Shown one piece after another: positions 1 through 64,000 of a stretch of 64,000 nucleotides of DNA. Source of the DNA: Tenericutes bacterium MZ-XQ (GTDB lineage Bacteria > Bacillota_I > Bacilli_A > Acholeplasmatales > Acholeplasmataceae); contig CP017950.1 in the NCBI GenBank assembly GCA_002838205.1, positions 1,246,858-1,310,857 on the forward strand, in the 5' to 3' direction. A model generated the notes under the pieces. The model was not told the DNA's origin and did no database searches. It was given only the letters and a program-made list of their open reading frames with translations. How positions within the stretch are numbered: the first letter of the stretch is position 1; the number at the start of each line of letters is the position of its first letter. The translations under genes were made by a program, and so were the position numbers.

Positions 1-635
1 AATTCAATAGCATTTTTCGTGATTTTACTAAACTCTTTATTTGGTTGAGAAGATAATCTTTTTATTAATCTATCAGCAACTTCTTCTGCTTTTGTATCAT
101 ATTTTTCATAAAAATCATAATAAAAATGTTCAATTTTAGTTAGTAATTGAGTAAATCCTTTTAAGTGTTCTTTTGGATTTTGAATCATTAAAAATAAATT
201 CCACTTGTTTGCTGATTCTAACTTAAGTGTATTGATGTGATTAAATGCATCACTCTCAGTTACTTCTTGGTCAAAATCTTCATCTTGTATAGCAAACATA
301 GCTTTGATTAAACCCTTTTTAAATACATCATCATCGATGTCTTTTAAATAATTAAGGTATTGATGTTCATCTTTATAGTCATTAATTGGAAATGCTTTAA
401 GTAAAATATTGATGAACTCATACTCGGCGTATGTCCCTTTTTGATAGTACTTATTTATTTCTGTTTCATATTTTGCTAATTCGTGTTCCATATTGCTATA
501 AAAGTTTAAAATCTCTTTATCTAGTATTTCTTCAAAAATTTGATCATCATCTTGCTCGTTGTATGAATAATAAACTCTTGGAAACAAGAAATAATCATAC
601 ATTTTACTAAATTCTTTAATATACTTAAACTTCAT
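1..635 (-). CDS. Truncated gene: helical protein, possible ArsR-type regulator
   Basis: The open frame starts at ATG 635 (protein begins MKFKYIKEFSKMYDYFL) and runs off the left edge, so only the first 211 residues are seen. It overlaps the end of the upstream MFS gene by 11 bp, so the two are translationally coupled. The visible part is charged, mostly helical by composition, with no signal peptide or membrane segment. I recognise no domain with certainty. Large ArsR-family regulators encoded beside MFS exporters often have such an N-terminal region, with a winged helix at the C-terminus, which here would lie outside the window. Three palindromic operators at the operon promoter agree with an encoded repressor, but that role is inference. 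Confidence 0.6.
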   Translation of the reverse strand, partial: MKFKYIKEFSKMYDYFLFPRVYYSYNEQDDDQIFEEILDKEILNFYSNMEHELAKYETEINKYYQKGTYAEYEFINILLKAFPINDYKDEHQYLNYLKDIDDDVFKKGLIKAMFAIQDEDFDQEVTESDAFNHINTLKLESANKWNLFLMIQNPKEHLKGFTQLLTKIEHFYYDFYEKYDTKAEEVADRLIKRLSSQPNKEFSKITKNAIE

Positions 636-1929
636 GAACTAATGCACCGCTTTCTATAGAAACTTTTTCTACTTTGTCATCACTTGGTTCGTCAATTGCC
701 TTCATTTTTTGATAATAGATCATCACACCAAGTACAACGATTGCTCCATTGATAATAACAACTAATCCTGGATTAATTATATCATAAAGATAACCAAAAA
801 GCACTTGTCCAAGCGGCATTGCGATTGTCGCGACTACAGTTAGTGTAGTTCCTACTCTGCCCATAAACTCTAATGGTACTGATTTTTGAAATACTGTTTG
901 AGTCAAAATATTGATTGAAGTAATAAAGACTCCTACAAAGAAACATAAGATTAAAACAATTGCATATGATAATATACCGTCTTTTACCATATAAATGCTT
1001 TGATTAATCGTTATTGAAAAAAGCATGATAACGAGTCCAGTAGACATGAACAACGCAATTAAAGCTGATCCAAACTTAACATTTTTAAGTTTTTTAGTCA
1101 CTAAAATTGGTGTAATCATTGTTGATGCAGATAAAACCGTTTGAACAAATCCTAATTGAACGTCAGATTGATGTAATACTTCTCTAACTAGAAATATTAA
1201 TCCGACACTGAAAAACGGCGCAACACTAAAATTAACGATAATTGCTAGTGCTATAACTACTTTTAAAGTTTTTAATTGTTTAATAATTTTTAATCCCTCA
1301 ACAAAATCTTTCTTAAATGATGAAACACTTTTTTTCACTTGATTTTTAATTTTAGGAATATCTATAAATAGTTCGCTTATTGCTGATAAAAGGAAACTTG
1401 TTGCGTTAATCATTACTGCAATAAGTAAGCCAAATGTACTAAACAATAAAGCTCCGATGACCGGACCCATAAGCTGTCCAAATGAAACAAGTGTCATTCT
1501 TAGTGAGTTAGCTTCTAGATATTGGTCTTCATCAACAATACTTGGCATCACCGCAGCCATTGAAGAACCAAAGAAGATCTCAATAACCTCTAGAATAACT
1601 ACTACGCCATATATCAACGCTATGCTCACTTCTCCTTGTAAAAAGATTAAGTAAGAAAAGCCAAATAATAGACAGGCATTCATTATATCTAAAGTAACAA
1701 TGACCTTCTTTTTGTCGAACCAATCTCCAAATACACCTGCGACTGGAGATAATAATAGTCTAGGCAAAATTGAAATTGCCAACATTGATGCGAATATTGT
1801 TGCTGATCCGGTAATGGATAAAACATAAAGTGATAATACAAATTGTTGAATGTTGCTACCAAGTAAAGATACAAAGTTTCCGATCACTAGCAGCATGTAG
1901 TTTTTGTTTTTTAATAGTGTTTTGTTCAT
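625..1929 (-). CDS. MFS transporter (EntS/MFS_3-like exporter)
   Basis: A 434-residue integral membrane protein with about twelve hydrophobic segments, typical length for a major facilitator superfamily exporter. The N-terminal half carries the loop motif GDWFDKKKVI after the second segment, matching the family signature between TM2 and TM3. The N-terminal layout resembles drug and siderophore exporters of the EntS/MFS_3 group; the substrate cannot be read from the sequence. The start ATG at 1929 has a good ribosome site (AGGAGC, six bases upstream). It lies between a 36-codon ORF and the truncated downstream gene, and all three appear to be transcribed from the operator-flanked promoter near 2180. 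Confidence 0.85.
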   Translation of the reverse strand: MNKTLLKNKNYMLLVIGNFVSLLGSNIQQFVLSLYVLSITGSATIFASMLAISILPRLLLSPVAGVFGDWFDKKKVIVTLDIMNACLLFGFSYLIFLQGEVSIALIYGVVVILEVIEIFFGSSMAAVMPSIVDEDQYLEANSLRMTLVSFGQLMGPVIGALLFSTFGLLIAVMINATSFLLSAISELFIDIPKIKNQVKKSVSSFKKDFVEGLKIIKQLKTLKVVIALAIIVNFSVAPFFSVGLIFLVREVLHQSDVQLGFVQTVLSASTMITPILVTKKLKNVKFGSALIALFMSTGLVIMLFSITINQSIYMVKDGILSYAIVLILCFFVGVFITSINILTQTVFQKSVPLEFMGRVGTTLTVVATIAMPLGQVLFGYLYDIINPGLVVIINGAIVVLGVMIYYQKMKAIDEPSDDKVEKVSIESGALVHEV

Positions 1930-1941
1930 GAATAAGCTCCT

Positions 1942-2052
1942 TTACGATTTTGAATTATAATCATTATAGTTTTGTATTAATGCCATTGGTAATAAAGATA
2001 GATAGTAGCAATTAAATGTTTTGATTTTTTTTTCATTACGATAAGTTTTCAT
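1942..2052 (-). CDS. 36-residue leader ORF upstream of the MFS gene
   Basis: A small frame of 36 codons plus TAA, starting at ATG 2052 behind the ribosome site GGGAG and ending 12 bases before the MFS start. The product starts MKTYRNEKKIKTFNCYYLSL, is basic at the N-terminus, and has no recognised domain. It lies between the promoter near 2180 and the MFS gene, so it would be the first translated frame of the transcript. It may be a leader peptide that affects translation of the exporter, a small protein, or an accidental frame. The good ribosome site is the main support. Confidence 0.4.
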   Translation of the reverse strand: MKTYRNEKKIKTFNCYYLSLLPMALIQNYNDYNSKS

Positions 2053-2096
2053 ATGATTGTTCTCCCTTCTCATATAACTATCATGTAATTGTCAAA

Positions 2097-2114
2097 ATTA
2101 GATGTTTATCTAAT
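2097..2114. promoter_or_regulatory. Operator-like palindrome 1 (MFS operon)
   Basis: ATTAGATGTTTATCTAAT: seven-base arms around a four-base spacer. It lies about 45-60 bases downstream of the predicted transcription start. The core TAGAT-N4-ATCTA occurs twice more upstream of the same promoter. Confidence 0.7.
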
Positions 2115-2164
2115 TAATAGATTTTTTGGCTTTTCAACGCCATTCTTTTGAATTAGACACCCTT

Positions 2165-2193
2165 ATTATATATCGATGATTATCAAATGTCAA
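2165..2193 (-). promoter_or_regulatory. Sigma-A promoter of the MFS operon
   Basis: On the minus strand a perfect -35 TTGACA (2193-2188) is followed after exactly 17 bases by a perfect -10 TATAAT (2170-2165), giving a start near 2158. It is one of the strongest consensus promoters in the window and is bracketed by operator-like palindromes. Confidence 0.85.
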
Positions 2194-2200
2194 GCATTTT

Positions 2201-2217
2201 ATTAGATATTTATCTAT
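2201..2217. promoter_or_regulatory. Operator-like palindrome 2 (MFS operon)
   Basis: The core TAGATATTTATCTA repeats the TAGAT-N4-ATCTA motif. It lies directly upstream of the -35 box of the MFS operon promoter. Confidence 0.7.
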
Positions 2218-2260
2218 TTTTATGAATTTTTTATGTACGGATATATGAAATCGCCCTTAT

Positions 2261-2280
2261 ACGTAGATGTTTATCTAATT
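2261..2280. promoter_or_regulatory. Operator-like palindrome 3 (MFS operon)
   Basis: TAGATGTTTATCTA at 2264-2277 is identical in its core to palindrome 1. It lies about 70 bases upstream of the -35 box, just after the terminator of the CBS-domain gene. Confidence 0.65.
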
Positions 2281-2285
2281 TTTTC

Positions 2286-2312
2286 GAAAAAAAAAGACGC
2301 TTGCGCGACTTT
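2286..2312 (-). terminator. Terminator of the CBS-domain gene
   Basis: A short hairpin with CGC/GCG core, TTGC loop, one A-A mismatch and an outer AAAAG/CTTTT pairing is followed on the minus strand by a T run. It is right at the stop codon of the CBS-domain gene. Confidence 0.6.
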
Positions 2313-2737
2313 TAATCTTCTTGAGCGATTTGCTCCTTGATATTCATTTGTTGAACCATATAATTAAATATTTCTTTTCTTGTCACAATGCCTATAAAAG
2401 CTCCGAAATCATCAACAACAGGTACAAAATTTTGTTGTGTAAACATATCTATAATATCACCCATCTTCGAATCCACCTTAATTGATTCTATATTTTTACT
2501 TCTAGGTATATTCGAGATACTCATATCTTCAGTTTTGCTAAAATCCAATTTATGCTCTTTAATAAACCAAAGCAAATCTCCTTCGCTGATCGTATTTACA
2601 TAATCACCATTTCTATCTAATACGGGTATAGCACTATATTTATAAATCTGCATTTTTTCTAGAGCTTGTCTAATCGTTGAATCGCTATAAATGTAGGCTA
2701 CTTTTTCTTTGGGTGTCAAACAAAATAGTATATTCAT
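2312..2737 (-). CDS. CBS-domain-pair protein (DarB/CbpB-like)
   Basis: A 141-residue soluble protein made only of two CBS domains (about residues 10-65 and 75-135). The first carries the pattern YKYSAIPVLDRNGDYV and the second FVPVVDDFGAFIGIVTRKE. Length and layout match the stand-alone two-CBS proteins DarB/CbpB (YkuL) of Firmicutes, which bind cyclic-di-AMP and signal to the stringent response and pyruvate carboxylase. Ligand binding here is inference from the family. The start has a good ribosome site (AAGGAG). It is a single-gene unit with its own terminator, upstream of and co-directional with the MFS operon. Confidence 0.75.
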   Translation of the reverse strand: MNILFCLTPKEKVAYIYSDSTIRQALEKMQIYKYSAIPVLDRNGDYVNTISEGDLLWFIKEHKLDFSKTEDMSISNIPRSKNIESIKVDSKMGDIIDMFTQQNFVPVVDDFGAFIGIVTRKEIFNYMVQQMNIKEQIAQED

Positions 2738-2935
2738 ATTTACTCCTTACGTAATATCATGTATTCGACTAAAAATACGCATCAACAATGATACGAAATT
2801 GCACTTTAAATTTTTAGTGTTTTGATATTTTAGCCATGTTAATTATAGCATATTTTTCACACAAATTCTAACAATACAACATAAACTGAAAATATGGTAA
2901 AATACTTATAACTAATTTTCACTCGAGGTGCTCAT

Positions 2936-3613
2936 ATGTGTGGTAGATTTACAATAACACTATCTAAGGATGATTTCATTAGATACTTATCTAAGTATAA
3001 ACAATTAGAAATAAATATAGATGATATTACATTGCCTAATTATAATGTAGCACCAACAGAAAATATTGCAGCCATGATAAAATATAATGACTCATATAGA
3101 GTTGGCCCTTTAAAGTGGGGTTTTATACCTAGTTTTGCATCAGATACCAAAAAAATCATCATCAACGCCAGAAGTGAAACAATACTAGAGAAAGCATTAT
3201 TCAAAGATAGTGTCTTTCATAAACGATGCGTTATTTTTGCTGATAGCTTTTATGAATGGAAAAGTGTGGATGGTAGAAAGATTCCCTATCGAATTATGAT
3301 TAAAGACAAAAAAATGTTCGCTTTTGCTGGACTATGGAGTCATTATAAGAAAGATGGTCAATCACTTTATACAGCTGTCATCTTAACAACCAAGGCAAAC
3401 AAACTGATGGCTGATATTCACGACCGTATGCCAGTTATTCTTGGAGATGATCAAATAGACACATGGTTAAATGCACCTTTTATTGAAGAATCACACATAA
3501 AAATACTTGCATCTTATCCTTCTGAGCTTATGTATAGTTATAAAGTTTCTCCTTACGTGAACTCATCAACTCATAAGGATCAAAAGTGTATTGAGCAAAT
3601 AAAAAGCACCTAA
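2936..3613 (+). CDS. SRAP-family abasic-site protein (YedK/HMCES-like)
   Basis: A 225-residue protein of the SOS-response-associated peptidase family. The catalytic Cys is residue 2 (MCGRFTI), which requires removal of the initiator Met. Family blocks follow in order: NYNVAPTE, LKWGFIP, NARSET, RCVIFADSFYEWK and HDRMPVIL, the last holding the active-site His. Members bind single-stranded DNA and form a stable thiazolidine crosslink to abasic sites, shielding them during replication. Length is typical. It stands alone on the plus strand with a start at ATG 2936 (ribosome site GAGGTG) and ends inside the loop of a hairpin terminator. Confidence 0.93.
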   Translation: MCGRFTITLSKDDFIRYLSKYKQLEINIDDITLPNYNVAPTENIAAMIKYNDSYRVGPLKWGFIPSFASDTKKIIINARSETILEKALFKDSVFHKRCVIFADSFYEWKSVDGRKIPYRIMIKDKKMFAFAGLWSHYKKDGQSLYTAVILTTKANKLMADIHDRMPVILGDDQIDTWLNAPFIEESHIKILASYPSELMYSYKVSPYVNSSTHKDQKCIEQIKST

Positions 3614-3625
3614 GTGCTTTTTTTA
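3600..3625. terminator. Bidirectional terminator between SRAP gene and GltS-like gene
   Basis: AGCAC-CTAA-GTGCT flanked by A and T runs on either side. The SRAP stop codon TAA is in the loop. The symmetric layout can serve the convergent GltS-like gene as well. Confidence 0.8.
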
Positions 3626-3645
3626 ATGTGTATTCACTTTGTTTT

Positions 3646-5013
3646 TTATACGTTTACGCCTCTTTTGCCTCTAATCAGTAGAATTGTAGCAAAAATTAAT
3701 GTATATAAAGTACATCCTACAAGTGCAATGATGCTCCACAACAATTCATTTTCTCCACCATAAGTCAAAGACGGTATGAAAAGTATAGCGAATAAAGGCA
3801 AGGCCATCGATATTGCAGTTCCAGAACCTAAAACCATCTCTTCTGCAACTGGTGTTTCAAGATTTGGATCAATACCCTTTAAAAGCGCAAGTCCTGTAGA
3901 TGCAACTCCAGTTAACATACCGAATAACCCAATAAAATAATAATCTTGATAATTGCCATAAACTTTGTTTGTCATATATCTTAGATATAACATTGTCGCA
4001 GCACCAGCAAATATTGCTGTTACAATCAGTTGAACTCCATAAGTAGCTAAGAAATCAAGTGTAATTGTTAGTACAGACCCTGCAATCATAATATTAAATG
4101 CTATTGAAGTAATATTAGACAGCATATAATTGTTTGTCATAAATCTAACATTTTTTCCACGTCTTTCAAGCCAATATAAGATTTGTCTATATAATAAAGC
4201 ATACATGATACCGATAATAAAGTTGAAGCCTTTTAACAATCCAAAGATTGTATCTCCTATGTTTCCTAGTCCAGAAAGCCCTACATTTGCTAACAATAAA
4301 GTTACATACACCAATCCATATATGATTGAGATAATAATGACTTGAGTTGTTAAACCATCAAGTAAGCTGATTTCTTTGACAGTATCAATTTCAATCGTTT
4401 CTTTGCCAATGCCTTCTTCATTATAGTTCTTAGGTTTTGCATAACCTTTTCTTCTACTCATGACATTAATAATTAAAACGCCTATGGTACCTCCAAAGAC
4501 AAATCCCAAAAAGGCATAAGACACACCTAAAGCAGCACCATTGCCACTTAGCATTGCATCCCACATTTTACCAATCGATAGTGCAAGTCCTGGTCCTTGA
4601 CCAAAACCTAATGCTACCAACATACCACTACCTACGAATTTATCACTGAATAAGAATAATACAAGTAGTATACCAATTGCAGCTTGAAGTGCATATGTTG
4701 AAGTGATGAGCATACCTGTTGACCATATTTTTTTCTTTATTTTACTTGTTGATCTTTTTAATGCTAATGATATAAACCCAATAGCAAGCGCATGATAAAC
4801 GATGTAACCCATTAAATCTACATCAATAAATGTGTCTTCACCAATGATAATTGGTGCAAATACAAGTGAGATAATTAAACCTATAGTACCGCCCAGTAAA
4901 GATGTTGGGATAACAACTTTATTTATACCTGGCAACCATGTTTTAAGTATTTTTGCAACAAACATTAAAACACCAATGAGTAAAAAATAAACAATAATTC
5001 CCCATTCTTCCAT
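3646..5013 (-). CDS. GltS/ESS-family sodium:glutamate symporter-like carrier
   Basis: A 455-residue membrane protein with ten or more hydrophobic segments and the glycine-rich stretches IPTSLLGGTIGLI and GFGQGPGLALSIGKMW, typical of the ESS (GltS) sodium-dependent glutamate carriers. The repeat structure of the family (two inverted halves, each with a re-entrant loop) agrees with the second-half stretch GLFGMLTGVASTGLALLKG. The start is one base after the stop of the upstream acyltransferase, so the two genes are co-translated. The amino acid substrate is assumed from the family. It ends at a shared bidirectional terminator. Confidence 0.8.
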   Translation of the reverse strand: MEEWGIIVYFLLIGVLMFVAKILKTWLPGINKVVIPTSLLGGTIGLIISLVFAPIIIGEDTFIDVDLMGYIVYHALAIGFISLALKRSTSKIKKKIWSTGMLITSTYALQAAIGILLVLFLFSDKFVGSGMLVALGFGQGPGLALSIGKMWDAMLSGNGAALGVSYAFLGFVFGGTIGVLIINVMSRRKGYAKPKNYNEEGIGKETIEIDTVKEISLLDGLTTQVIIISIIYGLVYVTLLLANVGLSGLGNIGDTIFGLLKGFNFIIGIMYALLYRQILYWLERRGKNVRFMTNNYMLSNITSIAFNIMIAGSVLTITLDFLATYGVQLIVTAIFAGAATMLYLRYMTNKVYGNYQDYYFIGLFGMLTGVASTGLALLKGIDPNLETPVAEEMVLGSGTAISMALPLFAILFIPSLTYGGENELLWSIIALVGCTLYTLIFATILLIRGKRGVNV

Positions 5014-5014
5014 G

Positions 5015-6148
5015 TTATAAATCTCCTTTGAGCATTTTTATGCGATCCATGATTAGCATTGGATCTTTGATTTTTATCATATATGATTCATCACCATAAT
5101 CGAAAGATAAAACATTTTTTTGTGTCAACGTAAGACCATGAATCTTATCAATTTCAAAAGGTTTTTGAATAGTTGAACTATTTAAAACCATTTGCTTTTG
5201 ATTTAAAACAATGGTCACTTTTCCAAGCGATTGTCTTTTTCCTTTAACTAAATCAATGAGATAAAAGAAGCCTGATGACTCAAAAACTCGATCTAAAGGT
5301 TGTTTTTTGAGTAAATCTTTTTGCATATGATCCCATTCAATTAAATTATCAAATGGTAAACCTTCTAAATAATGGTAATCATTAAAATGTGCAATTTTTC
5401 CACAAGAAGTACAATGTATATCATTTTTATGAGTGTGTAAAGTTTGAAGTTGTCCACACTTTGGACAAGCATATATGTATTGTTCTAATCCAACTGCTTT
5501 TCTAGAGGAACGATATTTTATATGTTTATTCTTATTCCACTCATAATCGTTATATTTGATTGCATTTTCAATTGATTTTGCAATCTCCTCGAGTGACATT
5601 TGATTGATTTCTTCCTTTTTGTGGAGTGTATAATAATGAATATGAAATTCTGGTCTTCTTCTTTTTAGACCCCACCTAGGACTAGAGAAAAATCCTCCAT
5701 CAATCTTAGCCATGACTAAATCATGACTTATTTTTTTTACAATTTTTGCTGTAGCTTTATAATCAGTCGGTGTTTGCTCTCCAAAAAAAGAAGAATTCCC
5801 TTCAGGAAAGATCATAATACCTCTTTTGTCTTTTTGAAATGCATTTAATATGAGTCTTATCGTCTGAATATCAGACTGACCTTTTCTTTTGGGAATCGAT
5901 TTAACAATTTTATTTAAGGCGAATTTCATCACTGGATGCGTGTACAAAATATTACTTGCAACAGGGTATGGATAATATTTGATATTCATGCCTACGTATA
6001 ATGGATCATTTAAAGATGCATGATTGGAAATTAAGAAAAAAGGTTCTTTCCTTTTTTTATCAAAGTCTGTATATGAGATCACAAACCTATATTTGGAGTG
6101 AAAAATTAGTTTCAATCCCAATCTTGCAATTTCTACTCTTAAGCTCAT
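5015..6148 (-). CDS. PlsC-like acyltransferase with C-terminal zinc ribbon
   Basis: A 377-residue protein. The N-terminal 220 residues are a 1-acylglycerol-3-phosphate acyltransferase-type domain, with the catalytic NHxxxxD motif (NHASLND, residues 42-48) and the substrate motif FPEG (114-117). A zinc ribbon follows at about residues 228-253 (CPKCG and CTSCG), then a beta-rich tail. The family transfers acyl groups to glycerolipids at the membrane; the zinc-ribbon extension is not part of normal PlsC and makes the acceptor uncertain. A promoter TTGGAA-17-TATAAT lies at 6196-6168. It is coupled to the downstream GltS-like gene. Confidence 0.8.
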   Translation of the reverse strand: MSLRVEIARLGLKLIFHSKYRFVISYTDFDKKRKEPFFLISNHASLNDPLYVGMNIKYYPYPVASNILYTHPVMKFALNKIVKSIPKRKGQSDIQTIRLILNAFQKDKRGIMIFPEGNSSFFGEQTPTDYKATAKIVKKISHDLVMAKIDGGFFSSPRWGLKRRRPEFHIHYYTLHKKEEINQMSLEEIAKSIENAIKYNDYEWNKNKHIKYRSSRKAVGLEQYIYACPKCGQLQTLHTHKNDIHCTSCGKIAHFNDYHYLEGLPFDNLIEWDHMQKDLLKKQPLDRVFESSGFFYLIDLVKGKRQSLGKVTIVLNQKQMVLNSSTIQKPFEIDKIHGLTLTQKNVLSFDYGDESYMIKIKDPMLIMDRIKMLKGDL

Positions 6149-6167
6149 ATGTCATCTCCTTAAACAT

Positions 6168-6196
6168 ATTATACGATAAATGCTTTGAATTTCCAA
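6168..6196 (-). promoter_or_regulatory. Promoter of the acyltransferase-GltS operon
   Basis: Minus-strand -35 TTGGAA (6196-6191), 17-base spacer, -10 TATAAT (6173-6168). The gene starts about 20 bases downstream of the -10 box. Confidence 0.7.
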
Positions 6197-6212
6197 CAAA
6201 AATAATGCAAAT

Positions 6213-6237
6213 AAAAAGAGGGAATTTCTTCCCCCTA
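6213..6237 (-). terminator. Terminator of ald
   Basis: A hairpin GGGAA-TTTC-TTCCC (6220-6233) is followed by a T run on the minus strand, just after the ald stop codon. Confidence 0.75.
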
Positions 6238-6251
6238 TTTAAATGGCTTTC

Positions 6252-7352
6252 TTATAATTCCATATATGGTAAATTAAATGCTTCTGCTACGCCTAAACAA
6301 GTCATTTCACCGTTATATGTGTTTACTCCTAATTTAAGTGCTCTTGAGCGATTTATAGCCATATCAAGACCTAAATCAGCAATCATTAATCCATAAGGTA
6401 AAGTTGCATTGTTAAGTGCATTTGTTGAAGTCATTGGTACCGCACCTGGCATGTTTGCTACAGTGTAATGAACAATACCATCAACGACATAAGTTGGATG
6501 ATCATGATATGTTGCTTTACTAACTTCTGTTGATCCACCTTGGTCGATTGCAACATCTACGATGACACTACCTGGTTTCATATCTTTATAGTATTCACGT
6601 TTGATTAATTTAGGAGCTTTTGCACCTGGTAATAAGACTGCACCAATCACTAGATCAGCACGTTTAATTGCCATTTCTAAATTCGCTTGTGAACTATATA
6701 AAGTATGGATTTTATTTCCATAAATATCATCTAAGTATGTTAGTTTTCTTAAATTAACATCAAGAACAGTTACATCAGCATTCATGCCAACTAACATTTT
6801 GAGTGCATTTTCACCAACAACACCAGCACCAACAATTGTTACTTTAGCTTTCTCAACACCTGGAACACCAGAGATTAGAACGCCACTGCCACCAAATGGT
6901 TTTTCTAAATACTTAGCGCCTTCGATTGCACTTAAGCGGCCAGCAACTTCACTCATTGGTTTTAAACAAGGAAGAGTTCCATCTGATTCAGTAATTGTTT
7001 CGTAAGCAACTGATTGAGTCTTACTCTTTAATAATGCATATGTTAAGTCTTCATTAGCTGCTAAATGTAGATATGTATAAAGAATTAATCCTTCTCTTAA
7101 AAATTTGAACTCAGGTTCAAGCGGTTCCTTAACCTTTACAATCATATCTGATTTTTCCCATACTTCTTTAGCTGTTTTTAAAATAGAAGCTCCAGCTTTT
7201 ACATAATCTTCATCTTTAAAGCCTGAGTTTACGCCAGCGTCTTTTTCTACATAAACTTGATGCCCATGTGAAACATACTCTTTAACACTACCTGGTGTCA
7301 AGCCTACACGAAATTCTAAATTTTTAATTTCTTTGACAGTTCCAATAATCAT
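6252..7352 (-). CDS. ald: Alanine dehydrogenase
   Basis: A 366-residue enzyme interconverting L-alanine and pyruvate with NAD. The N-terminus MIIGTVKEIKNLEFRVGLTP, the catalytic-domain stretch YLHLAANEDLT, the Rossmann motif VTIVGAGVVGENALKM and the block MPGAVPMTSTNALNNATLPY are all diagnostic. Length is normal (about 370). It is a single-gene unit with its own terminator. A catabolite-repression-like palindrome lies about 55-65 bases upstream of the start. In this organism it may serve alanine catabolism or NAD recycling. Confidence 0.95.
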   Translation of the reverse strand: MIIGTVKEIKNLEFRVGLTPGSVKEYVSHGHQVYVEKDAGVNSGFKDEDYVKAGASILKTAKEVWEKSDMIVKVKEPLEPEFKFLREGLILYTYLHLAANEDLTYALLKSKTQSVAYETITESDGTLPCLKPMSEVAGRLSAIEGAKYLEKPFGGSGVLISGVPGVEKAKVTIVGAGVVGENALKMLVGMNADVTVLDVNLRKLTYLDDIYGNKIHTLYSSQANLEMAIKRADLVIGAVLLPGAKAPKLIKREYYKDMKPGSVIVDVAIDQGGSTEVSKATYHDHPTYVVDGIVHYTVANMPGAVPMTSTNALNNATLPYGLMIADLGLDMAINRSRALKLGVNTYNGEMTCLGVAEAFNLPYMEL

Positions 7353-7402
7353 GACATACTCCCTATAAATTGATTTTGATTGTTATACATTAACATGATA
7401 AC

Positions 7403-7416
7403 ATAAAGCGCTTTCA
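7403..7416. promoter_or_regulatory. cre-like palindrome upstream of ald
   Basis: ATAAAGCGCTTTCA, whose inner ten bases AAAGCGCTTT form a perfect palindrome with a CG centre. It matches 12 of 14 positions of the ideal LacI/CcpA-type sequence TGAAAGCGCTTTCA. It lies between the Nudix-HD gene and ald, upstream of the ald start. Confidence 0.55.
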
Positions 7417-7430
7417 GTTTAAATATCTTT

Positions 7431-8480
7431 TTAAGATTTTTTGTATTTATCATAGTATTTTTCTACGGTTTTATATAATTCCTCTTTATTTTCAAGCATC
7501 TTTCTAATAGCTTCCAAACCTGATACATTCTTCTTGGAGTCTAGCCATAGTTTTAAGTAGCCATTTCTGCCATATTTCTCATTAATATGCTCTATTGCTC
7601 GATTTATATGCTGATCTTTTGATATCGATGGATAGTGACTTAATCCAAATTGAACTGTTCTTTTCACGATAACTTCGGGAATAATATCACGGTCTGCCTC
7701 CGCAATTATCTTTCCATAAATACTTCTAGGTGGGTCATCATGCGAAGCACGGTGATCCTCTATAGCTTCTTTCATGATTTTTATATCATCTTTATTAAAA
7801 TAATTCTGAATCGTTTGATCTTCTTCTAAATACTTCGCTCCTGTGATGTGATGTTGATCTCTTCCAAATAAATTACCTATATCATGATAAAAAGCAATGA
7901 CATAGACTAAGTCCAATTTCAGGTCCTCAAACTGTTTTGCCAACTCAAGTGACGTTTTTAGAACATGGTGTACATGATCATATTGATGTGCTTGATCAAA
8001 CGCTTGATATTTGACTAAAACATGATTATATAAGTAGTCAATTAATTTTATCGGCATTTGATACTCAATGGTATTTTTAAACTGCTGATAGATATCAACA
8101 AAAGCATCTTTTGTATTTTGATGTGTTAATAAGTTTAAGACATCATCTTCATTGACCCAAATGGCATGCTTTATTTCAGTGTCCTGTTTTAAGAGTTGAT
8201 TGGATAGCGGTATACCTAGATATAAAACAACTTCTTTATCAATTTCATTTCTAATATAATAACGCATTGAAGTTTTTATGTTATCATATAAAAAAGATTT
8301 AATATTGGTTTCTTCATATGTCTCTCTAACTGCAGTTTCAATATCTTGCTCATTTTTTTCTTGGTGTCCTTTCGGGAATCCAACAAAGTCACCATGAAGT
8401 TGATGGATTAATAAAAACTGTCTCTTTCCATCTTTATATCGATATAATATTGAACCACAAGACTTTTCTTTTCTCATCAT
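7431..8480 (-). CDS. Nudix hydrolase - HD domain fusion
   Basis: I place the start at the paired Met codons 8480/8477 (MMRKEKSCGS), because AGGTGAT lies just upstream and the family begins there; the open frame extends to 8576 without support. The N-terminal domain (about residues 5-130) has a full Nudix box, GFPKGHQEKNEQDIETAV then RETYEETNI, of the diadenosine-tetraphosphatase type. After a linker, an HD phosphohydrolase domain (about 165-290) shows His of HHVLK and the pair in FYHDIGN. Nudix enzymes cleave nucleoside diphosphates linked to another moiety; HD domains cleave phosphomonoesters or diesters. The fusion suggests two steps on one nucleotide substrate, but which one cannot be told. 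Confidence 0.85.
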   Translation of the reverse strand: MMRKEKSCGSILYRYKDGKRQFLLIHQLHGDFVGFPKGHQEKNEQDIETAVRETYEETNIKSFLYDNIKTSMRYYIRNEIDKEVVLYLGIPLSNQLLKQDTEIKHAIWVNEDDVLNLLTHQNTKDAFVDIYQQFKNTIEYQMPIKLIDYLYNHVLVKYQAFDQAHQYDHVHHVLKTSLELAKQFEDLKLDLVYVIAFYHDIGNLFGRDQHHITGAKYLEEDQTIQNYFNKDDIKIMKEAIEDHRASHDDPPRSIYGKIIAEADRDIIPEVIVKRTVQFGLSHYPSISKDQHINRAIEHINEKYGRNGYLKLWLDSKKNVSGLEAIRKMLENKEELYKTVEKYYDKYKKS

Positions 8481-8554
8481 TATCACCTGTAAAAAGTATA
8501 TCATATTACATGGTAAGAATAAATTATTTACGAGAGTTTTACATGAATAGTGCA

Positions 8555-8583
8555 TTGATAAAAACGCTTTCATCATGTATAAT
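8555..8583 (+). promoter_or_regulatory. glgA-glgC promoter with embedded cre-like site
   Basis: The -35 TTGATA (8555-8560) and -10 TATAAT (8578-8583) are 17 bases apart. Within the spacer, TAAAAACGCTTTCA (8559-8572) matches 13 of 14 positions of TGAAAACGCTTTCA, the LacI/CcpA operator type. A protein bound there would block RNA polymerase, so carbon-source repression of glycogen synthesis is plausible. Confidence 0.65.
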
Positions 8584-8615
8584 GAAATTAAGAGGTTAGT
8601 AAGGGGTGAAGTCGC

Positions 8616-10043
8616 ATGAAAATCATGTTTTGCAGTTCAGAAGTTTTTCCATTTAGCAAAACCGGTGGTTTAGCTGATATGGCTTTATTTTTACCTAAAT
8701 CTTTACAAAGAATAGGTCATGAAGTCAAAATCATTACTCCATATTATAAAAACATCAATAAGCACCATAAAGATATGACTTATAAAGGAACAAAATCAAT
8801 CAGCATGGGCGGAATTGAAACTATTGTTCATTTTTATGAGTTAATTTATCAGGACATGAGTTTTATTTTTGTACAAAACATGCATTACTTTGAACGTGAT
8901 CATCTATATGGATATAATGATGACGCAGAAAGATTTTCATGTTTTAGTTATGCTATTTTAGAATCATTAGAGGTTTTAGATTTTTATCCAGAAATTTTGC
9001 ATCTAAATGATTGGCAAACAGGTATGGTACCTTACTTACTTGATGAACATTATCGCTATAGAAATGATCATTATTTTTCTATACATACACTTCTTACCAT
9101 CCATAATTTAGAATATCAAGGCTCATTTGACCCCTATGTTGCTAGATTCTTTAATACCGATTTTAATTACACATATATTCATTTTGATCGTGTGAACTTT
9201 TTAAAATCAGGAATCGAAAGAGCAACAAAGATCAACACAGTCTCACCAACATATAGAGATGAAGTCTTATCTCAAGAATATGGTTTCACTTTGGATGGCG
9301 CCTTAAATCACCGAAAGGGCGATTTTGTAGGTATTTTAAATGGTATTGATGATGAAGTTTTCAATCCGAAATCTGATCATTTAATCGAATTTAATTACGA
9401 TAAAAGAAATTACTTCCAGATGAAACAAAAGAACAAAGAACATATATTAAATCATTTTAATCTCGATATAGATTTAAACGAACCTTTGGTTACTTATGTT
9501 GGCAGATTAGCTACCCAGAAGGGTATTAACCTGATGACTCAAATGCTTGAAGAAGTTGTTGAGTTCTCAAATGCTAGATTTATACTGATGGGTTCAGGAA
9601 ACGACTCTTACGAAGACTTTTTCAGATATCTATCTTATAAATACCCCAAAAGAGTCTCTAATTATATCGGGTTTAACGAAGAAATCGCCCACAAACTTTA
9701 TGCCTCAAGTGATTTGTTCATGATGCCAAGTAGATTTGAACCATGTGGTTTGGGTCAGATGATTGCTATGCGTTATGGAACATTGCCTATCGTTAGGGAA
9801 ACGGGTGGTTTAAAAGATACTGTTGAGCCATTTAATAAATATACAGATCAAGGCACAGGATTTACATTTAGAAATTACGATGCTTATGAACTCAAAGACA
9901 AGCTTTTTGAAGGCATTCAATTATACAAAGATAATCTTTCTATATTTAAAAAACTTATGAAACAAGCTATGGACAAAGACTATAGTCTAAGACAAATGGC
10001 ATTATCATACGAAAACTTATACCAAATCATATTAGGAGTGTAA
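8616..10043 (+). CDS. glgA: Glycogen synthase
   Basis: A 475-residue GT5-family enzyme that elongates alpha-1,4-glucan from ADP-glucose. The ADP-glucose binding motif KTGGLAD is at residues 16-22 (MKIMFCSSEVFPFSKTGGLA), and the C-terminal GT-B motif is SRFEPCGLGQMIAMRYG. The block VGRLATQKGI is also present. Length is normal. The start ATG 8616 has a ribosome site (AAGGGGTG). It is followed three bases later by glgC, forming a two-gene operon; no branching enzyme or glycogen phosphorylase lies beside it. Confidence 0.95.
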   Translation: MKIMFCSSEVFPFSKTGGLADMALFLPKSLQRIGHEVKIITPYYKNINKHHKDMTYKGTKSISMGGIETIVHFYELIYQDMSFIFVQNMHYFERDHLYGYNDDAERFSCFSYAILESLEVLDFYPEILHLNDWQTGMVPYLLDEHYRYRNDHYFSIHTLLTIHNLEYQGSFDPYVARFFNTDFNYTYIHFDRVNFLKSGIERATKINTVSPTYRDEVLSQEYGFTLDGALNHRKGDFVGILNGIDDEVFNPKSDHLIEFNYDKRNYFQMKQKNKEHILNHFNLDIDLNEPLVTYVGRLATQKGINLMTQMLEEVVEFSNARFILMGSGNDSYEDFFRYLSYKYPKRVSNYIGFNEEIAHKLYASSDLFMMPSRFEPCGLGQMIAMRYGTLPIVRETGGLKDTVEPFNKYTDQGTGFTFRNYDAYELKDKLFEGIQLYKDNLSIFKKLMKQAMDKDYSLRQMALSYENLYQIILGV

Positions 10044-10046
10044 CTT

Positions 10047-11273
10047 ATGGAAACTTTAGCATTAATATTAGCAGGTGGCAAGGGAAGTCGACTTGACATT
10101 TTATCACAAAGAAGATCAAAACCAGCAATGCCTTTTGCTGGTAAATTTAGAATCATTGACTTTACATTATCAAACTGTACACAATCTAATTTATTTGATA
10201 TTGGCATTTTAACACAATATTTACCCTTATCTTTAAATGAACATATCGGAAGTGGAAAAGCTTGGGATTTAGATAGACGCGATTCTGGTGTGACACTTCT
10301 TCAACCACATAACTACTGGTACTTAGGTACAGCTGATGCTGTCTTAAAAAATCTAGAGTTCATTCAAAGAAAAGAACCTAAATATGTTCTTATTCTTTCT
10401 GGTGATCATATCTATAAAATGGACTATCGTAAAATGATTACTGCACATAAAGAAAAAAATGCAAAACTAACAATCGCAACTCAACCTGTTGATCAAAAAG
10501 AAGTTTCTCGATTTGGTATCATGTCTATTAATGAAAATGATGAAATTATTAAATTTGAAGAGAAACCTAAAACTTCAGATTCGAATTTAGCTTCTATGGG
10601 TATTTACTTGTTTAATTATGAGTTACTAGAAAAAGTTTTACTTAATATTAAACGAGAAGATTTAGATTTTGGTAAACACATTATTCCTTATCTCATAGAA
10701 ACAACCAAAAATGAAGTTTTTGCATACCAATTTAAAGATTATTGGATGGATGTAGGAACTTATGATGCATATTGGGAAACAAACTTACAAATGACTAAAG
10801 ACTTTACTGCGTTAGACCTATATGATCCGACTTGGAAAGTGTTTACGAAAAGCGAAGATTTGCCTCCGGTGAAAGTCGGTTCAGATGCACATATCCAAAC
10901 ATCACTTGTTTCTAATGGATCTGTAATTGAAGGCACAGTCATAAATTCGGTACTCAGTCCAGGTGTTAGAGTTGGTAAGGGTAGCGTGGTTAAAGATAGT
11001 ATTCTTCTAAACAATGCCATCGTTGGTGATGGTGTTACCATTCAAAAAAGTATTATTGATAAAAAAGTGGTTATCGGTAGAAATTCATATATCGGATATG
11101 GCGATGATTTAACACCAAACCAAGAAAAACCGGATTTATTAACAACTGGCATAACTGTTATTGAAAAACGCACAGTTATTCCTGAAAATGTACAAATCGG
11201 AAGGAATTGTAGAATTTTTAAATCTCATGATTTCAAAGAAAAAACTGTTAAAAGCGGATCTACACTAAGATAA
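10047..11273 (+). CDS. glgC: Glucose-1-phosphate adenylyltransferase
   Basis: A 408-residue enzyme making ADP-glucose from glucose-1-phosphate and ATP. The nucleotidyltransferase signature LILAGGKGSRL is followed by SKPAMPFAGKFRIIDFTLSN, and the metal-binding LSGDHIYKMDY is present. From about residue 280 a left-handed beta-helix with hexapeptide-like repeats (VISNGSVIEGTVINS style) completes the normal architecture. It is slightly longer than Bacillus GlgC. It is the second gene of the operon; its stop overlaps the convergent TMEM164-like gene, with a strong terminator just after. Confidence 0.95.
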   Translation: METLALILAGGKGSRLDILSQRRSKPAMPFAGKFRIIDFTLSNCTQSNLFDIGILTQYLPLSLNEHIGSGKAWDLDRRDSGVTLLQPHNYWYLGTADAVLKNLEFIQRKEPKYVLILSGDHIYKMDYRKMITAHKEKNAKLTIATQPVDQKEVSRFGIMSINENDEIIKFEEKPKTSDSNLASMGIYLFNYELLEKVLLNIKREDLDFGKHIIPYLIETTKNEVFAYQFKDYWMDVGTYDAYWETNLQMTKDFTALDLYDPTWKVFTKSEDLPPVKVGSDAHIQTSLVSNGSVIEGTVINSVLSPGVRVGKGSVVKDSILLNNAIVGDGVTIQKSIIDKKVVIGRNSYIGYGDDLTPNQEKPDLLTTGITVIEKRTVIPENVQIGRNCRIFKSHDFKEKTVKSGSTLR

Positions 11274-12134
11274 AGTAAGAGGTATCACAAGTAAAATTGT
11301 GATACCTTTTTTTATGCTTTTTTTAGTATGTAGTTTTTTAATCAAACCGCTTTGTTTTTCAATAGCTTTTATTATATATGTGATCATGATAAATACTATA
11401 TATGCTACTATTGTAAATCCAAAATCATAAATAAAAATAAATGTAACATCTCCAACTAGTGGCTGTATAAGTGATAAAACAGGTATATGGTTTTCATATA
11501 GTGGATTAATGAAAAACATATTAAATACACCTTCTTGAATCCAAGTATTGTGTATGAAATTTAACATAATTGCTATAACAACTACAATCGTAAATAGGAC
11601 ACTTGCACTTAAAATCGTTTTTATATGATAACTAACTTTCTTAGATATGATTAAACTAAATCCTATGATTGAAATACCTCCGTGATGAACCATGGTTTGA
11701 ATGTTTATTCCAATCGTATGAACAAACACATCTGCTGGATATAACATGACTGCTGTTCCCGCAAATAAACCATAAGTCGCTAAAAATGCTAATGCCATCT
11801 TATATATTTTTTCATTCTTAGTTAAACTTGCTAATAATGATACATACATTGGTATTGAACAAAATTGGAATGGAAAAGCATACCACATATAATTCCATCC
11901 ATTTTGATATGTGAAAATGATCTGTTTATAAATCTCAAACACTATAAGTATGATTGAAAAAATAAATAAATATTTTTTTATTCCTGTTTCTTCATTGTTT
12001 TTAAAATACTTTACACTCCATATAATCATGATGATGACTAATAGCAATGCTAAATAATGAAACCAGCTTTCTTGTAGGGATTGAAAAGCTACAGGCTCTT
12101 TCATTTCTAAACTGAGTAAATCTAATATCTTCAT
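11265..12134 (-). CDS. TMEM164/YwaF-family membrane protein
   Basis: A 289-residue protein with about seven to eight hydrophobic segments. The stretch WYAFPFQFCSIPMYVSL and the His-containing TMVHHGGISIIGF resemble the TMEM164/YwaF family (TIGR02206), whose human member is a membrane acyltransferase; bacterial functions are not established. The ribosome site AAGGAAAG precedes ATG 12134. Its last codons overlap the terminator and stop of the convergent glgC. It follows recD2 on the same strand with a 67-base gap and no clear terminator, so they may be co-transcribed. Confidence 0.7.
   Translation of the reverse strand: MKILDLLSLEMKEPVAFQSLQESWFHYLALLLVIIMIIWSVKYFKNNEETGIKKYLFIFSIILIVFEIYKQIIFTYQNGWNYMWYAFPFQFCSIPMYVSLLASLTKNEKIYKMALAFLATYGLFAGTAVMLYPADVFVHTIGINIQTMVHHGGISIIGFSLIISKKVSYHIKTILSASVLFTIVVVIAIMLNFIHNTWIQEGVFNMFFINPLYENHIPVLSLIQPLVGDVTFIFIYDFGFTIVAYIVFIMITYIIKAIEKQSGLIKKLHTKKSIKKGITILLVIPLTLS
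11281..11313 (+). terminator. glgC terminator
   Basis: GGTATCACAA-GTAAAA-TTGTGATACC, a perfect ten-base-pair stem, followed by seven T. It is inside the C-terminal coding region of the convergent gene. Confidence 0.9.
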
Positions 12135-12201
12135 CTTACTTTCCTTCTACTTTGTTTTTCTATCCATTATAACATATTTATTATTAGGTTTGGTTGCTGT
12201 C

Positions 12202-14412
12202 TTACATAAAATCATATGGTGTTATTTGATCATCATCTTCTTCAAATGATTTTACATCTTCATTCAATCTTAAGGCTAGTGTTGTTTGTCGTTTATTTGA
12301 TAAATGATTCGCTGCATAAATCAACAACTTCATATCTCCTAGTATAATTAAATATTGCTTTGCACGTGTAATCGCGGTATAGATCAATTCTTTTTTAAGC
12401 ATATGCATATAACTTTTTACCATTGGCATCATGACGATCTTGTATTCACTGCCTTGAGATTTATGAATCGAAATCGCATATGCTAAGTTAATTTCATCTA
12501 AATCTTGTTTATCATATAAAACATCATTATCATCATAGGATACAATGACATAAGTATCATTTTCTTCATTGGTCTCTATTGATTTTATCACACCAATATC
12601 ACCATTCATGATCAATCTTTTCGGATCATTGACGAGTTGAATAACTTTGTCCCCCTCATAAAAAACTTTATCTTTGAAAACCAATTTGTGCTTTTTATTT
12701 GGATTAAAGTGTTCTTGGAGTATCTCATTGAAACGATCAATACCTAACTCACCTTTATACATTGGGGCAAGTATTTGAATATCATCGATTAAAGAATAAC
12801 CTTTATCAATCGCCCCTTTGACTTGATTGATTATTGTCTTTTGTATTTTATTACTATCAGCATGATATAAATAAACATCATTTCCAGATTCTAAATCTGA
12901 GTATGATAGTTCTTGCATATTGACTGATCTAGCCAATGATATAATATGTGAATCTTTTGCCTGTCTATGGATTTCATTTAATCTTACGACTTCAATCATC
13001 TTTGAGTCAATTAAATCTGCTAAAACTTGACCAGGTCCAACAGATGGCAACTGATCAACGTCCCCGACAATAATCACTTGTGCACTTGGCTTAATCGCTT
13101 CGAATAATCTATTTGCTAAAAATAGATCAATCATTGATGATTCATCAATAATGATTAATTCTTGAGGTAATAGATGAGATTCATCATAAGAAAAAACCCC
13201 TTCGTAATTATAACCTAAATGCCTATGAATAGTTGATGTCGAAATATTCAATAGCTCTTTCATTCTTTTTGCTGCTCGTCCTGTTGGAGCTAGACATGCT
13301 ATCTTCTCATAGATTTCAGGATGACTAAAATCAAGTTTATGATAGATTTTATAGACCTCAAGCAACCCATCTATAATGGTTGTTTTTCCGGTTCCAGGTC
13401 CACCTGTAATAATCGCTATTTTATGTGTTAAAGCTTTTAAAATGGCTGTTTTTTGGACTTTAGTGTATGTGATATTTTTCTTTTGTTCTACAGCATCGAT
13501 TAGTGTCTCTACATAAGTTTGATCCATGTGATGATCTGATTCGGCATTGAGTTCCTTAATTTTTTCAGCCAGCTTCACTTCAATGAAGTATGATTGATTC
13601 AAATAATATCTATCATCTTCAATAACAATACGTTTCTCTTCAAGTAAAGCTTCTATGGCTTCATCTATATGATAAGATTCGCCTAATACTTGTTCAGAAA
13701 GTTGTTTAAGTTGTTCTATTGTCAAATAGATATCGCCATTTTGATAAGCAATATGTTCTAATACATAAAGGATTGATGCTTTAAGTCGTCTCATATCTGA
13801 TTTATCAATACCAAGCTTATTAGCAATCTCATCCGCTTTTTTAAAGCCGATGCCTTCGATATCATCAATCAATCGATACGGATTTTCTTCTAATTTCTCT
13901 ATGGTTAACATTTGATATTTATTGAGTAACTTCATTGCTAGCTTGCCAGATAGCTCATAGCCATATAGAGAAACTAAAATATGTTCATTGGTTTGATTTT
14001 CTTTGAGTTGTTGGAAAAACTTAGCAATTCGTATGTTATTTAGGCCAACTTGTTTTAACACATTAGGATCTTTCATTATCTTAGAAATTGCATCTTCACC
14101 TAGTGTATCCACAATTTTTTCAGCAGTTTTTGGACCTATACCATTAAAAAAAGAGCTTGATAAGTAACTAATCAAACCTGCTTTTGATTGTTTTTGAGCT
14201 TTTTTAAAGGATTGCACTTTGAGTTGTTCACCATAGGTTTGGTGTTTAACCCATTCTCCTTCAAACTCATAAATAACATCTTCACTTATTTTTGGAAAAT
14301 ATCCAACAATGGTCACCAAATCATCAGATTCAGTAATGAGTCTAGCTATAGAATAACTATTTTCTTCATTGTGAAAGACATAATTTTTAATTTTTCCAAT
14401 CACTGTGTCCAT
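12202..14412 (-). CDS. recD2: RecD2-type 5'-3' DNA helicase
   Basis: A 736-residue superfamily 1B helicase acting in recombination and repair without RecB/RecC. The N-terminal OB-like and helix-hairpin-helix part includes SSSFFNGIGPKTAEKIV and YRLIDDIEGIGFKKADEIA. The Walker A motif is GGPGTGKTT, Walker B is IIDESSMID, and the C-terminal motif VI region is YTAITRAKQYL. Length is near the lower end of the family. The start ATG 14412 is supported by GGAGGC upstream. Confidence 0.95.
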   Translation of the reverse strand: MDTVIGKIKNYVFHNEENSYSIARLITESDDLVTIVGYFPKISEDVIYEFEGEWVKHQTYGEQLKVQSFKKAQKQSKAGLISYLSSSFFNGIGPKTAEKIVDTLGEDAISKIMKDPNVLKQVGLNNIRIAKFFQQLKENQTNEHILVSLYGYELSGKLAMKLLNKYQMLTIEKLEENPYRLIDDIEGIGFKKADEIANKLGIDKSDMRRLKASILYVLEHIAYQNGDIYLTIEQLKQLSEQVLGESYHIDEAIEALLEEKRIVIEDDRYYLNQSYFIEVKLAEKIKELNAESDHHMDQTYVETLIDAVEQKKNITYTKVQKTAILKALTHKIAIITGGPGTGKTTIIDGLLEVYKIYHKLDFSHPEIYEKIACLAPTGRAAKRMKELLNISTSTIHRHLGYNYEGVFSYDESHLLPQELIIIDESSMIDLFLANRLFEAIKPSAQVIIVGDVDQLPSVGPGQVLADLIDSKMIEVVRLNEIHRQAKDSHIISLARSVNMQELSYSDLESGNDVYLYHADSNKIQKTIINQVKGAIDKGYSLIDDIQILAPMYKGELGIDRFNEILQEHFNPNKKHKLVFKDKVFYEGDKVIQLVNDPKRLIMNGDIGVIKSIETNEENDTYVIVSYDDNDVLYDKQDLDEINLAYAISIHKSQGSEYKIVMMPMVKSYMHMLKKELIYTAITRAKQYLIILGDMKLLIYAANHLSNKRQTTLALRLNEDVKSFEEDDDQITPYDFM

Positions 14413-14470
14413 AATGCCTCCATGCCGCTTTCTCTTATGTAAAATTATAACATGTATTTCCGATTAAAAA

Positions 14471-14487
14471 AAGGAACTAGGTTCCTT
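14471..14487. terminator. mnmA terminator
   Basis: AAGGAAC-TAG-GTTCCTT forms a seven-base stem adjacent to the mnmA stop codon, with A/T runs on both sides. It separates mnmA from recD2. Confidence 0.7.
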
Positions 14488-15621
14488 TTAACTATATTGT
14501 CTTTTCTTTTTTTCCATAAAGACTTCTGAAATAAATCCAGAGCCTACACAGACTTCATTTTGATAAAATGCACAAACTTGTCCAGGGGTAACAGCTCTAA
14601 CTTTTTGTGGATATTTGACTCGAATGGTTGATTCGTCAATCCATTCGACATTCACATGATGATCTTGTTGTCTATATCTAAATTTAGCAGTCATATCACC
14701 GCTTGTTTTTTCACCTCTCCAAACAACATCAGTAATGATTGCTTCATCAGAGTATAAATATGGGTGATGAAAACCTGGCTCTACGAATAAAGTATTCGTT
14801 TTTAAGTCTTTACCTACTACATACCAAGCATCAGATTCTTCTTTTGTTCCACCAATACCTAACCCTTTTCTTTGTCCAATCGTATAGTTCATCAAACCAA
14901 AATGCTTTTTCATATAGGTACCATCTAGTCTTTTCATTTCGCCGGGTTGAGCTGGTAAATAATTACTTAAAAACTCATTAAAATGTCTTTCCCCGATAAA
15001 ACAAATGCCAGTAGAATCTTTTTTCTTTGCTGTAGCTAAATCCTGTTCGATTGCTATTTTTCTAACTTCACTTTTATCTAGATGACCAATAGGAAACATA
15101 ACATTTTTAAGCTGATCAGATCTTAACTGTGACAGAAAATAAGTTTGATCTTTATTTTGATCTTTGGCTCTTAGTAGTTTAGGATGATCACCGCTCAAAT
15201 CAACTTGAGCGTAATGACCCATAGCTATATAATCAAAATCGAACTTTTGAGCATAATCTATGAACGCTTTAAACTTAATCTCATTATTACACAAAACATC
15301 AGGATTGGGTGTTCTATTTTTCTTATACTCATCAAGAAAATACGAGAACACGCGATCCCAATAATCGTCTATAAAATCAACTTTATGAAGTTTAATACCC
15401 AATTTGTTTGCGACAGCAAGTGCGTCTTGATAGTCTTTTTCTTGCTCACAAACCTCATCAAATGCTGTTGGATTACCTTTTAAATCTTGGTTTGTTGCAC
15501 TATCCCAATTACGCATAAAAACGGCTTCTACATCGTAGCCGTCTTTTAGGAGTAGATATGCTGCAACACTGCTATCTACACCACCGCTTAACCCTATTAT
15601 TACTTTTTGTTTTTTACTCAT
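14488..15621 (-). CDS. mnmA: tRNA-specific 2-thiouridylase
   Basis: A 377-residue PP-loop enzyme that thiolates uridine 34 of tRNA(Lys, Glu, Gln). The ATP-binding PP-loop GLSGGVDSS is at residues 9-17. The catalytic Cys lies in NPDVLCNNEIKF and the second in TGICFIGERHF, so both active-site residues are intact. The C-terminal beta-barrel (VVWRGEKTSG onwards) is complete. It overlaps nadE by four bases, giving translational coupling. The window also encodes tRNA-Lys, though with a CTT anticodon. Confidence 0.96.
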   Translation of the reverse strand: MSKKQKVIIGLSGGVDSSVAAYLLLKDGYDVEAVFMRNWDSATNQDLKGNPTAFDEVCEQEKDYQDALAVANKLGIKLHKVDFIDDYWDRVFSYFLDEYKKNRTPNPDVLCNNEIKFKAFIDYAQKFDFDYIAMGHYAQVDLSGDHPKLLRAKDQNKDQTYFLSQLRSDQLKNVMFPIGHLDKSEVRKIAIEQDLATAKKKDSTGICFIGERHFNEFLSNYLPAQPGEMKRLDGTYMKKHFGLMNYTIGQRKGLGIGGTKEESDAWYVVGKDLKTNTLFVEPGFHHPYLYSDEAIITDVVWRGEKTSGDMTAKFRYRQQDHHVNVEWIDESTIRVKYPQKVRAVTPGQVCAFYQNEVCVGSGFISEVFMEKKKRQYS

Positions 15622-17483
15622 AATACCACTTTCTTTTTAACATCACTAGGCATTCTATACTCACCTCTTGGTGATAAACTTACACCAAGAATTTTTGGTC
15701 CTTCTGGCAATGTTTGTCTTTTAAATTGTTGTGTGTAAAAACGTTTAAAAAATCGATTTACATAAATTTTTGATGTTTCTTCATCAAGATCAAATGCTTT
15801 TTTAACTAACCAGTTGATCTTATGTTCATCAGCTCCCATTTGCAGGTGATGATATAAGATAAAATCATTGATATCATATCTTCCAATTGTCTTTTCTGTA
15901 TCCTGATTTGATGTTAGCTCAGGTGTAATTGGTGCATCAATAATGTCTTGTAAGACATCTTGAACATATTTATATTGATGTTTTGCATGATACTCAACAA
16001 GCGTTTTTACCCATGTTTTTGGAAGTCCAGCATTGATTGCATACATACTCATTTGATCACCGTTATATGTCATCCAACCCAATGCAATTTCAGATAAGTC
16101 TCCAGTCCCTAAAACAAAGCCACCATATTTATTGGCTAGATTCATTAAAATCATTGTTCTCATTCTTGCTTGCGTATTTTCATAGGTCACATCTAAATCC
16201 TTGTGTTCAATGGATTTTAAGTGAAGATCTACTGCTTCACTGATTGGTATTTCCATTTTAGTAACATTTAATGCTTCCATGAGCTTGATTGCTGTATGCT
16301 TAGATTTATCTAAAGTGACTTGAGCTGGCATTGTTACTGCAATAATATCTTTCGGATCTTTTTTCAAATATAGCATCGCTTGATGGCTTACTAATAATGC
16401 TAGTGCTGAATCTAGTCCACCAGATATGCCTAAAATAATTTTATTAGCAGATGCTGGTAAAGACTGTAGCTTTTTAACAAGCGCAAATATTTGTAAATGG
16501 TTTGCAACTTTTATATCTTCTATTGTGTTTGTTTTTGATATAAATGGTGTTTGATCTAAAGGTTTTTCAAATGTATATGTTTCTGATTCTTTTAGATCAA
16601 ACGGAATATATTGATAAGTATCTTTAAGTTTTAAATGCATATCTCTATATGTACTATCTTGTCTCTTTTGATAATTGATACCCATAATATCAATATCAGC
16701 ATATAAATGCGTTTCTTCATCAGTGAAAGCTGAGCTTTCAACAATAAGCTCACCTAAAGATGCAATCACTTTATGGCTTGAAAAAACTGTTTCACTACTA
16801 GATTCGTAATGTCCCGTTGTCGTATATACATAAGCAGTCATTTGCTTTCTGGAATGATCCAACACGACATGACGTCTTAGTGATTGTTTCCCCACATATT
16901 CACTTGATGCTGATAAATTAAGAATTAAATTAGCACCGGCTAAACTCATATCATCACTTGGTGCATATGTAGCCCATACATCCTGACAAATCTCAACACC
17001 AAATCTAATATTAAAATCTTGATTCTCGAAAATTAAATATCCAAAAGGTACTTTTTGACCCAATACATCAATTGATTTTAAGGTCGTTTCAATGCCTGAA
17101 TGAAACCATCTTTTTTCATAAAACTCATGATAATTAGGCAAATAGTGTTTAGGAACAACACCTAGTATTTTTTTATTAGAGACAACAATTGCACAATTAT
17201 AAAGAATACCATAAATATCTAGTGGTATTCCTAGCATATAAATACCTTCATATGTCGTTTCTTCAATGATTTCTCTTACTGCTTGACTTGCATCATTGAT
17301 AAATGATTCTTGATAAAACAAATCACTTGCACTATATCCTGTAATCGTTAATTCAGGAAATACTGTAATAGCAGCTTTAGACTGATTAAGAACTTTAAGT
17401 ATTTGAACTTTGTTATAGTCGATGTCACCAACCATTATTTTTGGTGTTACAGCAGCAACCTTAATGATTCCTTGTTTGTACAT
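15618..17483 (-). CDS. nadE: Glutamine-dependent NAD synthetase
   Basis: A 621-residue two-domain enzyme making NAD from deamido-NAD. The N-terminal nitrilase-type glutaminase (about 1-290) has the catalytic Glu in FPELTITGYS, Lys in VPKHYLPNYHEFYE and Cys in EICQDVW. The C-terminal synthetase has the ATP-binding GISGGLDSALAL and the block GTGDLSEIALGWMTYNGD. Having the glutaminase domain means glutamine can be the nitrogen donor. It is encoded with nadD directly upstream (two-base gap), so the last two steps of NAD synthesis are coupled. Confidence 0.96.
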   Translation of the reverse strand: MYKQGIIKVAAVTPKIMVGDIDYNKVQILKVLNQSKAAITVFPELTITGYSASDLFYQESFINDASQAVREIIEETTYEGIYMLGIPLDIYGILYNCAIVVSNKKILGVVPKHYLPNYHEFYEKRWFHSGIETTLKSIDVLGQKVPFGYLIFENQDFNIRFGVEICQDVWATYAPSDDMSLAGANLILNLSASSEYVGKQSLRRHVVLDHSRKQMTAYVYTTTGHYESSSETVFSSHKVIASLGELIVESSAFTDEETHLYADIDIMGINYQKRQDSTYRDMHLKLKDTYQYIPFDLKESETYTFEKPLDQTPFISKTNTIEDIKVANHLQIFALVKKLQSLPASANKIILGISGGLDSALALLVSHQAMLYLKKDPKDIIAVTMPAQVTLDKSKHTAIKLMEALNVTKMEIPISEAVDLHLKSIEHKDLDVTYENTQARMRTMILMNLANKYGGFVLGTGDLSEIALGWMTYNGDQMSMYAINAGLPKTWVKTLVEYHAKHQYKYVQDVLQDIIDAPITPELTSNQDTEKTIGRYDINDFILYHHLQMGADEHKINWLVKKAFDLDEETSKIYVNRFFKRFYTQQFKRQTLPEGPKILGVSLSPRGEYRMPSDVKKKVVL

Positions 17484-17485
17484 AA

Positions 17486-18052
17486 TTATCCCTCATATAA
17501 TTTATTTTCTTTAATATAATCATAAACTTCATGTGTCAGCTGATTTTTGTGATTTTCAATATTTTTTCTAATCATTGAAGATGAAATGTTCATATTAAAA
17601 TCGACAAATATAAACTGATGCGCCTCATGCTCAAACAACTTTTCAGCATGTTCTATTGTCATATAGTGATTTCTATTCATCACTATAAACGGATATGTTT
17701 TTAATAAATTCTTATAATCAATCCATTGGTTGAGTTTATCAAGATGATCTGAACCAATCACAAAATGAAGGTTATCATACTTTTTCGATAATTCATTAAG
17801 GGCCTCTATGGTACCTTTAAAACCTCGTTTTTGTTCCAAATCTGAAATGATGACTTTATTAGAAAAAGGTTTAATCAATAGATTAAGCATTTCAAATCTA
17901 TATTTAAAATCGATGAGTTCTTTTTTCTTGTAGTCGTTACCAACAGGTAAAAGGATGACTTTAGCTCCTTCAAACTCATCCAACAGTTTTTTAATGATAT
18001 TCAAATGTGCTTTTGTCGGTGGATTAAAGGATCCACCATAGACAATATTCAT
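17486..18052 (-). CDS. nadD: Nicotinate-nucleotide adenylyltransferase
   Basis: A 188-residue nucleotidyltransferase converting nicotinate mononucleotide and ATP to deamido-NAD. The N-terminal (H/T)xGH-type motif is GGSFNPPTKAHL and the C-terminal motif is SSSMIRKNI. It is the first gene of the nadD-nadE-mnmA cluster. A possible -10 TATAAT lies shortly upstream, but no good -35 is seen. A perfect ten-base inverted repeat lies between it and the divergent Fur-like gene. Confidence 0.94.
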   Translation of the reverse strand: MNIVYGGSFNPPTKAHLNIIKKLLDEFEGAKVILLPVGNDYKKKELIDFKYRFEMLNLLIKPFSNKVIISDLEQKRGFKGTIEALNELSKKYDNLHFVIGSDHLDKLNQWIDYKNLLKTYPFIVMNRNHYMTIEHAEKLFEHEAHQFIFVDFNMNISSSMIRKNIENHKNQLTHEVYDYIKENKLYEG

Positions 18053-18091
18053 TAAACCACCGTTATTATTATACCATAATATATGTGTTGA

Positions 18092-18123
18092 TTTTAGATA
18101 TAACTATATAATAATATCTAAAA
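18092..18123. promoter_or_regulatory. Perfect 10-bp inverted repeat between nadD and Fur-like gene
   Basis: TTTTAGATAT at 18092-18101 and its exact complement ATATCTAAAA at 18114-18123, separated by 12 bases. There is no T run next to it and it lies between divergent genes, so an operator is more likely than a terminator. Confidence 0.5.
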
Positions 18124-18145
18124 GAATTCTAAAAAGCGTTTCATT

Positions 18146-18187
18146 TTGAATTGAAAAATAGAATTGATATAATAAGGATGTATTATA
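18146..18187 (+). promoter_or_regulatory. Promoter and inverted repeat of the Fur-like gene
   Basis: The -35 TTGAAT (18146-18151) and -10 TATAAT (18168-18173) are 16 bases apart. TATAATA at 18168-18174 is mirrored by TATTATA at 18181-18187 with a six-base gap, spanning the -10 and the start site. This would suit autoregulation. Confidence 0.5.
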
Positions 18188-18220
18188 AGTATCATACGCG
18201 ATCAAAGGAGAGCGATATAT

Positions 18221-18643
18221 ATGGATTTAAAAGAAAGATATTTCAATAAAATAAGATCTGAAAGATTAAGACTTACCAAGTCTAGAAAAGCAATGATCGA
18301 GATTCTTCAAGATAAGCATCTTACCTTTAAGGAGATTCAAAAGGCTTTAGCAAGCCGTGGTTTTTATAATGTTTCTACGATCTATAACAACTTAGAATTC
18401 TTAATGGAACATAAAATGGTCGTTGAAATTTATATTAATAATGTTAAATATTATGACTTAGCGATGGATAATCCAATGCATAGCGCTGATAGTCATATCC
18501 ACGTAATGAATAAAGAAACCAATGAAATCACTGAAGTGAACAGTCCTGAAATCTTTGATTACATTATGAAGCATGAGTCATTTAAAGATCTTGATTTAGA
18601 ATATATCAGGATTATTATCTCTGCAAATAAAAAAAGAAAATAA
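18221..18643 (+). CDS. Fur-family regulator lacking the CxxC zinc site
   Basis: A 140-residue protein with the Fur winged helix (RLRLTKSRKAMIEILQ and NVSTIYNNLEFLMEHKMV) and a short dimerisation domain. The normal Fur/PerR/Zur signature H-H-x-H followed by CxxC is reduced: SHIHVMNKETNEITEV keeps two His, but no Cys pair is present in the protein. It thus lacks the structural zinc site, and the sensed ligand is unclear. The ribosome site AAAGGAGA precedes ATG 18221. It is a single-gene unit ending at a shared bidirectional terminator, divergent from nadD. Confidence 0.85.
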   Translation: MDLKERYFNKIRSERLRLTKSRKAMIEILQDKHLTFKEIQKALASRGFYNVSTIYNNLEFLMEHKMVVEIYINNVKYYDLAMDNPMHSADSHIHVMNKETNEITEVNSPEIFDYIMKHESFKDLDLEYIRIIISANKKRK

Positions 18644-18654
18644 TTGAACTCAAT

Positions 18655-18677
18655 AAAAAGGCACTTGGTGCCTTTTT
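18655..18677. terminator. Bidirectional terminator, Fur-like gene / mgsA
   Basis: AAAAAGGCAC-TTG-GTGCCTTTTT: the stem with A and T flanks serves both convergent genes. Confidence 0.85.
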
Positions 18678-19041
18678 ATTTTTCTAATGCATTGATAAAT
18701 AGATCAGCTGTAGAACGATTTGTAGCTAAAGGTATCTCGTAATGATCACTTAATCTTAATAGCGCTGAGACATCAGGTTCATGTGGCTGAGCAGTTAATG
18801 GATCTCTAAAGAAGATAATCATATCAATCAATTGATTTGCAACCATAGATCCGATTTCTTGATCACCACCTAAAGGTCCTGATTTTTTTAAATGAATCTT
18901 TAGTCCAGTATATTTAATGAGTATTGAACCTGTAGTTCCTGTTGCGTAAAGTTCATGCGCTTTAAATACATTTAAATGTTCTTTGACAAACGCAACCATA
19001 TCTGCTTTTTTCTTGTCATGGGCGATAAGTGCTATTTTCAT
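18676..19041 (-). CDS. mgsA: Methylglyoxal synthase
   Basis: A 121-residue enzyme converting dihydroxyacetone phosphate to methylglyoxal. I start at ATG 19041 ([15 protein letters not shown]), which has AAAGGA upstream; an in-frame ATG at 19059 would add six residues of no family match. Signature parts are [15 protein letters not shown], the catalytic-site [15 protein letters not shown] and ATNRSTA. Length is a little short of the enterobacterial form. It overlaps the 3' end of rsmH by 26 bases. The reaction is an overflow route under phosphate limitation or sugar excess. Confidence 0.94.
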
Positions 19042-19939
19042 AAGAAGTCCTTTCTGCAACTCTCATTTTTGCTGATTTTGATCTTGAGTTGTTTTTAATT
19101 TCTTCATCTGATGGATATATCGGTTTTTTTGTTATGAGTTTTAACTTTACATGGTCATCCATCATGACTGGTAAATTTTTAGGGAGTTGCGATGTGCTTT
19201 CTGTTTTAAAGAAATGTTTGACTATTCTATCTTCCAATGAGTGAAATGTAATAATGACAATTCTTCCCCCTGGATTAAGCATTTCAACTGCTTGTGTTAA
19301 AACTTCTTCTAAGACACCTAATTCATGATTTACCGCGATTCTTAATGCTTGAAAAACTCTTTTTGCACTATGTCCTTTTTCTTTGAAATTCACTTGGTCA
19401 GTAATTTTTACTAAATCCGAAGTCGTTTTTAACGGTCTTTGATCGATAATTCTTTGTGCAATTTTATAACTATTTTTTTCTTCACCATAGATATAAAATA
19501 TTTTTGCTAATTCATCTTTGTCATAGGTATTTACAATCTCTTCTGCTGTTAAGCTTTGTGACTGGTCCATTCTCATATCTAACTGTGCTTCTTTCAAATA
19601 GGTAAACCCTCTTGTATTATCGTCAATTTGAAAACTTGACATGCCTAAATCTAGTAATAATCCATCTATTTTTGTTACACCTTCATGATTCAACTTTGTT
19701 TTTAGGTATCTAAAATTACTTTTGATAATCTTATAATTTTCAAATCCTTGAAGTACTGTTTTAGCATAATTAATTGCATAATCGTCTTGGTCAAATGCGT
19801 ATAAAAAGCCATTTTCTAGATGTTCAAGTATTTTTTTCGAATGTCCAGCACCACCGAGTGTGCCATCAACATAAACACCATTTTTTTTAATATTTAGATA
19901 TTCTATTGCTTCATTAAGTAATACTGTTACATGTTTCAT
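19016..19939 (-). CDS. rsmH: 16S rRNA m4C1402 methyltransferase
   Basis: A 307-residue S-adenosylmethionine-dependent enzyme (MraW) methylating N4 of C1402 in 16S rRNA. It begins [18 protein letters not shown] and has the SAM motif [11 protein letters not shown], the [11 protein letters not shown] block and the C-terminal [12 protein letters not shown]. In walled Firmicutes it sits in the mraZ-rsmH-ftsL-pbp cluster; here it is followed by mgsA and preceded by rpmF, so the division/wall cluster is absent. A promoter TTGACA-17-TATAGT is upstream. The ribosome site is weak. Confidence 0.95.
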
Positions 19940-19978
19940 AAATACACATCTTTTCTATGATATCATTTGCATAATTCA

Positions 19979-20007
19979 ACTATATATGAATTTTTTTTGT
20001 TTGTCAA
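19979..20007 (-). promoter_or_regulatory. rsmH promoter
   Basis: Minus-strand -35 TTGACA (20007-20002), 17-base spacer, -10 TATAGT (19984-19979). Confidence 0.75.
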
Positions 20008-20018
20008 TTCAGCTAAAG

Positions 20019-20041
20019 AAAAAGGTGCCTTCGGCACCCTT
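20019..20041 (-). terminator. rpmF terminator
   Basis: GGTGCC-TTC-GGCACC with an A run on the plus side reads as a stem plus T run on the minus strand, right after rpmF. Confidence 0.85.
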
Positions 20042-20043
20042 CC

Positions 20044-20235
20044 TTAATCCTCTTTGGATTGTTTTTTGGTTAATACTTGTTGACCTTTGTAATAACCACT
20101 GTTTGGTGTTACACGGTGTGGTAATGTGAATTCACCAGTTTGTGGGCAAACAACTAACGCAGGAGCAGTCAATTTGTAATGTGTACGACGTTTTCTCTTC
20201 GCAGTTTTACCCGTTCTTCTAAATGGAACAGCCAT
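20044..20235 (-). CDS. rpmF: 50S ribosomal protein L32
   Basis: A 63-residue basic ribosomal protein beginning [20 protein letters not shown]. The zinc-ribbon version has four Cys; here only one remains ([20 protein letters not shown]), so this is the zinc-free form. It follows the YceD-like gene by 11 bases, a conserved pairing, and ends at a hairpin terminator. Confidence 0.96.
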
Positions 20236-20246
20236 CTGTTCACCTC

Positions 20247-20678
20247 CTATTTTTTCAAGAGCTTATCTAGATCAGCAAATGCAGGATGTGGACTCTTTTC
20301 CTCTTCAAAAAGGAGTTCTTTTGCATCTGGATGATAGATGGTATACGGTTTTTCACTTATGATGTATCCAAATATGATATCTGATAAATCAATCTCATTT
20401 GTTAAAATAAAATCTGCATCTTCTTGATCACCAAATATAACTTCTTCTTTAATATCCATGTGGTATTCAACTGGCTTTAGCGTTTTTGAACACGCTAACT
20501 CCATGTCAACACTTACATCAATATCAAGTATGAGTGTATCCTCTTGATCATCAACATCTATATGAATTTTAGCGGGTTTTATGGATAAAATATCATCAAT
20601 CGCTTCTATTTCTTTTTGATAATCATAAGTAAAATCTAATGAGGCTTTTTCTTTAATTTCATGTAGCAATATTTTCAT
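20247..20678 (-). CDS. YceD/DUF177-family protein
   Basis: A 143-residue acidic protein of the YceD (DUF177) family, nearly always encoded directly upstream of rpmF as here; the plant and bacterial members act in 23S rRNA accumulation or ribosome assembly. The central stretch [20 protein letters not shown] matches the family's conserved Cys-containing core. A near-consensus promoter (TTGACA-17-TATAAT) lies directly upstream, and the ribosome site is GAGGTGATG. Confidence 0.88.
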
Positions 20679-20698
20679 AACATCACCTCAACGAAAGT

Positions 20699-20727
20699 AT
20701 TATACAAAATAAATCTCTAAATGTCAA
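20699..20727 (-). promoter_or_regulatory. Promoter of the yceD-rpmF operon
   Basis: Minus-strand -35 TTGACA (20727-20722), exact 17-base spacer, -10 TATAAT (20704-20699): full consensus, as expected for a ribosomal protein operon. Confidence 0.85.
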
Positions 20728-20784
20728 TGATAACATCATATAATCTCCTAACTAGGAGCATTGATAGTTATCAATCATATCAAT

Positions 20785-21651
20785 TTAAGCTGATTTTTCA
20801 CTTCTAACTTTTGTTTTAAATAAATCAAGGATTTGTTGTTCAGTTGGTGTTAAAATTTCAGGCAGATCATATTGGTCGTGCATGCGATGATTTCTCAAAT
20901 GAAACTGAACATTTTTTCCATTAGATAATCCAACTTCTAAATCCAGCATAATGTACTTAGGTTTATTTGGATGATCATATTTGATTTGTGTTTCCATTTG
21001 AACAACATCAAAATAATTAAACTCTCCAGAAATATCATATGCAATATGACCGTTTCTATGATCAATATTCGCTTGATAGTAAAACAACGTCTCTTTACCA
21101 AAAAATAACATTGTTATAAGCGCTTGGTCATAAATTTGCGTATATGTACCATCTGGTTTTTGATCTAATCTATAATGCACAGTATCATGCTCACTATATG
21201 CATCTGGTATTGTGATAATAATTGGTTTTTGATATGCATTTCGATTTATACTCAATAATCTTTCAGCTCTTAAAATTGCCTGATTATAGTCATCTTGCAT
21301 AAACTTTATGAAACTATCTTTTTCTCTACCGGAAAATTTCTTAAAATATTTTTGTGTCCATTTTGATCGATTTTTTATTCTTTTAGGGTTATCATTCTTT
21401 AAAGCAGCTTTTTCAGCCTTTTTTTGTGCTCTTTGTTCTTTTTTTAATGCTTTTTGATCTTTCTTGTTTTTCTCTTTAGCTAAGTCAGCTTCTTCTAATG
21501 CTTTGAGTTCTTGTTCTTTTTGAGCTTTCTTCTCAGCTTTAGAAAGTTTTTTAGGTGCCTTTTCAACTGCTTGCACTTTTGATTCATCTACAGTTTGTTG
21601 ATTATCGTCTTGCAAAGTTTCTGTCGCGGTTAAGTCTTTATCTTTATTCAT
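20785..21651 (-). CDS. Hypothetical protein with long K/A/E-rich N-terminus
   Basis: I start at ATG 21651 (MNKDKDLTATETLQDDNQQ), which has AAAGGTGG at good distance; a GTG at 21669 would add six residues. The first 95 residues are highly charged, rich in Lys, Ala and Glu, and likely a disordered or coiled segment. Residues 100-288 form a compact, folded-looking domain with mixed beta and alpha composition (PIIITIPDAYSEHDTVHYRL, DISGEFNYFDVVQMETQI, KPKYIMLDLEVGLSNGKNVQ). There is no signal peptide or membrane segment. I do not recognise the family. It is transcribed alone, with two small hairpins downstream. Confidence 0.7.
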   Translation of the reverse strand: MNKDKDLTATETLQDDNQQTVDESKVQAVEKAPKKLSKAEKKAQKEQELKALEEADLAKEKNKKDQKALKKEQRAQKKAEKAALKNDNPKRIKNRSKWTQKYFKKFSGREKDSFIKFMQDDYNQAILRAERLLSINRNAYQKPIIITIPDAYSEHDTVHYRLDQKPDGTYTQIYDQALITMLFFGKETLFYYQANIDHRNGHIAYDISGEFNYFDVVQMETQIKYDHPNKPKYIMLDLEVGLSNGKNVQFHLRNHRMHDQYDLPEILTPTEQQILDLFKTKVRSEKSA

Positions 21652-21738
21652 ATGAATACCACCTTTCACCTTTACTCTATTTTAACAAATAAATTGAATT
21701 ATCGTCAAACTTTTATGAGTTTTCATAGATTTTTTAGT

Positions 21739-22731
21739 TTATTCGTCAACTATGACTCCATCATATAGTAAAGTCTTGAACTCTTCTTTATCAATATCTA
21801 AAATATAAGTGTCTATCTCATCTTGAGCAAAAATCTCATCAATCGTTTTTTTGGTGAACTCTTGATCTATAAACAGTTTTTCGAATGATTCTAATGGTTT
21901 TGTGTCAAAAAAATCACCTAATATTTTAAAATTCTTAATAAGGCCATCGTGTAAATCAATCATCACCTCAATAAGACCACCTTTGATTCTTCGTTTCAAT
22001 GTTTTTGTATGTGGCGGTTGCTTTTTAAATATCCAGTCTTTTGATTCGTATTTTTTTGCCATTTCTTTAATTTTAGCAATCTCTTCATCAGTAAGTTCAT
22101 AGGTCTCAAAAGTCAATGTGTTTTCAAAGTGTTTGATTAATTGCTGTTGTGTCATACCATTCAAGTATGGTTTTAAATTTGTAACACGTGAACGCACACT
22201 ATCAACACCCTTGCTTACGAGTTTCTCATCAGATGGTGTGATTGCTCTTACCATTGTTTCTAGATCACAATCATATAAGAATGTACCATGCATAAGCATT
22301 CCATGTTTGTTTTGTAAAAATGCGTTCCCTGATATTTTTTTACCATCATATAGCAAATCATTTCTTCCACTAAACTCTATATTGATATTCAGCAATTTCA
22401 TAGAATCAATAATTTTTGATAGATAAGTCTTAAAACTGAAATTTTTATTCGTTTTTTTCGTGATAATTGAAAACATTGTATTTCTATGATCTGCATATAC
22501 ACAACCTCCACCAGTTGGACGTCTATATACATCTATGTTATTTTCTTTTAAGAATGCTAGATTTACTTCATTTTCAATCACCTGATTTTTACCAATGACT
22601 ACACCATGAATTTCCCAAGTGAAAAAGTATGTTTCGTTATCTTTCAGTTTTTCATTTAATATATACTCTTCTAATGCAAAATAAAAATAAGGTTTCAATT
22701 GTCCCTCGTTATGATGTCTAACTAAAATCAT
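21739..22731 (-). CDS. lplA: Lipoate-protein ligase A
   Basis: A 330-residue ligase that activates lipoate with ATP and attaches it to lipoyl domains of dehydrogenase complexes. I choose ATG 22731 (MILVRHHNEGQLKPYFYFAL), which has AGGAGG nine bases upstream; the frame open to 22833 adds 34 residues unlike the family. Key blocks are RRPTGGGCVYADHRNTMFSI, SGRNDLLYDGKKISGNA and HGTFLYDCDLETM. The C-terminal accessory domain is present. It is divergent from the DUF2177 gene. Confidence 0.93.
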   Translation of the reverse strand: MILVRHHNEGQLKPYFYFALEEYILNEKLKDNETYFFTWEIHGVVIGKNQVIENEVNLAFLKENNIDVYRRPTGGGCVYADHRNTMFSIITKKTNKNFSFKTYLSKIIDSMKLLNINIEFSGRNDLLYDGKKISGNAFLQNKHGMLMHGTFLYDCDLETMVRAITPSDEKLVSKGVDSVRSRVTNLKPYLNGMTQQQLIKHFENTLTFETYELTDEEIAKIKEMAKKYESKDWIFKKQPPHTKTLKRRIKGGLIEVMIDLHDGLIKNFKILGDFFDTKPLESFEKLFIDQEFTKKTIDEIFAQDEIDTYILDIDKEEFKTLLYDGVIVDE

Positions 22732-22892
22732 TTGATAGCCTCCTAAGTTCATTCTATAAAAATTATACCATGTATATATTTTATAAAAAAGCAGATTGTT
22801 TTGAAATTGAAAATATTGTGTGAAAAAATGCAAATTATAATCTATCTAATATGAATGATGTTATAATGAAGACAATAAAGGATGGTGTTATT

Positions 22893-23294
22893 ATGTTACT
22901 ATTTATCAAACTATTTGCAATTTCATTTGTCATATTCTTTGTTATTGATCTCATTTGGTTAGGTATCATAGCTAAAAATTTATACCAACAGTACATTGGA
23001 AAATTACTGAAATCAGATGTAAACTGGGTTGCTGCTATAGTTTTCTATTTATTATTTATTGCAGGGTTAGTGTTATTTGTTTTAATTCCTGGTGTTGATA
23101 AACAAAGTTTAAGTCATGTGATGATCTATGGTGCACTCTTCGGTTTTATTACATATGCTACTTATGATCTAACCAATTTAGCTACTCTAAAGGATTGGCC
23201 AATTCAAATCACAATCATCGATTTAGCTTGGGGAACATTTTTAGGTTTCTCAACTTCAACTATATCATATCTATTATTTCAACTAATATTTTAG
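22893..23294 (+). CDS. DUF2177-family membrane protein
   Basis: A 133-residue protein with four hydrophobic segments when started at ATG 22893 (MLLFIKLFAISFVIFFVIDL), supported by GGATGGTG upstream; the frame is open from 22851. The block YATYDLTNLATLKDWP is typical of DUF2177, a small membrane family of unknown function. It ends 12 bases before the DhaL-DegV gene, so the two form an operon; the link with fatty-acid activation is only suggested by position. Confidence 0.75.
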   Translation: MLLFIKLFAISFVIFFVIDLIWLGIIAKNLYQQYIGKLLKSDVNWVAAIVFYLLFIAGLVLFVLIPGVDKQSLSHVMIYGALFGFITYATYDLTNLATLKDWPIQITIIDLAWGTFLGFSTSTISYLLFQLIF

Positions 23295-23306
23295 GAGGGT
23301 TTTTCC

Positions 23307-25085
23307 TTGGATACAATTGCATTAAACAACAAACTCATCTATAACGCATTTGTTATAGGCGCACGAAATGTTATCTCTGAAAAAAACAGTTTGAACAAAA
23401 TCAATGTCTTCCCAGTGCCAGATGGAGATACTGGGACAAATTTAGCATCACTGATGCAAACTATTATTGACAAAGCCAGTATGAAAGAAACTACTGCTGA
23501 AACCATGCAAACCATCGTTGATGCTGCAATCGAAGGTGCTAGAGGAAATTCAGGTATTATCTTTGCTTCTTATATCAATGGTTTTTATGAGTCAATAAGT
23601 AAAGAAGAGATTACAGTAGATGAGTTTATCGAAATCATTAATCATGCGTATGAAGAAGCATATCAATCTATAAACACGCCTGTTGAAGGTACCATGATTA
23701 CACTTATGCGTGCTTGGGGACATGCTTTAAACAGCCTAAAAGACGCTGGTCATACAGTTGTCGACATGTTTTCTAAAGCTTATGAGATGCTGCAACTTGA
23801 ACTTAAAAAGACGACAGAGATGTTGGCTGTATTAAAAGAAAACAAAGTAGTTGATGCTGGAGCAAAAGGCTTTGTTCATTTTGTTGAAGGATTTATTAAA
23901 TCATTAAAAGGTGAAGAAGTTGTTGTAGAATTTCAAGATATTCCAGAAGTCACAGAAGCTCTTCACATCGATCACTTAGATGAATCACAATTTAGATATT
24001 GTACAGAAGCATTGCTTGCTGCAAACGACTTAAATGTTAGTGAAATCAAATCATATCTAAATGAGATTGGTGATTCGCTTGTTATAGCTGGAAATCAAAG
24101 ACGTTTACGTGTTCATATACATACAGATGTTCCAGATCAAGTCTTTCAATACTTGGCTTCTCATGGAAAAATTGTAGAGCAAAAAGTCGATGATATGATA
24201 AGACAATTTGAAATGGTTAATCATAAGAAATATGATATTGCTCTAGTGACTGATTCGATTGCGGATCTTCCAAAAGAACTTGTTGATCAATATCAAATCC
24301 ATCAATATCCACTTGGTTTAATGATAAATGATACAACTTATTACGATAAACTAACCATCTATTCTAAAGACTTTTATAAAATGATGGATAGTTTAGAAGT
24401 TTACCCAACTTCTTCTCAACCCAATCCAAAATCTTTAGAAAACTTCTTCTCACAATTAACGACTTATTATGATAAAATCATTGTTTTAACAGTTTCTTCT
24501 AAGATGAGCGGCACATATCAAACATTTGTAGATGCGACTTCTAAATTCAAAGATCAAAAAATCAGTGTGATTGATTCCATTCAAAACTCTGGAGCTCAAG
24601 GCTTACTTGTTCTTAAAGCTGCTGAACTCATCGATCAAAATAAATCATTTGATGAAATTGTTTCATCGATTGAGAAATTAAAACAAGAATCAAAGATTTT
24701 AGTAAGTGTTAAAACGCTTAAATACATGGTTAAAGGTGGACGTGTTAAGAAAGTTACAGGCTTAGTTGGTAAGATCTTAAACTTGAAACCAGTCATCTCT
24801 ATTGATGCTAAAGGTGAAGGCATCATCTTTGATAAAGGATTCAGTATGAAATCGAGTAATAAAAAGATCTATAAACATGTTGAATCAGTCACTAAAACCC
24901 ATCACATCGACAAATATGCAATTGTTCATGCGAATGCTCCTGAACGAGCAGAATCATATGAGAAAGTTTATACTGAACTCATTGGAAAAAAACCTGAGTA
25001 TATCATGGATATCTCAAGTATTGTTGCATTAAGTGCTGGTATTGGTACAGTTGCAATCGCTTATATAAAGGGCGAAGCAAAATAG
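23307..25085 (+). CDS. DhaL-DegV fusion (FakA-FakB-like fatty acid kinase)
   Basis: A 592-residue protein started at TTG 23307, behind a strong AGGAGGG. Residues 1-205 are a DAK2/DhaL kinase domain with the metal-binding PVPDGDTGTNLASLM and the block EGARGNSGIIFA. A middle linker domain (about 210-305) follows. Residues 308-590 are a full DegV domain: ALVTDSIADLPKEL, YPTSSQPNPKSLENFF, VSSKMSGTYQTF and SVIDSIQNSGAQGL. In S. aureus, FakA (kinase) and FakB (DegV-type fatty-acid carrier) are separate proteins that phosphorylate exogenous fatty acids. Here both parts are in one chain, so a self-contained fatty acid kinase is plausible. Confidence 0.85.
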   Translation: MDTIALNNKLIYNAFVIGARNVISEKNSLNKINVFPVPDGDTGTNLASLMQTIIDKASMKETTAETMQTIVDAAIEGARGNSGIIFASYINGFYESISKEEITVDEFIEIINHAYEEAYQSINTPVEGTMITLMRAWGHALNSLKDAGHTVVDMFSKAYEMLQLELKKTTEMLAVLKENKVVDAGAKGFVHFVEGFIKSLKGEEVVVEFQDIPEVTEALHIDHLDESQFRYCTEALLAANDLNVSEIKSYLNEIGDSLVIAGNQRRLRVHIHTDVPDQVFQYLASHGKIVEQKVDDMIRQFEMVNHKKYDIALVTDSIADLPKELVDQYQIHQYPLGLMINDTTYYDKLTIYSKDFYKMMDSLEVYPTSSQPNPKSLENFFSQLTTYYDKIIVLTVSSKMSGTYQTFVDATSKFKDQKISVIDSIQNSGAQGLLVLKAAELIDQNKSFDEIVSSIEKLKQESKILVSVKTLKYMVKGGRVKKVTGLVGKILNLKPVISIDAKGEGIIFDKGFSMKSSNKKIYKHVESVTKTHHIDKYAIVHANAPERAESYEKVYTELIGKKPEYIMDISSIVALSAGIGTVAIAYIKGEAK

Positions 25086-25094
25086 TGATTCATA

Positions 25095-25125
25095 GATGTT
25101 ATCATTAAGATAGCATCTTTTTTTT
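25095..25125 (+). terminator. Terminator of the DhaL-DegV gene
   Basis: GATGTTATC (25095-25103) pairs with GATAGCATC (25109-25117) with one G-T wobble, followed by a T run. Confidence 0.85.
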
Positions 25126-25129
25126 TGCG

Positions 25130-25158
25130 AAAAAAAAAGTATTTACAAGTGTAAATAC
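25130..25158 (-). terminator. dnaJ terminator
   Basis: GTATTTACA-AG-TGTAAATAC at 25139-25158, with a run of T on the minus strand, directly after the dnaJ stop. Confidence 0.85.
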
Positions 25159-26285
25159 TAATTTTTAAACATATTTTTAAATTTATCCCATGCAGTTTCT
25201 TTTTGCACAGATTCTAGTTTTTCAAGTTGCTCATACAATTTCTTTTCTTGAGCTGAAAGACTCTTTGGTGTCTTAAGTTCAACAACAACTTGTTGATCGC
25301 CTTTTTTCTTACTTCTTACATTAGCGATACCTTTTTCTCTCATTCTTAAAATCGTTCCATGTTCAATACCTGCTGGTATTTTTAAGTTAACATCTCCATA
25401 AATGGTAGGTACTTCTATAGTTGCACCTAAAACTGCTTGAGTAATCGTTATTGGAACCTCTAGGATGATATCATCATGGTGGCGTTTAAAGACTTTATGT
25501 GGTTTCACTCTAAAGTTTAAGTATAAATCACCTTTAGATCCACCTTTTGTCCCTCCATTACCATAACCAGCAACTTTTAGACTCATATTTGTGTCTACAC
25601 CAGCTGGAATGTTAACATCAACTGTTTTAGTCACTCTTTCTATACCAGTGCCGTGGCAAGTGTTACATTTCTTTTTAATCACTTTACCTTGACCGCCACA
25701 TTTTGGACAAACTTGTTGTGTACGCATTGTACCAAACATCGTTCTTTGATCAACATTGACATAGCCATCACCATGACATCGATCACATGCTTCAACATCC
25801 TTAGATGATTCTGCACCTAATCCATGACAAACATGACATTCTTCATCGACTTGAACTTGGATTGTTTTTTTCGTTCCAAGAGCAGCTTCCATAAAATCAA
25901 TGGTCATCGTTTTTTCTAAGTCATCACCACGTTGTGGTCCATTGTAATTACTTTGTCTTTGTGAGCGAGATCCACCGCCGCCAAAAAACTGCGAGAATAT
26001 GTCACTAAATCCACCAAAATCACCAAATCCACCACCAAATCCTTGTCCAGCATTCCCAAATGGACTGCCTTCATGACCGTATTGGTCGTATTGTGCTTTC
26101 TTTTGTGGATCATTTAATGTGTCATACGCTTCTTGCACTTCTTTAAATTTAGTTTCTGCATTTTCTTCTTTAGAAATATCAGGATGATATTTTTTGGCAA
26201 GTGTTCGATACGCTTTTTTGATTTCTTCTTGACTTGCGCCTTTTTTTAGTCCTAATATCTCATAATAATCTCTTTTATTTGCCAT
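25158..26285 (-). CDS. dnaJ: Chaperone DnaJ
   Basis: A 375-residue type I Hsp40 co-chaperone. The J domain (residues 4-70) has the HPD motif in KKYHPDIS. A Gly/Phe-rich linker follows (about 75-115). The zinc domain has four CxxCxGxG repeats: [24 protein letters not shown] and CNTCHGTG. The C-terminal substrate domain is complete. It is the last gene of the hrcA-grpE-dnaK-dnaJ cluster. Confidence 0.97.
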
Positions 26286-26307
26286 AAAGCATCAACTCCA
26301 TAGTGCT

Positions 26308-26326
26308 AAAGGGGCAATGCCCCTTT
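26308..26326. other. Intercistronic hairpin between dnaK and dnaJ
   Basis: AAAGGGGCAATGCCCCTTT is a near-perfect palindrome between the dnaK stop and the dnaJ start. It lacks a long T run, so it may be a weak attenuator or an RNA-stability element that sets a lower DnaJ level. Confidence 0.6.
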
Positions 26327-26329
26327 TGC

Positions 26330-28733
<2,404 letters not shown>

Positions 28734-28750
28734 TTTATAATCATCCTTTA

Positions 28751-29764
28751 CTATTTTTTATAAAGTTTACCTAAGTTGCTTGCGATATATTCTACTAAAG
28801 GTATGACTTTATTGTATTGCATTCTTGTGGGTCCTACGACTGCAATGGTTCCATGTTCTTCTTCACTAATGCGATACGGGACAGAGATAACCGTACAATT
28901 TTCCATAGGTATTAATCTTAAGTCACTACCAAACCTAATCGATAATCCATCTTCTTGACCAATGAACTTAAGCAGTTCCCTTCGATCGAGCATATCCACA
29001 AAGTTTTTTATGTGTGAAGCGCTATGAAACTCCGGTTGGTCAAAGATGTTGGTTACACCAGATAAATAGAAATTTTCTTCTGCAAATTTAGAAAACGCAT
29101 CAATAAACGACTCAATAATTTGTTCTTGATAAGCCATAAATGATTCGATTTGTGTTTTTGCAAAAGCATTTTTTAAAATATCGCTTGCTTCAATGATATT
29201 TCGTTCTTTTAATAAATCATCAAGTGTTTTAATAACTTTTCTGACACCCTCGATATCACCATCATCAGGTATTGTTATCGATTGATGTTGGACATGTCCT
29301 TGATCGGTAACAATCAAAATGACAGCTTCATATTCTGATAAAGGTATAAAATCAATTTTTTTGATTTTTGCTGTATGCCCACTTGGACCTACAGCTAAGG
29401 CTGCGTAATTTGTTAAATCTGATAAAAGATTGATTGCCTCTTCAACAGTTTTTTCACGTGCCATCTTATTTTTTAAGAAAATTTCATCAATGAGTGGAAA
29501 TGATTCTAATACATCTTGATCTCTAGTCACTAAATGCTCAACATAATAGCGATATCCTAATTCTGATGGAATACGTCCACTTGAAGTATGTGTTTTTTCT
29601 AAATATCCTAACTCTTCAAGTTGTGCCATATCATATCTCAAGGTTGCACTTGAAAAATTAAGATATGGAAGTTGTGTTAAAGCTTTAGAACCAACAGGTT
29701 GTGCATCTTTCACATAAAGTTCAATAATGGCTTTTAAGATCAATTTTTGTCTACTTGTTAACAT
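28751..29764 (-). CDS. hrcA: Heat-shock repressor HrcA
   Basis: A 337-residue repressor of class I heat-shock genes. The N-terminal winged helix includes LTSRQKLILKAIIELY and SSATLRYDMAQLEELGYLEK. The GAF-like core and the C-terminal block RMQYNKVIPLVEYIASNLGK match the family. It is the first gene of the operon and should bind the CIRCE-like sites upstream; folding of HrcA usually depends on GroEL, which is not in this window. Confidence 0.96.
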   Translation of the reverse strand: MLTSRQKLILKAIIELYVKDAQPVGSKALTQLPYLNFSSATLRYDMAQLEELGYLEKTHTSSGRIPSELGYRYYVEHLVTRDQDVLESFPLIDEIFLKNKMAREKTVEEAINLLSDLTNYAALAVGPSGHTAKIKKIDFIPLSEYEAVILIVTDQGHVQHQSITIPDDGDIEGVRKVIKTLDDLLKERNIIEASDILKNAFAKTQIESFMAYQEQIIESFIDAFSKFAEENFYLSGVTNIFDQPEFHSASHIKNFVDMLDRRELLKFIGQEDGLSIRFGSDLRLIPMENCTVISVPYRISEEEHGTIAVVGPTRMQYNKVIPLVEYIASNLGKLYKK

Positions 29765-29776
29765 CCACTCACCTCT

Positions 29777-29803
29777 TTAGCACTCCTTTTTGGTTTGTGC
29801 CAA
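29777..29803. promoter_or_regulatory. Degenerate CIRCE element 1 (hrcA operon)
   Basis: TTAGCACTC, nine bases, then TTGTGCCAA. The left arm is a perfect CIRCE arm; the right arm keeps six of nine positions of GAGTGCTAA. It lies just upstream of the hrcA ribosome site, within the leader. Confidence 0.75.
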
Positions 29804-29807
29804 TATC

Positions 29808-29836
29808 ATTGTATTATATTTTATTGGCACTGTCAA
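29808..29836 (-). promoter_or_regulatory. hrcA operon promoter
   Basis: Minus-strand -35 TTGACA (29836-29831), 17-base spacer, -10 TACAAT (29813-29808). It lies between the two CIRCE-like elements, and the -35 is inside element 2. Confidence 0.75.
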
Positions 29837-29850
29837 GAATTATGTGCTAT
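29824..29850. promoter_or_regulatory. Degenerate CIRCE element 2 (hrcA operon)
   Basis: TTGGCACTG, nine bases, then ATGTGCTAT. The arms match seven and six of nine positions of the CIRCE consensus. It overlaps the -35 box of the hrcA operon promoter. Confidence 0.65.
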
Positions 29851-29863
29851 TTTTTATAAAAAT

Positions 29864-29889
29864 AAGAGCAAATTTTAACTTTTGCTCTC
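29864..29889 (-). terminator. Terminator of the MBL-fold hydrolase gene
   Basis: GAGCAAA and TTTGCTC arms around an A/T-rich loop, with T residues following on the minus strand. It overlaps the last codon of the gene. Confidence 0.7.
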
Positions 29890-30502
29890 ATTTTTTCTTT
29901 TGTTTTGACCATTTTACATAATAAGGATTATGCTTTTGTTCATATCTAATTGTTGTTGTTTCATCATGTCCAGGATAAACTTTAACTTGTGATGGTAGCT
30001 CCATTAAGCGAAAGATACTTCTTCTTAGGTCAACTAGATTTCCTGAATATAAATCATGTCTACCAACACTATCTTTAAAAAGTGTATCTCCTGTAAAAAG
30101 CTTTTGTTCATATAAGTAACAAACACTTCCCTTTGTATGTCCAGGTGTGTAAATGACCTCAATAAAACCATCTGCAAACGGTAATTTCATACCATCTTCG
30201 ACATATTTCAAATCTAAATGCTTTCTTTGATAAGGATGCTTATTCGGATGATATCCATTATATTTATCCTCAAATAACAGATGTGCATCTTCTAAATGAA
30301 GATAAATAGGTACATCAAACATATGAATCAAGTCTATATGGTCCATATGTGCATGAGTAAGTAAGATACCTTCTAACTTATACCCTTCTAGAGCTTCCAT
30401 AATCGCTTCTAAATCGTGCGAAGGATCAATTAAGTAACAGACATCAAATCTACATAACAAATACGTGTGTGCATGAATTTCAGTTTGTTTAAAAGTTTTC
30501 AT
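29888..30502 (-). CDS. Metallo-beta-lactamase-fold hydrolase (glyoxalase II-like)
   Basis: A 204-residue hydrolase of the glyoxalase II-like group. The metal-binding motif HAHMDHID is at about residues 50-57, with further ligands in YTPGHTKGSVCYL, FTGDTLFKDSVGRHD and YPGHDETTTI. It lacks the C-terminal helical substrate domain of true glyoxalase II, like many small bacterial relatives that hydrolyse thioesters of various thiols. mgsA elsewhere in the window makes methylglyoxal, but a direct pathway link is speculation. Confidence 0.88.
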   Translation of the reverse strand: MKTFKQTEIHAHTYLLCRFDVCYLIDPSHDLEAIMEALEGYKLEGILLTHAHMDHIDLIHMFDVPIYLHLEDAHLLFEDKYNGYHPNKHPYQRKHLDLKYVEDGMKLPFADGFIEVIYTPGHTKGSVCYLYEQKLFTGDTLFKDSVGRHDLYSGNLVDLRRSIFRLMELPSQVKVYPGHDETTTIRYEQKHNPYYVKWSKQKKK

Positions 30503-30521
30503 TTTATATTTCCTTATATAG

Positions 30522-30544
30522 AAAAAAAACTATTCTTAGAATAG
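30522..30544 (-). terminator. rpmG terminator
   Basis: CTATTC-TTA-GAATAG (30530-30544) followed by a run of T on the minus strand. Confidence 0.85.
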
Positions 30545-30545
30545 C

Positions 30546-30695
30546 TTATTTCTTTTCTCTGTGGATTGTATATTTTCTTTCACGTGGGCAATATTTCTTC
30601 ATTTCTAAACGTTCTGGTTTAGTTTTTTTATTTTTATCTGTATGATAATTTTCATCGCCACATGATGTACAAACCAATTTGACATTATCTCTCAT
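30546..30695 (-). CDS. rpmG: 50S ribosomal protein L33
   Basis: A 49-residue ribosomal protein I translated by hand: it begins [20 protein letters not shown] and ends with [10 protein letters not shown] and THREKK-like basic residues. The first zinc pair CTSC is intact, but the second is reduced to a single Cys (YCPRERKY), the form of the B. subtilis RpmGB type. A strong GGAGGG ribosome site precedes ATG 30695, and a promoter and terminator frame it as a single-gene unit. Confidence 0.95.
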
Positions 30696-30721
30696 GTTAA
30701 TCCCTCCATACATACGAAGTT

Positions 30722-30750
30722 ATTATATCAAAAGGACCTGATTATTTCAA
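30722..30750 (-). promoter_or_regulatory. rpmG promoter
   Basis: Minus-strand -35 TTGAAA (30750-30745), 17-base spacer, -10 TATAAT (30727-30722). Confidence 0.8.
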
Positions 30751-30842
30751 TCTTTTTATGCTTTTTATTTTTATTTTTTTATCTCCATGTAAAAAACTAC
30801 CATTTTATGGCTATTTAATCTATAATATGTGTAGGTGATAAA

Positions 30843-31907
30843 ATGTTACAGAGAGAAAAAACACGTTCAATAAAGATTGGACCATATACCATGGGTGGAA
30901 ATAATAAAGTCTTTATCCAATCCATGACAAATACATACACAAAAGATGTGGAAGCGACCGTCAAACAAATTAAAATGCTCGAGAATGCTGGTTGCGAGAT
31001 TATTAGAGTCGCTGTTTTAGATATGGTAGATGCACAAGCCATTAAAAAAATTAAAAAACAAATTTCTATCCCACTGGTTGCAGATATCCATTTTGATTAT
31101 AGATTAGCACTTGAATCCATTAAAAGTGGTGCTGATAAGATTAGATTAAATCCAGGAAACATTCCTAAGCGTGAACATGTCGAAGAAGTTGTTAAAGCAT
31201 GTAAGGAAAAAAACATTCCCATTCGTATTGGTGTTAATAGTGGATCCTTACCAGGTAGAGCAGAACCCACACCAGAACTTATGGTTGAAACAGCTCAGCA
31301 TCATGTAGAAATCTTAGAGTCTATGGATTTTTATGATATCGCTTTATCATTAAAAGCAACAGATATGAATCTAATGATTGAAACTTACCGCTTAGCTGCC
31401 AAAACGTTTAATTATCCACTTCATTTAGGTGTCACTGAAGCAGGTACTGCATTTAGTGGTGGTATCAAAAGCGCTATGGGCATTGGTATACTTCTTCATG
31501 AAGGTATTGGTAACACGATTAGAGTGTCACTTACTGATAATCCAATTTTAGAGATTCAGGCAGCTAAAGAAATCTTAAAAAACTTAGGATTAAAGGATAA
31601 AGTTCCAAATTTAATCAGTTGTCCAACGTGTGGTCGTATCCAATACGATATGATTGATATCGCGAAAAGAATAGAAGCGTACTTACTCAAAGTGAACAAG
31701 ACCATAAACGTAGCAATCATGGGTTGTGCTGTTAATGGTCCTGGTGAAGCAAAGCATGCTGATATCGGTGTTGCTGGTGGTAAAGGAGAAGCTCTTTTAT
31801 TTAGAAAAGGGCAAATCATTAAAAAAATTAAAGAATCTGAAGTTTATGATGAACTCATCAAAGAAATTGATAATTTTGATGATTCAGTATATGAAAAAAA
31901 CGCTTAG
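30843..31907 (+). CDS. ispG: 4-hydroxy-3-methylbut-2-enyl-diphosphate synthase
   Basis: A 354-residue [4Fe-4S] enzyme (GcpE) of the non-mevalonate isoprenoid pathway. The TIM-barrel N-terminal domain has QSMTNTYTKDV and NPGNIPKREHV. The cluster ligands are in SCPTCGR and GCAVNGPGEA. It begins MLQREKTRSIKIGPYTMGGN behind TAGGTGAT. Its presence means isoprenoids are made by the MEP route. It is a single-gene unit with its own terminator. Confidence 0.96.
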   Translation: MLQREKTRSIKIGPYTMGGNNKVFIQSMTNTYTKDVEATVKQIKMLENAGCEIIRVAVLDMVDAQAIKKIKKQISIPLVADIHFDYRLALESIKSGADKIRLNPGNIPKREHVEEVVKACKEKNIPIRIGVNSGSLPGRAEPTPELMVETAQHHVEILESMDFYDIALSLKATDMNLMIETYRLAAKTFNYPLHLGVTEAGTAFSGGIKSAMGIGILLHEGIGNTIRVSLTDNPILEIQAAKEILKNLGLKDKVPNLISCPTCGRIQYDMIDIAKRIEAYLLKVNKTINVAIMGCAVNGPGEAKHADIGVAGGKGEALLFRKGQIIKKIKESEVYDELIKEIDNFDDSVYEKNA

Positions 31908-31928
31908 GAAATCCTAGGCGTTTTCTTT
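31898..31928 (+). terminator. ispG terminator
   Basis: AAACGCTTAGGA and TCCTAGGCGTTT form a twelve-base stem with one wobble pair. The ispG stop TAG is in the stem and T residues follow. Confidence 0.85.
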
Positions 31929-31938
31929 TATCTGTAAT

Positions 31939-32721
31939 CTAAAAAAATGTTTCTTCGTATATTTCATCTTTTAAGCCACTGACTTCATATCCAAAATAAT
32001 AATAGAAAAGCAGTGATCCATCAAATCTTTTAAATTCAGCTTCCTCTATGGATAAATGATTCAACTTTGCTGTATATTGCATTTCAAATCCATTAATTTT
32101 AATGACATGTATTTGTTTTACTTCCTGTCCATTTGTTTCATCATACATATAATGGATTACGTTTTTTTCTTTGAAAAGTGTTAAATCATATAAGTTTACT
32201 CTGCAATGACCAAATGACTCATATGCATATTCATCTTCTCTTTGGATAGGTTTGCATTCTTGATGCTCATATATGCTGTATTGTTTATGATTTGTTTCAA
32301 TGAGTTCTTTTTGTTGCCATGTCGTATCATCTCTTGATGTTTGATAAATATATTCAGTATAGTCAATGATTAAACCTTTTGATTCATAAAGGACATATGC
32401 TTCGGTACCATACAAATTGTTTCTATAGTAAATAACTAAATCGTCACTAATATCAGATGTCGTCATGCCTTTAAAATCAGTTATTTGATCAAGACTGTAC
32501 TGATTAAACTGCATAAATAAATTGACATCCTTAATTTCATGCACTACATCAATATACATTGATGATTCATAATTTTCGTTTGGTGTCAGTGAAGTTTGTA
32601 AATATCCAAAATTTTTTATTTCTTCACTATTGATATCTTGGATGATTCCATCATGAGAAAATCCAATCATGATGATAAAAATGATGATCAATAATTTGAC
32701 TAAAATCATAATTTTTTTCAA
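31939..32721 (-). CDS. Hypothetical secreted or membrane-anchored protein
   Basis: A 260-residue protein with an N-terminal hydrophobic segment (ILVKLLIIIFIIMIGF) and an otherwise hydrophilic extracellular-looking body, mostly beta by composition (VNLFMQFNQYSLDQI, YGTEAYVLYESKGLIIDYTEY). There is no lipobox Cys. The frame starts at TTG 32721 near a G-rich stretch; ATG 32709 is the alternative, but has no ribosome site. I do not recognise a family. It is separated from csoR by a terminator and converges on ispG. Confidence 0.65.
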   Translation of the reverse strand: MKKIMILVKLLIIIFIIMIGFSHDGIIQDINSEEIKNFGYLQTSLTPNENYESSMYIDVVHEIKDVNLFMQFNQYSLDQITDFKGMTTSDISDDLVIYYRNNLYGTEAYVLYESKGLIIDYTEYIYQTSRDDTTWQQKELIETNHKQYSIYEHQECKPIQREDEYAYESFGHCRVNLYDLTLFKEKNVIHYMYDETNGQEVKQIHVIKINGFEMQYTAKLNHLSIEEAEFKRFDGSLLFYYYFGYEVSGLKDEIYEETFF

Positions 32722-32727
32722 AAAAAT

Positions 32728-32750
32728 TCCCCCAAAGCATGCTTTAGGGT
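32728..32750 (-). terminator. csoR operon terminator
   Basis: On the minus strand CCCTAAAGC-AT-GCTTTGGGG is followed by AATTTTTTT. It ends the copper operon and overlaps the 5' region of the next gene. Confidence 0.75.
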
Positions 32751-32794
32751 TATTTTATCAATATCTTTTTAATTTATCAATATTTTTATTATTC

Positions 32795-33058
32795 TTATTT
32801 TATATATTTTTGAATGAGCTGCATCACTTCTTTAATCTTCTCATCACTTGAACCATCTTCAAAAGATTCCTTAACACAAGTGTTAATGTGATCTTGTAAA
32901 ATAAGTAGGTTTGCTTTTTTTAAAAGTGACGTAGTTGCAACAATTTGATTTGCTACATCCACACAATATCTTCCATCTTCAGCCATACGGATGACTGCAT
33001 CAATTTGTCCTTTTGCAGTTTTTAAAATATTTAAAGCTTCAGTTCGATCATGCTTCAT
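32795..33058 (-). CDS. csoR: Copper-sensing repressor CsoR
   Basis: An 87-residue all-helical repressor of the CsoR family. The Cu(I) ligand triad Cys32 (RYCVDV), His57 and Cys61 (QDHINTC) is intact, which separates it from formaldehyde- or nickel-sensing relatives. It is the last gene of the copZ-copA-csoR operon, overlapping copA by 11 bases. It should bind the GC-tract operator at 35744-35764 and release it when loaded with copper. Confidence 0.93.
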   Translation of the reverse strand: MKHDRTEALNILKTAKGQIDAVIRMAEDGRYCVDVANQIVATTSLLKKANLLILQDHINTCVKESFEDGSSDEKIKEVMQLIQKYIK

Positions 33059-35504
33059 AGGATACCTCCAAATGTTTATTCAAATCAACTCTTTTTAATC
33101 TTAATGAGTTATAAATGACATTTAAACTGCTTAATGACATTGCTGCCGCACCGATCATTGGATGCAACAATCCAAACATCGCAAATGGTATAGCAATCGC
33201 ATTATAGAACCATGCCCAAAAATAATTTTGTTTGATTTTTCTAAAAATTGCTTTAGATAACTCAACAGCTTGCAAAATCGTTTCTAATTCGCCGCGGACT
33301 AATGTTACATCTGCAGCTTCAATCGCAACATCCGTACCTGTACCAATGGCAATACCTACATTGGATTGTTTTAATGCAGGAGCATCATTGATACCGTCAC
33401 CAACCATAGCAACTAATCCATATTGATTTTGTAGGTTTTTAATTTCATCGACTTTACCTTCTGGTAAGACGTTTGAAATAACATGTGAAATCCCTGCTTT
33501 TTTTGCAATTGCTTTTGCAGTTCTTTCGTTATCACCTGTAATCATCGCTGTTTTAATCCCATACTTTTCAATAGATTTAATGACATCATGAACATCATCT
33601 TTTAAAGCATCAGCAACTGCAATCATACCAAGTACTTCTTTAGTTGAAGCAACTAACATTGCTGTTTTGGCTTCTTCTTCAAGTCTGATCATATCATCTT
33701 CAAAAGCTTTATAGTTAACTTGATATTGATCTAAAAGTTTTCTATTTCCAATTAAATAAATCTCATCATCAATAGTCGCTTTAATCCCGTGACCCACGAT
33801 TGCTTCAAAGTTTTTAATGCCTCTAAATAACGCATGAGACTCTCTTGCTTTTTCAATTATCGCAGATGCTAAAACATGCTCAGAGCCTTTTTCTAAAGAC
33901 CCTGCAATCGATAATAATTCTTTTTCATCTTTTGCGATGATATCAGTAACCACTGGTTTACCATATGTTAATGTTCCAGTTTTATCAAATGCAATCACTT
34001 TAATATCTTTTAGGGTTTGTACAGCCTCTCCATTACGGATTAAAATGCCTTTTTCAGCGCCTAAACCACTACCGACCATTAATGCTGTAGGTGTTCCTAA
34101 ACCAAGCGCACAAGGGCAAGCAATAACGAGTACAGCGGTTGCTGTAACAAATGCCAATGTTAATGAGCTTTGATCTGTGTTTATCCAAGGTAAAATACCT
34201 TCAACGGATTGTAAGATACCCAAATGAAAACCAGAGAAAACATTAAATGATATAAACGTTAAAACAGTAATCACCATAATCGCTGGAACAAAATATCCTG
34301 TAATTTTATCGGCAAATGCTTGAATCGGTACCTTCGATCCTTGACAAGCTTCTACAAGATTAATGATTTGTGCTAAGAATGTATCATTTCCGGTTTTAGT
34401 GACTTCTACTTTGAGCAAACCTTGCTTATTCATGGTTGCACCAATGACAGGATCTCCTGTCTTTCTTTTCACTGGCATAGATTCACCAGTTGCAAGTGAC
34501 TCATCAATTAAAGACTCACCCTCAATGACTTTTCCATCTGAAGGAATCTTTTCACCCGGCTTTATAATCATCACATCACCAACTGATAGTTCTGATGTTA
34601 AAACTTCTATTTCCTGTCCATCGACAAGGATTCTTGCAGTTTTTGCACCTAACTCAATCAGTTTTTTAATTGCTAGTGATGCTTTACCTTTAGCTCTTGT
34701 TTCTAAAAACTTACCAATTAAGTGGAATGTCATAATGGTTGTTGCCATTTCGATGAATGTTGTGATTGGTAAAAAAAGTCCAAGCAAACCAATTAAATAA
34801 GGCGGTAAGGACCCTAATGACACTAAGACATCCATATTAGGTCTTTTAGCTTTAAGTGATTTAAAACTTGCTTTATGTACGTGCGAACCTAATATAAAGA
34901 CCACGGGGAACCCCATGAGTGCAACAATCACTGTATATCCGAAAATAGAAATGATAAACATGTGAATAACCATCAGTGTCATCATCATAGCAGAGATAGA
35001 TGCAGAAATTAGCATTTTCCTTTTAGCTTTTTGCATTTTTAAGACATCGGGATCGACACTCACGTCTATATCTTCTTCAAGCATGATGTCATAGCCAATG
35101 TCTTGAACTGCTTTTTTCATATGACTAAGTTTTAATACTTCAGTATCATAAGTTACTGTCATTTTGTCATTCGCTATGTTCACATTGACATCCTTAACAC
35201 CTTGAAGTTCTTTAACTGCATGATCAACATTGCTTGCACAAGTTGCACAGGTCATCCCTTCAACGCGCAGCGTTATTGATTTTAATGTTTCTTCTTTTAA
35301 TGTCGCATCATATCCAGCACTTTCAATGGTTTCAATCACTTGATCGATATTGATTTTTGATTCATCAAAAGTGATGAACGCTGTATCGTTGCCTAAATTG
35401 ATATTGGCTTTAATGACGCCTTCTTTTCTTTTTAAAACTTGATCAATGGCATTTGCACATGACGCACAAGTCATACCAATGATGTCGAATTTCTTTGTTG
35501 TCAT
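33048..35504 (-). CDS. copA: Copper-exporting P1B-type ATPase
   Basis: An 818-residue Cu(I) exporting ATPase. Two N-terminal heavy-metal domains carry GMTCASC (residues 10-16) and GMTCATC (about 84-90). The eight-helix core has the transport motif CPC (VIACPCALGLG), the phosphorylation site DKTGT, and the nucleotide-domain blocks TGESMPV and GDGINDAPAL. Length is typical. It overlaps copZ upstream and csoR downstream. Confidence 0.96.
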   Translation of the reverse strand: MTTKKFDIIGMTCASCANAIDQVLKRKEGVIKANINLGNDTAFITFDESKINIDQVIETIESAGYDATLKEETLKSITLRVEGMTCATCASNVDHAVKELQGVKDVNVNIANDKMTVTYDTEVLKLSHMKKAVQDIGYDIMLEEDIDVSVDPDVLKMQKAKRKMLISASISAMMMTLMVIHMFIISIFGYTVIVALMGFPVVFILGSHVHKASFKSLKAKRPNMDVLVSLGSLPPYLIGLLGLFLPITTFIEMATTIMTFHLIGKFLETRAKGKASLAIKKLIELGAKTARILVDGQEIEVLTSELSVGDVMIIKPGEKIPSDGKVIEGESLIDESLATGESMPVKRKTGDPVIGATMNKQGLLKVEVTKTGNDTFLAQIINLVEACQGSKVPIQAFADKITGYFVPAIMVITVLTFISFNVFSGFHLGILQSVEGILPWINTDQSSLTLAFVTATAVLVIACPCALGLGTPTALMVGSGLGAEKGILIRNGEAVQTLKDIKVIAFDKTGTLTYGKPVVTDIIAKDEKELLSIAGSLEKGSEHVLASAIIEKARESHALFRGIKNFEAIVGHGIKATIDDEIYLIGNRKLLDQYQVNYKAFEDDMIRLEEEAKTAMLVASTKEVLGMIAVADALKDDVHDVIKSIEKYGIKTAMITGDNERTAKAIAKKAGISHVISNVLPEGKVDEIKNLQNQYGLVAMVGDGINDAPALKQSNVGIAIGTGTDVAIEAADVTLVRGELETILQAVELSKAIFRKIKQNYFWAWFYNAIAIPFAMFGLLHPMIGAAAMSLSSLNVIYNSLRLKRVDLNKHLEVSYEA

Positions 35505-35716
35505 TGTTTCACTTCAGCTTTAAATCCTAAACGGTTAATTTGGTCAATAATCGTTTGGTCATCAAGTTCTGATTCATCATAAGTTACAACAACTCTATTC
35601 TCCATATTTTCGACTTCAATGTCAGTGACACCTTTATTTCTAGATACAACGCGTCTTACGCTACTTGCGCATCCTCCACATGTCATACCAGTTACAACAT
35701 ATTCTACAGTTTTCAT
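35501..35716 (-). CDS. copZ: Copper chaperone CopZ
   Basis: A 71-residue single heavy-metal-associated domain with the metal-binding motif GMTCGGC (residues 10-16). It delivers Cu(I) to the N-terminal domains of CopA. It is the first gene of the operon, downstream of the CsoR operator, and overlaps copA by four bases. Confidence 0.95.
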   Translation of the reverse strand: MKTVEYVVTGMTCGGCASSVRRVVSRNKGVTDIEVENMENRVVVTYDESELDDQTIIDQINRLGFKAEVKQ

Positions 35717-35743
35717 ATAAAACCCTTCTTTCTTATGCTTTTT

Positions 35744-35764
35744 TACCCCCTACATAGGGGGGTA
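35744..35764. promoter_or_regulatory. CsoR operator of the copper operon
   Basis: TACCCCCT and AGGGGGGTA arms at 35744-35764, the GC-tract palindrome known for CsoR. It starts just after the predicted transcription start, so a bound repressor would block initiation. Confidence 0.88.
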
Positions 35765-35771
35765 TATTTTT

Positions 35772-35800
35772 ATTGTAACATTAAATGCTATCTATGTAAA
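35772..35800 (-). promoter_or_regulatory. copZ-copA-csoR promoter
   Basis: Minus-strand -35 TTTACA (35800-35795), 17-base spacer, -10 TACAAT (35777-35772). The start near 35765 falls at the edge of the CsoR operator. Confidence 0.8.
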
Positions 35801-35805
35801 GAAAA

Positions 35806-35826
35806 ATGAGTGAAAGCATCACTCAT
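35806..35826 (-). terminator. Terminator of the ABC-F operon
   Basis: ATGAGTGA-AAGCA-TCACTCAT followed by T on the minus strand. The TGA stop of the ABC-F gene is within the stem. Confidence 0.8.
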
Positions 35827-37372
35827 TTGTATCTGGTTCGTATAATGTGATTTCATAATCACAAATGTCTTGGTAAAACTCTTTTTCATGGGAAACTAAA
35901 ATCAGTGTCCCTTGATAATTAATCAGTGCATCTTTTAATGCTTCTTTTGCTTGAACGTCTAAGTGGTTAGTGGGCTCATCTAAGATTAAGACGTTACCTT
36001 TTTGATGTCTAAGTCTAGCTAACCTTACTTTAGTTTGCTCACCACCTGATAAAGTATTTAAAGATCTGGTTGCCATATCATAATCAATCCCATGATTAGC
36101 AAGTAAACTCATTACATCTTTTTTTGTGAAATGTTGATATTCATGATGAATATATTGAAATGGTGTAAGTCCATCTTCAAATTTTTGATCTTGTGCAAAA
36201 TAGGCTATCTCAGCTGTATCTATCCAATGATATGCACCACCTAATTTAGGAACTATATCTAAAATTGTTTTAATGAATGTAGATTTACCAACACCATTTT
36301 TCCCTGTGATCGCAACTTTTTCTTCCCTTAAAATAGCCATTGAAAGAGGTTCTAATAATGGTTCATTATATCCAATTTCTAAATCCACTGATGTAAAAAC
36401 ATCTTTACCCGTAGATTTTGACATTGGAAAATGAAAATGATACTTTTTATCTTTTTGAGGTGGTTTGATTCGCTCTATTTTTTCTAGCATTTTTCTTCTG
36501 CTTTGTGCTCTTTTTGTAGTGGTTGCTCTAACAATATTTTTTTGGATAAACTCTTCAGTTTTCTTGATGAATTTTTGCTGATTTGTAAATGCTTTTTCTT
36601 GTTGCTTTAAGCGTAATTCTCTTTCTGTTAGATAGAATAGGTAATCACCTTTATATCTAGATATTTGACCATTTTCAAGTGCAAATACTGTTTGAGCAAT
36701 GTCCATTAAAAATTCTTCGTGGTGGGAAACAACGATGAATGCTTTTTGATAGCTGTTTAAAAATTTTGAAAGCCATTCAATATGTCTTACATCAAGAAAG
36801 TTTGTGGGCTCATCTAGTAAAAGGACATCTGCATCTTCTAAAAGTAATTTACCTAAGATGATTTTAGCTCTCATACCACCAGATAAATGTTTGATAGGCT
36901 CTTCTAAAATATCCATTTGAAGACCTAAACCGTGAATAATATTACCCACTAAAGACTTGATTTGATAAAAATCAGAGTCTAAAAGTTGTTCATGAAGATC
37001 TGCTGCCCAATGCAAAATCTTTTCGTGCTTTTCTTCTGGTTCGTGGGCTATAGAATGATAAAGTCTTTCCATTTCTTTTTCTTTTTCAAATAACGGTAAA
37101 AAGACATCATATAAATATGTCTTAACTAAAATGTTTGGATTTATTTTTGCATATTGGTCTAAATAACCAATCTTTTTATTAGGCATCCAATTGATGCTAC
37201 CAGCATCTGGTTTAATCCTTTTATCTAAAAGTTTTAATAACGTAGATTTTCCTGTACCATTGGGTCCAACCAATACTGCATGCTCACCTTCAAATAGGCG
37301 CATCGATGCTTTTTGATAAAGTTCTTCACCACTGTAGCTAAACTGAATGCCGTCTACGTCTAATATACTCAT
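35819..37372 (-). CDS. ABC-F family ATPase (YkpA/YbiT-like)
   Basis: A 517-residue cytosolic protein with two ABC ATPase cassettes and no membrane part. The first has Walker A GPNGTGKST and signature LSGGMRA; the second has GKNGVGKST and LSGGEQTKVRLA. The two are joined by a long basic helical linker (about 245-310) that in the family reaches the ribosomal P-site. ABC-F proteins rescue or protect translating ribosomes. Length and the short C-terminus resemble the YkpA/YbiT branch rather than antibiotic-resistance types. It is the last gene of the overlapping operon, sharing ATGA with the thioesterase gene. Confidence 0.88.
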   Translation of the reverse strand: MSILDVDGIQFSYSGEELYQKASMRLFEGEHAVLVGPNGTGKSTLLKLLDKRIKPDAGSINWMPNKKIGYLDQYAKINPNILVKTYLYDVFLPLFEKEKEMERLYHSIAHEPEEKHEKILHWAADLHEQLLDSDFYQIKSLVGNIIHGLGLQMDILEEPIKHLSGGMRAKIILGKLLLEDADVLLLDEPTNFLDVRHIEWLSKFLNSYQKAFIVVSHHEEFLMDIAQTVFALENGQISRYKGDYLFYLTERELRLKQQEKAFTNQQKFIKKTEEFIQKNIVRATTTKRAQSRRKMLEKIERIKPPQKDKKYHFHFPMSKSTGKDVFTSVDLEIGYNEPLLEPLSMAILREEKVAITGKNGVGKSTFIKTILDIVPKLGGAYHWIDTAEIAYFAQDQKFEDGLTPFQYIHHEYQHFTKKDVMSLLANHGIDYDMATRSLNTLSGGEQTKVRLARLRHQKGNVLILDEPTNHLDVQAKEALKDALINYQGTLILVSHEKEFYQDICDYEITLYEPDTNE

Positions 37373-37887
37373 TTTGGTAAATCGAAGGATAATACTTTAG
37401 GATCTTTCTGATCATCTACGTATATCCATTGCTCCTTTACAAAGTCTATATCATTAACAATGTCTTTGACATGTTTTATAAAATATTTTGCTTTTGCCGT
37501 TGCTAAAATCTCTTTATTTTCATTAGAGATATATCCTTCACCCTCAAACATTCTCGATTTAATGTTTGTAATATATCCCACTGCATAAAGCATTTGATCG
37601 AGAGGCACAGGTTTTTGATATCTAATATTGAGATCTACTGTAACACCCCAAATATCTTCGTCATGAATTTGAATTGCTCTTCCAATGGTTTCATCTAAAA
37701 GTGCCGCAATAATCCCACCATGCATACGCATTGGGTAAGACTGATGAAGCTCATGGCCTTTAAAAACACCAATAAGGCGTTCTTTTTCGAGTTCATAGTA
37801 AGAAGTGTTTAATCCCGCTTTATTGTGAATACCACAGACAAAACACATCTCTGAGTTATTTTGTTTCTTTAATACTTTAAAAATCAT
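37369..37887 (-). CDS. PaaI-type hotdog-fold thioesterase
   Basis: A 172-residue single-domain hotdog protein of the PaaI acyl-CoA thioesterase group. The family motif HGGIIAALLDETIGRA (about residues 56-71) has the conserved HGG and the catalytic Asp region. A Cys pair at CFVCG near residue 15 could bind metal. The substrate is unknown. It overlaps its neighbours by four bases at both ends. Confidence 0.8.
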   Translation of the reverse strand: MIFKVLKKQNNSEMCFVCGIHNKAGLNTSYYELEKERLIGVFKGHELHQSYPMRMHGGIIAALLDETIGRAIQIHDEDIWGVTVDLNIRYQKPVPLDQMLYAVGYITNIKSRMFEGEGYISNENKEILATAKAKYFIKHVKDIVNDIDFVKEQWIYVDDQKDPKVLSFDLPK

Positions 37888-38174
37888 AATAGCATAAGCT
37901 CCAATTCTGTATAAGCAATATATATAAATGCTATAAATCCAGTTACGAAAAATATGATAACAAGTATTCTATAGATTTTACCAAATACTGTTTTATTTTG
38001 ACTATGCTTATAAAACCCTAGTGATAAAGGTGTAAACATAATTAAGAGTTGATCTTTTAAACTAAATGGGCCTTTAAACGCAAATACAGTTCTTAAAATA
38101 AATAATGTGAGTGTACCTAATATTAGGGTAAACCAAAAGGCATTAATCAAGGTATAAATCATGATATCAAACAT
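37884..38174 (-). CDS. Small membrane protein, 96 aa
   Basis: A 96-residue protein with hydrophobic segments at about 8-30, 45-55 (weaker) and 68-95, with a basic loop (YKHSQNKTVFGKIYR). There is no recognised family. It overlaps the upstream 50-residue gene by eight bases and the downstream thioesterase by four. Confidence 0.65.
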   Translation of the reverse strand: MFDIMIYTLINAFWFTLILGTLTLFILRTVFAFKGPFSLKDQLLIMFTPLSLGFYKHSQNKTVFGKIYRILVIIFFVTGFIAFIYIAYTELELMLL

Positions 38175-38319
38175 GTTTTTTACCTCCTATGATTACAAAA
38201 ATAATTGTGATGAGTAATAAGATAAACCATAAAAACGATCCAGTGAAAAAATATCCCAGCACACATATGAAAAATGATTGCAGCATCACTAGAACACGAT
38301 CTTTTAATCTTAGATTCAT
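38167..38319 (-). CDS. Small membrane protein, 50 aa
   Basis: A 50-residue frame translated by hand, starting at ATG 38319 and ending TGA 38167. It begins MNLRLKDRVLVMLQSFFICV and has two hydrophobic stretches (about 10-24 and 29-43) and a basic end GGKKHV. The start overlaps the metallophosphoesterase stop as ATGA, and its end overlaps the next gene by eight bases, fitting the operon's pattern of coupled starts. No family is recognised. Confidence 0.6.
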   Translation of the reverse strand: MNLRLKDRVLVMLQSFFICVLGYFFTGSFLWFILLLITIIFVIIGGKKHV

Positions 38320-39260
38320 GATGATGCCTCACTTTCTAAAACAACATAGGTCGTTAACACTTGATTTGTAATCTCAATATGTCTTCCACCACGCTCTAAA
38401 TAACCATATGCTGTGTATCCAGATATTCTTCCATATGCTAATAACACATCATCTTTATAGAATGAAAAGTCGTTTAAATGGTCGTGTCCCACAAAAACAG
38501 CATGTGATAATCCATATGTGACCATTGCATCGAAAAAGCCAGTATCAACACCTTGAGCATAGACCTTATCTTCTAAAAACAGGCCATCATAATCTACTGG
38601 ATCTATATATTGTCTAAGTGGAATATGCATGAATACTGTAGATTTTTGTGTATCATCTTTAACTAAATTTTCATACCAGGCAACTTGAGCATCAGATAAG
38701 TATTCATATTCGCCCTCTTCTTCTGTATATACGTTTCTTTCAGCTTTGGTGTCTAGAAAATATGCATGATAAATAAGTTGATTGTCATGCATAAAATTGA
38801 TTTTGAAATTACCTACACCACCATCAACTAATTCTGGTCCGTTCTTATAATAGAGATAGTTTGTATCATCAAAGTGCTTAACCAAATCTTTATAATCGTG
38901 AAAATCAGTGTCATGATTCCCAAAAACGAGTGTCCATGGTGTTTCGAGGCTTTCCATGAATTTGACGAATTGACCGTAAAGCATGGATGCTTGTGGACTC
39001 ATGGTGATATCACCAGTAACAACAATCAAATCATAATCATCGGCATTGACAAGATTTTCAATTAAATCATATGTCATTTGATCTCTATTTGAAATACCAT
39101 ATGCTAAATGAAGATCAGTGACTTGTAAGATTTTGATTGTCTCGCTATCAACTTCTAGTATTAAAGGCTCATTATCCGTCCATATGATTTCATCGCTTGA
39201 ACATGCTGATAGACCAAATGAAAGGAAGATAATGAGTAATGTTAAAAATGTTTTTCTCAT
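38316..39260 (-). CDS. Lipoprotein metallophosphoesterase
   Basis: A 314-residue surface protein. The signal peptide ends with the lipobox LSAC (Cys20), so it should be lipid-anchored outside the membrane. The calcineurin-like phosphoesterase motifs are all present in order: DLHLAYG, GDITMSP, GNHDTDFHD, MHIPLRQY and GHDHLND. The domain resembles the DHL/ICC-type family acting on phosphodiesters or nucleotides; the substrate is unknown. It is the third gene of the overlapping operon. Confidence 0.88.
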   Translation of the reverse strand: MRKTFLTLLIIFLSFGLSACSSDEIIWTDNEPLILEVDSETIKILQVTDLHLAYGISNRDQMTYDLIENLVNADDYDLIVVTGDITMSPQASMLYGQFVKFMESLETPWTLVFGNHDTDFHDYKDLVKHFDDTNYLYYKNGPELVDGGVGNFKINFMHDNQLIYHAYFLDTKAERNVYTEEEGEYEYLSDAQVAWYENLVKDDTQKSTVFMHIPLRQYIDPVDYDGLFLEDKVYAQGVDTGFFDAMVTYGLSHAVFVGHDHLNDFSFYKDDVLLAYGRISGYTAYGYLERGGRHIEITNQVLTTYVVLESEASS

Positions 39261-39712
39261 ATGACTTCCTCTTCTAAAAAGGATTCTAATTGTACAAATC
39301 TAATCAGTCTCATATTGTAAAACTCATCATGCTCATCAATAAATACCATCTCATTTTCGTTGATGAATCTTTTGATTTTTGATTCAAGCGGATAAATGAT
39401 CACCAATTTTTTATGTTCTCCAATCAAAAACCCATTTTGATTGATAAGTAAATTACCACTAGATCTATGAATTTCCCAAATGTATTTGCTATTGATGGTA
39501 AGTTCGTGATTTTTCAAGATTTTGTAGAATAAAATTTCATAGGTTTCACCATTTTTATGAAACCAAATCCTTTTATCTTTTCTTTCGATTGTCCCATACT
39601 TTTCTAAAATACCAACAGCTTTATCCTTGATACTTTGATTTTGTTGATTGTTTAATATAAAGACAACAGATATTGCAATAACTATAACTGCTGCGATGAT
39701 AAGTTCAGGCAT
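39257..39712 (-). CDS. Hypothetical membrane-anchored protein, 151 aa
   Basis: A 151-residue protein with one N-terminal membrane segment (LIIAAVIVIAISVVFIL) and a hydrophilic body with mixed charged and aromatic residues (RKDKRIWFHKNGETYEIL, KYIWEIHRSSGNLLINQNGF). No family is recognised. It overlaps the upstream Nudix gene by 31 bases and the metallophosphoesterase gene by four. Confidence 0.65.
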   Translation of the reverse strand: MPELIIAAVIVIAISVVFILNNQQNQSIKDKAVGILEKYGTIERKDKRIWFHKNGETYEILFYKILKNHELTINSKYIWEIHRSSGNLLINQNGFLIGEHKKLVIIYPLESKIKRFINENEMVFIDEHDEFYNMRLIRFVQLESFLEEEVI

Positions 39713-40191
39713 GTTGATCCCTCTTTCACATTAACTTTAATGAGTATTTTATCTTTGAATATGCATTCAAACTCATATAATTTTTTATCGCTCATGATTT
39801 TCGGTAGAAAACAAGGAATATTTTTAGCAACACCTTCATTATCAAAATCTGATAACCATTTGATATCTTTAAAATCAAGAATTCCCTCATCTACCTTTTT
39901 AGGTGTTATAAACTCAAAATTATGATCTAAATGATATATGTAGATGTACAAACCTTGTCCATTAGCATTAAATACATTCCAAGTTACACAACCCTTAAAT
40001 ATAAATTTATTGATATCTAAATTTAGTCCTGTTTCTTCAAACACTTCTCTATAAACACAAGATAATGGTGTTTCATCTTCATGAATTTTACCACCTAATC
40101 CGTTCCATGAGCCCATCCAAGGAGATTTGTTTCTATTGATGACTAGTATTTCATTTTTGCGAACTAAAAATGCTAGAGTATATTTAAACAT
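39682..40191 (-). CDS. Nudix hydrolase (MutT-like)
   Basis: A 169-residue protein with a complete Nudix box GKIHEDETPLSCVYREVFEE (about residues 34-53), then TGLNL. The layout resembles the MutT/8-oxo-dGTP group. The ribosome site AAAGGAGA precedes ATG 40191. It is the first gene of a seven-gene overlapping operon whose promoter is of extended -10 type. Confidence 0.85.
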   Translation of the reverse strand: MFKYTLAFLVRKNEILVINRNKSPWMGSWNGLGGKIHEDETPLSCVYREVFEETGLNLDINKFIFKGCVTWNVFNANGQGLYIYIYHLDHNFEFITPKKVDEGILDFKDIKWLSDFDNEGVAKNIPCFLPKIMSDKKLYEFECIFKDKILIKVNVKEGSTCLNLSSQQL

Positions 40192-40220
40192 AGGCTCTCC
40201 TTTGATGCAATCTATTGAAA

Positions 40221-40229
40221 ATTATACCA
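40221..40229 (-). promoter_or_regulatory. Extended -10 promoter of the Nudix-to-ABC-F operon
   Basis: TGGTATAAT on the minus strand (40229-40221) has the TGn extension. The place of the -35 is taken by one arm of the hairpin at 40244-40261, with no match to TTGACA. Confidence 0.6.
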
Positions 40230-40243
40230 TAATTTAAAGAAAA

Positions 40244-40261
40244 ATCGGGTATGGTCCCGAT
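40244..40261. other. Inverted repeat at the -35 position of the Nudix operon
   Basis: ATCGGG-TATGGT-CCCGAT, followed on the minus strand by a short T run. It could be an operator or the terminator of a short minus-strand transcript, but no gene ends here. Confidence 0.45.
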
Positions 40262-40330
40262 AATATCATTGTAAATTTATTTTTATCCCTATTTTAGTCA
40301 CCTTTTTATGTTTCACTTAGTAAAAATTAT

Positions 40331-40358
40331 TTGATTTTTTTCGTCTTTATGCTATAAT
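40331..40358 (+). promoter_or_regulatory. tRNA-Lys promoter
   Basis: -35 TTGATT (40331-40336), 16-base spacer, -10 TATAAT (40353-40358), ending 22 bases before the tRNA. Confidence 0.65.
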
Positions 40359-40379
40359 ATAAAGGCATGATTAATTGAT

Positions 40380-40455
40380 GCCTCCTTAGCTCAGTTGGTA
40401 GAGCAACTGACTCTTAATCAGTGGGTCGTAGGTTCGAGCCCTACAGGGGGTACCA
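40380..40455 (+). tRNA. tRNA-Lys (anticodon CTT)
   Basis: A 76-base tRNA with all parts. The acceptor arm GCCTCCT pairs with AGGGGGT with two G-U pairs. The D arm is AGCTCAGTTGGTAGAGC. The anticodon stem ACTGA/TCAGT holds the loop CTCTTAA, so the anticodon is CTT, reading AAG. The T loop has GGTTCGAGCC. The terminal CCA (40453-40455) is encoded. A terminator follows directly. Confidence 0.96.
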
Positions 40456-40465
40456 AATAACAATT

Positions 40466-40496
40466 AACAACCAGCATTTTTGTTGGTTGTTTTTTA
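40466..40496 (+). terminator. tRNA-Lys terminator
   Basis: AACAACCA (40466-40473) pairs with TGGTTGTT (40484-40491), then a T run. Confidence 0.85.
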
Positions 40497-40510
40497 TGAT
40501 TCTTTTTAGA

Positions 40511-40538
40511 AAAAAACTAGAACAGTTAGTTGTTCTAG
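40511..40538 (-). terminator. Terminator of the 105-aa secreted protein gene
   Basis: CTAGAACA (40517-40524) pairs with TGTTCTAG (40531-40538), with T residues following on the minus strand. Confidence 0.8.
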
Positions 40539-40570
40539 TTTGTATATATGTAATATGTTTGTTTTTTAGT

Positions 40571-40888
40571 TTATCCAATATGCTCATATACGACAACTTC
40601 TGATCTCATATATTGAGCTTGAATTCTTAAATGATAATTTGGCATCTCTTTAGGAATCTCAACACTCCATCCAACAAAGATATACCCATCTTTTTCTGGA
40701 GCATCAGGAATTTCTAGATCTATCAAATTTGTACCTGGTTCAAAATAGTCTCTAAAGACCACATCTTGATCATGTGTCACAAATTCTAACATCTTCAGTT
40801 CCACTGAGTTTGCCTGTAGTTTTGATACCTCTAAGGTGAACATCATTGCTGAAAGTATGACTGCTAGTATGACGATAATTTTTTTCAT
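40571..40888 (-). CDS. Secreted protein with Listeria-Bacteroides-type repeat
   Basis: A 105-residue protein with an N-terminal signal segment (IIVILAVILSAMMFTL) and no lipobox. The C-terminal half has the pattern PDAPEKDGYIFVGWSVEI then a run ending in QAQY, which matches one Listeria-Bacteroides (Flg_new, internalin B-repeat) module of small beta-grasp fold, found on many Gram-positive surface proteins. A stand-alone single repeat is small for this family. The promoter has four seven-base repeats 11 bp apart, suggesting control by the nearby response regulator. Confidence 0.7.
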   Translation of the reverse strand: MKKIIVILAVILSAMMFTLEVSKLQANSVELKMLEFVTHDQDVVFRDYFEPGTNLIDLEIPDAPEKDGYIFVGWSVEIPKEMPNYHLRIQAQYMRSEVVVYEHIG

Positions 40889-40927
40889 ACAATCACTCTT
40901 TCTATACCAAATGTTTGATACACCTAT

Positions 40928-40981
40928 ATTATAAAGATTATTTATTAACTTATTATGATGATTTCCTTAAGAATTTATTAA
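40928..40981 (-). promoter_or_regulatory. Promoter with 11-bp-phased repeats (105-aa gene)
   Basis: The -10 TATAAT is at 40933-40928 on the minus strand. Read on the plus strand, TTATTAA, TTATGAT, TCCTTAA and TTATTAA begin at 40942, 40953, 40964 and 40975, exactly 11 bp apart. The last three are at the same distances from the -10 as the perfect repeats of the neighbouring promoter. No good -35 is seen. The outermost repeat overlaps the stop codon of the 161-aa gene. Confidence 0.5.
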
Positions 40982-41463
40982 ATCGTATATTCTCTATGCA
41001 TTAAGTGAAAAAGGTGCTCTTTGAGGGCTTCAAGCTTAATATCGGTATGATACATCATGGGTATTTGATAATTAATATCAATATGTACTTCATGATCTAA
41101 AACCAGTTGATCAAGCTTTTTCTTTGCATTTATAACATCCAAATAGTCGATGCTTAAACAGTGCATAACATCATCTTTGATGTAGCATAAAGCATGGGTT
41201 TTTATATATCCTTTTTTCTTATTAAAATTTTTAATCCTGATCAACATATCAAATGTTTCTTTCATATTTCGTTCAAAGAAGTAATTGAGTTTTCGATGGT
41301 CATACTTATGTAGATAGTTAGTGACATCATCATAACTCAATACATAATAACGATTCGATAAACCTTCCTTGTTTTGGAAATACTCAGATAAATGGAGTTT
41401 CACCATTTTTGTATCTTGATGCACTTGAAAGTAAAATGACCAGGGGACTTCAAAATGTGTCAT
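40978..41463 (-). CDS. Hypothetical protein, 161 aa
   Basis: A 161-residue soluble protein without signal peptide or membrane segment, rich in Lys, His, Asp and Tyr (YLHKYDHRKLNYFFERNMKE, HIDINYQIPMMYHTDIKLEA). No family is recognised and it is not a histidine kinase. It lies between the response regulator and the 105-aa secreted protein. Its promoter has three perfect TTCTTAA repeats 11 bp apart upstream of the -10, so it is the clearest candidate target of that regulator. Confidence 0.65.
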   Translation of the reverse strand: MTHFEVPWSFYFQVHQDTKMVKLHLSEYFQNKEGLSNRYYVLSYDDVTNYLHKYDHRKLNYFFERNMKETFDMLIRIKNFNKKKGYIKTHALCYIKDDVMHCLSIDYLDVINAKKKLDQLVLDHEVHIDINYQIPMMYHTDIKLEALKEHLFHLMHREYTI

Positions 41464-41483
41464 AGAACCACCCCTTCTTTTCT

Positions 41484-41537
41484 ATTATAGTCATTTTGTA
41501 TGTCCCGTTTCTTAATCAATTCTTAAAAATTTCTTAA
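41484..41537 (-). promoter_or_regulatory. Promoter with three perfect 11-bp-phased repeats (161-aa gene)
   Basis: The -10 TATAAT is at 41489-41484 on the minus strand. On the plus strand TTCTTAA occurs at 41509, 41520 and 41531, exact copies 11 bp apart, one helical turn. The first repeat covers the -35 position, which otherwise lacks a consensus. This is the layout of OmpR/PhoB-type activator sites. Confidence 0.7.
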
Positions 41538-41545
41538 ATAAAAAA

Positions 41546-41565
41546 ATAGAGCATGGTAGCCCTAT
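41546..41565 (-). terminator. Terminator of the response regulator gene
   Basis: ATAGAGC-ATGGTA-GCCCTAT with one G-T pair and a T run on the minus strand. The frame-shifted stop TAG of the regulator (41562-41564) is within the stem. Confidence 0.8.
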
Positions 41566-42259
41566 TTAATATCTATCTGACCCAATTTATAACCAAAGCC
41601 CCACATTGTAACAACAACTTTAGGGTTTGATGGATCTTCTTCAATTTTTTTCTAAGTCTTCTAATATGCACATTAATGACATTATCATTAAAATAATATT
41701 CTTCATTCCAAATTTTACGATACATTTCTTGTTTTGAAAATGTTTGATCAGGATGTGTTAATAATAACTTCAATATCTCAAACTCTTTTAATGTTAATTC
41801 TAAAGGCTCACCGGCTTTTTTCACTTGGAAGGTATTTAAGTTCACTGTAATATCATTAAACTCAAATAAAGCTTGCTTAGGCTTTTCTTCATGATGTTTA
41901 CTTCTTCTTAATAGTGCTTTAACTCTAGCGAGTAATTCAAGCATAGAAAAAGGTTTAACGACATAGTCATCAGCGCCTAAACCTAGATTGATTGCTTTTT
42001 CAACATCAGTATCTTTAGTTGAAATAATAATGACCGGTGTATCTCCTTTTGAGCGAATATGCTTTAAGACATCTTCACCGCCAACCTTCGGTAACATAAG
42101 ATCAAGTAATACAACATCATATTGCTCTTTATCAAATTGATTAATCGCGTCTTCACCATTAAAAACAGACTTCACATCGTAAAGTTCTGACTTTAGTTTT
42201 TGCTCAATGCTTTTGCTGATAATGACGTTGTCTTCGATTAAAAGTACTTTTTGTGGCAT
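41562..42259 (-). CDS. OmpR-family response regulator, -1 frameshift at C-terminus
   Basis: The receiver domain (residues 1-120) has the acidic pair in LIEDN, the phosphoacceptor Asp in VVLLDLMLP, and the conserved Thr/Lys sites (IIISTKD, YVVKPFS). The winged helix begins near residue 130 and has NVINVHIRRLRKK. The zero-frame then ends at 41573 with an unrelated 20-residue tail (228 aa total). A -1 shift at seven A (minus strand, 41651-41645) restores IEEDPSNPKVVVTMWGFGYK, the normal family ending, and a stop at 41562 beside the terminator (232 aa). The run is a slippery heptamer A AAA AAA. Programmed slippage, a real mutation or a sequence error are all possible. No histidine kinase is adjacent. 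Confidence 0.85.
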
Positions 42260-42339
42260 ATCATAACCTCTTTTACTTGTTCGTATATATAGATTATATC
42301 ACACTATAAAGCAATTATTAACATAAATAAAAAAAATGA

Positions 42340-42373
42340 GCCCTAGTGATTGGGGGGGAGTTATCACTAGGGC
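42340..42373 (-). terminator. Large hairpin at the end of the glucan locus
   Basis: GCCCTAGTGAT (42340-42350) pairs perfectly with ATCACTAGGGC (42363-42373); on the minus strand it is followed by TCA and eight T. The 12-base loop contains seven consecutive G (C on the minus strand), which is unusual. Confidence 0.75.
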
Positions 42374-42409
42374 ATTATTGATAATTTTCATGATAAGCAA
42401 GTTTTACAA

Positions 42410-42428
42410 AAAAGGTAAAACTCACCTT
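42410..42428 (-). terminator. Second small terminator after secreted GH16 gene
   Basis: AAGGT and ACCTT arms with a seven-base loop, followed by T on the minus strand. It precedes the larger hairpin, so the locus ends with two terminators in tandem. Confidence 0.55.
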
Positions 42429-42517
42429 AACTACCATGAAACTACCAATACATTCATATTATACACAACTTTGAAATAAATTGCACGTAAAATCATCATT
42501 TTTTTTGTAAATTTTTT

Positions 42518-43639
42518 TTATGAGTATGTAAAGGATAATACTTGGCTAATATCTGAAGCTCTTCCAAGGAAATCAATGGCTTGAACTTGGATTTGATAAC
42601 TTTGACCTGCTTCTAATCGATCAAATATATATTGATTTAAGTTCGCATAGTCATAAAGTTCACCATCGACATAGATTGCATATTTTTCTACACCATAGTC
42701 ATCTTCAGCTGCATCCCAAAAGATTGCGTTTCTCAGTGGAGATATTGATAAATCTTCTATATTAGAAGGTGCTTCTTTGTCGATTGTCGCATAATCATAC
42801 TTATAGACCCTTACATAATCAATTTCAAATGTCTGTGGGAAAATTGAGTTATCAACTGCTCCACCTAAGTTTCCACCAATTGCTAAATTTAATATCAAGT
42901 AGAAATCTTGATCAAATGGAAATGCTTCATGATATGGTACATCTTGATTAAAAGCTGCAGTATATCTGAATGTAGCAAATGCTTCTCCATTCATATACGT
43001 GATGATCTCACCTGGATTCCAAATGATTTCATAAAGGTTGAACTCAGTTTCAGCCGTTGGCGCATCAATATCAAAACCGATTTGTGTCCCTAGTTGATGA
43101 TTAAATTTCGCAGTATGTATAGTAGAAAATAAATTCCCCGGATCTCTACCTACATATTCCATAATATCAATTTCACCACTTCTTGGCCAACCACCATAAA
43201 CACTCATCGTCGGCATCATCCATATTGCAGGCCATGTGCCAGCTCCTGAAGGAAGTTTAGCTCTTACAGAAATACGTCCGTATCTAAAATCACCTTTATA
43301 CTTAGTTGTAAGACGACTTGAAGTGTAATCTTTTCCTAAATACGATTCTTGTCTACCAGTAATGACTAATTTACCATCAACGATTTCAGCATTTTCTCTT
43401 GTATAATATTGAAGCTCATTGTTACCCCCACCGTAACCATTCACTTCAAAATTCCATTTATCTTCATCGATGGTATCACCTTCAAACTCATCAGCCCAAA
43501 TGCAAACCCATCCACCTTCTAAAGTAGCTTCATTACAGTCTTCTACTGGTACTAATGGATCTACATCAATTGGATCTTCTGATGGTTCACAACCAACGAT
43601 AACAAACATAAACAATATTAATATCAATAACTTTTTCAT
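42518..43639 (-). CDS. GH16 endo-beta-1,3-glucanase lipoprotein
   Basis: A 373-residue surface enzyme. I start at ATG 43639 (MKKLLILILFMFVIVGC), which has AGGAGA; the frame is open to 43714. The lipobox IVGC (Cys17) predicts a lipid anchor. The GH16 domain (about 40-280) has SGEIDIMEYVG, with the two catalytic Glu and the Asp between them, and the laminarinase-type GTWPAIWMMP. A C-terminal fibronectin III-like domain (about 285-373) follows. It should cut laminarin-type beta-1,3-glucan at the cell surface into oligosaccharides for the adjacent ABC importers. It is the last gene of the locus, four bases after a permease gene. Confidence 0.9.
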   Translation of the reverse strand: MKKLLILILFMFVIVGCEPSEDPIDVDPLVPVEDCNEATLEGGWVCIWADEFEGDTIDEDKWNFEVNGYGGGNNELQYYTRENAEIVDGKLVITGRQESYLGKDYTSSRLTTKYKGDFRYGRISVRAKLPSGAGTWPAIWMMPTMSVYGGWPRSGEIDIMEYVGRDPGNLFSTIHTAKFNHQLGTQIGFDIDAPTAETEFNLYEIIWNPGEIITYMNGEAFATFRYTAAFNQDVPYHEAFPFDQDFYLILNLAIGGNLGGAVDNSIFPQTFEIDYVRVYKYDYATIDKEAPSNIEDLSISPLRNAIFWDAAEDDYGVEKYAIYVDGELYDYANLNQYIFDRLEAGQSYQIQVQAIDFLGRASDISQVLSFTYS

Positions 43640-43643
43640 AATT

Positions 43644-44576
43644 TTATTCTCCTGTGATACCAGTTCTATCGATACTTTCAACAAAGTATCTTTGTGCAAT
43701 AAAGTATAACACAAGAAGTGGTAATATGGTTAACATATTGCCCGCAAGCATAATCGCTTCATTAAGTTCTGATCCTGCTGATCCAGGAGGGAATAATGTT
43801 TCATAACTTGATCTAAATGCTTGTAACTTAAGTGGTAATGTAATTCTACCACCGACATATAAAGATGTTATAAAGGTTTCATTCCAATACCATACAAAAC
43901 TAAATAAGAAAACAATCAAAAACGATGGAATTGCAAGCGGAACTGCAATTCTCGTAAATATTCTAAACTGTGATGCACCATCAACTTCTGCAGATTCCAT
44001 CAACACACCAGGAATGGTTTTAAAGAACTGATAGAAAATTAAAATGTAGATGGCGGCATTAACACCTTGCCCAAATATCGCTGGGAAAATCATAGCATTT
44101 TGTGTACTCATTAACCCAAGATTATTAAAGATAACTAGGTTTGCAACCATCGTTACTTGTGAAGGTAAGATAAATGTTGCAAGCATAAGTACAAATAATA
44201 AGTTTTTAAGTGGGAATCTAAATTTCGCAAACCCATATCCAATAATCGCAGATGATATGGTTACAGATATCGATACTTTTAAAACATAAGATGTTGTAGA
44301 AACTATAGATCCTGGTAATTCTAGCACTTGTAATGCTCGTCCATAGTTTTCAAACTGCAATGCAGTAGGTATCCATTTAACCCCTGGATTAATCAAATCA
44401 TCAACAGTCATAAAACTATTCACTGTCATAAATAAAACTGGATATAAATAAATATAACTAAAGCTGATAAGTAATGTGTAAATCACAAACTTATACACAA
44501 AACCATCCACAAAATTCATACCAAACAAGAATTTTCTTGCTTTTATTTTAAAATGCTTAGTATCAAATTTTTTCAT
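43644..44576 (-). CDS. Sugar ABC permease, MalG type (pair 2)
   Basis: A 310-residue inner-membrane permease of a carbohydrate ABC importer, six hydrophobic segments. I start at ATG 44576 (MKKFDTKHFKIKARKF), which shares one base with the stop of the partner permease and has GGAG upstream; the frame is open to 44657. The cytoplasmic EAA loop, which docks the ATPase, is ESAEVDGASQFRIFTRIAVP. With the partner at 44576-45631 it forms the second permease pair in the locus. Confidence 0.88.
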   Translation of the reverse strand: MKKFDTKHFKIKARKFLFGMNFVDGFVYKFVIYTLLISFSYIYLYPVLFMTVNSFMTVDDLINPGVKWIPTALQFENYGRALQVLELPGSIVSTTSYVLKVSISVTISSAIIGYGFAKFRFPLKNLLFVLMLATFILPSQVTMVANLVIFNNLGLMSTQNAMIFPAIFGQGVNAAIYILIFYQFFKTIPGVLMESAEVDGASQFRIFTRIAVPLAIPSFLIVFLFSFVWYWNETFITSLYVGGRITLPLKLQAFRSSYETLFPPGSAGSELNEAIMLAGNMLTILPLLVLYFIAQRYFVESIDRTGITGE

Positions 44577-45631
44577 TAGTTTTTCTCCTTTCTTCTTGCT
44601 GAAAGGATTAACACGAATATACCCATAATAATCACCATAAGTAAGAAATAAATCCAAGCAATCGTAGCAGCATATCCATATCCAAACCAGAATGTTGAGT
44701 CAGGTGCTCCAACGAGCATATGACTTCTTGCAAGATCTAATATACCTCCTGATTCTACAAATAAGCTCATAGAAACAACGATATATATCACACTCACACT
44801 AATTAAAGGACTAATTGAAGGTAAGGTAATCTTCCAAAAACGATCCCATGGTGAAGCACCATCAATTGCTGCTGCTTCATAAATCGAACCATCAATTTTT
44901 TGTAACCCAGCTAAGAAAATCAAAATCGGAATACCTGCATACCATAAGATGAGTAACATAGATGTCAAAATTGCTTCAACTGGGCTTGCAATCCAAGGTC
45001 CTAAATTTTCTGAAATAAAGACAATTAAACTACTGTCCTCTAGTGAAGGAATTGAAGTTGCATCTTGATTATTTAATTCCGCAATAACTGGCCCAGTTGA
45101 GATAACAACAGGTAAGAAGAATATGGTTCTCCAAAAACCTTTGAGCTTGATTGGGTTATTAATCAGTACAGCAATTAAAATAGAAAATACAATAATTAGA
45201 GGTACAGAAATCAACATCTTCCCAATGTATGTTGCAAATAATGGTAATAGTGTTTGACTTCTAAAGACGTTTAAATAATTTGTAAACCCTATGAATGTCG
45301 TTTCAACACCAGACTCTAAACTATAATATGCTTCAGTAAAGCTTAAGTAGAGAGAATAAAACATAGGATATAAAGTGAATATTGTAAAACCAATAATCCA
45401 TATTAAAATGAATAAATATCCATAAAATGCTTCACGTCTTCTTCTTGTAATATCAATTTTTATAAATCCAAATAAGGTTAATTTTAAACCTTCTCTTCTT
45501 ATAATGAAATTATGAGATAATGCATATTTGAATTTTTGAACATATTTTGCTAGTTTACTATCATAAAATGCTACAACTGAAGCCCATCCTTTAGCAAGTG
45601 GTGCCATGATTTTACTTAATACTTTTTTCAT
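44576..45631 (-). CDS. Sugar ABC permease, MalF/UgpA type (pair 2)
   Basis: A 351-residue permease with six core hydrophobic segments and an N-terminal extension of about 70 basic residues before the first segment (YGYLFILIWIIGFTIF). The EAA loop is YEAAAIDGASPWDRFWKITL. It partners the MalG-type permease that follows. Its start overlaps the DUF5696 gene stop by four bases, tying this permease pair to the DUF5696 protein. Confidence 0.88.
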   Translation of the reverse strand: MKKVLSKIMAPLAKGWASVVAFYDSKLAKYVQKFKYALSHNFIIRREGLKLTLFGFIKIDITRRRREAFYGYLFILIWIIGFTIFTLYPMFYSLYLSFTEAYYSLESGVETTFIGFTNYLNVFRSQTLLPLFATYIGKMLISVPLIIVFSILIAVLINNPIKLKGFWRTIFFLPVVISTGPVIAELNNQDATSIPSLEDSSLIVFISENLGPWIASPVEAILTSMLLILWYAGIPILIFLAGLQKIDGSIYEAAAIDGASPWDRFWKITLPSISPLISVSVIYIVVSMSLFVESGGILDLARSHMLVGAPDSTFWFGYGYAATIAWIYFLLMVIIMGIFVLILSARRKEKN

Positions 45632-48018
45632 GATACCACCACCTTATAATCTCTCGACTCTACGGTGTGACCATCCAAAGTAACATCTTCATAATTGTAG
45701 TTGACATAGATAATAACGCCATTAGAATAAGTAACTTTTACAAATCCTGTTGAGAGCACTTCACGATTTTCAATGCTTGCACCAAGCACATGATTTAATG
45801 CGTCACTTAAATAGCCATAAGTTTCTAAAATTTCATCTTCATAATCACTTCTTGTTGTAGTGTAGAAAACAGATGCATTCGTATAACGCATTTCATATGT
45901 ATCTTCTTCTGTCAAAATATAACTTGGATTAATACCGAAATCAACCATCATGAGTAATCGATCTTCACCCATCGCATTGAAATTCAAAAATGGAGTGTAG
46001 TAAGATATGCTACCTTTTAATATCAACGGTAAAATTGGTACTAAATCTGTATAATAATCGTATTGCGCATTGGTAATTGGCATATCCACATAACCACTAA
46101 TCTTATCGAAGAAATAAGCATTAGGATTGCTCAATAAGACTTGATCGTATAGATCGAGAATGTCATGATAGTAATCAAGTGATATTGATCGTTCATAATT
46201 ACCACCATCATAATAACTAAATAGTGTATATCCAATAGCTGATAGATAGAGGCCTGATACACCAAGGTCTTGGAAGAATGCTTGATCATCACGTGCAAAC
46301 TTATAACTTTGTTCTGGATATAGGAAATAAACTTCAGTCACTTGTGCATTAAGACTTCTAAAGTTTCTTTCCATTTTTAATCTTGATAAATCTCTAGCAA
46401 CATCTCGATTGTAAGATAAACGATCGGTAAGTTCAGAGCCGTTTACATAATCATTGTCCAAATAGATGGTATTTTGATCAGATTTTATGGTTTCAAACAG
46501 TTCCTTATAATCATTTTTATTTGCAATTTGTCTATCATAAGGTGCTTGGAACACATACCCATCTTTACTCCAACCGAAAAGTGTGATTTGTTGATTTGTA
46601 AGATTATTTGACTTAAATGATTGATAACTATTATATACATCTTCAACTGTTGTCATCTTAATGTTTGTTGATCCAATAAATGATTTTTCTTGATCACCCA
46701 TAATGTAACCTAAGTGAATAGGAATTTGATCATTTAAGTCTTTTTCCTTGTCACTTAAGACACCCGTGTTTATCAATTTATCACGATAGATTTTTGCCAT
46801 ACCAACGTAAGAAGCATCATCATCTGATAAGAAGTAATAATTGACTTTATAATCATTTGTTGTAAAATCATCGCTGATGGTATCATTACCATCACCAGCT
46901 TTGTTAATAATGTATCGATACATTTGTCTAACATTATATCTTGTACCAATTCGGTGATATCTTGTGTTTGTTCCCCAAAATTGGCTTAAGAGTGTCGTAA
47001 CCTCAGCACCCTCTTCAACTTCAGCTAGATATCCATTTGCACCATGTTCATGAACCATTCCAAAAATAGGTACTGATAAACTAGGAACAGTATTTTGTCT
47101 ATAGCCATAGTCATCTCCATAAAATGGTGATTGGAATGATGTGTTATAGGCTTTATTAGTTCTTATCAAAGCTCCTACACCATCTGGAATCATCATGTAT
47201 CCAGGGAAATAGTCTTCTCTCGTAGCTCCTAAATAAGGGAACACTTGAATAGATAATAATCGGTAAATTTCATCATATTCTTCGATGAGATCGACTGGAA
47301 TATGCACACTTAAGGTACCATCAATCAAACTGATATTAACTTCAAATTTGATGTCAATAGTCTTTAAATCTACGGCAACAGTGAACCCTGTTGTTGTTTT
47401 GTTTTTAATTGATGTAGACACTCTTCTTGTTGCATAACTTCCTGCTTCAAGTTGATATACACCAAGCGGATCAGTTTGTCCCTCTTTGATCGAACCATCA
47501 GTTACATATGAAGCTTCTGCAAGCGAGTAGAGTGACTCTGTGGAAATCGTTGATGCTGATATGTTTTGACTTCTGACATAACTTACCCATAAGCCTGAAT
47601 TCATTAGATTTCTGTTTTGAGTGTTGTTCTCTCTATTTCCACTGATCCCTTGAAATTCAGGTCTTGATGACCACAAATAATCTGTAATTTTATTATAGAT
47701 CATCATTGAAAATGAATCTTTCTCAAAATAAACTGTAAGCTCAGGAGTATCAAACATTACTTCAAAACCTAAGCTCAAAATATCAGCAGATGAAAATTCG
47801 AGTTGGAAGTCATCATGATAAACATCCAAAATTGCTTGATCAACTTGATCTTTTTGCGTATATCGAGAAGATTCCAAAAAGATTTGATTGATATAGTTAA
47901 AATTAGTTTCAACTTCAGTTTCTTGAGATACTTGAGGTGATTGATAACCATAAGATATCACAAGAACACTCATACTAAATATGAGAACAATAAGTACATA
48001 TTTCATATATTTAGCCAC
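45628..48018 (-). CDS. DUF5696-type extracellular protein
   Basis: A 796-residue protein started at GTG 48018, with one N-terminal membrane segment (YVLIVLIFSMSVLVISYGY) and a large extracellular part. From memory it matches the DUF5696 family, which in Paenibacillus-like Firmicutes is found with sugar ABC transporters and YIP1-domain proteins. The central part (PGYMMIPDGVGALIRTNKA, then alternating beta/alpha to about residue 700) suggests a glycosidase-like barrel, but no catalytic motif can be named. It overlaps the NHL-YIP1 gene by eight bases and the permease gene by four. A role as glycan-processing or glycan-guiding part of the importer is inference. Confidence 0.72.
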   Translation of the reverse strand: MAKYMKYVLIVLIFSMSVLVISYGYQSPQVSQETEVETNFNYINQIFLESSRYTQKDQVDQAILDVYHDDFQLEFSSADILSLGFEVMFDTPELTVYFEKDSFSMMIYNKITDYLWSSRPEFQGISGNRENNTQNRNLMNSGLWVSYVRSQNISASTISTESLYSLAEASYVTDGSIKEGQTDPLGVYQLEAGSYATRRVSTSIKNKTTTGFTVAVDLKTIDIKFEVNISLIDGTLSVHIPVDLIEEYDEIYRLLSIQVFPYLGATREDYFPGYMMIPDGVGALIRTNKAYNTSFQSPFYGDDYGYRQNTVPSLSVPIFGMVHEHGANGYLAEVEEGAEVTTLLSQFWGTNTRYHRIGTRYNVRQMYRYIINKAGDGNDTISDDFTTNDYKVNYYFLSDDDASYVGMAKIYRDKLINTGVLSDKEKDLNDQIPIHLGYIMGDQEKSFIGSTNIKMTTVEDVYNSYQSFKSNNLTNQQITLFGWSKDGYVFQAPYDRQIANKNDYKELFETIKSDQNTIYLDNDYVNGSELTDRLSYNRDVARDLSRLKMERNFRSLNAQVTEVYFLYPEQSYKFARDDQAFFQDLGVSGLYLSAIGYTLFSYYDGGNYERSISLDYYHDILDLYDQVLLSNPNAYFFDKISGYVDMPITNAQYDYYTDLVPILPLILKGSISYYTPFLNFNAMGEDRLLMMVDFGINPSYILTEEDTYEMRYTNASVFYTTTRSDYEDEILETYGYLSDALNHVLGASIENREVLSTGFVKVTYSNGVIIYVNYNYEDVTLDGHTVESRDYKVVVS

Positions 48019-50044
48019 GGTTAATCAACTCCCTTACAATATCTGCAAATAACCCAAATACTTCATTGAGTAATAAATAAACGATAAACAATACTGCAAC
48101 AATCATCAGTGCAGTAAAAATCGAAATAAGAATGTTAGCAATCGTTGGTTTCATATCATAGAAATGAATTTCTTTGACCATGACAATAAAGTAAATTACT
48201 GTTATGCCCAATCCGATGTTTAAAAGTGCATCATATATAAATGCTTCATTGTATGTTAAGCCCTTAGATACAATGGTTAAAACAGGAAAGGCGATGATCA
48301 TTGGTAATAGTGTATACGCAGATGCTTGGAAAACATCTCTTAACTTACCTTCACCATCTCTAATACTACATACTAAATAGTTAGCAACTACCCATAACAT
48401 AAAAGGAACAATGATTTTAACTAATTCTTCGAATAAATTGATTTCTGAAGGAATTCTACTGTTAAATAAGAAACTTGTTTCATAAATCCAATAAATATAG
48501 GCTAAGAAAAATAGTAGTAAATAGATAGTAGCTGTAAAATTCGAACCCTTCTTCTCACGTTTAATACCATAATATCCATCAGATGGATGTTTGAAAATAT
48601 AGAATGGGAACACGAGTTCTTGATATGTTTTATATTTAGATAAGAATGCTTTTGCTTTTCTAAATGGTAATTTGACATATTCCATAAAATGAGTAAATAA
48701 GTTGACGAAATATAGGACGATTGCGATTAAAACAAATGAAACTGCAACGCCGCCACTATTTAATAACACATCATTTCTTACTTCCCAGTATGCATCTGAA
48801 TACCCAGATTGATCTCTTGCAACTTCGTAATATTCCATTGCTTTTTCATATTCCATATCTGAGAAATATGCATTACCAATACCTTTATTTGCTAAATCAA
48901 ATAAACCATTCATCTTTAATACTTCTTGCCAAGGCTCAAGTGATTCGCTATAACGACCATCTTGATATAAACTAATCGCATAATGCACTAAGTCTGCAAA
49001 CTCAGTTGGAATAAAGACTTGAAGTGCCGAAGTTTCTTGGTCAAGTGCATAAATATTATTTTTCGAGTCAACCGCAATACCAGTTGGTGCTTTAAACAAA
49101 CCTTTTTGGTTACTTGTATCTAGTCCACTAAATACAAACAACACTGATCCATCTGGGGCATATTCAACAATATAACCATCAGTTGTGATATTAAAGATCG
49201 TGTCATATGGTCCGACAAATAAATCCTCTGTCGTATCAAAACCCCATGCAGATTCATTGTAAACAAAATTTGCGATATTCAACTTCTTATATCCATCTAC
49301 ACCTTTTGTCGTTGTTAGAATCAATCCATCTCTATCAACAGCAATATTGTAAACTGGATCTGGAATCATTTGGAACCACTCACGTCTTTGATCCTCATCA
49401 AACAAAATGAATCTCAAGACATTATCCCAAGTGTTTGGAATGGTATTTCCTCCAAAGAATCCAAAGAAATTACCTGAATTTTCATATTCTGCAAGCCCAT
49501 TGATGTTACCAGCTAAAAGCATGTAAACATTGTTACCTTTATCTGTGATAATCTTCGTTGGATCAAAAGCATCACTATCAGAAAAATATGGAGTGTTCAC
49601 TGGTTTTTGATAAGTAGTTTCTAAAGTATAATCATTTAGAGTTTCATCATATACAAACTTTAAACCCATTTTTAAACCAAAATCTGCAACATATAAATGT
49701 CCATCTTCACCGACGTGAACACCTGTAGGTTGATCAAGTATACCTTCACCAATAGATAGTACAGTATCATCTGCTAAACTATATCTAATCACACGTTTAT
49801 TACCAAGATCTGATATATATATGTTATCGTTAGCATCCACCGTGATATCACTTGGTTGATTCAACTCAAGTCCTGCAAGATCTGTTTGAATGGATAATGG
49901 GATATATGCATCTTGAGTCCATACCATACGACCTAATGCACTACTATAAGTAAACGTTGAGTAAGGTAAGCCATTTGCTTCTGCTTTGAAAGTAGGGATG
50001 AAAGCTAATGTAAATATAAAGAATAATATAAATAACTTTTTCAT
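48011..50044 (-). CDS. NHL-repeat / TPR / YIP1-domain membrane protein
   Basis: A 677-residue protein with a cleavable-looking signal peptide (LFILFFIFTLAFIPTFKAEA). Residues 55-340 hold NHL beta-propeller repeats (LNQPSDITVDANDNIYISDL, FKAPTGIAVDSKNNIYALDQ). A short TPR-like pair follows (YAISLYQDGRYSESLEPWQE, AYFSDMEYEKAMEYYEVARD), then one membrane segment and a C-terminal YIP1-type domain with about five segments. The propeller should be outside the cell. The start shares one base with the upstream permease stop. Function is unknown; the propeller may bind glycan or the neighbouring surface proteins. Confidence 0.78.
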   Translation of the reverse strand: MKKLFILFFIFTLAFIPTFKAEANGLPYSTFTYSSALGRMVWTQDAYIPLSIQTDLAGLELNQPSDITVDANDNIYISDLGNKRVIRYSLADDTVLSIGEGILDQPTGVHVGEDGHLYVADFGLKMGLKFVYDETLNDYTLETTYQKPVNTPYFSDSDAFDPTKIITDKGNNVYMLLAGNINGLAEYENSGNFFGFFGGNTIPNTWDNVLRFILFDEDQRREWFQMIPDPVYNIAVDRDGLILTTTKGVDGYKKLNIANFVYNESAWGFDTTEDLFVGPYDTIFNITTDGYIVEYAPDGSVLFVFSGLDTSNQKGLFKAPTGIAVDSKNNIYALDQETSALQVFIPTEFADLVHYAISLYQDGRYSESLEPWQEVLKMNGLFDLANKGIGNAYFSDMEYEKAMEYYEVARDQSGYSDAYWEVRNDVLLNSGGVAVSFVLIAIVLYFVNLFTHFMEYVKLPFRKAKAFLSKYKTYQELVFPFYIFKHPSDGYYGIKREKKGSNFTATIYLLLFFLAYIYWIYETSFLFNSRIPSEINLFEELVKIIVPFMLWVVANYLVCSIRDGEGKLRDVFQASAYTLLPMIIAFPVLTIVSKGLTYNEAFIYDALLNIGLGITVIYFIVMVKEIHFYDMKPTIANILISIFTALMIVAVLFIVYLLLNEVFGLFADIVRELINRG

Positions 50045-50925
50045 TATTTGATACCTGAATGAGCCATGGTGTTCATGACTTTACCTTGTAAGAATATAAA
50101 TAGTAGTAAGTTTGGAATAAACATAATCAAAGAAGCTGCAGCGGCCATCCCTTGTCCTGCAACAGTATTTCCTTGAAGAGATGTTAAACTTTGCATATAA
50201 AATGCTAATGTTCTTTTTGATTCATCATTAATATATAAAACAGATGTAGACACATCATTCCAAATCGCTTGGAAAGCTAAGATACCTACAGTTGCAACTG
50301 CTGGCGCAATCACTGGTAAAACGATTTTCATAAAGATTTGCATCTCTGATGCACCATCAATTTTAGCTGATTCGATAATTTCATTTGGTGTTTGATCGAT
50401 AAATTGCTTAATCAAAAACATCGCAACAGGCATAACAATGACTGGCAAGATATGTGCTGCGTATGTATCAATTAAACCAGATCTAGCGATAATCAAATAT
50501 CTTGGAATTTGAACTGCAATCGGTACAAACATTAATGCTAGCGTGTTAATTTCAAATAAAAGTTTTTTACCTCTAAACTTAAGCTTAGAAAGTGCATACG
50601 CAGAAAATGCTGTAATAAATATTGCAAGTGTAACTCCAATGATAGTTACAATCAAACTATTGACTAAGTATCTTGAAAAAGGAACACCTGAAGCTGAAAC
50701 TAAACGAGACAACTCATTAAAGTTATCAAACACAGGGTTTCGCACGAAAAATCTAGGTGGATACGCAAATAATTCACTTCTTGGCTTAAAGGCATGATTG
50801 ATGATAAACAAAATAGGTAGAATCATCAATGTCGAAAAAGGAATTAAAAATATGAAGAATGGTAATTGGCTTTTGTGTAATCTCGTTGGATTTATCTTTG
50901 TACCTTGGAAACTTGCTGATGCCAT
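50044..50925 (-). CDS. Sugar ABC permease, MalG type (pair 1)
   Basis: A 293-residue permease with six hydrophobic segments and the EAA loop IESAKIDGASEMQIFMKIVL. A ribosome site AAAGGAG overlaps the stop region of its partner. It forms pair 1 with the preceding permease and should work with the 1022-residue binding protein encoded just upstream. Confidence 0.9.
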   Translation of the reverse strand: MASASFQGTKINPTRLHKSQLPFFIFLIPFSTLMILPILFIINHAFKPRSELFAYPPRFFVRNPVFDNFNELSRLVSASGVPFSRYLVNSLIVTIIGVTLAIFITAFSAYALSKLKFRGKKLLFEINTLALMFVPIAVQIPRYLIIARSGLIDTYAAHILPVIVMPVAMFLIKQFIDQTPNEIIESAKIDGASEMQIFMKIVLPVIAPAVATVGILAFQAIWNDVSTSVLYINDESKRTLAFYMQSLTSLQGNTVAGQGMAAAASLIMFIPNLLLFIFLQGKVMNTMAHSGIK

Positions 50926-50929
50926 ATAA

Positions 50930-51814
50930 TCACTCCTTTTCTCCTAAAATTTTCCATGTTACTTTTGATATAAAATATACCATAAGTAATAAAACTACTG
51001 AAACAGTTGCTGCATAACCCATCATATATCTAATAAATCCAAAATCTTCAATGTGATTTACTATGAGCTGCCCAGCATATTGTGGTGTTGGATTGGAGCC
51101 CGATAATTGAACACCTATCCCACCTGCTTGGAAGGTTGTAACAACCGCCATAACAGCACCAAAGAGCATTTGTGGTTTCATCGATGGGATTGTGATAAAG
51201 AAAATTTCTTGTGCTCTATTTTTAATACCATCAACATAAGCTGCTTCATATAAAGTTTGATCAATGTTTAGAACCCCTGCTAACATCGCTAAGAATCCTA
51301 CACCCATTGAAGACCATAGACTAACAACAATCATAATCGTCATTAAGTAATCTGGTGATTGTAAGAACTGAATGGGTTCTAATATGACACCCCAGTTTAA
51401 TAATAAACTGTTTAAGTACCCTTGTGAGTCACCAGAGAAGATAATACGCCACATTGCAGCCATCGCAACCCCCATAGTGAGTGATGGTGAATATAGAATA
51501 ATTGCTAAAACAGTTCTATATCTCTGTGGAATTTGTGCGAGCATCCATGCAAGCATAAATGCCATAATATAACCTACTGGACCGACAATCAATGCAAATC
51601 TTAGCGTATTAGATAATACATATTGCATAAAGACTGTGTCCATCGTAATTAATTCGATATAGTTTGTAATCCCAATAACTGTAGGTGCTTGTATAGCGTT
51701 AAAGTATGTAAATGATAAGAAAACTGCTGCTAATACTGGAACGATAACGAACACTAAAAACAACGTCCAATATGGTAGGATAAACCATGCTGGATGATTC
51801 ATTCTTTTAGTCAT
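50930..51814 (-). CDS. Sugar ABC permease, MalF/UgpA type (pair 1)
   Basis: A 294-residue permease with six hydrophobic segments; the EAA loop is [20 protein letters not shown]. Its start overlaps the end of the large binding protein gene by eight bases. No ABC ATPase gene is present in the locus, so a shared MsmX-type ATPase is likely to energise it. Confidence 0.9.
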
Positions 51815-54800
51815 GATCTACCTCCGTCAACCAAAGATCAATATTATAAATACTTGGAACAATATATTCTTTAACAATGACCCCGTTTTCTGTATACCCA
51901 AACTCTGCCATCTTATAAATGATTTCTCGATCTGAAACACGAACTGCTTCATCTAGCGCTTGTCTTGGATTTGTACCTTCAAAAACAATCGATGTCCACG
52001 CATTACTAATCGATCTTTCAACCATGTAAGCGCCTGGAATTCTAGATGCTTCCATACCATATTCCCATTGTGCTAAAATAATGTCTTTATACTCATCTGG
52101 CATTGAAATCGTTTCAAATGCTTCCATATTTGCAGTATTCCAGAAGTATGCTTGCCCATAAGTGGATTGTAGCAAGAAAGCAAATTCACTTTGAATTGGT
52201 GTAGACATCCACCATTCTAAGAAATCCCACGCTTCTTCTGGATATGCTGTAGAACTCATAATCATGGATGATTGTCCACCAACAGATGAATATCTGATAA
52301 TTTCATCAGTTTCTTCGTTATAAACACCTGGATGTAAATCCATAGCCCAAAGTCCATCAAGCTCTACTGCTGCTGTTTCAAGCAAGATATAAGTTGCTAA
52401 ATTTGATATACCGATTGGAAGTAATCCATATCTAAAATGGTTGTAGAAGTTCGGTACATATTTAGGAAGGTTATATAAAGTAAATAAATCACTCATGAGT
52501 GTAATACCTTCTAAAGTTTCTTCGGAGTTAATCGCTGTTGACATACCATCTGGCGCATATAAATCTCCACCAAACTGATAAATAAATGGTAGTGTTGCGA
52601 CGTAAGGTTTAAGTCCACTAAACTGAGCAATCGGAACAAAGTAGTTCATACCGTAACTTTGAAGTAGTGGTAAAATCTCAATGATTTCTTCCCATGTTTG
52701 TGGGATATCCGTTATGCCAATACTATTTAAAATATCTCTCCGGTAATATGTTACCCAGAAATCTTGAGTTTCAGGAAGTGCGTAAACGCCGTCTTCAAAA
52801 ACATAAGGGATCATTGCACCTTTCGTAAATTGTGCGACAGATGCTTCATAACCTTCAAATTGTCTTAAATCAAGTGCTGCATCCCTAACTGCAAAATCAT
52901 AAGGAATCCAGTGATCTACACCAATAGCTAAATCAGGTGCTTGTCCACTAGCATTTGCTAAAACTAATTTGTTTTGATCTGGCATTTGTGATAATGTTAC
53001 TCTTCTATTACCTGTATAATTTTGATCGATTAATCGTTGCATGATTTCGATATATTGTCTAGGATGATTAACCCAAACAGTTAAATCTTCATCATTTCTA
53101 TCTGAAGCTGAATATGGATTATTAATAAATGATAAGACTAAACGTTTTGTGCCTTCAAAAAATCTAACAAAGAAGTTAGCATAAGGTTTTGGTATGTCAT
53201 TGTCTCCATGGACAATCATACGTTCCATTTCCATGTTTGTTCTTAATAGATTTTCCATTAAATTACCTAAAATTTGATTGACTGATGAATCTCCATCAGA
53301 AAACTGCACCATCATGGATGGTAGCTTATTTATATCATCTGCGATGTTGCTTAATCTTGTTGCTGCAACTTTTAAGTTTGCAATTTCTGCAGGTTCTTCA
53401 ATTTCTGATAAAGGTAGGTATGCATTATAAGTATCTTCTAACAAAGCAACCCAACTTCTAATATCACTTTCTGCATCTGGAAAATAAAGTTCAATATCCC
53501 AGTCTCTATATCGATCTGTTCCTCCAGCTGTATAGCGTTTAATATCAAGCGATAATGATTGAATATTTTGCATAACATACTGAACTGTTTCAATAATATC
53601 TCTATATGGATAGTTAACAGACTCTAAAGTGATTTCATGTGTTCCAGCTTCTAAATAAACTTTTATAAACTCATTATTCTCATCTGTCAATGTTCTATTG
53701 ATGAAATTTGTTGTATATGGAAAAGCATAACTTTCAAATAAATCAAATGGCACTTCGCCATTGATACTTATTTTTTTATAAACTGGTAAATCTTTAATCA
53801 TATATTGGCGATATTTAAATGATAAATGATAAAAACCTGATGTTTCTACATCAACTTCATATGTAACTTTATCCCCAGAGTTTTGCCAAGAATCACCAAA
53901 AATGACGTTGAGTCTTAAAAATTGCGTATCGTAATACATATTCGATGCATCTTGTTCTGTTCTAAGTCTAATTGACGGATTATTTCTGTGTAATATGTTT
54001 CTTGCAGAAATCATGATTTGTTCATTGATTACCTCTGCATTTGGATACATCTCTAAGTAAGATTCATAGGATTGATAAGATACATTTTCTATGTAATATA
54101 CCTGTCCAATTAATACTTCTTGATTGACAAATGATATCGTTATTTCATCACCTTGTTCTAAATAAAAACCGAAATAACCAGGATGCATGCCTCGATAATC
54201 ATAAATCGGTTGGTTATACCAATCCTTAATTTTAATTGAGCTTGGCATGATCTCGTTTTCATAACGATCTAAAGCAAAATCATATGTTTCATAGACCCAT
54301 TTCGAGTTTAAAACCAAAGTTTGAGCTTCATAAAATTGTGGCTCACCATTAATTGATATGGATATTTGTGCTTGATCTATGTTTTCTTGTAATTCATAAT
54401 AGTCAATCGCAAAATAGTAAAGACCTGCTTTCGACTCATCGTGTGTCCATGTGATATCATTGGTCTCACTTAATAAGAAAACATGATCACTACTCTGGTT
54501 TGAAGCTAAGTAATCAGCTACGATATCTTGATACTCATCGTCGTTAAGATCAATCATATCCCCTTGCATCTCACTGGTTACAATGGTTCTCTCTATATCA
54601 GCATCATCAATATTTTGATTGAGATAGCCTTGTTTTAATTCGCTGTAAAGTGTTTGTTCATAGGCTTGTGAAAGTGTTTGATTTGAATAATCATAAGAGA
54701 GAGACTGAGTCTCATAAAACTGATGATTATCAGATACCTTAAAAAAAGAAACCGTTAAGACAGTTAAGAGAAAAACAGAAAAGAATAGGATCAATCCTTT

Positions 54801-54875
54801 CTTAATGGTTAATGATTTAAAAAATGTAATAATAATAGTCAATCCTTTTTTTAAAATATCTAATATTTTCTTCAT
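51807..54875 (-). CDS. Giant membrane-anchored solute-binding protein
   Basis: A 1022-residue protein with one N-terminal membrane segment ([18 protein letters not shown], about 28-46) and no lipobox. Residues 60-480 contain two or more beta-sandwich, carbohydrate-binding-module-like regions ([33 protein letters not shown]). A coiled linker follows. Residues about 620-1000 are a family 1 extracellular solute-binding domain ([40 protein letters not shown]). It is more than twice the length of normal sugar-binding proteins. Fusing glycan-binding modules to the binding protein suggests capture and handover of long polymers. Confidence 0.8.
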
Positions 54876-54899
54876 AATGCCTCCATAAATATAGTATCA

Positions 54900-54921
54900 A
54901 GAGGGGACTGGTATCCCCTCT
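54900..54921 (-). other. mRNA hairpin after the solute-binding lipoprotein gene
   Basis: AGAGGGGA-CTGGTA-TCCCCTCT: an eight-base GC-rich stem in the 65-base gap between two genes of the operon, without a T run. This looks like an RNA-stability element that keeps the binding-protein message abundant, as after malE-type genes. Confidence 0.7.
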
Positions 54922-54940
54922 ATCAACTTTTTAAATTTTA

Positions 54941-56401
54941 TTAATCAGAACCTAAAGTTTCAAGTTGTCCTTGGACAATCTCATTCGCTTTATTTTCCCA
55001 TTGAACTGCATAAGTTCTTACTGATTCAGGACCAGCAGTCACTAAGTTTTCCCAATTGTATGGGTTTTCTGGATCATTAACCCATGCCCAGAAATCTTTA
55101 TAGCCTGGTAACCATTTATCTAAGTCAGGTTTAGCATACTCAATACGATTAAAGATATAATCAATACCTTCAATACCATCGACTAAATCATAAACTCTAT
55201 CCCAAACACCTGGATAATCAGCAACAGGGAATCTGTCTAAATGTACTGGTTCTTCACCATTTGCAAGTGCTTCAGCACGATCTTCTTCTAATAAATCTAG
55301 GCGAGCGTTCCATCCATCTTGACCAAATGTCATCCATTTAGCTAGTAAATAAGCTTCTTCTGGATGATCAGTTTGAGATGAAACAGCTTGATAATCTAGA
55401 ATTGTTGGTGGGAATAAACCAGCATCACCACTTGGATATGGCCAGAAACCAATTTGGTCTCCAACATTTTCCGCAACATCTTTGATCACCCAAAATTGCC
55501 ATGAACCTTCGATATCCATTGCACCAACACCAGTTTGAATTAAGTAATTTTGGAGAATCTCATTAGCATCTAAAACTTCTTGGGTAAAACGAGTTGTAGT
55601 ACCATTAGTTAATTGATGTAACTTAACTTTCTCTTCCATTGCATAAATCCAATCATCTGATGTGTAGTTAAATTGTGTGCCATCCCATGTATCATATTGT
55701 ACATTTTCATCTTCCATCATTGGCCATACTTGTTGGAAATCCGGAGATCCATACCAAGTATCTAACCCAACAACAGTATCTGCTGGATTTGCTAATGTAT
55801 CACCATTAAGTTCAAAATTTTTAATAGCTTTTGCAATTTCAACAAATTCTTCAAAAGTCCAATCTTTTACAGGATATCCATCGTTATCAATACGGTATTT
55901 ACCTTCAACAGTTGTTAAGTTTGCATCTTCAAAAATATCTAAATTAATCATGATACCTTTTAAGAATTGGAATGATGGTACAGCATAACGCTTCCCATTA
56001 TAAACACCTGTTAATGCAATATTGTCATAAACTAAATCTGTATCTGGATCTGCATCCCAATACTCGGCAACATCTAATGTTAAACCTGCATTAATAACAG
56101 TAGGCACGTTATCAGTTGCAAACACGTCAGGTAATAATCCAGCTTGAGCAGCTGTAACTAAGTTACCAGTAAACGCTTCACCACTACCTTCGATATCAGT
56201 TCTTAATGTAACATCGATGTGTGGATATTCTTCTTCAAATGCATCAATTAATCGTTGGTTAAAATCTGCATCTCCCCAATCAGCATAAGATAATGCGATT
56301 GTTTGTGTAGGTCCATTTGGATCTATAGGATCATCTTCACCACAAGCGTAAAGGACAAATCCTAAAACAAGAACAATTAATAATGTAAATAATTTTTTCA
56401 T
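54941..56401 (-). CDS. Sugar ABC solute-binding lipoprotein
   Basis: A 486-residue family 1 extracellular solute-binding protein. The signal peptide ends in LYAC (Cys20) and is followed by GEDDPI. The body has normal family features (ALSYADWGDADFNQRLIDAF at the start, TDHPEEAYLLAKWMTF near the end). Unlike its neighbour it has standard length. A strong ribosome site (AAGGAGGTG) precedes the start. A stable hairpin follows, agreeing with high expression. Its substrate is probably beta-1,3-gluco-oligosaccharide, from context. Confidence 0.92.
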   Translation of the reverse strand: MKKLFTLLIVLVLGFVLYACGEDDPIDPNGPTQTIALSYADWGDADFNQRLIDAFEEEYPHIDVTLRTDIEGSGEAFTGNLVTAAQAGLLPDVFATDNVPTVINAGLTLDVAEYWDADPDTDLVYDNIALTGVYNGKRYAVPSFQFLKGIMINLDIFEDANLTTVEGKYRIDNDGYPVKDWTFEEFVEIAKAIKNFELNGDTLANPADTVVGLDTWYGSPDFQQVWPMMEDENVQYDTWDGTQFNYTSDDWIYAMEEKVKLHQLTNGTTTRFTQEVLDANEILQNYLIQTGVGAMDIEGSWQFWVIKDVAENVGDQIGFWPYPSGDAGLFPPTILDYQAVSSQTDHPEEAYLLAKWMTFGQDGWNARLDLLEEDRAEALANGEEPVHLDRFPVADYPGVWDRVYDLVDGIEGIDYIFNRIEYAKPDLDKWLPGYKDFWAWVNDPENPYNWENLVTAGPESVRTYAVQWENKANEIVQGQLETLGSD

Positions 56402-56414
56402 TATTTACACCTCC

Positions 56415-58940
56415 TTAATTAAAGTTTTGATAAAGTAATATTTCTTCAATAGTAAATGTACCTAATTCAGAAACAAGAGGATCTCCTAAATTACCAAAAT
56501 CAAACTCAAATTTCACTTCGTCTGTAATATCATTTTCTACAGTGAACTCAACATATACAACTTTTTGTACGTCAGCTTCAACTGCGAAATCTTCTTTACC
56601 ATCAACTAATATTGAACTAAATCCCCAAGCTGGAACAACCATGTTCACTCTTAGGTCTCTAGCAACTGATGAAGTAACAACTACTTTAAGTACATAGTTA
56701 CCAGCTTTTAATCCATCTAACATTTGATAAACATGTGGTTGGTATGCTGCACCCATAGCTGTTACAGTAACAACAGCGTTACCATCTTCACTTAGAACCA
56801 TAGAGCCTTCGCCACCACCTGCATTATCATACATAAAGTAAGGAACTGTAGTTGCATCACCATTTACGATTAGCTCTGGAGCTTCAGCGTTATCTTTTTC
56901 TTTTAAAGTAACATTATCTAATGAAACTGTACCAGCAGCAAAGTTAGCTGTTAATCCCATTTCAAAACTTAATACTAGGTTTTCCATTTGACCTTCAGCA
57001 GGTGTAGTAAACTCAAATGTATAAGTAACCATGTCAGTTGTTAACATTTGACCTAATTGTTCAAGATAATTCACATAATCAGCACGGAATATCTTAATGT
57101 TGATATCACGAGCTACTGATGCCATTGCGTCAACTGAGAATACATAAGTTGTACTTGGTGCTAAATTTAAGTTTTGGTTAAACTGGATAGCCCAATTTGC
57201 TTCACCAGCTTTATCAGTTGTGATATTGAATGTACCACCAGTACGATCATAAGTTACATTTGGCATATCGCCCCAGTTTTGATACCATAATGTCCAACCA
57301 TCAGCAAATGATGAATTTACTAATAAATCATCTAAAATTGCCTTATTTACAGCTATGCTATCAAATTCTACAGTACCATCTACGTACCCACCAGTATTTC
57401 CAATTTCAACAACAATTTGAATATCACTTGATGTTTCTTTTGTTGATGTAAATAAGAACTCATAAGTTGCAAATTCAGTTGTTAACTCAACAGCATTAAA
57501 TCTTGCATACTCAATCCACCATGGTTCAGCTGTTAGAGGAATACCTAATGCAACATTTACTGTTCTAGCTGCAGAAGCTTTCATAACTAATACAACTCTA
57601 TAAGTGTCACCTTCAACTAAAGTAATATTACTTTGCATTAACTTAATATCCCAAGGATTACCTGGAGTTCCTGCAGTTGTAATTGAGAAAGTTCCCGCAG
57701 TTGTATCAATACCTGAATCAGTTACAAACGCATTTCCTTCATCAAATATTTCCCATTCAGAAGGATCACCAAGTGCAGCATCAAAATCACCATTGACTAA
57801 AAGATTAGTTTCTTCAAATTGCATACCAACTACTTCTAATGTTACAACAAATTCAGCTTCATTACCAGCAGCATCAGCTATTGTATAAGTAATTGTGAAC
57901 GTGCCTTCAACTGATGTATCAACTGTAGTTACAACATCACCTAAAGCATTTTTGATTTCAACAACGATATCTTCTGTAACATCACCATCAACGATATCAA
58001 ATGCAGTTACACCAGTCATTGGATCAAATGCATTACCTACAAGTACTGATCTATTTTCTACTAAACCAGTAAATGTTGGTGCAGTTTCATCTGGATCTGG
58101 TGTTGCTTCTTCAATAGTAATATCATCAAACCATAATGTTGCATCTACACCAATACCACCAATCGCACCTAACTCAAATAATAAACCACCACGTGGGTTA
58201 TCAAGAGTCATAGTAAACTTATATGAGTAAGTTGCCCATTCTGTAGTAATTGTTTTATGAACAGTTAATCCTTCTTTAAAGTCTGTAAAGTATGGAGGAC
58301 CAGCTAATAATTCACCAACTTGTAAGTTGATCATTTTTTCCACACTTGATTTAGCTCTAAAAGAAACTTCATAAGTTACACCTTGTTCAAAAGGTACATT
58401 CATTTGACCGAATCTTGGAGTGTACGAGTTTGTACCAGCAACAACTTCTGCTTTTAAAGCTGGGTTGCCATCGAATTCTTCTGTCGATAGTGTCATTTCT
58501 GCGCCATCTGCGATATAAACAGCACCACCGTCCCAACCAGCTGTACCTTGTGAAAAGTCAGGGTTAAGTAACATTTGTCCTTCAACTGGAGCAGGCTCTT
58601 TTACAGTAATTGTTCTGAATTTTTGAGCTAAAATACCTTCAACTTCAACTTCATACTTAACGACGTGATTTCCAGTCACAAGCGTATTTAATACACCCTC
58701 ATCTGTAATATCCGATGTTGAAGTAAACGTGATTAAATCCGTATAATCTACATCGTTATTACCTGTAGCAGTAACTCCCTCAAGTACATTGAAAACCTCT
58801 TCAAATTCAAGAGTTACGTTTTCTGCGCCACTAAATGTAATTGCTGAAAGTGGTGTTTCAATTGGATCATCTTCACCACATGCAATTAGGGTGAATACAG
58901 CAACTAGCATCATCATGACGACAAACATTTTCTTTTTCAT
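56415..58940 (-). CDS. Lipoprotein with four CBM4/9-like domains and no enzyme
   Basis: An 841-residue surface lipoprotein (lipobox LIAC, Cys21, then GEDDPI). After an Ig-like domain (about 30-115) there are four carbohydrate-binding, CBM4/9-like units, beginning LLNPDFSQGTAGW, LLVNGDFDAALGDPSEW, LLVNSSFADGWTLW and LIVNGDATTVPY. A bacterial DUF5011-type Ig domain (about 280-370, DIVDGDVTEDIVV) lies between the first and second. No glycosidase domain or catalytic motif is seen. It likely holds glucan at the cell surface. Its start overlaps the phosphorylase stop as ATGA. Confidence 0.82.
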   Translation of the reverse strand: MKKKMFVVMMMLVAVFTLIACGEDDPIETPLSAITFSGAENVTLEFEEVFNVLEGVTATGNNDVDYTDLITFTSTSDITDEGVLNTLVTGNHVVKYEVEVEGILAQKFRTITVKEPAPVEGQMLLNPDFSQGTAGWDGGAVYIADGAEMTLSTEEFDGNPALKAEVVAGTNSYTPRFGQMNVPFEQGVTYEVSFRAKSSVEKMINLQVGELLAGPPYFTDFKEGLTVHKTITTEWATYSYKFTMTLDNPRGGLLFELGAIGGIGVDATLWFDDITIEEATPDPDETAPTFTGLVENRSVLVGNAFDPMTGVTAFDIVDGDVTEDIVVEIKNALGDVVTTVDTSVEGTFTITYTIADAAGNEAEFVVTLEVVGMQFEETNLLVNGDFDAALGDPSEWEIFDEGNAFVTDSGIDTTAGTFSITTAGTPGNPWDIKLMQSNITLVEGDTYRVVLVMKASAARTVNVALGIPLTAEPWWIEYARFNAVELTTEFATYEFLFTSTKETSSDIQIVVEIGNTGGYVDGTVEFDSIAVNKAILDDLLVNSSFADGWTLWYQNWGDMPNVTYDRTGGTFNITTDKAGEANWAIQFNQNLNLAPSTTYVFSVDAMASVARDINIKIFRADYVNYLEQLGQMLTTDMVTYTFEFTTPAEGQMENLVLSFEMGLTANFAAGTVSLDNVTLKEKDNAEAPELIVNGDATTVPYFMYDNAGGGEGSMVLSEDGNAVVTVTAMGAAYQPHVYQMLDGLKAGNYVLKVVVTSSVARDLRVNMVVPAWGFSSILVDGKEDFAVEADVQKVVYVEFTVENDITDEVKFEFDFGNLGDPLVSELGTFTIEEILLYQNFN

Positions 58941-61900
58941 CTATTTTCCTCCTTATTATAATAGACAATTATTTCAAAGACATTTTTTTCTCTTATGTCT
59001 TTTGCCCAAATTCCATCCACAAAGCCTTGATTAAAGGTCTTTGTCTCATCATCTTTCTTGACAACTATTTTTTCGATATAAGCATCTTCATCAAATGTAT
59101 TTAAACCTTTTGGATTTTCATAAATGACTTTAATACTTCCAAAAAGTGTTGTCTCTACTTTTTGGTCCTTAAAGAACGATTTTTCTAATTTAGGTTTTGG
59201 CCTGTAAATAAGTTTTTCATCTTTAAGTTCGAATATATGTTTACCATGGAACATAAACTGATACATGGATAGCATCTCTGCTGTTGAACCTGAAAGTCTT
59301 GCTACAAATCCTTGACCATGTTTTTTAGGATCTGGATTTGATGAAGTCGCGATAAATGATGATACTTCTAATGGTGAACGACCATAAATCTTAGGATCCA
59401 TGAAACATGTGTAATTTGACTTAATTTCTTCATAGAATGTTTCATAAAGCCCTGCTTTTAATAATCCTAGTAAGTATTTATAAGTCATGTGCAAGAAATT
59501 AGATTCTCTTTCTAACCACCCTGGTGTAAATGCTTTAAGTCTACCAATTTCAAATGATTCATTTTCTAATGAAACACTTGTTTGATAAAACTTATGTTTT
59601 TGATCATATAAACCAGTTTTTTTAACTTTTTGGTAAATCTCAAATGCTTCTTCTTTACTTGCTGAATTTTTGATGTACCTTGCCGGTCCTTCTAGGAATG
59701 CTGGTAATGGCCTCATCTTAAACTTACTTACTCTAACAAGAGGTAGGCCATAATGTCCAATGATTGGATTTTTATGGTCATCTAAGATTTGCTCATACGC
59801 TTCTGCTTCAAAAGTAAGGTATGTTGGAATCACTTCATCAACTTGTTTTGCTTTTTCAGTAGATTCTTCCAGTTGTGTTAAAATTTTCTTTAACATCGAT
59901 AAAGCTAATTCTTGTTTGACTTCAACAGTTTTTGTACTACGGTTTAATCGCTTAAATCTGTAATTTTCTAAGATGCTCATGCGCTCTTTCCAGTTTGTAA
60001 GATCATCTTTGACTTCCATATCATTTAAACCCATAAGCATTTGTGCAGTATCTTCGAGTAAAGTAAATGATTGATGCTCCGTACTAAATAAATGCTCATA
60101 AACAAATTTTGCTAATTTTTTGAGTTCAAACATTTCTGATACACCTGAACCAAATAATCCTGGTAATCCATTACAAGCATCATTCCATCCTGGTTTATTA
60201 CCTTCATACGACAATCCAATACCATATGGATCTAAATGTGCAAATTTATTTAAGACTAAGGTCATCAATTTACCAACAATAGGTATTTTCAGTTCTTGAC
60301 CATCTTTTTTTAACCATGTCTCAACTGGATCTATATGTTTTAATGCACCAAATTGTCTCACTTTGTTATCTTTAGTTAAAACATATTTTTCATCTCTTGG
60401 TACGACATAAGCATTGGATTGATAAAAACCAACGTGTTCTTTAAATAGCAATTCATGCATTTGATCTGGGTAAACTGTTTCAAAGTTCTCAATCAAATCT
60501 AATAAGTAAGTAAAATGATCTTCCCAATACCCTTCACCAAATGATGCCTGATAATTAACTTTTGATTGTTCTAGAATTTCATTGAATAAATGATCAAGAC
60601 TTTCATCTTCTAGTGTCATTGCTAATACACCAGGTGTAAAAGGTTTTTTTAACAATGTCTTTACTGATTTTGGATATTTTTCTACATCTCCTAAATAATC
60701 AAATGTAACACCTTCTATAGACAGTGGGTTATATCCATCATCTTGAATAAATGACGCAAACATTTTGATATTGAATGCTTTTATTTCTGGGAAAAAGATA
60801 AGATCATTTCTTCTATTTTGTAAAACATCTCTAAAATTTCCATTTCCTTGTGAATAATAAGCTGGTTCTAAATTGAAGAAGTTATAATCTCTTTCTAAAT
60901 CACCATGTTTTCTTGAATACACATAATATGATGCAAAACCATCTTTTACTTTAAGTTGTAACGGGTATCCACCTCTTAGAACATTATCTAAATAGCTTTG
61001 CTTGATGTATGCATCATAGATTGGATAATTTGTCTTCGTCTCTACAACATTTGTGATATCTTCATGTAATTTTTGGTTTTCAACTTCTTTATCAAGAATA
61101 TATGACATGTTTGTCTTTTTAATAAACTCAGATAATTTTGTTTCATGCTCAACATATCCAAACATTGAAACAAATGTTTTGCTTTGATTAGATTTGATAC
61201 CTTTAAAAGATTGATAAGCAAATGCACAAGGTATTTGATTCACATGCGTTTGGCTCTGATCTTTTAAAGTCCCATCAATTAAATGGTACGGTGTATTTAA
61301 TGTAGTATCCTCATTAAATACGGCTTTATAATCATAAATATATGTTGGACTTATATCAGATATGGTGTGAATAAAATGTCCTTCAGCAATTTCAGATACT
61401 TCAGCTTCATCACCAGTTGAACCTCTAAGTGTGTAAAAGACATAATCGTCTGTATTTTTGGACTCAACCCAACTTTGTAATAGATTAGAAATAGATTTAT
61501 AGCCACCATAATCAATACCTGTAGGCAAAATTTGAGCTAATCCATCAACAATCTCAATATCAAGACTTTCTTTGTTGTGATTGATGATTTCTACTTTTCG
61601 ATTTAACGATGCAAGTCTTTCATTAGGTAATGTGAAATATGTCACTCTAATCGTTACATTAAATTTTTCAATGTGTTGAGAAATTGATACTTTATCTTGA
61701 TAAACATCCAATGTTTGTTGTTCATCTTCCTCTTTAAAACATTCTATTGTTTCGTTCTTTATTTTAATGAACGTTCTAAATCCAATCTTTGATACATAAT
61801 GATATGCAGCATGTGCTGGGAAGAACTCCATAATTTGTCCATTTTTATTTTTTACTCCAAATGATGCAATCAATTGGCCTCTATTGACATAAAAAGCCCA

Positions 61901-61996
61901 TAAAGGAATACCCTTTAAGCCGGAAATCCCACTTAAGAAGCTAGAGAATGGTTTTTGTTTTTGATAATTCAGTTGTTGAAAATGATATTTCTCCAT
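58937..61996 (-). CDS. GH94/GH161-type beta-1,3-glucan phosphorylase
   Basis: A 1019-residue cytoplasmic enzyme with no signal peptide. The N-terminus has FSSFLSGISGLKGIPLWAFY then VNRGQ, and the catalytic region near residue 601 is NKPGWNDACNGLPGLFGSG, where the Asp is the likely general acid. These match laminaribiose/beta-1,3-oligoglucan phosphorylases, which split their substrate with phosphate to glucose-1-phosphate. Length lies between GH94 laminaribiose phosphorylase (about 900) and GH161 (about 1100), so family and chain-length preference are open. It begins behind AAGGAGG and a LacI-controlled promoter, as first gene of the uptake operon. Confidence 0.85.
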   Translation of the reverse strand: MEKYHFQQLNYQKQKPFSSFLSGISGLKGIPLWAFYVNRGQLIASFGVKNKNGQIMEFFPAHAAYHYVSKIGFRTFIKIKNETIECFKEEDEQQTLDVYQDKVSISQHIEKFNVTIRVTYFTLPNERLASLNRKVEIINHNKESLDIEIVDGLAQILPTGIDYGGYKSISNLLQSWVESKNTDDYVFYTLRGSTGDEAEVSEIAEGHFIHTISDISPTYIYDYKAVFNEDTTLNTPYHLIDGTLKDQSQTHVNQIPCAFAYQSFKGIKSNQSKTFVSMFGYVEHETKLSEFIKKTNMSYILDKEVENQKLHEDITNVVETKTNYPIYDAYIKQSYLDNVLRGGYPLQLKVKDGFASYYVYSRKHGDLERDYNFFNLEPAYYSQGNGNFRDVLQNRRNDLIFFPEIKAFNIKMFASFIQDDGYNPLSIEGVTFDYLGDVEKYPKSVKTLLKKPFTPGVLAMTLEDESLDHLFNEILEQSKVNYQASFGEGYWEDHFTYLLDLIENFETVYPDQMHELLFKEHVGFYQSNAYVVPRDEKYVLTKDNKVRQFGALKHIDPVETWLKKDGQELKIPIVGKLMTLVLNKFAHLDPYGIGLSYEGNKPGWNDACNGLPGLFGSGVSEMFELKKLAKFVYEHLFSTEHQSFTLLEDTAQMLMGLNDMEVKDDLTNWKERMSILENYRFKRLNRSTKTVEVKQELALSMLKKILTQLEESTEKAKQVDEVIPTYLTFEAEAYEQILDDHKNPIIGHYGLPLVRVSKFKMRPLPAFLEGPARYIKNSASKEEAFEIYQKVKKTGLYDQKHKFYQTSVSLENESFEIGRLKAFTPGWLERESNFLHMTYKYLLGLLKAGLYETFYEEIKSNYTCFMDPKIYGRSPLEVSSFIATSSNPDPKKHGQGFVARLSGSTAEMLSMYQFMFHGKHIFELKDEKLIYRPKPKLEKSFFKDQKVETTLFGSIKVIYENPKGLNTFDEDAYIEKIVVKKDDETKTFNQGFVDGIWAKDIREKNVFEIIVYYNKEENR

Positions 61997-62013
61997 ACTT
62001 TTCCTCCTTTTAG

Positions 62014-62025
62014 GAAATCGGTTTC
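62014..62025. promoter_or_regulatory. LacI-type operator 1 of the glucan phosphorylase
   Basis: GAAATCGGTTTC with a CG centre, downstream of the predicted transcription start. It is the mirror type of operator 2, 45 bp away centre to centre. Confidence 0.75.
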
Positions 62026-62043
62026 TTTCACCTATATATAAAT

Positions 62044-62072
62044 ATCATAACATAATAGGAAACCGTTTTCAA
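62044..62072 (-). promoter_or_regulatory. Glucan phosphorylase operon promoter
   Basis: Minus-strand -35 TTGAAA (62072-62067), 17-base spacer, -10 TATGAT (62049-62044). Operator 2 covers the -35 region. Confidence 0.75.
62059..62070. promoter_or_regulatory. LacI-type operator 2 of the glucan phosphorylase
   Basis: GAAACCGTTTTC with a CG centre, overlapping the -35 box and spacer. With operator 1 it forms a pair spaced about four helical turns, fitting cooperative or looping repression. Confidence 0.75.
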
Positions 62073-62082
62073 TAAATTTAAA

Positions 62083-63105
62083 TTATTTTTTTCTAGTTGA
62101 TTCTCTGACGATGAGTTCTACTGGAAGTTTGACAACTTCTTCAATCTCTTCATCAGGGTTTTCGATGAGTTCGAGTAAAAGCTTTGCAGCTCTTTCACCA
62201 AGTTCTTTACGATCTTGTCTGATGGTTGTTAGTGAAGGTGTAAAATGCTTTGCAAATGCAATATCGTCAAATCCAATAACACTTATATCTTCAGGTATAT
62301 TTATGCCTAAATCTTTTAGTCCTTTTAATACCCCTAAAGCAATGTCATCACTTGCTACTAATATACATTCTGGTCTATTTTTTGTGCTCTTAATAAGTTC
62401 TTGTGCTGCATTATATCCGCTTGTAAAACCAAAACTCTCTGCGTAAGTAATATCTGCAACATTTTCCATTTGATATGTTTGTACTAACTTTTGATAAGCA
62501 TCTACACGTTCATTAAACGCCTTTGATGTTTTAGGTCCTGATATAAATGCTAATTTTTTAGCATCCAGTTCATTGTTTATAAAATCGAATATGAGTTTCA
62601 TACCAAGTTCATTATCACTGACAACGGTATGCAATCCAGGAACCAACATATCTGTAGAAACGGCAGGTATTGGACTATTGATTAAATCATACAGACCTTT
62701 ATCATTATAATTGCCCACAACAATATAAACGCCATCTACTCTTTTATTCATGCACCACTCTAAATAAGATAGTTCATGTTGTCCAAGTTTTTTAACAATA
62801 AAACTAAGCTCATATCCTTGAAGTTCAACATATGTCTTGAAGTGTTGCAAGATGCTCGAAAAAAACGAGTGTTCTAATCCAACATCAGATTCTTCAGTAA
62901 AAACAATACCAACAGTATAAGTTCTTTTTGATTTTAGCATACGCGCAGAATTGTTTGGAACATATCCAACTTCTTTAATGTACGCAAGCACTCGTTCACG
63001 AGTTTTCGCAGAAACATTTCCTGTTTGGTTAATAACTTTTGAAATTGTACCAGGAGCTAAATTCAACTCTTTAGCAATATTGTATATTGTTCGTTTTTTT
63101 GTCAC
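62083..63105 (-). CDS. LacI-family transcriptional regulator
   Basis: A 340-residue regulator. The N-terminal helix-turn-helix is YNIAKELNLAPGTISKVINQ and the hinge helix NNSARMLKSKRTY. The periplasmic-binding-like effector domain has SVIGFDDIAFAKHFTPSLTT. The start codon is GTG (63105), directly next to the TAA of the upstream GH16 gene. It most likely represses the phosphorylase promoter 13-90 bases downstream of its stop, with a gluco-oligosaccharide or glucose-1-phosphate as inducer; the effector is inference. Confidence 0.9.
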   Translation of the reverse strand: MTKKRTIYNIAKELNLAPGTISKVINQTGNVSAKTRERVLAYIKEVGYVPNNSARMLKSKRTYTVGIVFTEESDVGLEHSFFSSILQHFKTYVELQGYELSFIVKKLGQHELSYLEWCMNKRVDGVYIVVGNYNDKGLYDLINSPIPAVSTDMLVPGLHTVVSDNELGMKLIFDFINNELDAKKLAFISGPKTSKAFNERVDAYQKLVQTYQMENVADITYAESFGFTSGYNAAQELIKSTKNRPECILVASDDIALGVLKGLKDLGINIPEDISVIGFDDIAFAKHFTPSLTTIRQDRKELGERAAKLLLELIENPDEEIEEVVKLPVELIVRESTRKK

Positions 63106-63831
63106 TTATGATTCACTTCTTTCATAGACTTTAACTGATTTTATTTTAAATTCAACCGGAAAGATACTTTCGTCAATCGCACCACCCCAGTGACCACCAA
63201 TGGCCAAATTGATGATTAAATGAAATGGTTGATCATACGGCCAGTCTTCTTGAGTTGCATGTTTACTTTTTTTGAATGTTGCCATCAATTTTTGATTGAT
63301 ATAAAATGATATTTGACCCTCATCCCACTCCATACTATATGTTTGAAAATCATCAAGTAACGATAAATCGTCATAAACATAAGTTAAATGATTATTCTTC
63401 TTATGATTAAAGGTTTGTGTATGTAATGAAAAATGAAATTGCCCAGGTCTTCTTCCAATATGCTCAATTAAATCAATCTCTCCACACATTGGCCAACCCA
63501 CTTCTTTTTTGTTTTCACCTAATAACCATATTGCAGGCCAAGTGCCACTGCCTTTAGGTAGTTTAGCCTCAACTTCAATACGACCATACTTGATATGTTT
63601 TTTCTGATATGTTGAAAGCTTCCCTGAAGTATAATGTCTGTGTTCATAATCTTCTTTATGAGCAACTATATGTAACATTTGATCTTTCACATATATATTT
63701 TTTTCTTGGTTCGTATAAAATTGTGCCTCGTTATTCCCAAATCCATTTCCACCTGTTTCAATGGTCCATATATCTGAATTTAGGTAACCATCTTTATCGA
63801 ACTGATCTTGCCATAAAAGTTTGTATGTCAT
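63106..63831 (-). CDS. GH16 beta-glucanase without signal peptide
   Basis: A 241-residue GH16 enzyme covering only the catalytic domain, starting MTYKLLWQDQFDKDGYLNSD with no signal sequence, so predicted to be cytoplasmic. The catalytic motif is CGEIDLIEHIG, and GTWPAIWLLG and YTSGKLSTYQKKHIKYGR match laminarinases. It could cut long imported beta-1,3-oligosaccharides to sizes suited to the phosphorylase. Its start shares ATGA with the stop of the cupin-like gene, and it abuts the LacI gene. Confidence 0.9.
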   Translation of the reverse strand: MTYKLLWQDQFDKDGYLNSDIWTIETGGNGFGNNEAQFYTNQEKNIYVKDQMLHIVAHKEDYEHRHYTSGKLSTYQKKHIKYGRIEVEAKLPKGSGTWPAIWLLGENKKEVGWPMCGEIDLIEHIGRRPGQFHFSLHTQTFNHKKNNHLTYVYDDLSLLDDFQTYSMEWDEGQISFYINQKLMATFKKSKHATQEDWPYDQPFHLIINLAIGGHWGGAIDESIFPVEFKIKSVKVYERSES

Positions 63832-64000
63832 TTTGATGCTCCTAAAGCCAATTTTTTTATGGTGTTCATTTCTTCCTCGTTTAAATAAATGCGATGTGAG
63901 TTTCCATCACACGTATCTTCTTCTTCTATAATCAGTAGTTGTGCGTCTTTGGATAAAGCATGCGCATGATAAACACCTTTAGGAATACGATAAACTTTAA
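63828..64000 (-). CDS. Truncated cupin-like protein (C-terminal part)
   Basis: Only the last 57 codons are in the window; the frame enters from the right edge. The visible sequence KVYRIPKGVYHAHALSKDAQ then LLIIEEEDT resembles the His-containing second motif of a small cupin, but this is a weak match by eye. It is coupled to the GH16 gene by an ATGA overlap, so it belongs to the glucan locus. Confidence 0.55.
   Translation of the reverse strand, partial: KVYRIPKGVYHAHALSKDAQLLIIEEEDTCDGNSHRIYLNEEEMNTIKKLALGASK

Follow-up and report, generated by a model that had tools for sequence, protein, structure and literature searches.

Phased 11-bp repeat arrays are probable operators of an OmpR/PhoB-type response regulator in Acholeplasmataceae

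Introduction

Two neighbouring genes on a 64,000-nucleotide stretch of the genome of Tenericutes bacterium MZ-XQ (the window, to which positions refer unless a genome is named) are preceded by short direct repeats spaced 11 bp apart. This raises the question whether the repeats are operators and, if so, which regulator binds them and which genes it controls. The analyses described here make it probable that an OmpR/PhoB-type response regulator uses the arrays as operators. The orphan encoded just upstream is the most likely candidate and would act as an activator of these two promoters and of an extended set of genes.

Results

Phased repeats at two neighbouring promoters

The first gene encodes a 161-aa protein (40978-41463, minus strand). 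Upstream of it the plus strand contains three exact copies of TTCTTAA (41509-41515, 41520-41526 and 41531-41537), which read TTAAGAA on the coding minus strand and constitute units 1 to 3 of an array with an 11-bp period (41509-41537). The first-pass annotation had these copies starting 25, 36 and 47 bases from the TATAAT -10 box of the gene (41484-41489, minus strand; located by sequence and promoter scan, without a -35 box), and re-reading of the sequence showed these coordinates to be correct. A weak fourth unit, GACATA (41499-41504, minus strand), is placed in register at -15 from the -10 box and is GACAYW in 5/5 species of the genus. On the minus strand the promoter reads TTAAGAAATTT-TTAAGAATTGA-TTAAGAAACGG-GACATACAAAATGAC-TATAAT.

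The exact TTCTTAA triple occurs once in the complete genome of 2,157,199 bases (2.157 Mb), and its reversed control gave no match. When periods from 7 to 17 were tried, period 11 alone gave a high three-unit score for this promoter (19.6 vs at most 7.5). The chance of a three-unit score of at least 19.5 was 5e-6 (first-order Markov, 189,000 simulated upstream regions); the unit model had been trained on the two promoters themselves and on homologous ones.

The second gene encodes a 105-aa protein (40571-40888, minus strand) and has its TATAAT -10 box at 40928-40933 (minus strand; sequence and alignment). It is preceded by a four-unit 11-bp array (40943-40981, minus strand) consisting of TTAATA (40976-40981), TTAAGG (40965-40970), ATCATA (40954-40959), which is of the TCAT type, and TTAATA (40943-40948); the minus strand reads TTAATAAATTC-TTAAGGAAATC-ATCATAATAAG-TTAATAAATAATCTT-TATAAT. 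Period 11 was again the best among periods 7 to 17 (15.5 vs at most 11.4). The four-unit score of this promoter is 20.6, and scores of at least 20.5 had a chance of about 2e-5 in the Markov simulation, which used the unit model trained as above. Both promoters had been described as lacking a normal -35, and a sigma-70 scan requiring a -35 indeed picked up neither of them. Sigma-70 scanning did find the promoter of the nearby regulator gene discussed below (TTAATA-17-TATAAT, 10/12, with TG), at which no array was found.

Conservation of the arrays

Gapless alignment on the -10 box showed that the register of the array (-48/-37/-26/-15) is kept in 19/21 promoters of 161-aa genes and 18/18 promoters of 105-aa genes. 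That is, 37 of the 39 homologous Acholeplasmataceae promoters have four 11-bp-phased KTAAKA units located 48, 37, 26 and 15 bp upstream of the -10 box and have no -35 box; in the two exceptions (L014 and L017) the array is apparently displaced by one base. Units 3 and 4 are degenerate in some of the homologous promoters. The pooled unit is T/G-T-A-A-G/T-A, and unit 3 is often (A/G)TCA(C/T)(A/T), i.e. RTCAYW. Three-unit scores were highest at period 11 with a unit model trained on the promoters of the 161-aa and 105-aa genes, which are referred to below as the cassette promoters.

The repeats at the 105-aa gene, which the first-pass annotation suspected of being weakened by chance matches in AT-rich DNA, are real: their conservation in 18 species answers that doubt. 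Conservation of unit 1 of this array is in part coding conservation, because the unit overlaps the TAA stop codon of the 161-aa gene. The array of the 161-aa promoter, in turn, begins immediately past the T-tract of the terminator of the regulator gene (41544-41567, minus strand). At three loci (L005, L012 and L013) the array is retained even though the regulator gene is not adjacent, being 10 kb away in G024 and about 5 kb away in G027 and G028. The array is therefore no by-product of this terminator.

Loose IUPAC scans for two or three units gave uninformative numbers near background genome-wide (174 vs 126 control matches in one scan, 133 vs 95 in another). Such slight enrichment, together with the stop codon in unit 1 of the 105-aa array, is what would be seen if the repeats had arisen by chance in AT-rich intergenic DNA, or if they owed their conservation to the flanking terminator and stop codon. 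We regard this as highly improbable in view of the Markov simulations, the concentration of conservation in the phased units across 18-21 species, the arrays kept without adjacent regulator gene and terminator in G024, G027 and G028, and the emptiness of the control genomes described next.

Specificity was assessed with a profile of 55 positions built from cassette promoters. In each of 8 genomes the two cassette promoters were the top two matches (25.6-35.3 bits), a rank that is partly built in because the training set contains them, and the next match anywhere reached at most 20.5 bits. Twelve other genomes of the family, which have no match to the 161-aa protein and two of which (G076 and G077) carry a more distant regulator, gave at most 20.6 bits; these low scores elsewhere are not built in. 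The third-best matches, located near a dnaA-like gene (L122) or within genes (L126, L132-L135), were considered to be due to chance. The scan thus revealed no further site as strong as the two cassette promoters, and therefore the small regulon proposed by the first-pass annotation holds.

Resemblance to known operators

In the pho box of PhoB, tandem motifs have the layout that is typical of the family. Regulators of the OmpR/PhoB type bind tandem 7-bp motifs, repeated in direct orientation near the -10 box with exactly 4 bp between them (PMC4832192), and the earlier assignment of the 11-bp direct repeats to this layout is in agreement with it. The arrays combine 11-bp direct repeats with a fixed helical position relative to the -10 box, in replacement of the -35. 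Like the sites of Mycobacterium tuberculosis PhoP (PMC4832192), they consist of more than two 11-bp tandem units by the -10 box. They differ from known OmpR/PhoB operators in their unit (KTAAKA / RTCAYW), in that the regulator is below curated cut-offs, and in that the Pho locus is separate. The PhoP boxes of Bacillus subtilis are repeats of the TTAACA type. The arrays resemble these in that AT-rich hexamers are repeated directly, 5 bp apart, ahead of the -10 box, but the target genes are others and the pst locus here has no KTAAKA-type array.

The neighbouring response regulator

The OmpR-type regulator reported to be encoded next door is present (41562-42259, minus strand; open frame 41573-42259, 228 aa), with both PF00072 and PF00486 above cut-off. 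It consists of a receiver domain and a Trans_reg_C winged helix, which is full-length in relatives and is cut here at profile position 61/77 by a frameshift. No histidine kinase gene was found among the genes neighbouring the regulator gene. The regulator scored below every curated cut-off among the families listed (PhoB, YycF, MtrA, VanR and others).

In this assembly the frameshift, which the first-pass annotation missed, lies at an A7 run and puts the wing of the regulator out of frame; the last 29 residues of a relative's protein match positions 41651-41565 in another frame (97%). In PhoP, the wing contacts the minor groove (PMC4832192). The regulator gene is the only real split among 47 genes compared with the corresponding region of the relative, and the regulator is intact in relatives. 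The sequence A AAA AAA T at the A7 run (about 41643-41651) doubles as a slippery site for -1 frameshifting, by which the conserved frame would be reached. A sequencing error, a true mutation and frameshifting at the A7 run are all compatible with these observations. A second OmpR-type regulator gene of the same genome (L029; G000:C1, about 537,600) is also split; here the frameshift falls within the receiver domain and does not coincide with a homopolymer.

Orthologs of the regulator (at least 62% identity) are present in 23/88 genomes of the family, an extra match (G045:C18) being a 43% paralog, and homologs of the 161-aa protein in 21/88 genomes belonging to two genera. The two genes occur together in 20/88 genomes, and most of the others have neither. 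Three genomes have the regulator without a detected 161-aa gene: in G030 the contig ends just downstream of the array, which is still visible; in G077 a remote PAS-like homolog missed by the 161-aa search lies directly behind the regulator gene (hhalign 98%); the third is G076. The sole genome with the 161-aa gene alone is G043, where the gene sits on a 3.6-kb contig. Regulator identity is 68-86% where that of the 161-aa protein is 23-59%. Tenericutes bacterium MO-XQ, with 84% identity in the 161-aa protein, is the closest named relative among the loci found, and the second cassette-bearing genus, g10, includes Peloplasma aerotolerans.

Another regulator could be the binder because the genome has a total of seven OmpR-type effector domains. 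Moreover, the 11-bp architecture is reused upstream of a pstS-like gene, where TTAC occurs three times (TTTACA-N5-TTTACT-N5-CTTACT). Nevertheless, we consider binding of the arrays by a different OmpR-type regulator, for instance the phosphate regulator PhoP, unlikely: the pstS repeats are unlike KTAAKA, a scan of the pst locus yielded no array of cassette strength, and such arrays are absent from the scanned genomes without the neighbouring regulator. The pstS-like TTAC repeats themselves (L247, upstream of the minus-strand gene with its 5' side at 7612; G000 near 1.7156 Mb) are probably the Pho box of the organism. Identity of the cassette regulator with PhoP, or with the Pho regulon in general, was rejected, as Pst-like, PhoU-like, regulator and kinase genes (identified by sequence reading) lie together separately at 1.71 Mb, and the intact ortholog scored 177.5 bits vs the cut-off of 296.2 bits of TIGR02154 (PhoB).

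OmpR-type regulators can also repress. The array units overlap the -35 region, and a regulator covering this region could block the polymerase. That the sites are real but repressive seems quite unlikely to us: both promoters have a good -10 box and no recognisable -35, as activator-dependent promoters would have, and the offset from the -10 box is constant across species. We favour activation by the neighbouring orphan regulator. Its protomers, under the control of a putative kinase and signal, would bind cooperatively to one face of the helix in head-to-tail order, each occupying an 11-bp unit, and those nearest the promoter would touch RNA polymerase and so substitute for a -35, as in the model for PhoB/PhoP. 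This contact would activate the gene of the PAS-fold protein and that of the small exported protein.

The proteins encoded by the cassette and its neighbourhood

The 161-aa protein matched no Pfam family, PAS included, at E 0.001. An AlphaFold2 model of it (pLDDT 82.7) has its strands and helices arranged in PAS-like order, and the best Foldseek matches of this model were PAS-domain proteins (probability 0.99-1.00), with a query TM-score of only 0.36-0.45. The protein is thus predicted to have a PAS fold. A relationship between this protein and the hybrid kinase encoded near the surface-protein operon described below was considered and rejected, as no homology was found. At its N-terminus the 105-aa protein carries a hydrophobic segment, and an ortholog of it gave a weak match to the Listeria-Bacteroides repeat (Flg_new; E 0.0014), under the curated cut-off. 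Upstream of the cassette (42518-48018, minus strand) there are a glycoside hydrolase family 16 gene, two permease-like genes and a gene for a DUF5696 protein; the glycoside hydrolase gene adjoins the regulator gene, and this arrangement is kept in both genera.

A small RNA linked to the regulator gene

A small RNA of two hairpins, with the apical loop CCCCCCC and a terminator of its own, is encoded immediately upstream of the regulator gene (42327-42455, minus strand). It is roughly 130 nt long, has its own -10 box near 42458-42463 and consists of a long hairpin and a terminator hairpin; the latter has a loop of 5-7 C and shows two-sided changes at 7/11 pairs. Matches to a model of this RNA lie beside the regulator gene in 21 genomes of the family, including G024, G027, G028, G076 and G077; in the first three of these the small RNA stays with the regulator gene where the regulator and PAS genes are apart. 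In g10, second copies are present before an esterase-like gene. The RNA had no match in Rfam, and possibly represents a new RNA family that might bind Shine-Dalgarno sequences or act as an attenuator. Pairing of the C-rich loop with the leader of the PAS gene was rejected as a function, since it is strong in some species but unspecific (-10.6 kcal/mol for matched vs -10.4 for swapped pairs).

A possible wider regulon

Further sites were searched for with a pattern of two units, 18 bases and an extended -10 box, and with the profile. In 4/5 species of the genus a four-unit array precedes a putative surface-protein operon, one base further from the extended -10 box (TGATAGAAT). Trained on the cassette promoters alone, a model gave these upstream regions four-unit scores of 17.0-20.4, and regions outside the cassette and the candidate targets at most 8.1 (177 regions in all). 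Scores of at least 17 were reached by 8.5e-5 of simulated regions, which we estimate at ~0.2 per genome assuming about 2000 genes. Among the arrays of the four species the unit bases are 80-90% identical, and the spacers 44-56% identical in five more distant pairs and 83% in the closest pair.

The operon downstream encodes three proteins with N-terminal segments of the TYAW/TFAW type, and in the relative analysed with Pfam it is immediately preceded by a GGDEF-EAL gene. The three-protein operon (L166, L168, L170 and L172) is conserved and without Pfam match; its products may form a surface fibre or coat in a mollicute.

Arrays of two to three units also precede GGDEF genes. These are PAS-GGDEF genes in G000, G023 and G025, the array in G000 being 22 bases from the -10 box instead of 21; in G022 and G024 the array precedes a GGDEF gene at the corresponding place behind nagB-like genes. 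In g10 an array is present before the gene of a 306-309-aa protein, which is a GGDEF protein by Pfam in G026 and similar to it by sequence in G031 and G040.

In single genomes the extended sites are not above noise (at most 19 bits where listed). Because they were chosen after the scan and are individually within noise, it is their conservation before orthologous genes that supports weaker additional members of the regulon. This conservation suggests that the surface-protein operon and the diguanylate cyclase genes may form, together with the cassette, a c-di-GMP/surface regulon. The weaker arrays, 1-2 bp further from an extended -10 box, would then probably add these genes to those activated by the regulator.

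Discussion

Judged from the sequences, a lone response regulator probably controls a sensor-like protein, surface proteins and cyclic-di-GMP enzymes through the arrays. A comparable case is SgmT/DigR of Myxococcus xanthus, in which an orphan DNA-binding response regulator is connected with secreted/matrix proteins and c-di-GMP (PMC3509222). As in that system, the genome studied here also encodes, at 643 kb and 1.53 Mb, hybrid kinases with no OmpR-type regulator gene next to them; it differs in that the link to c-di-GMP is through predicted target genes only, no kinase partner was identified and the lineage is unrelated.

With weaker arrays before surface and diguanylate cyclase genes, the module would make both c-di-GMP synthesis and the cell surface responsive to a signal. 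It is tempting, though doubtful, to go further and view the C-loop small RNA, the orphan regulator and the stand-alone PAS protein as a self-contained cassette of wall-less bacteria, whose four-unit operators might drive the PAS partner, surface proteins and diguanylate cyclases towards a c-di-GMP-linked surface state.

To our knowledge, little is known about the transcription factors and second messengers of cell-wall-less mollicutes. The locus offers a defined candidate operator, a probable regulator and a short list of targets, which are kept in about 20 Acholeplasmataceae genomes and can be tested in vitro, and it points to c-di-GMP enzymes and surface proteins that may be under one regulator in cells without a wall.
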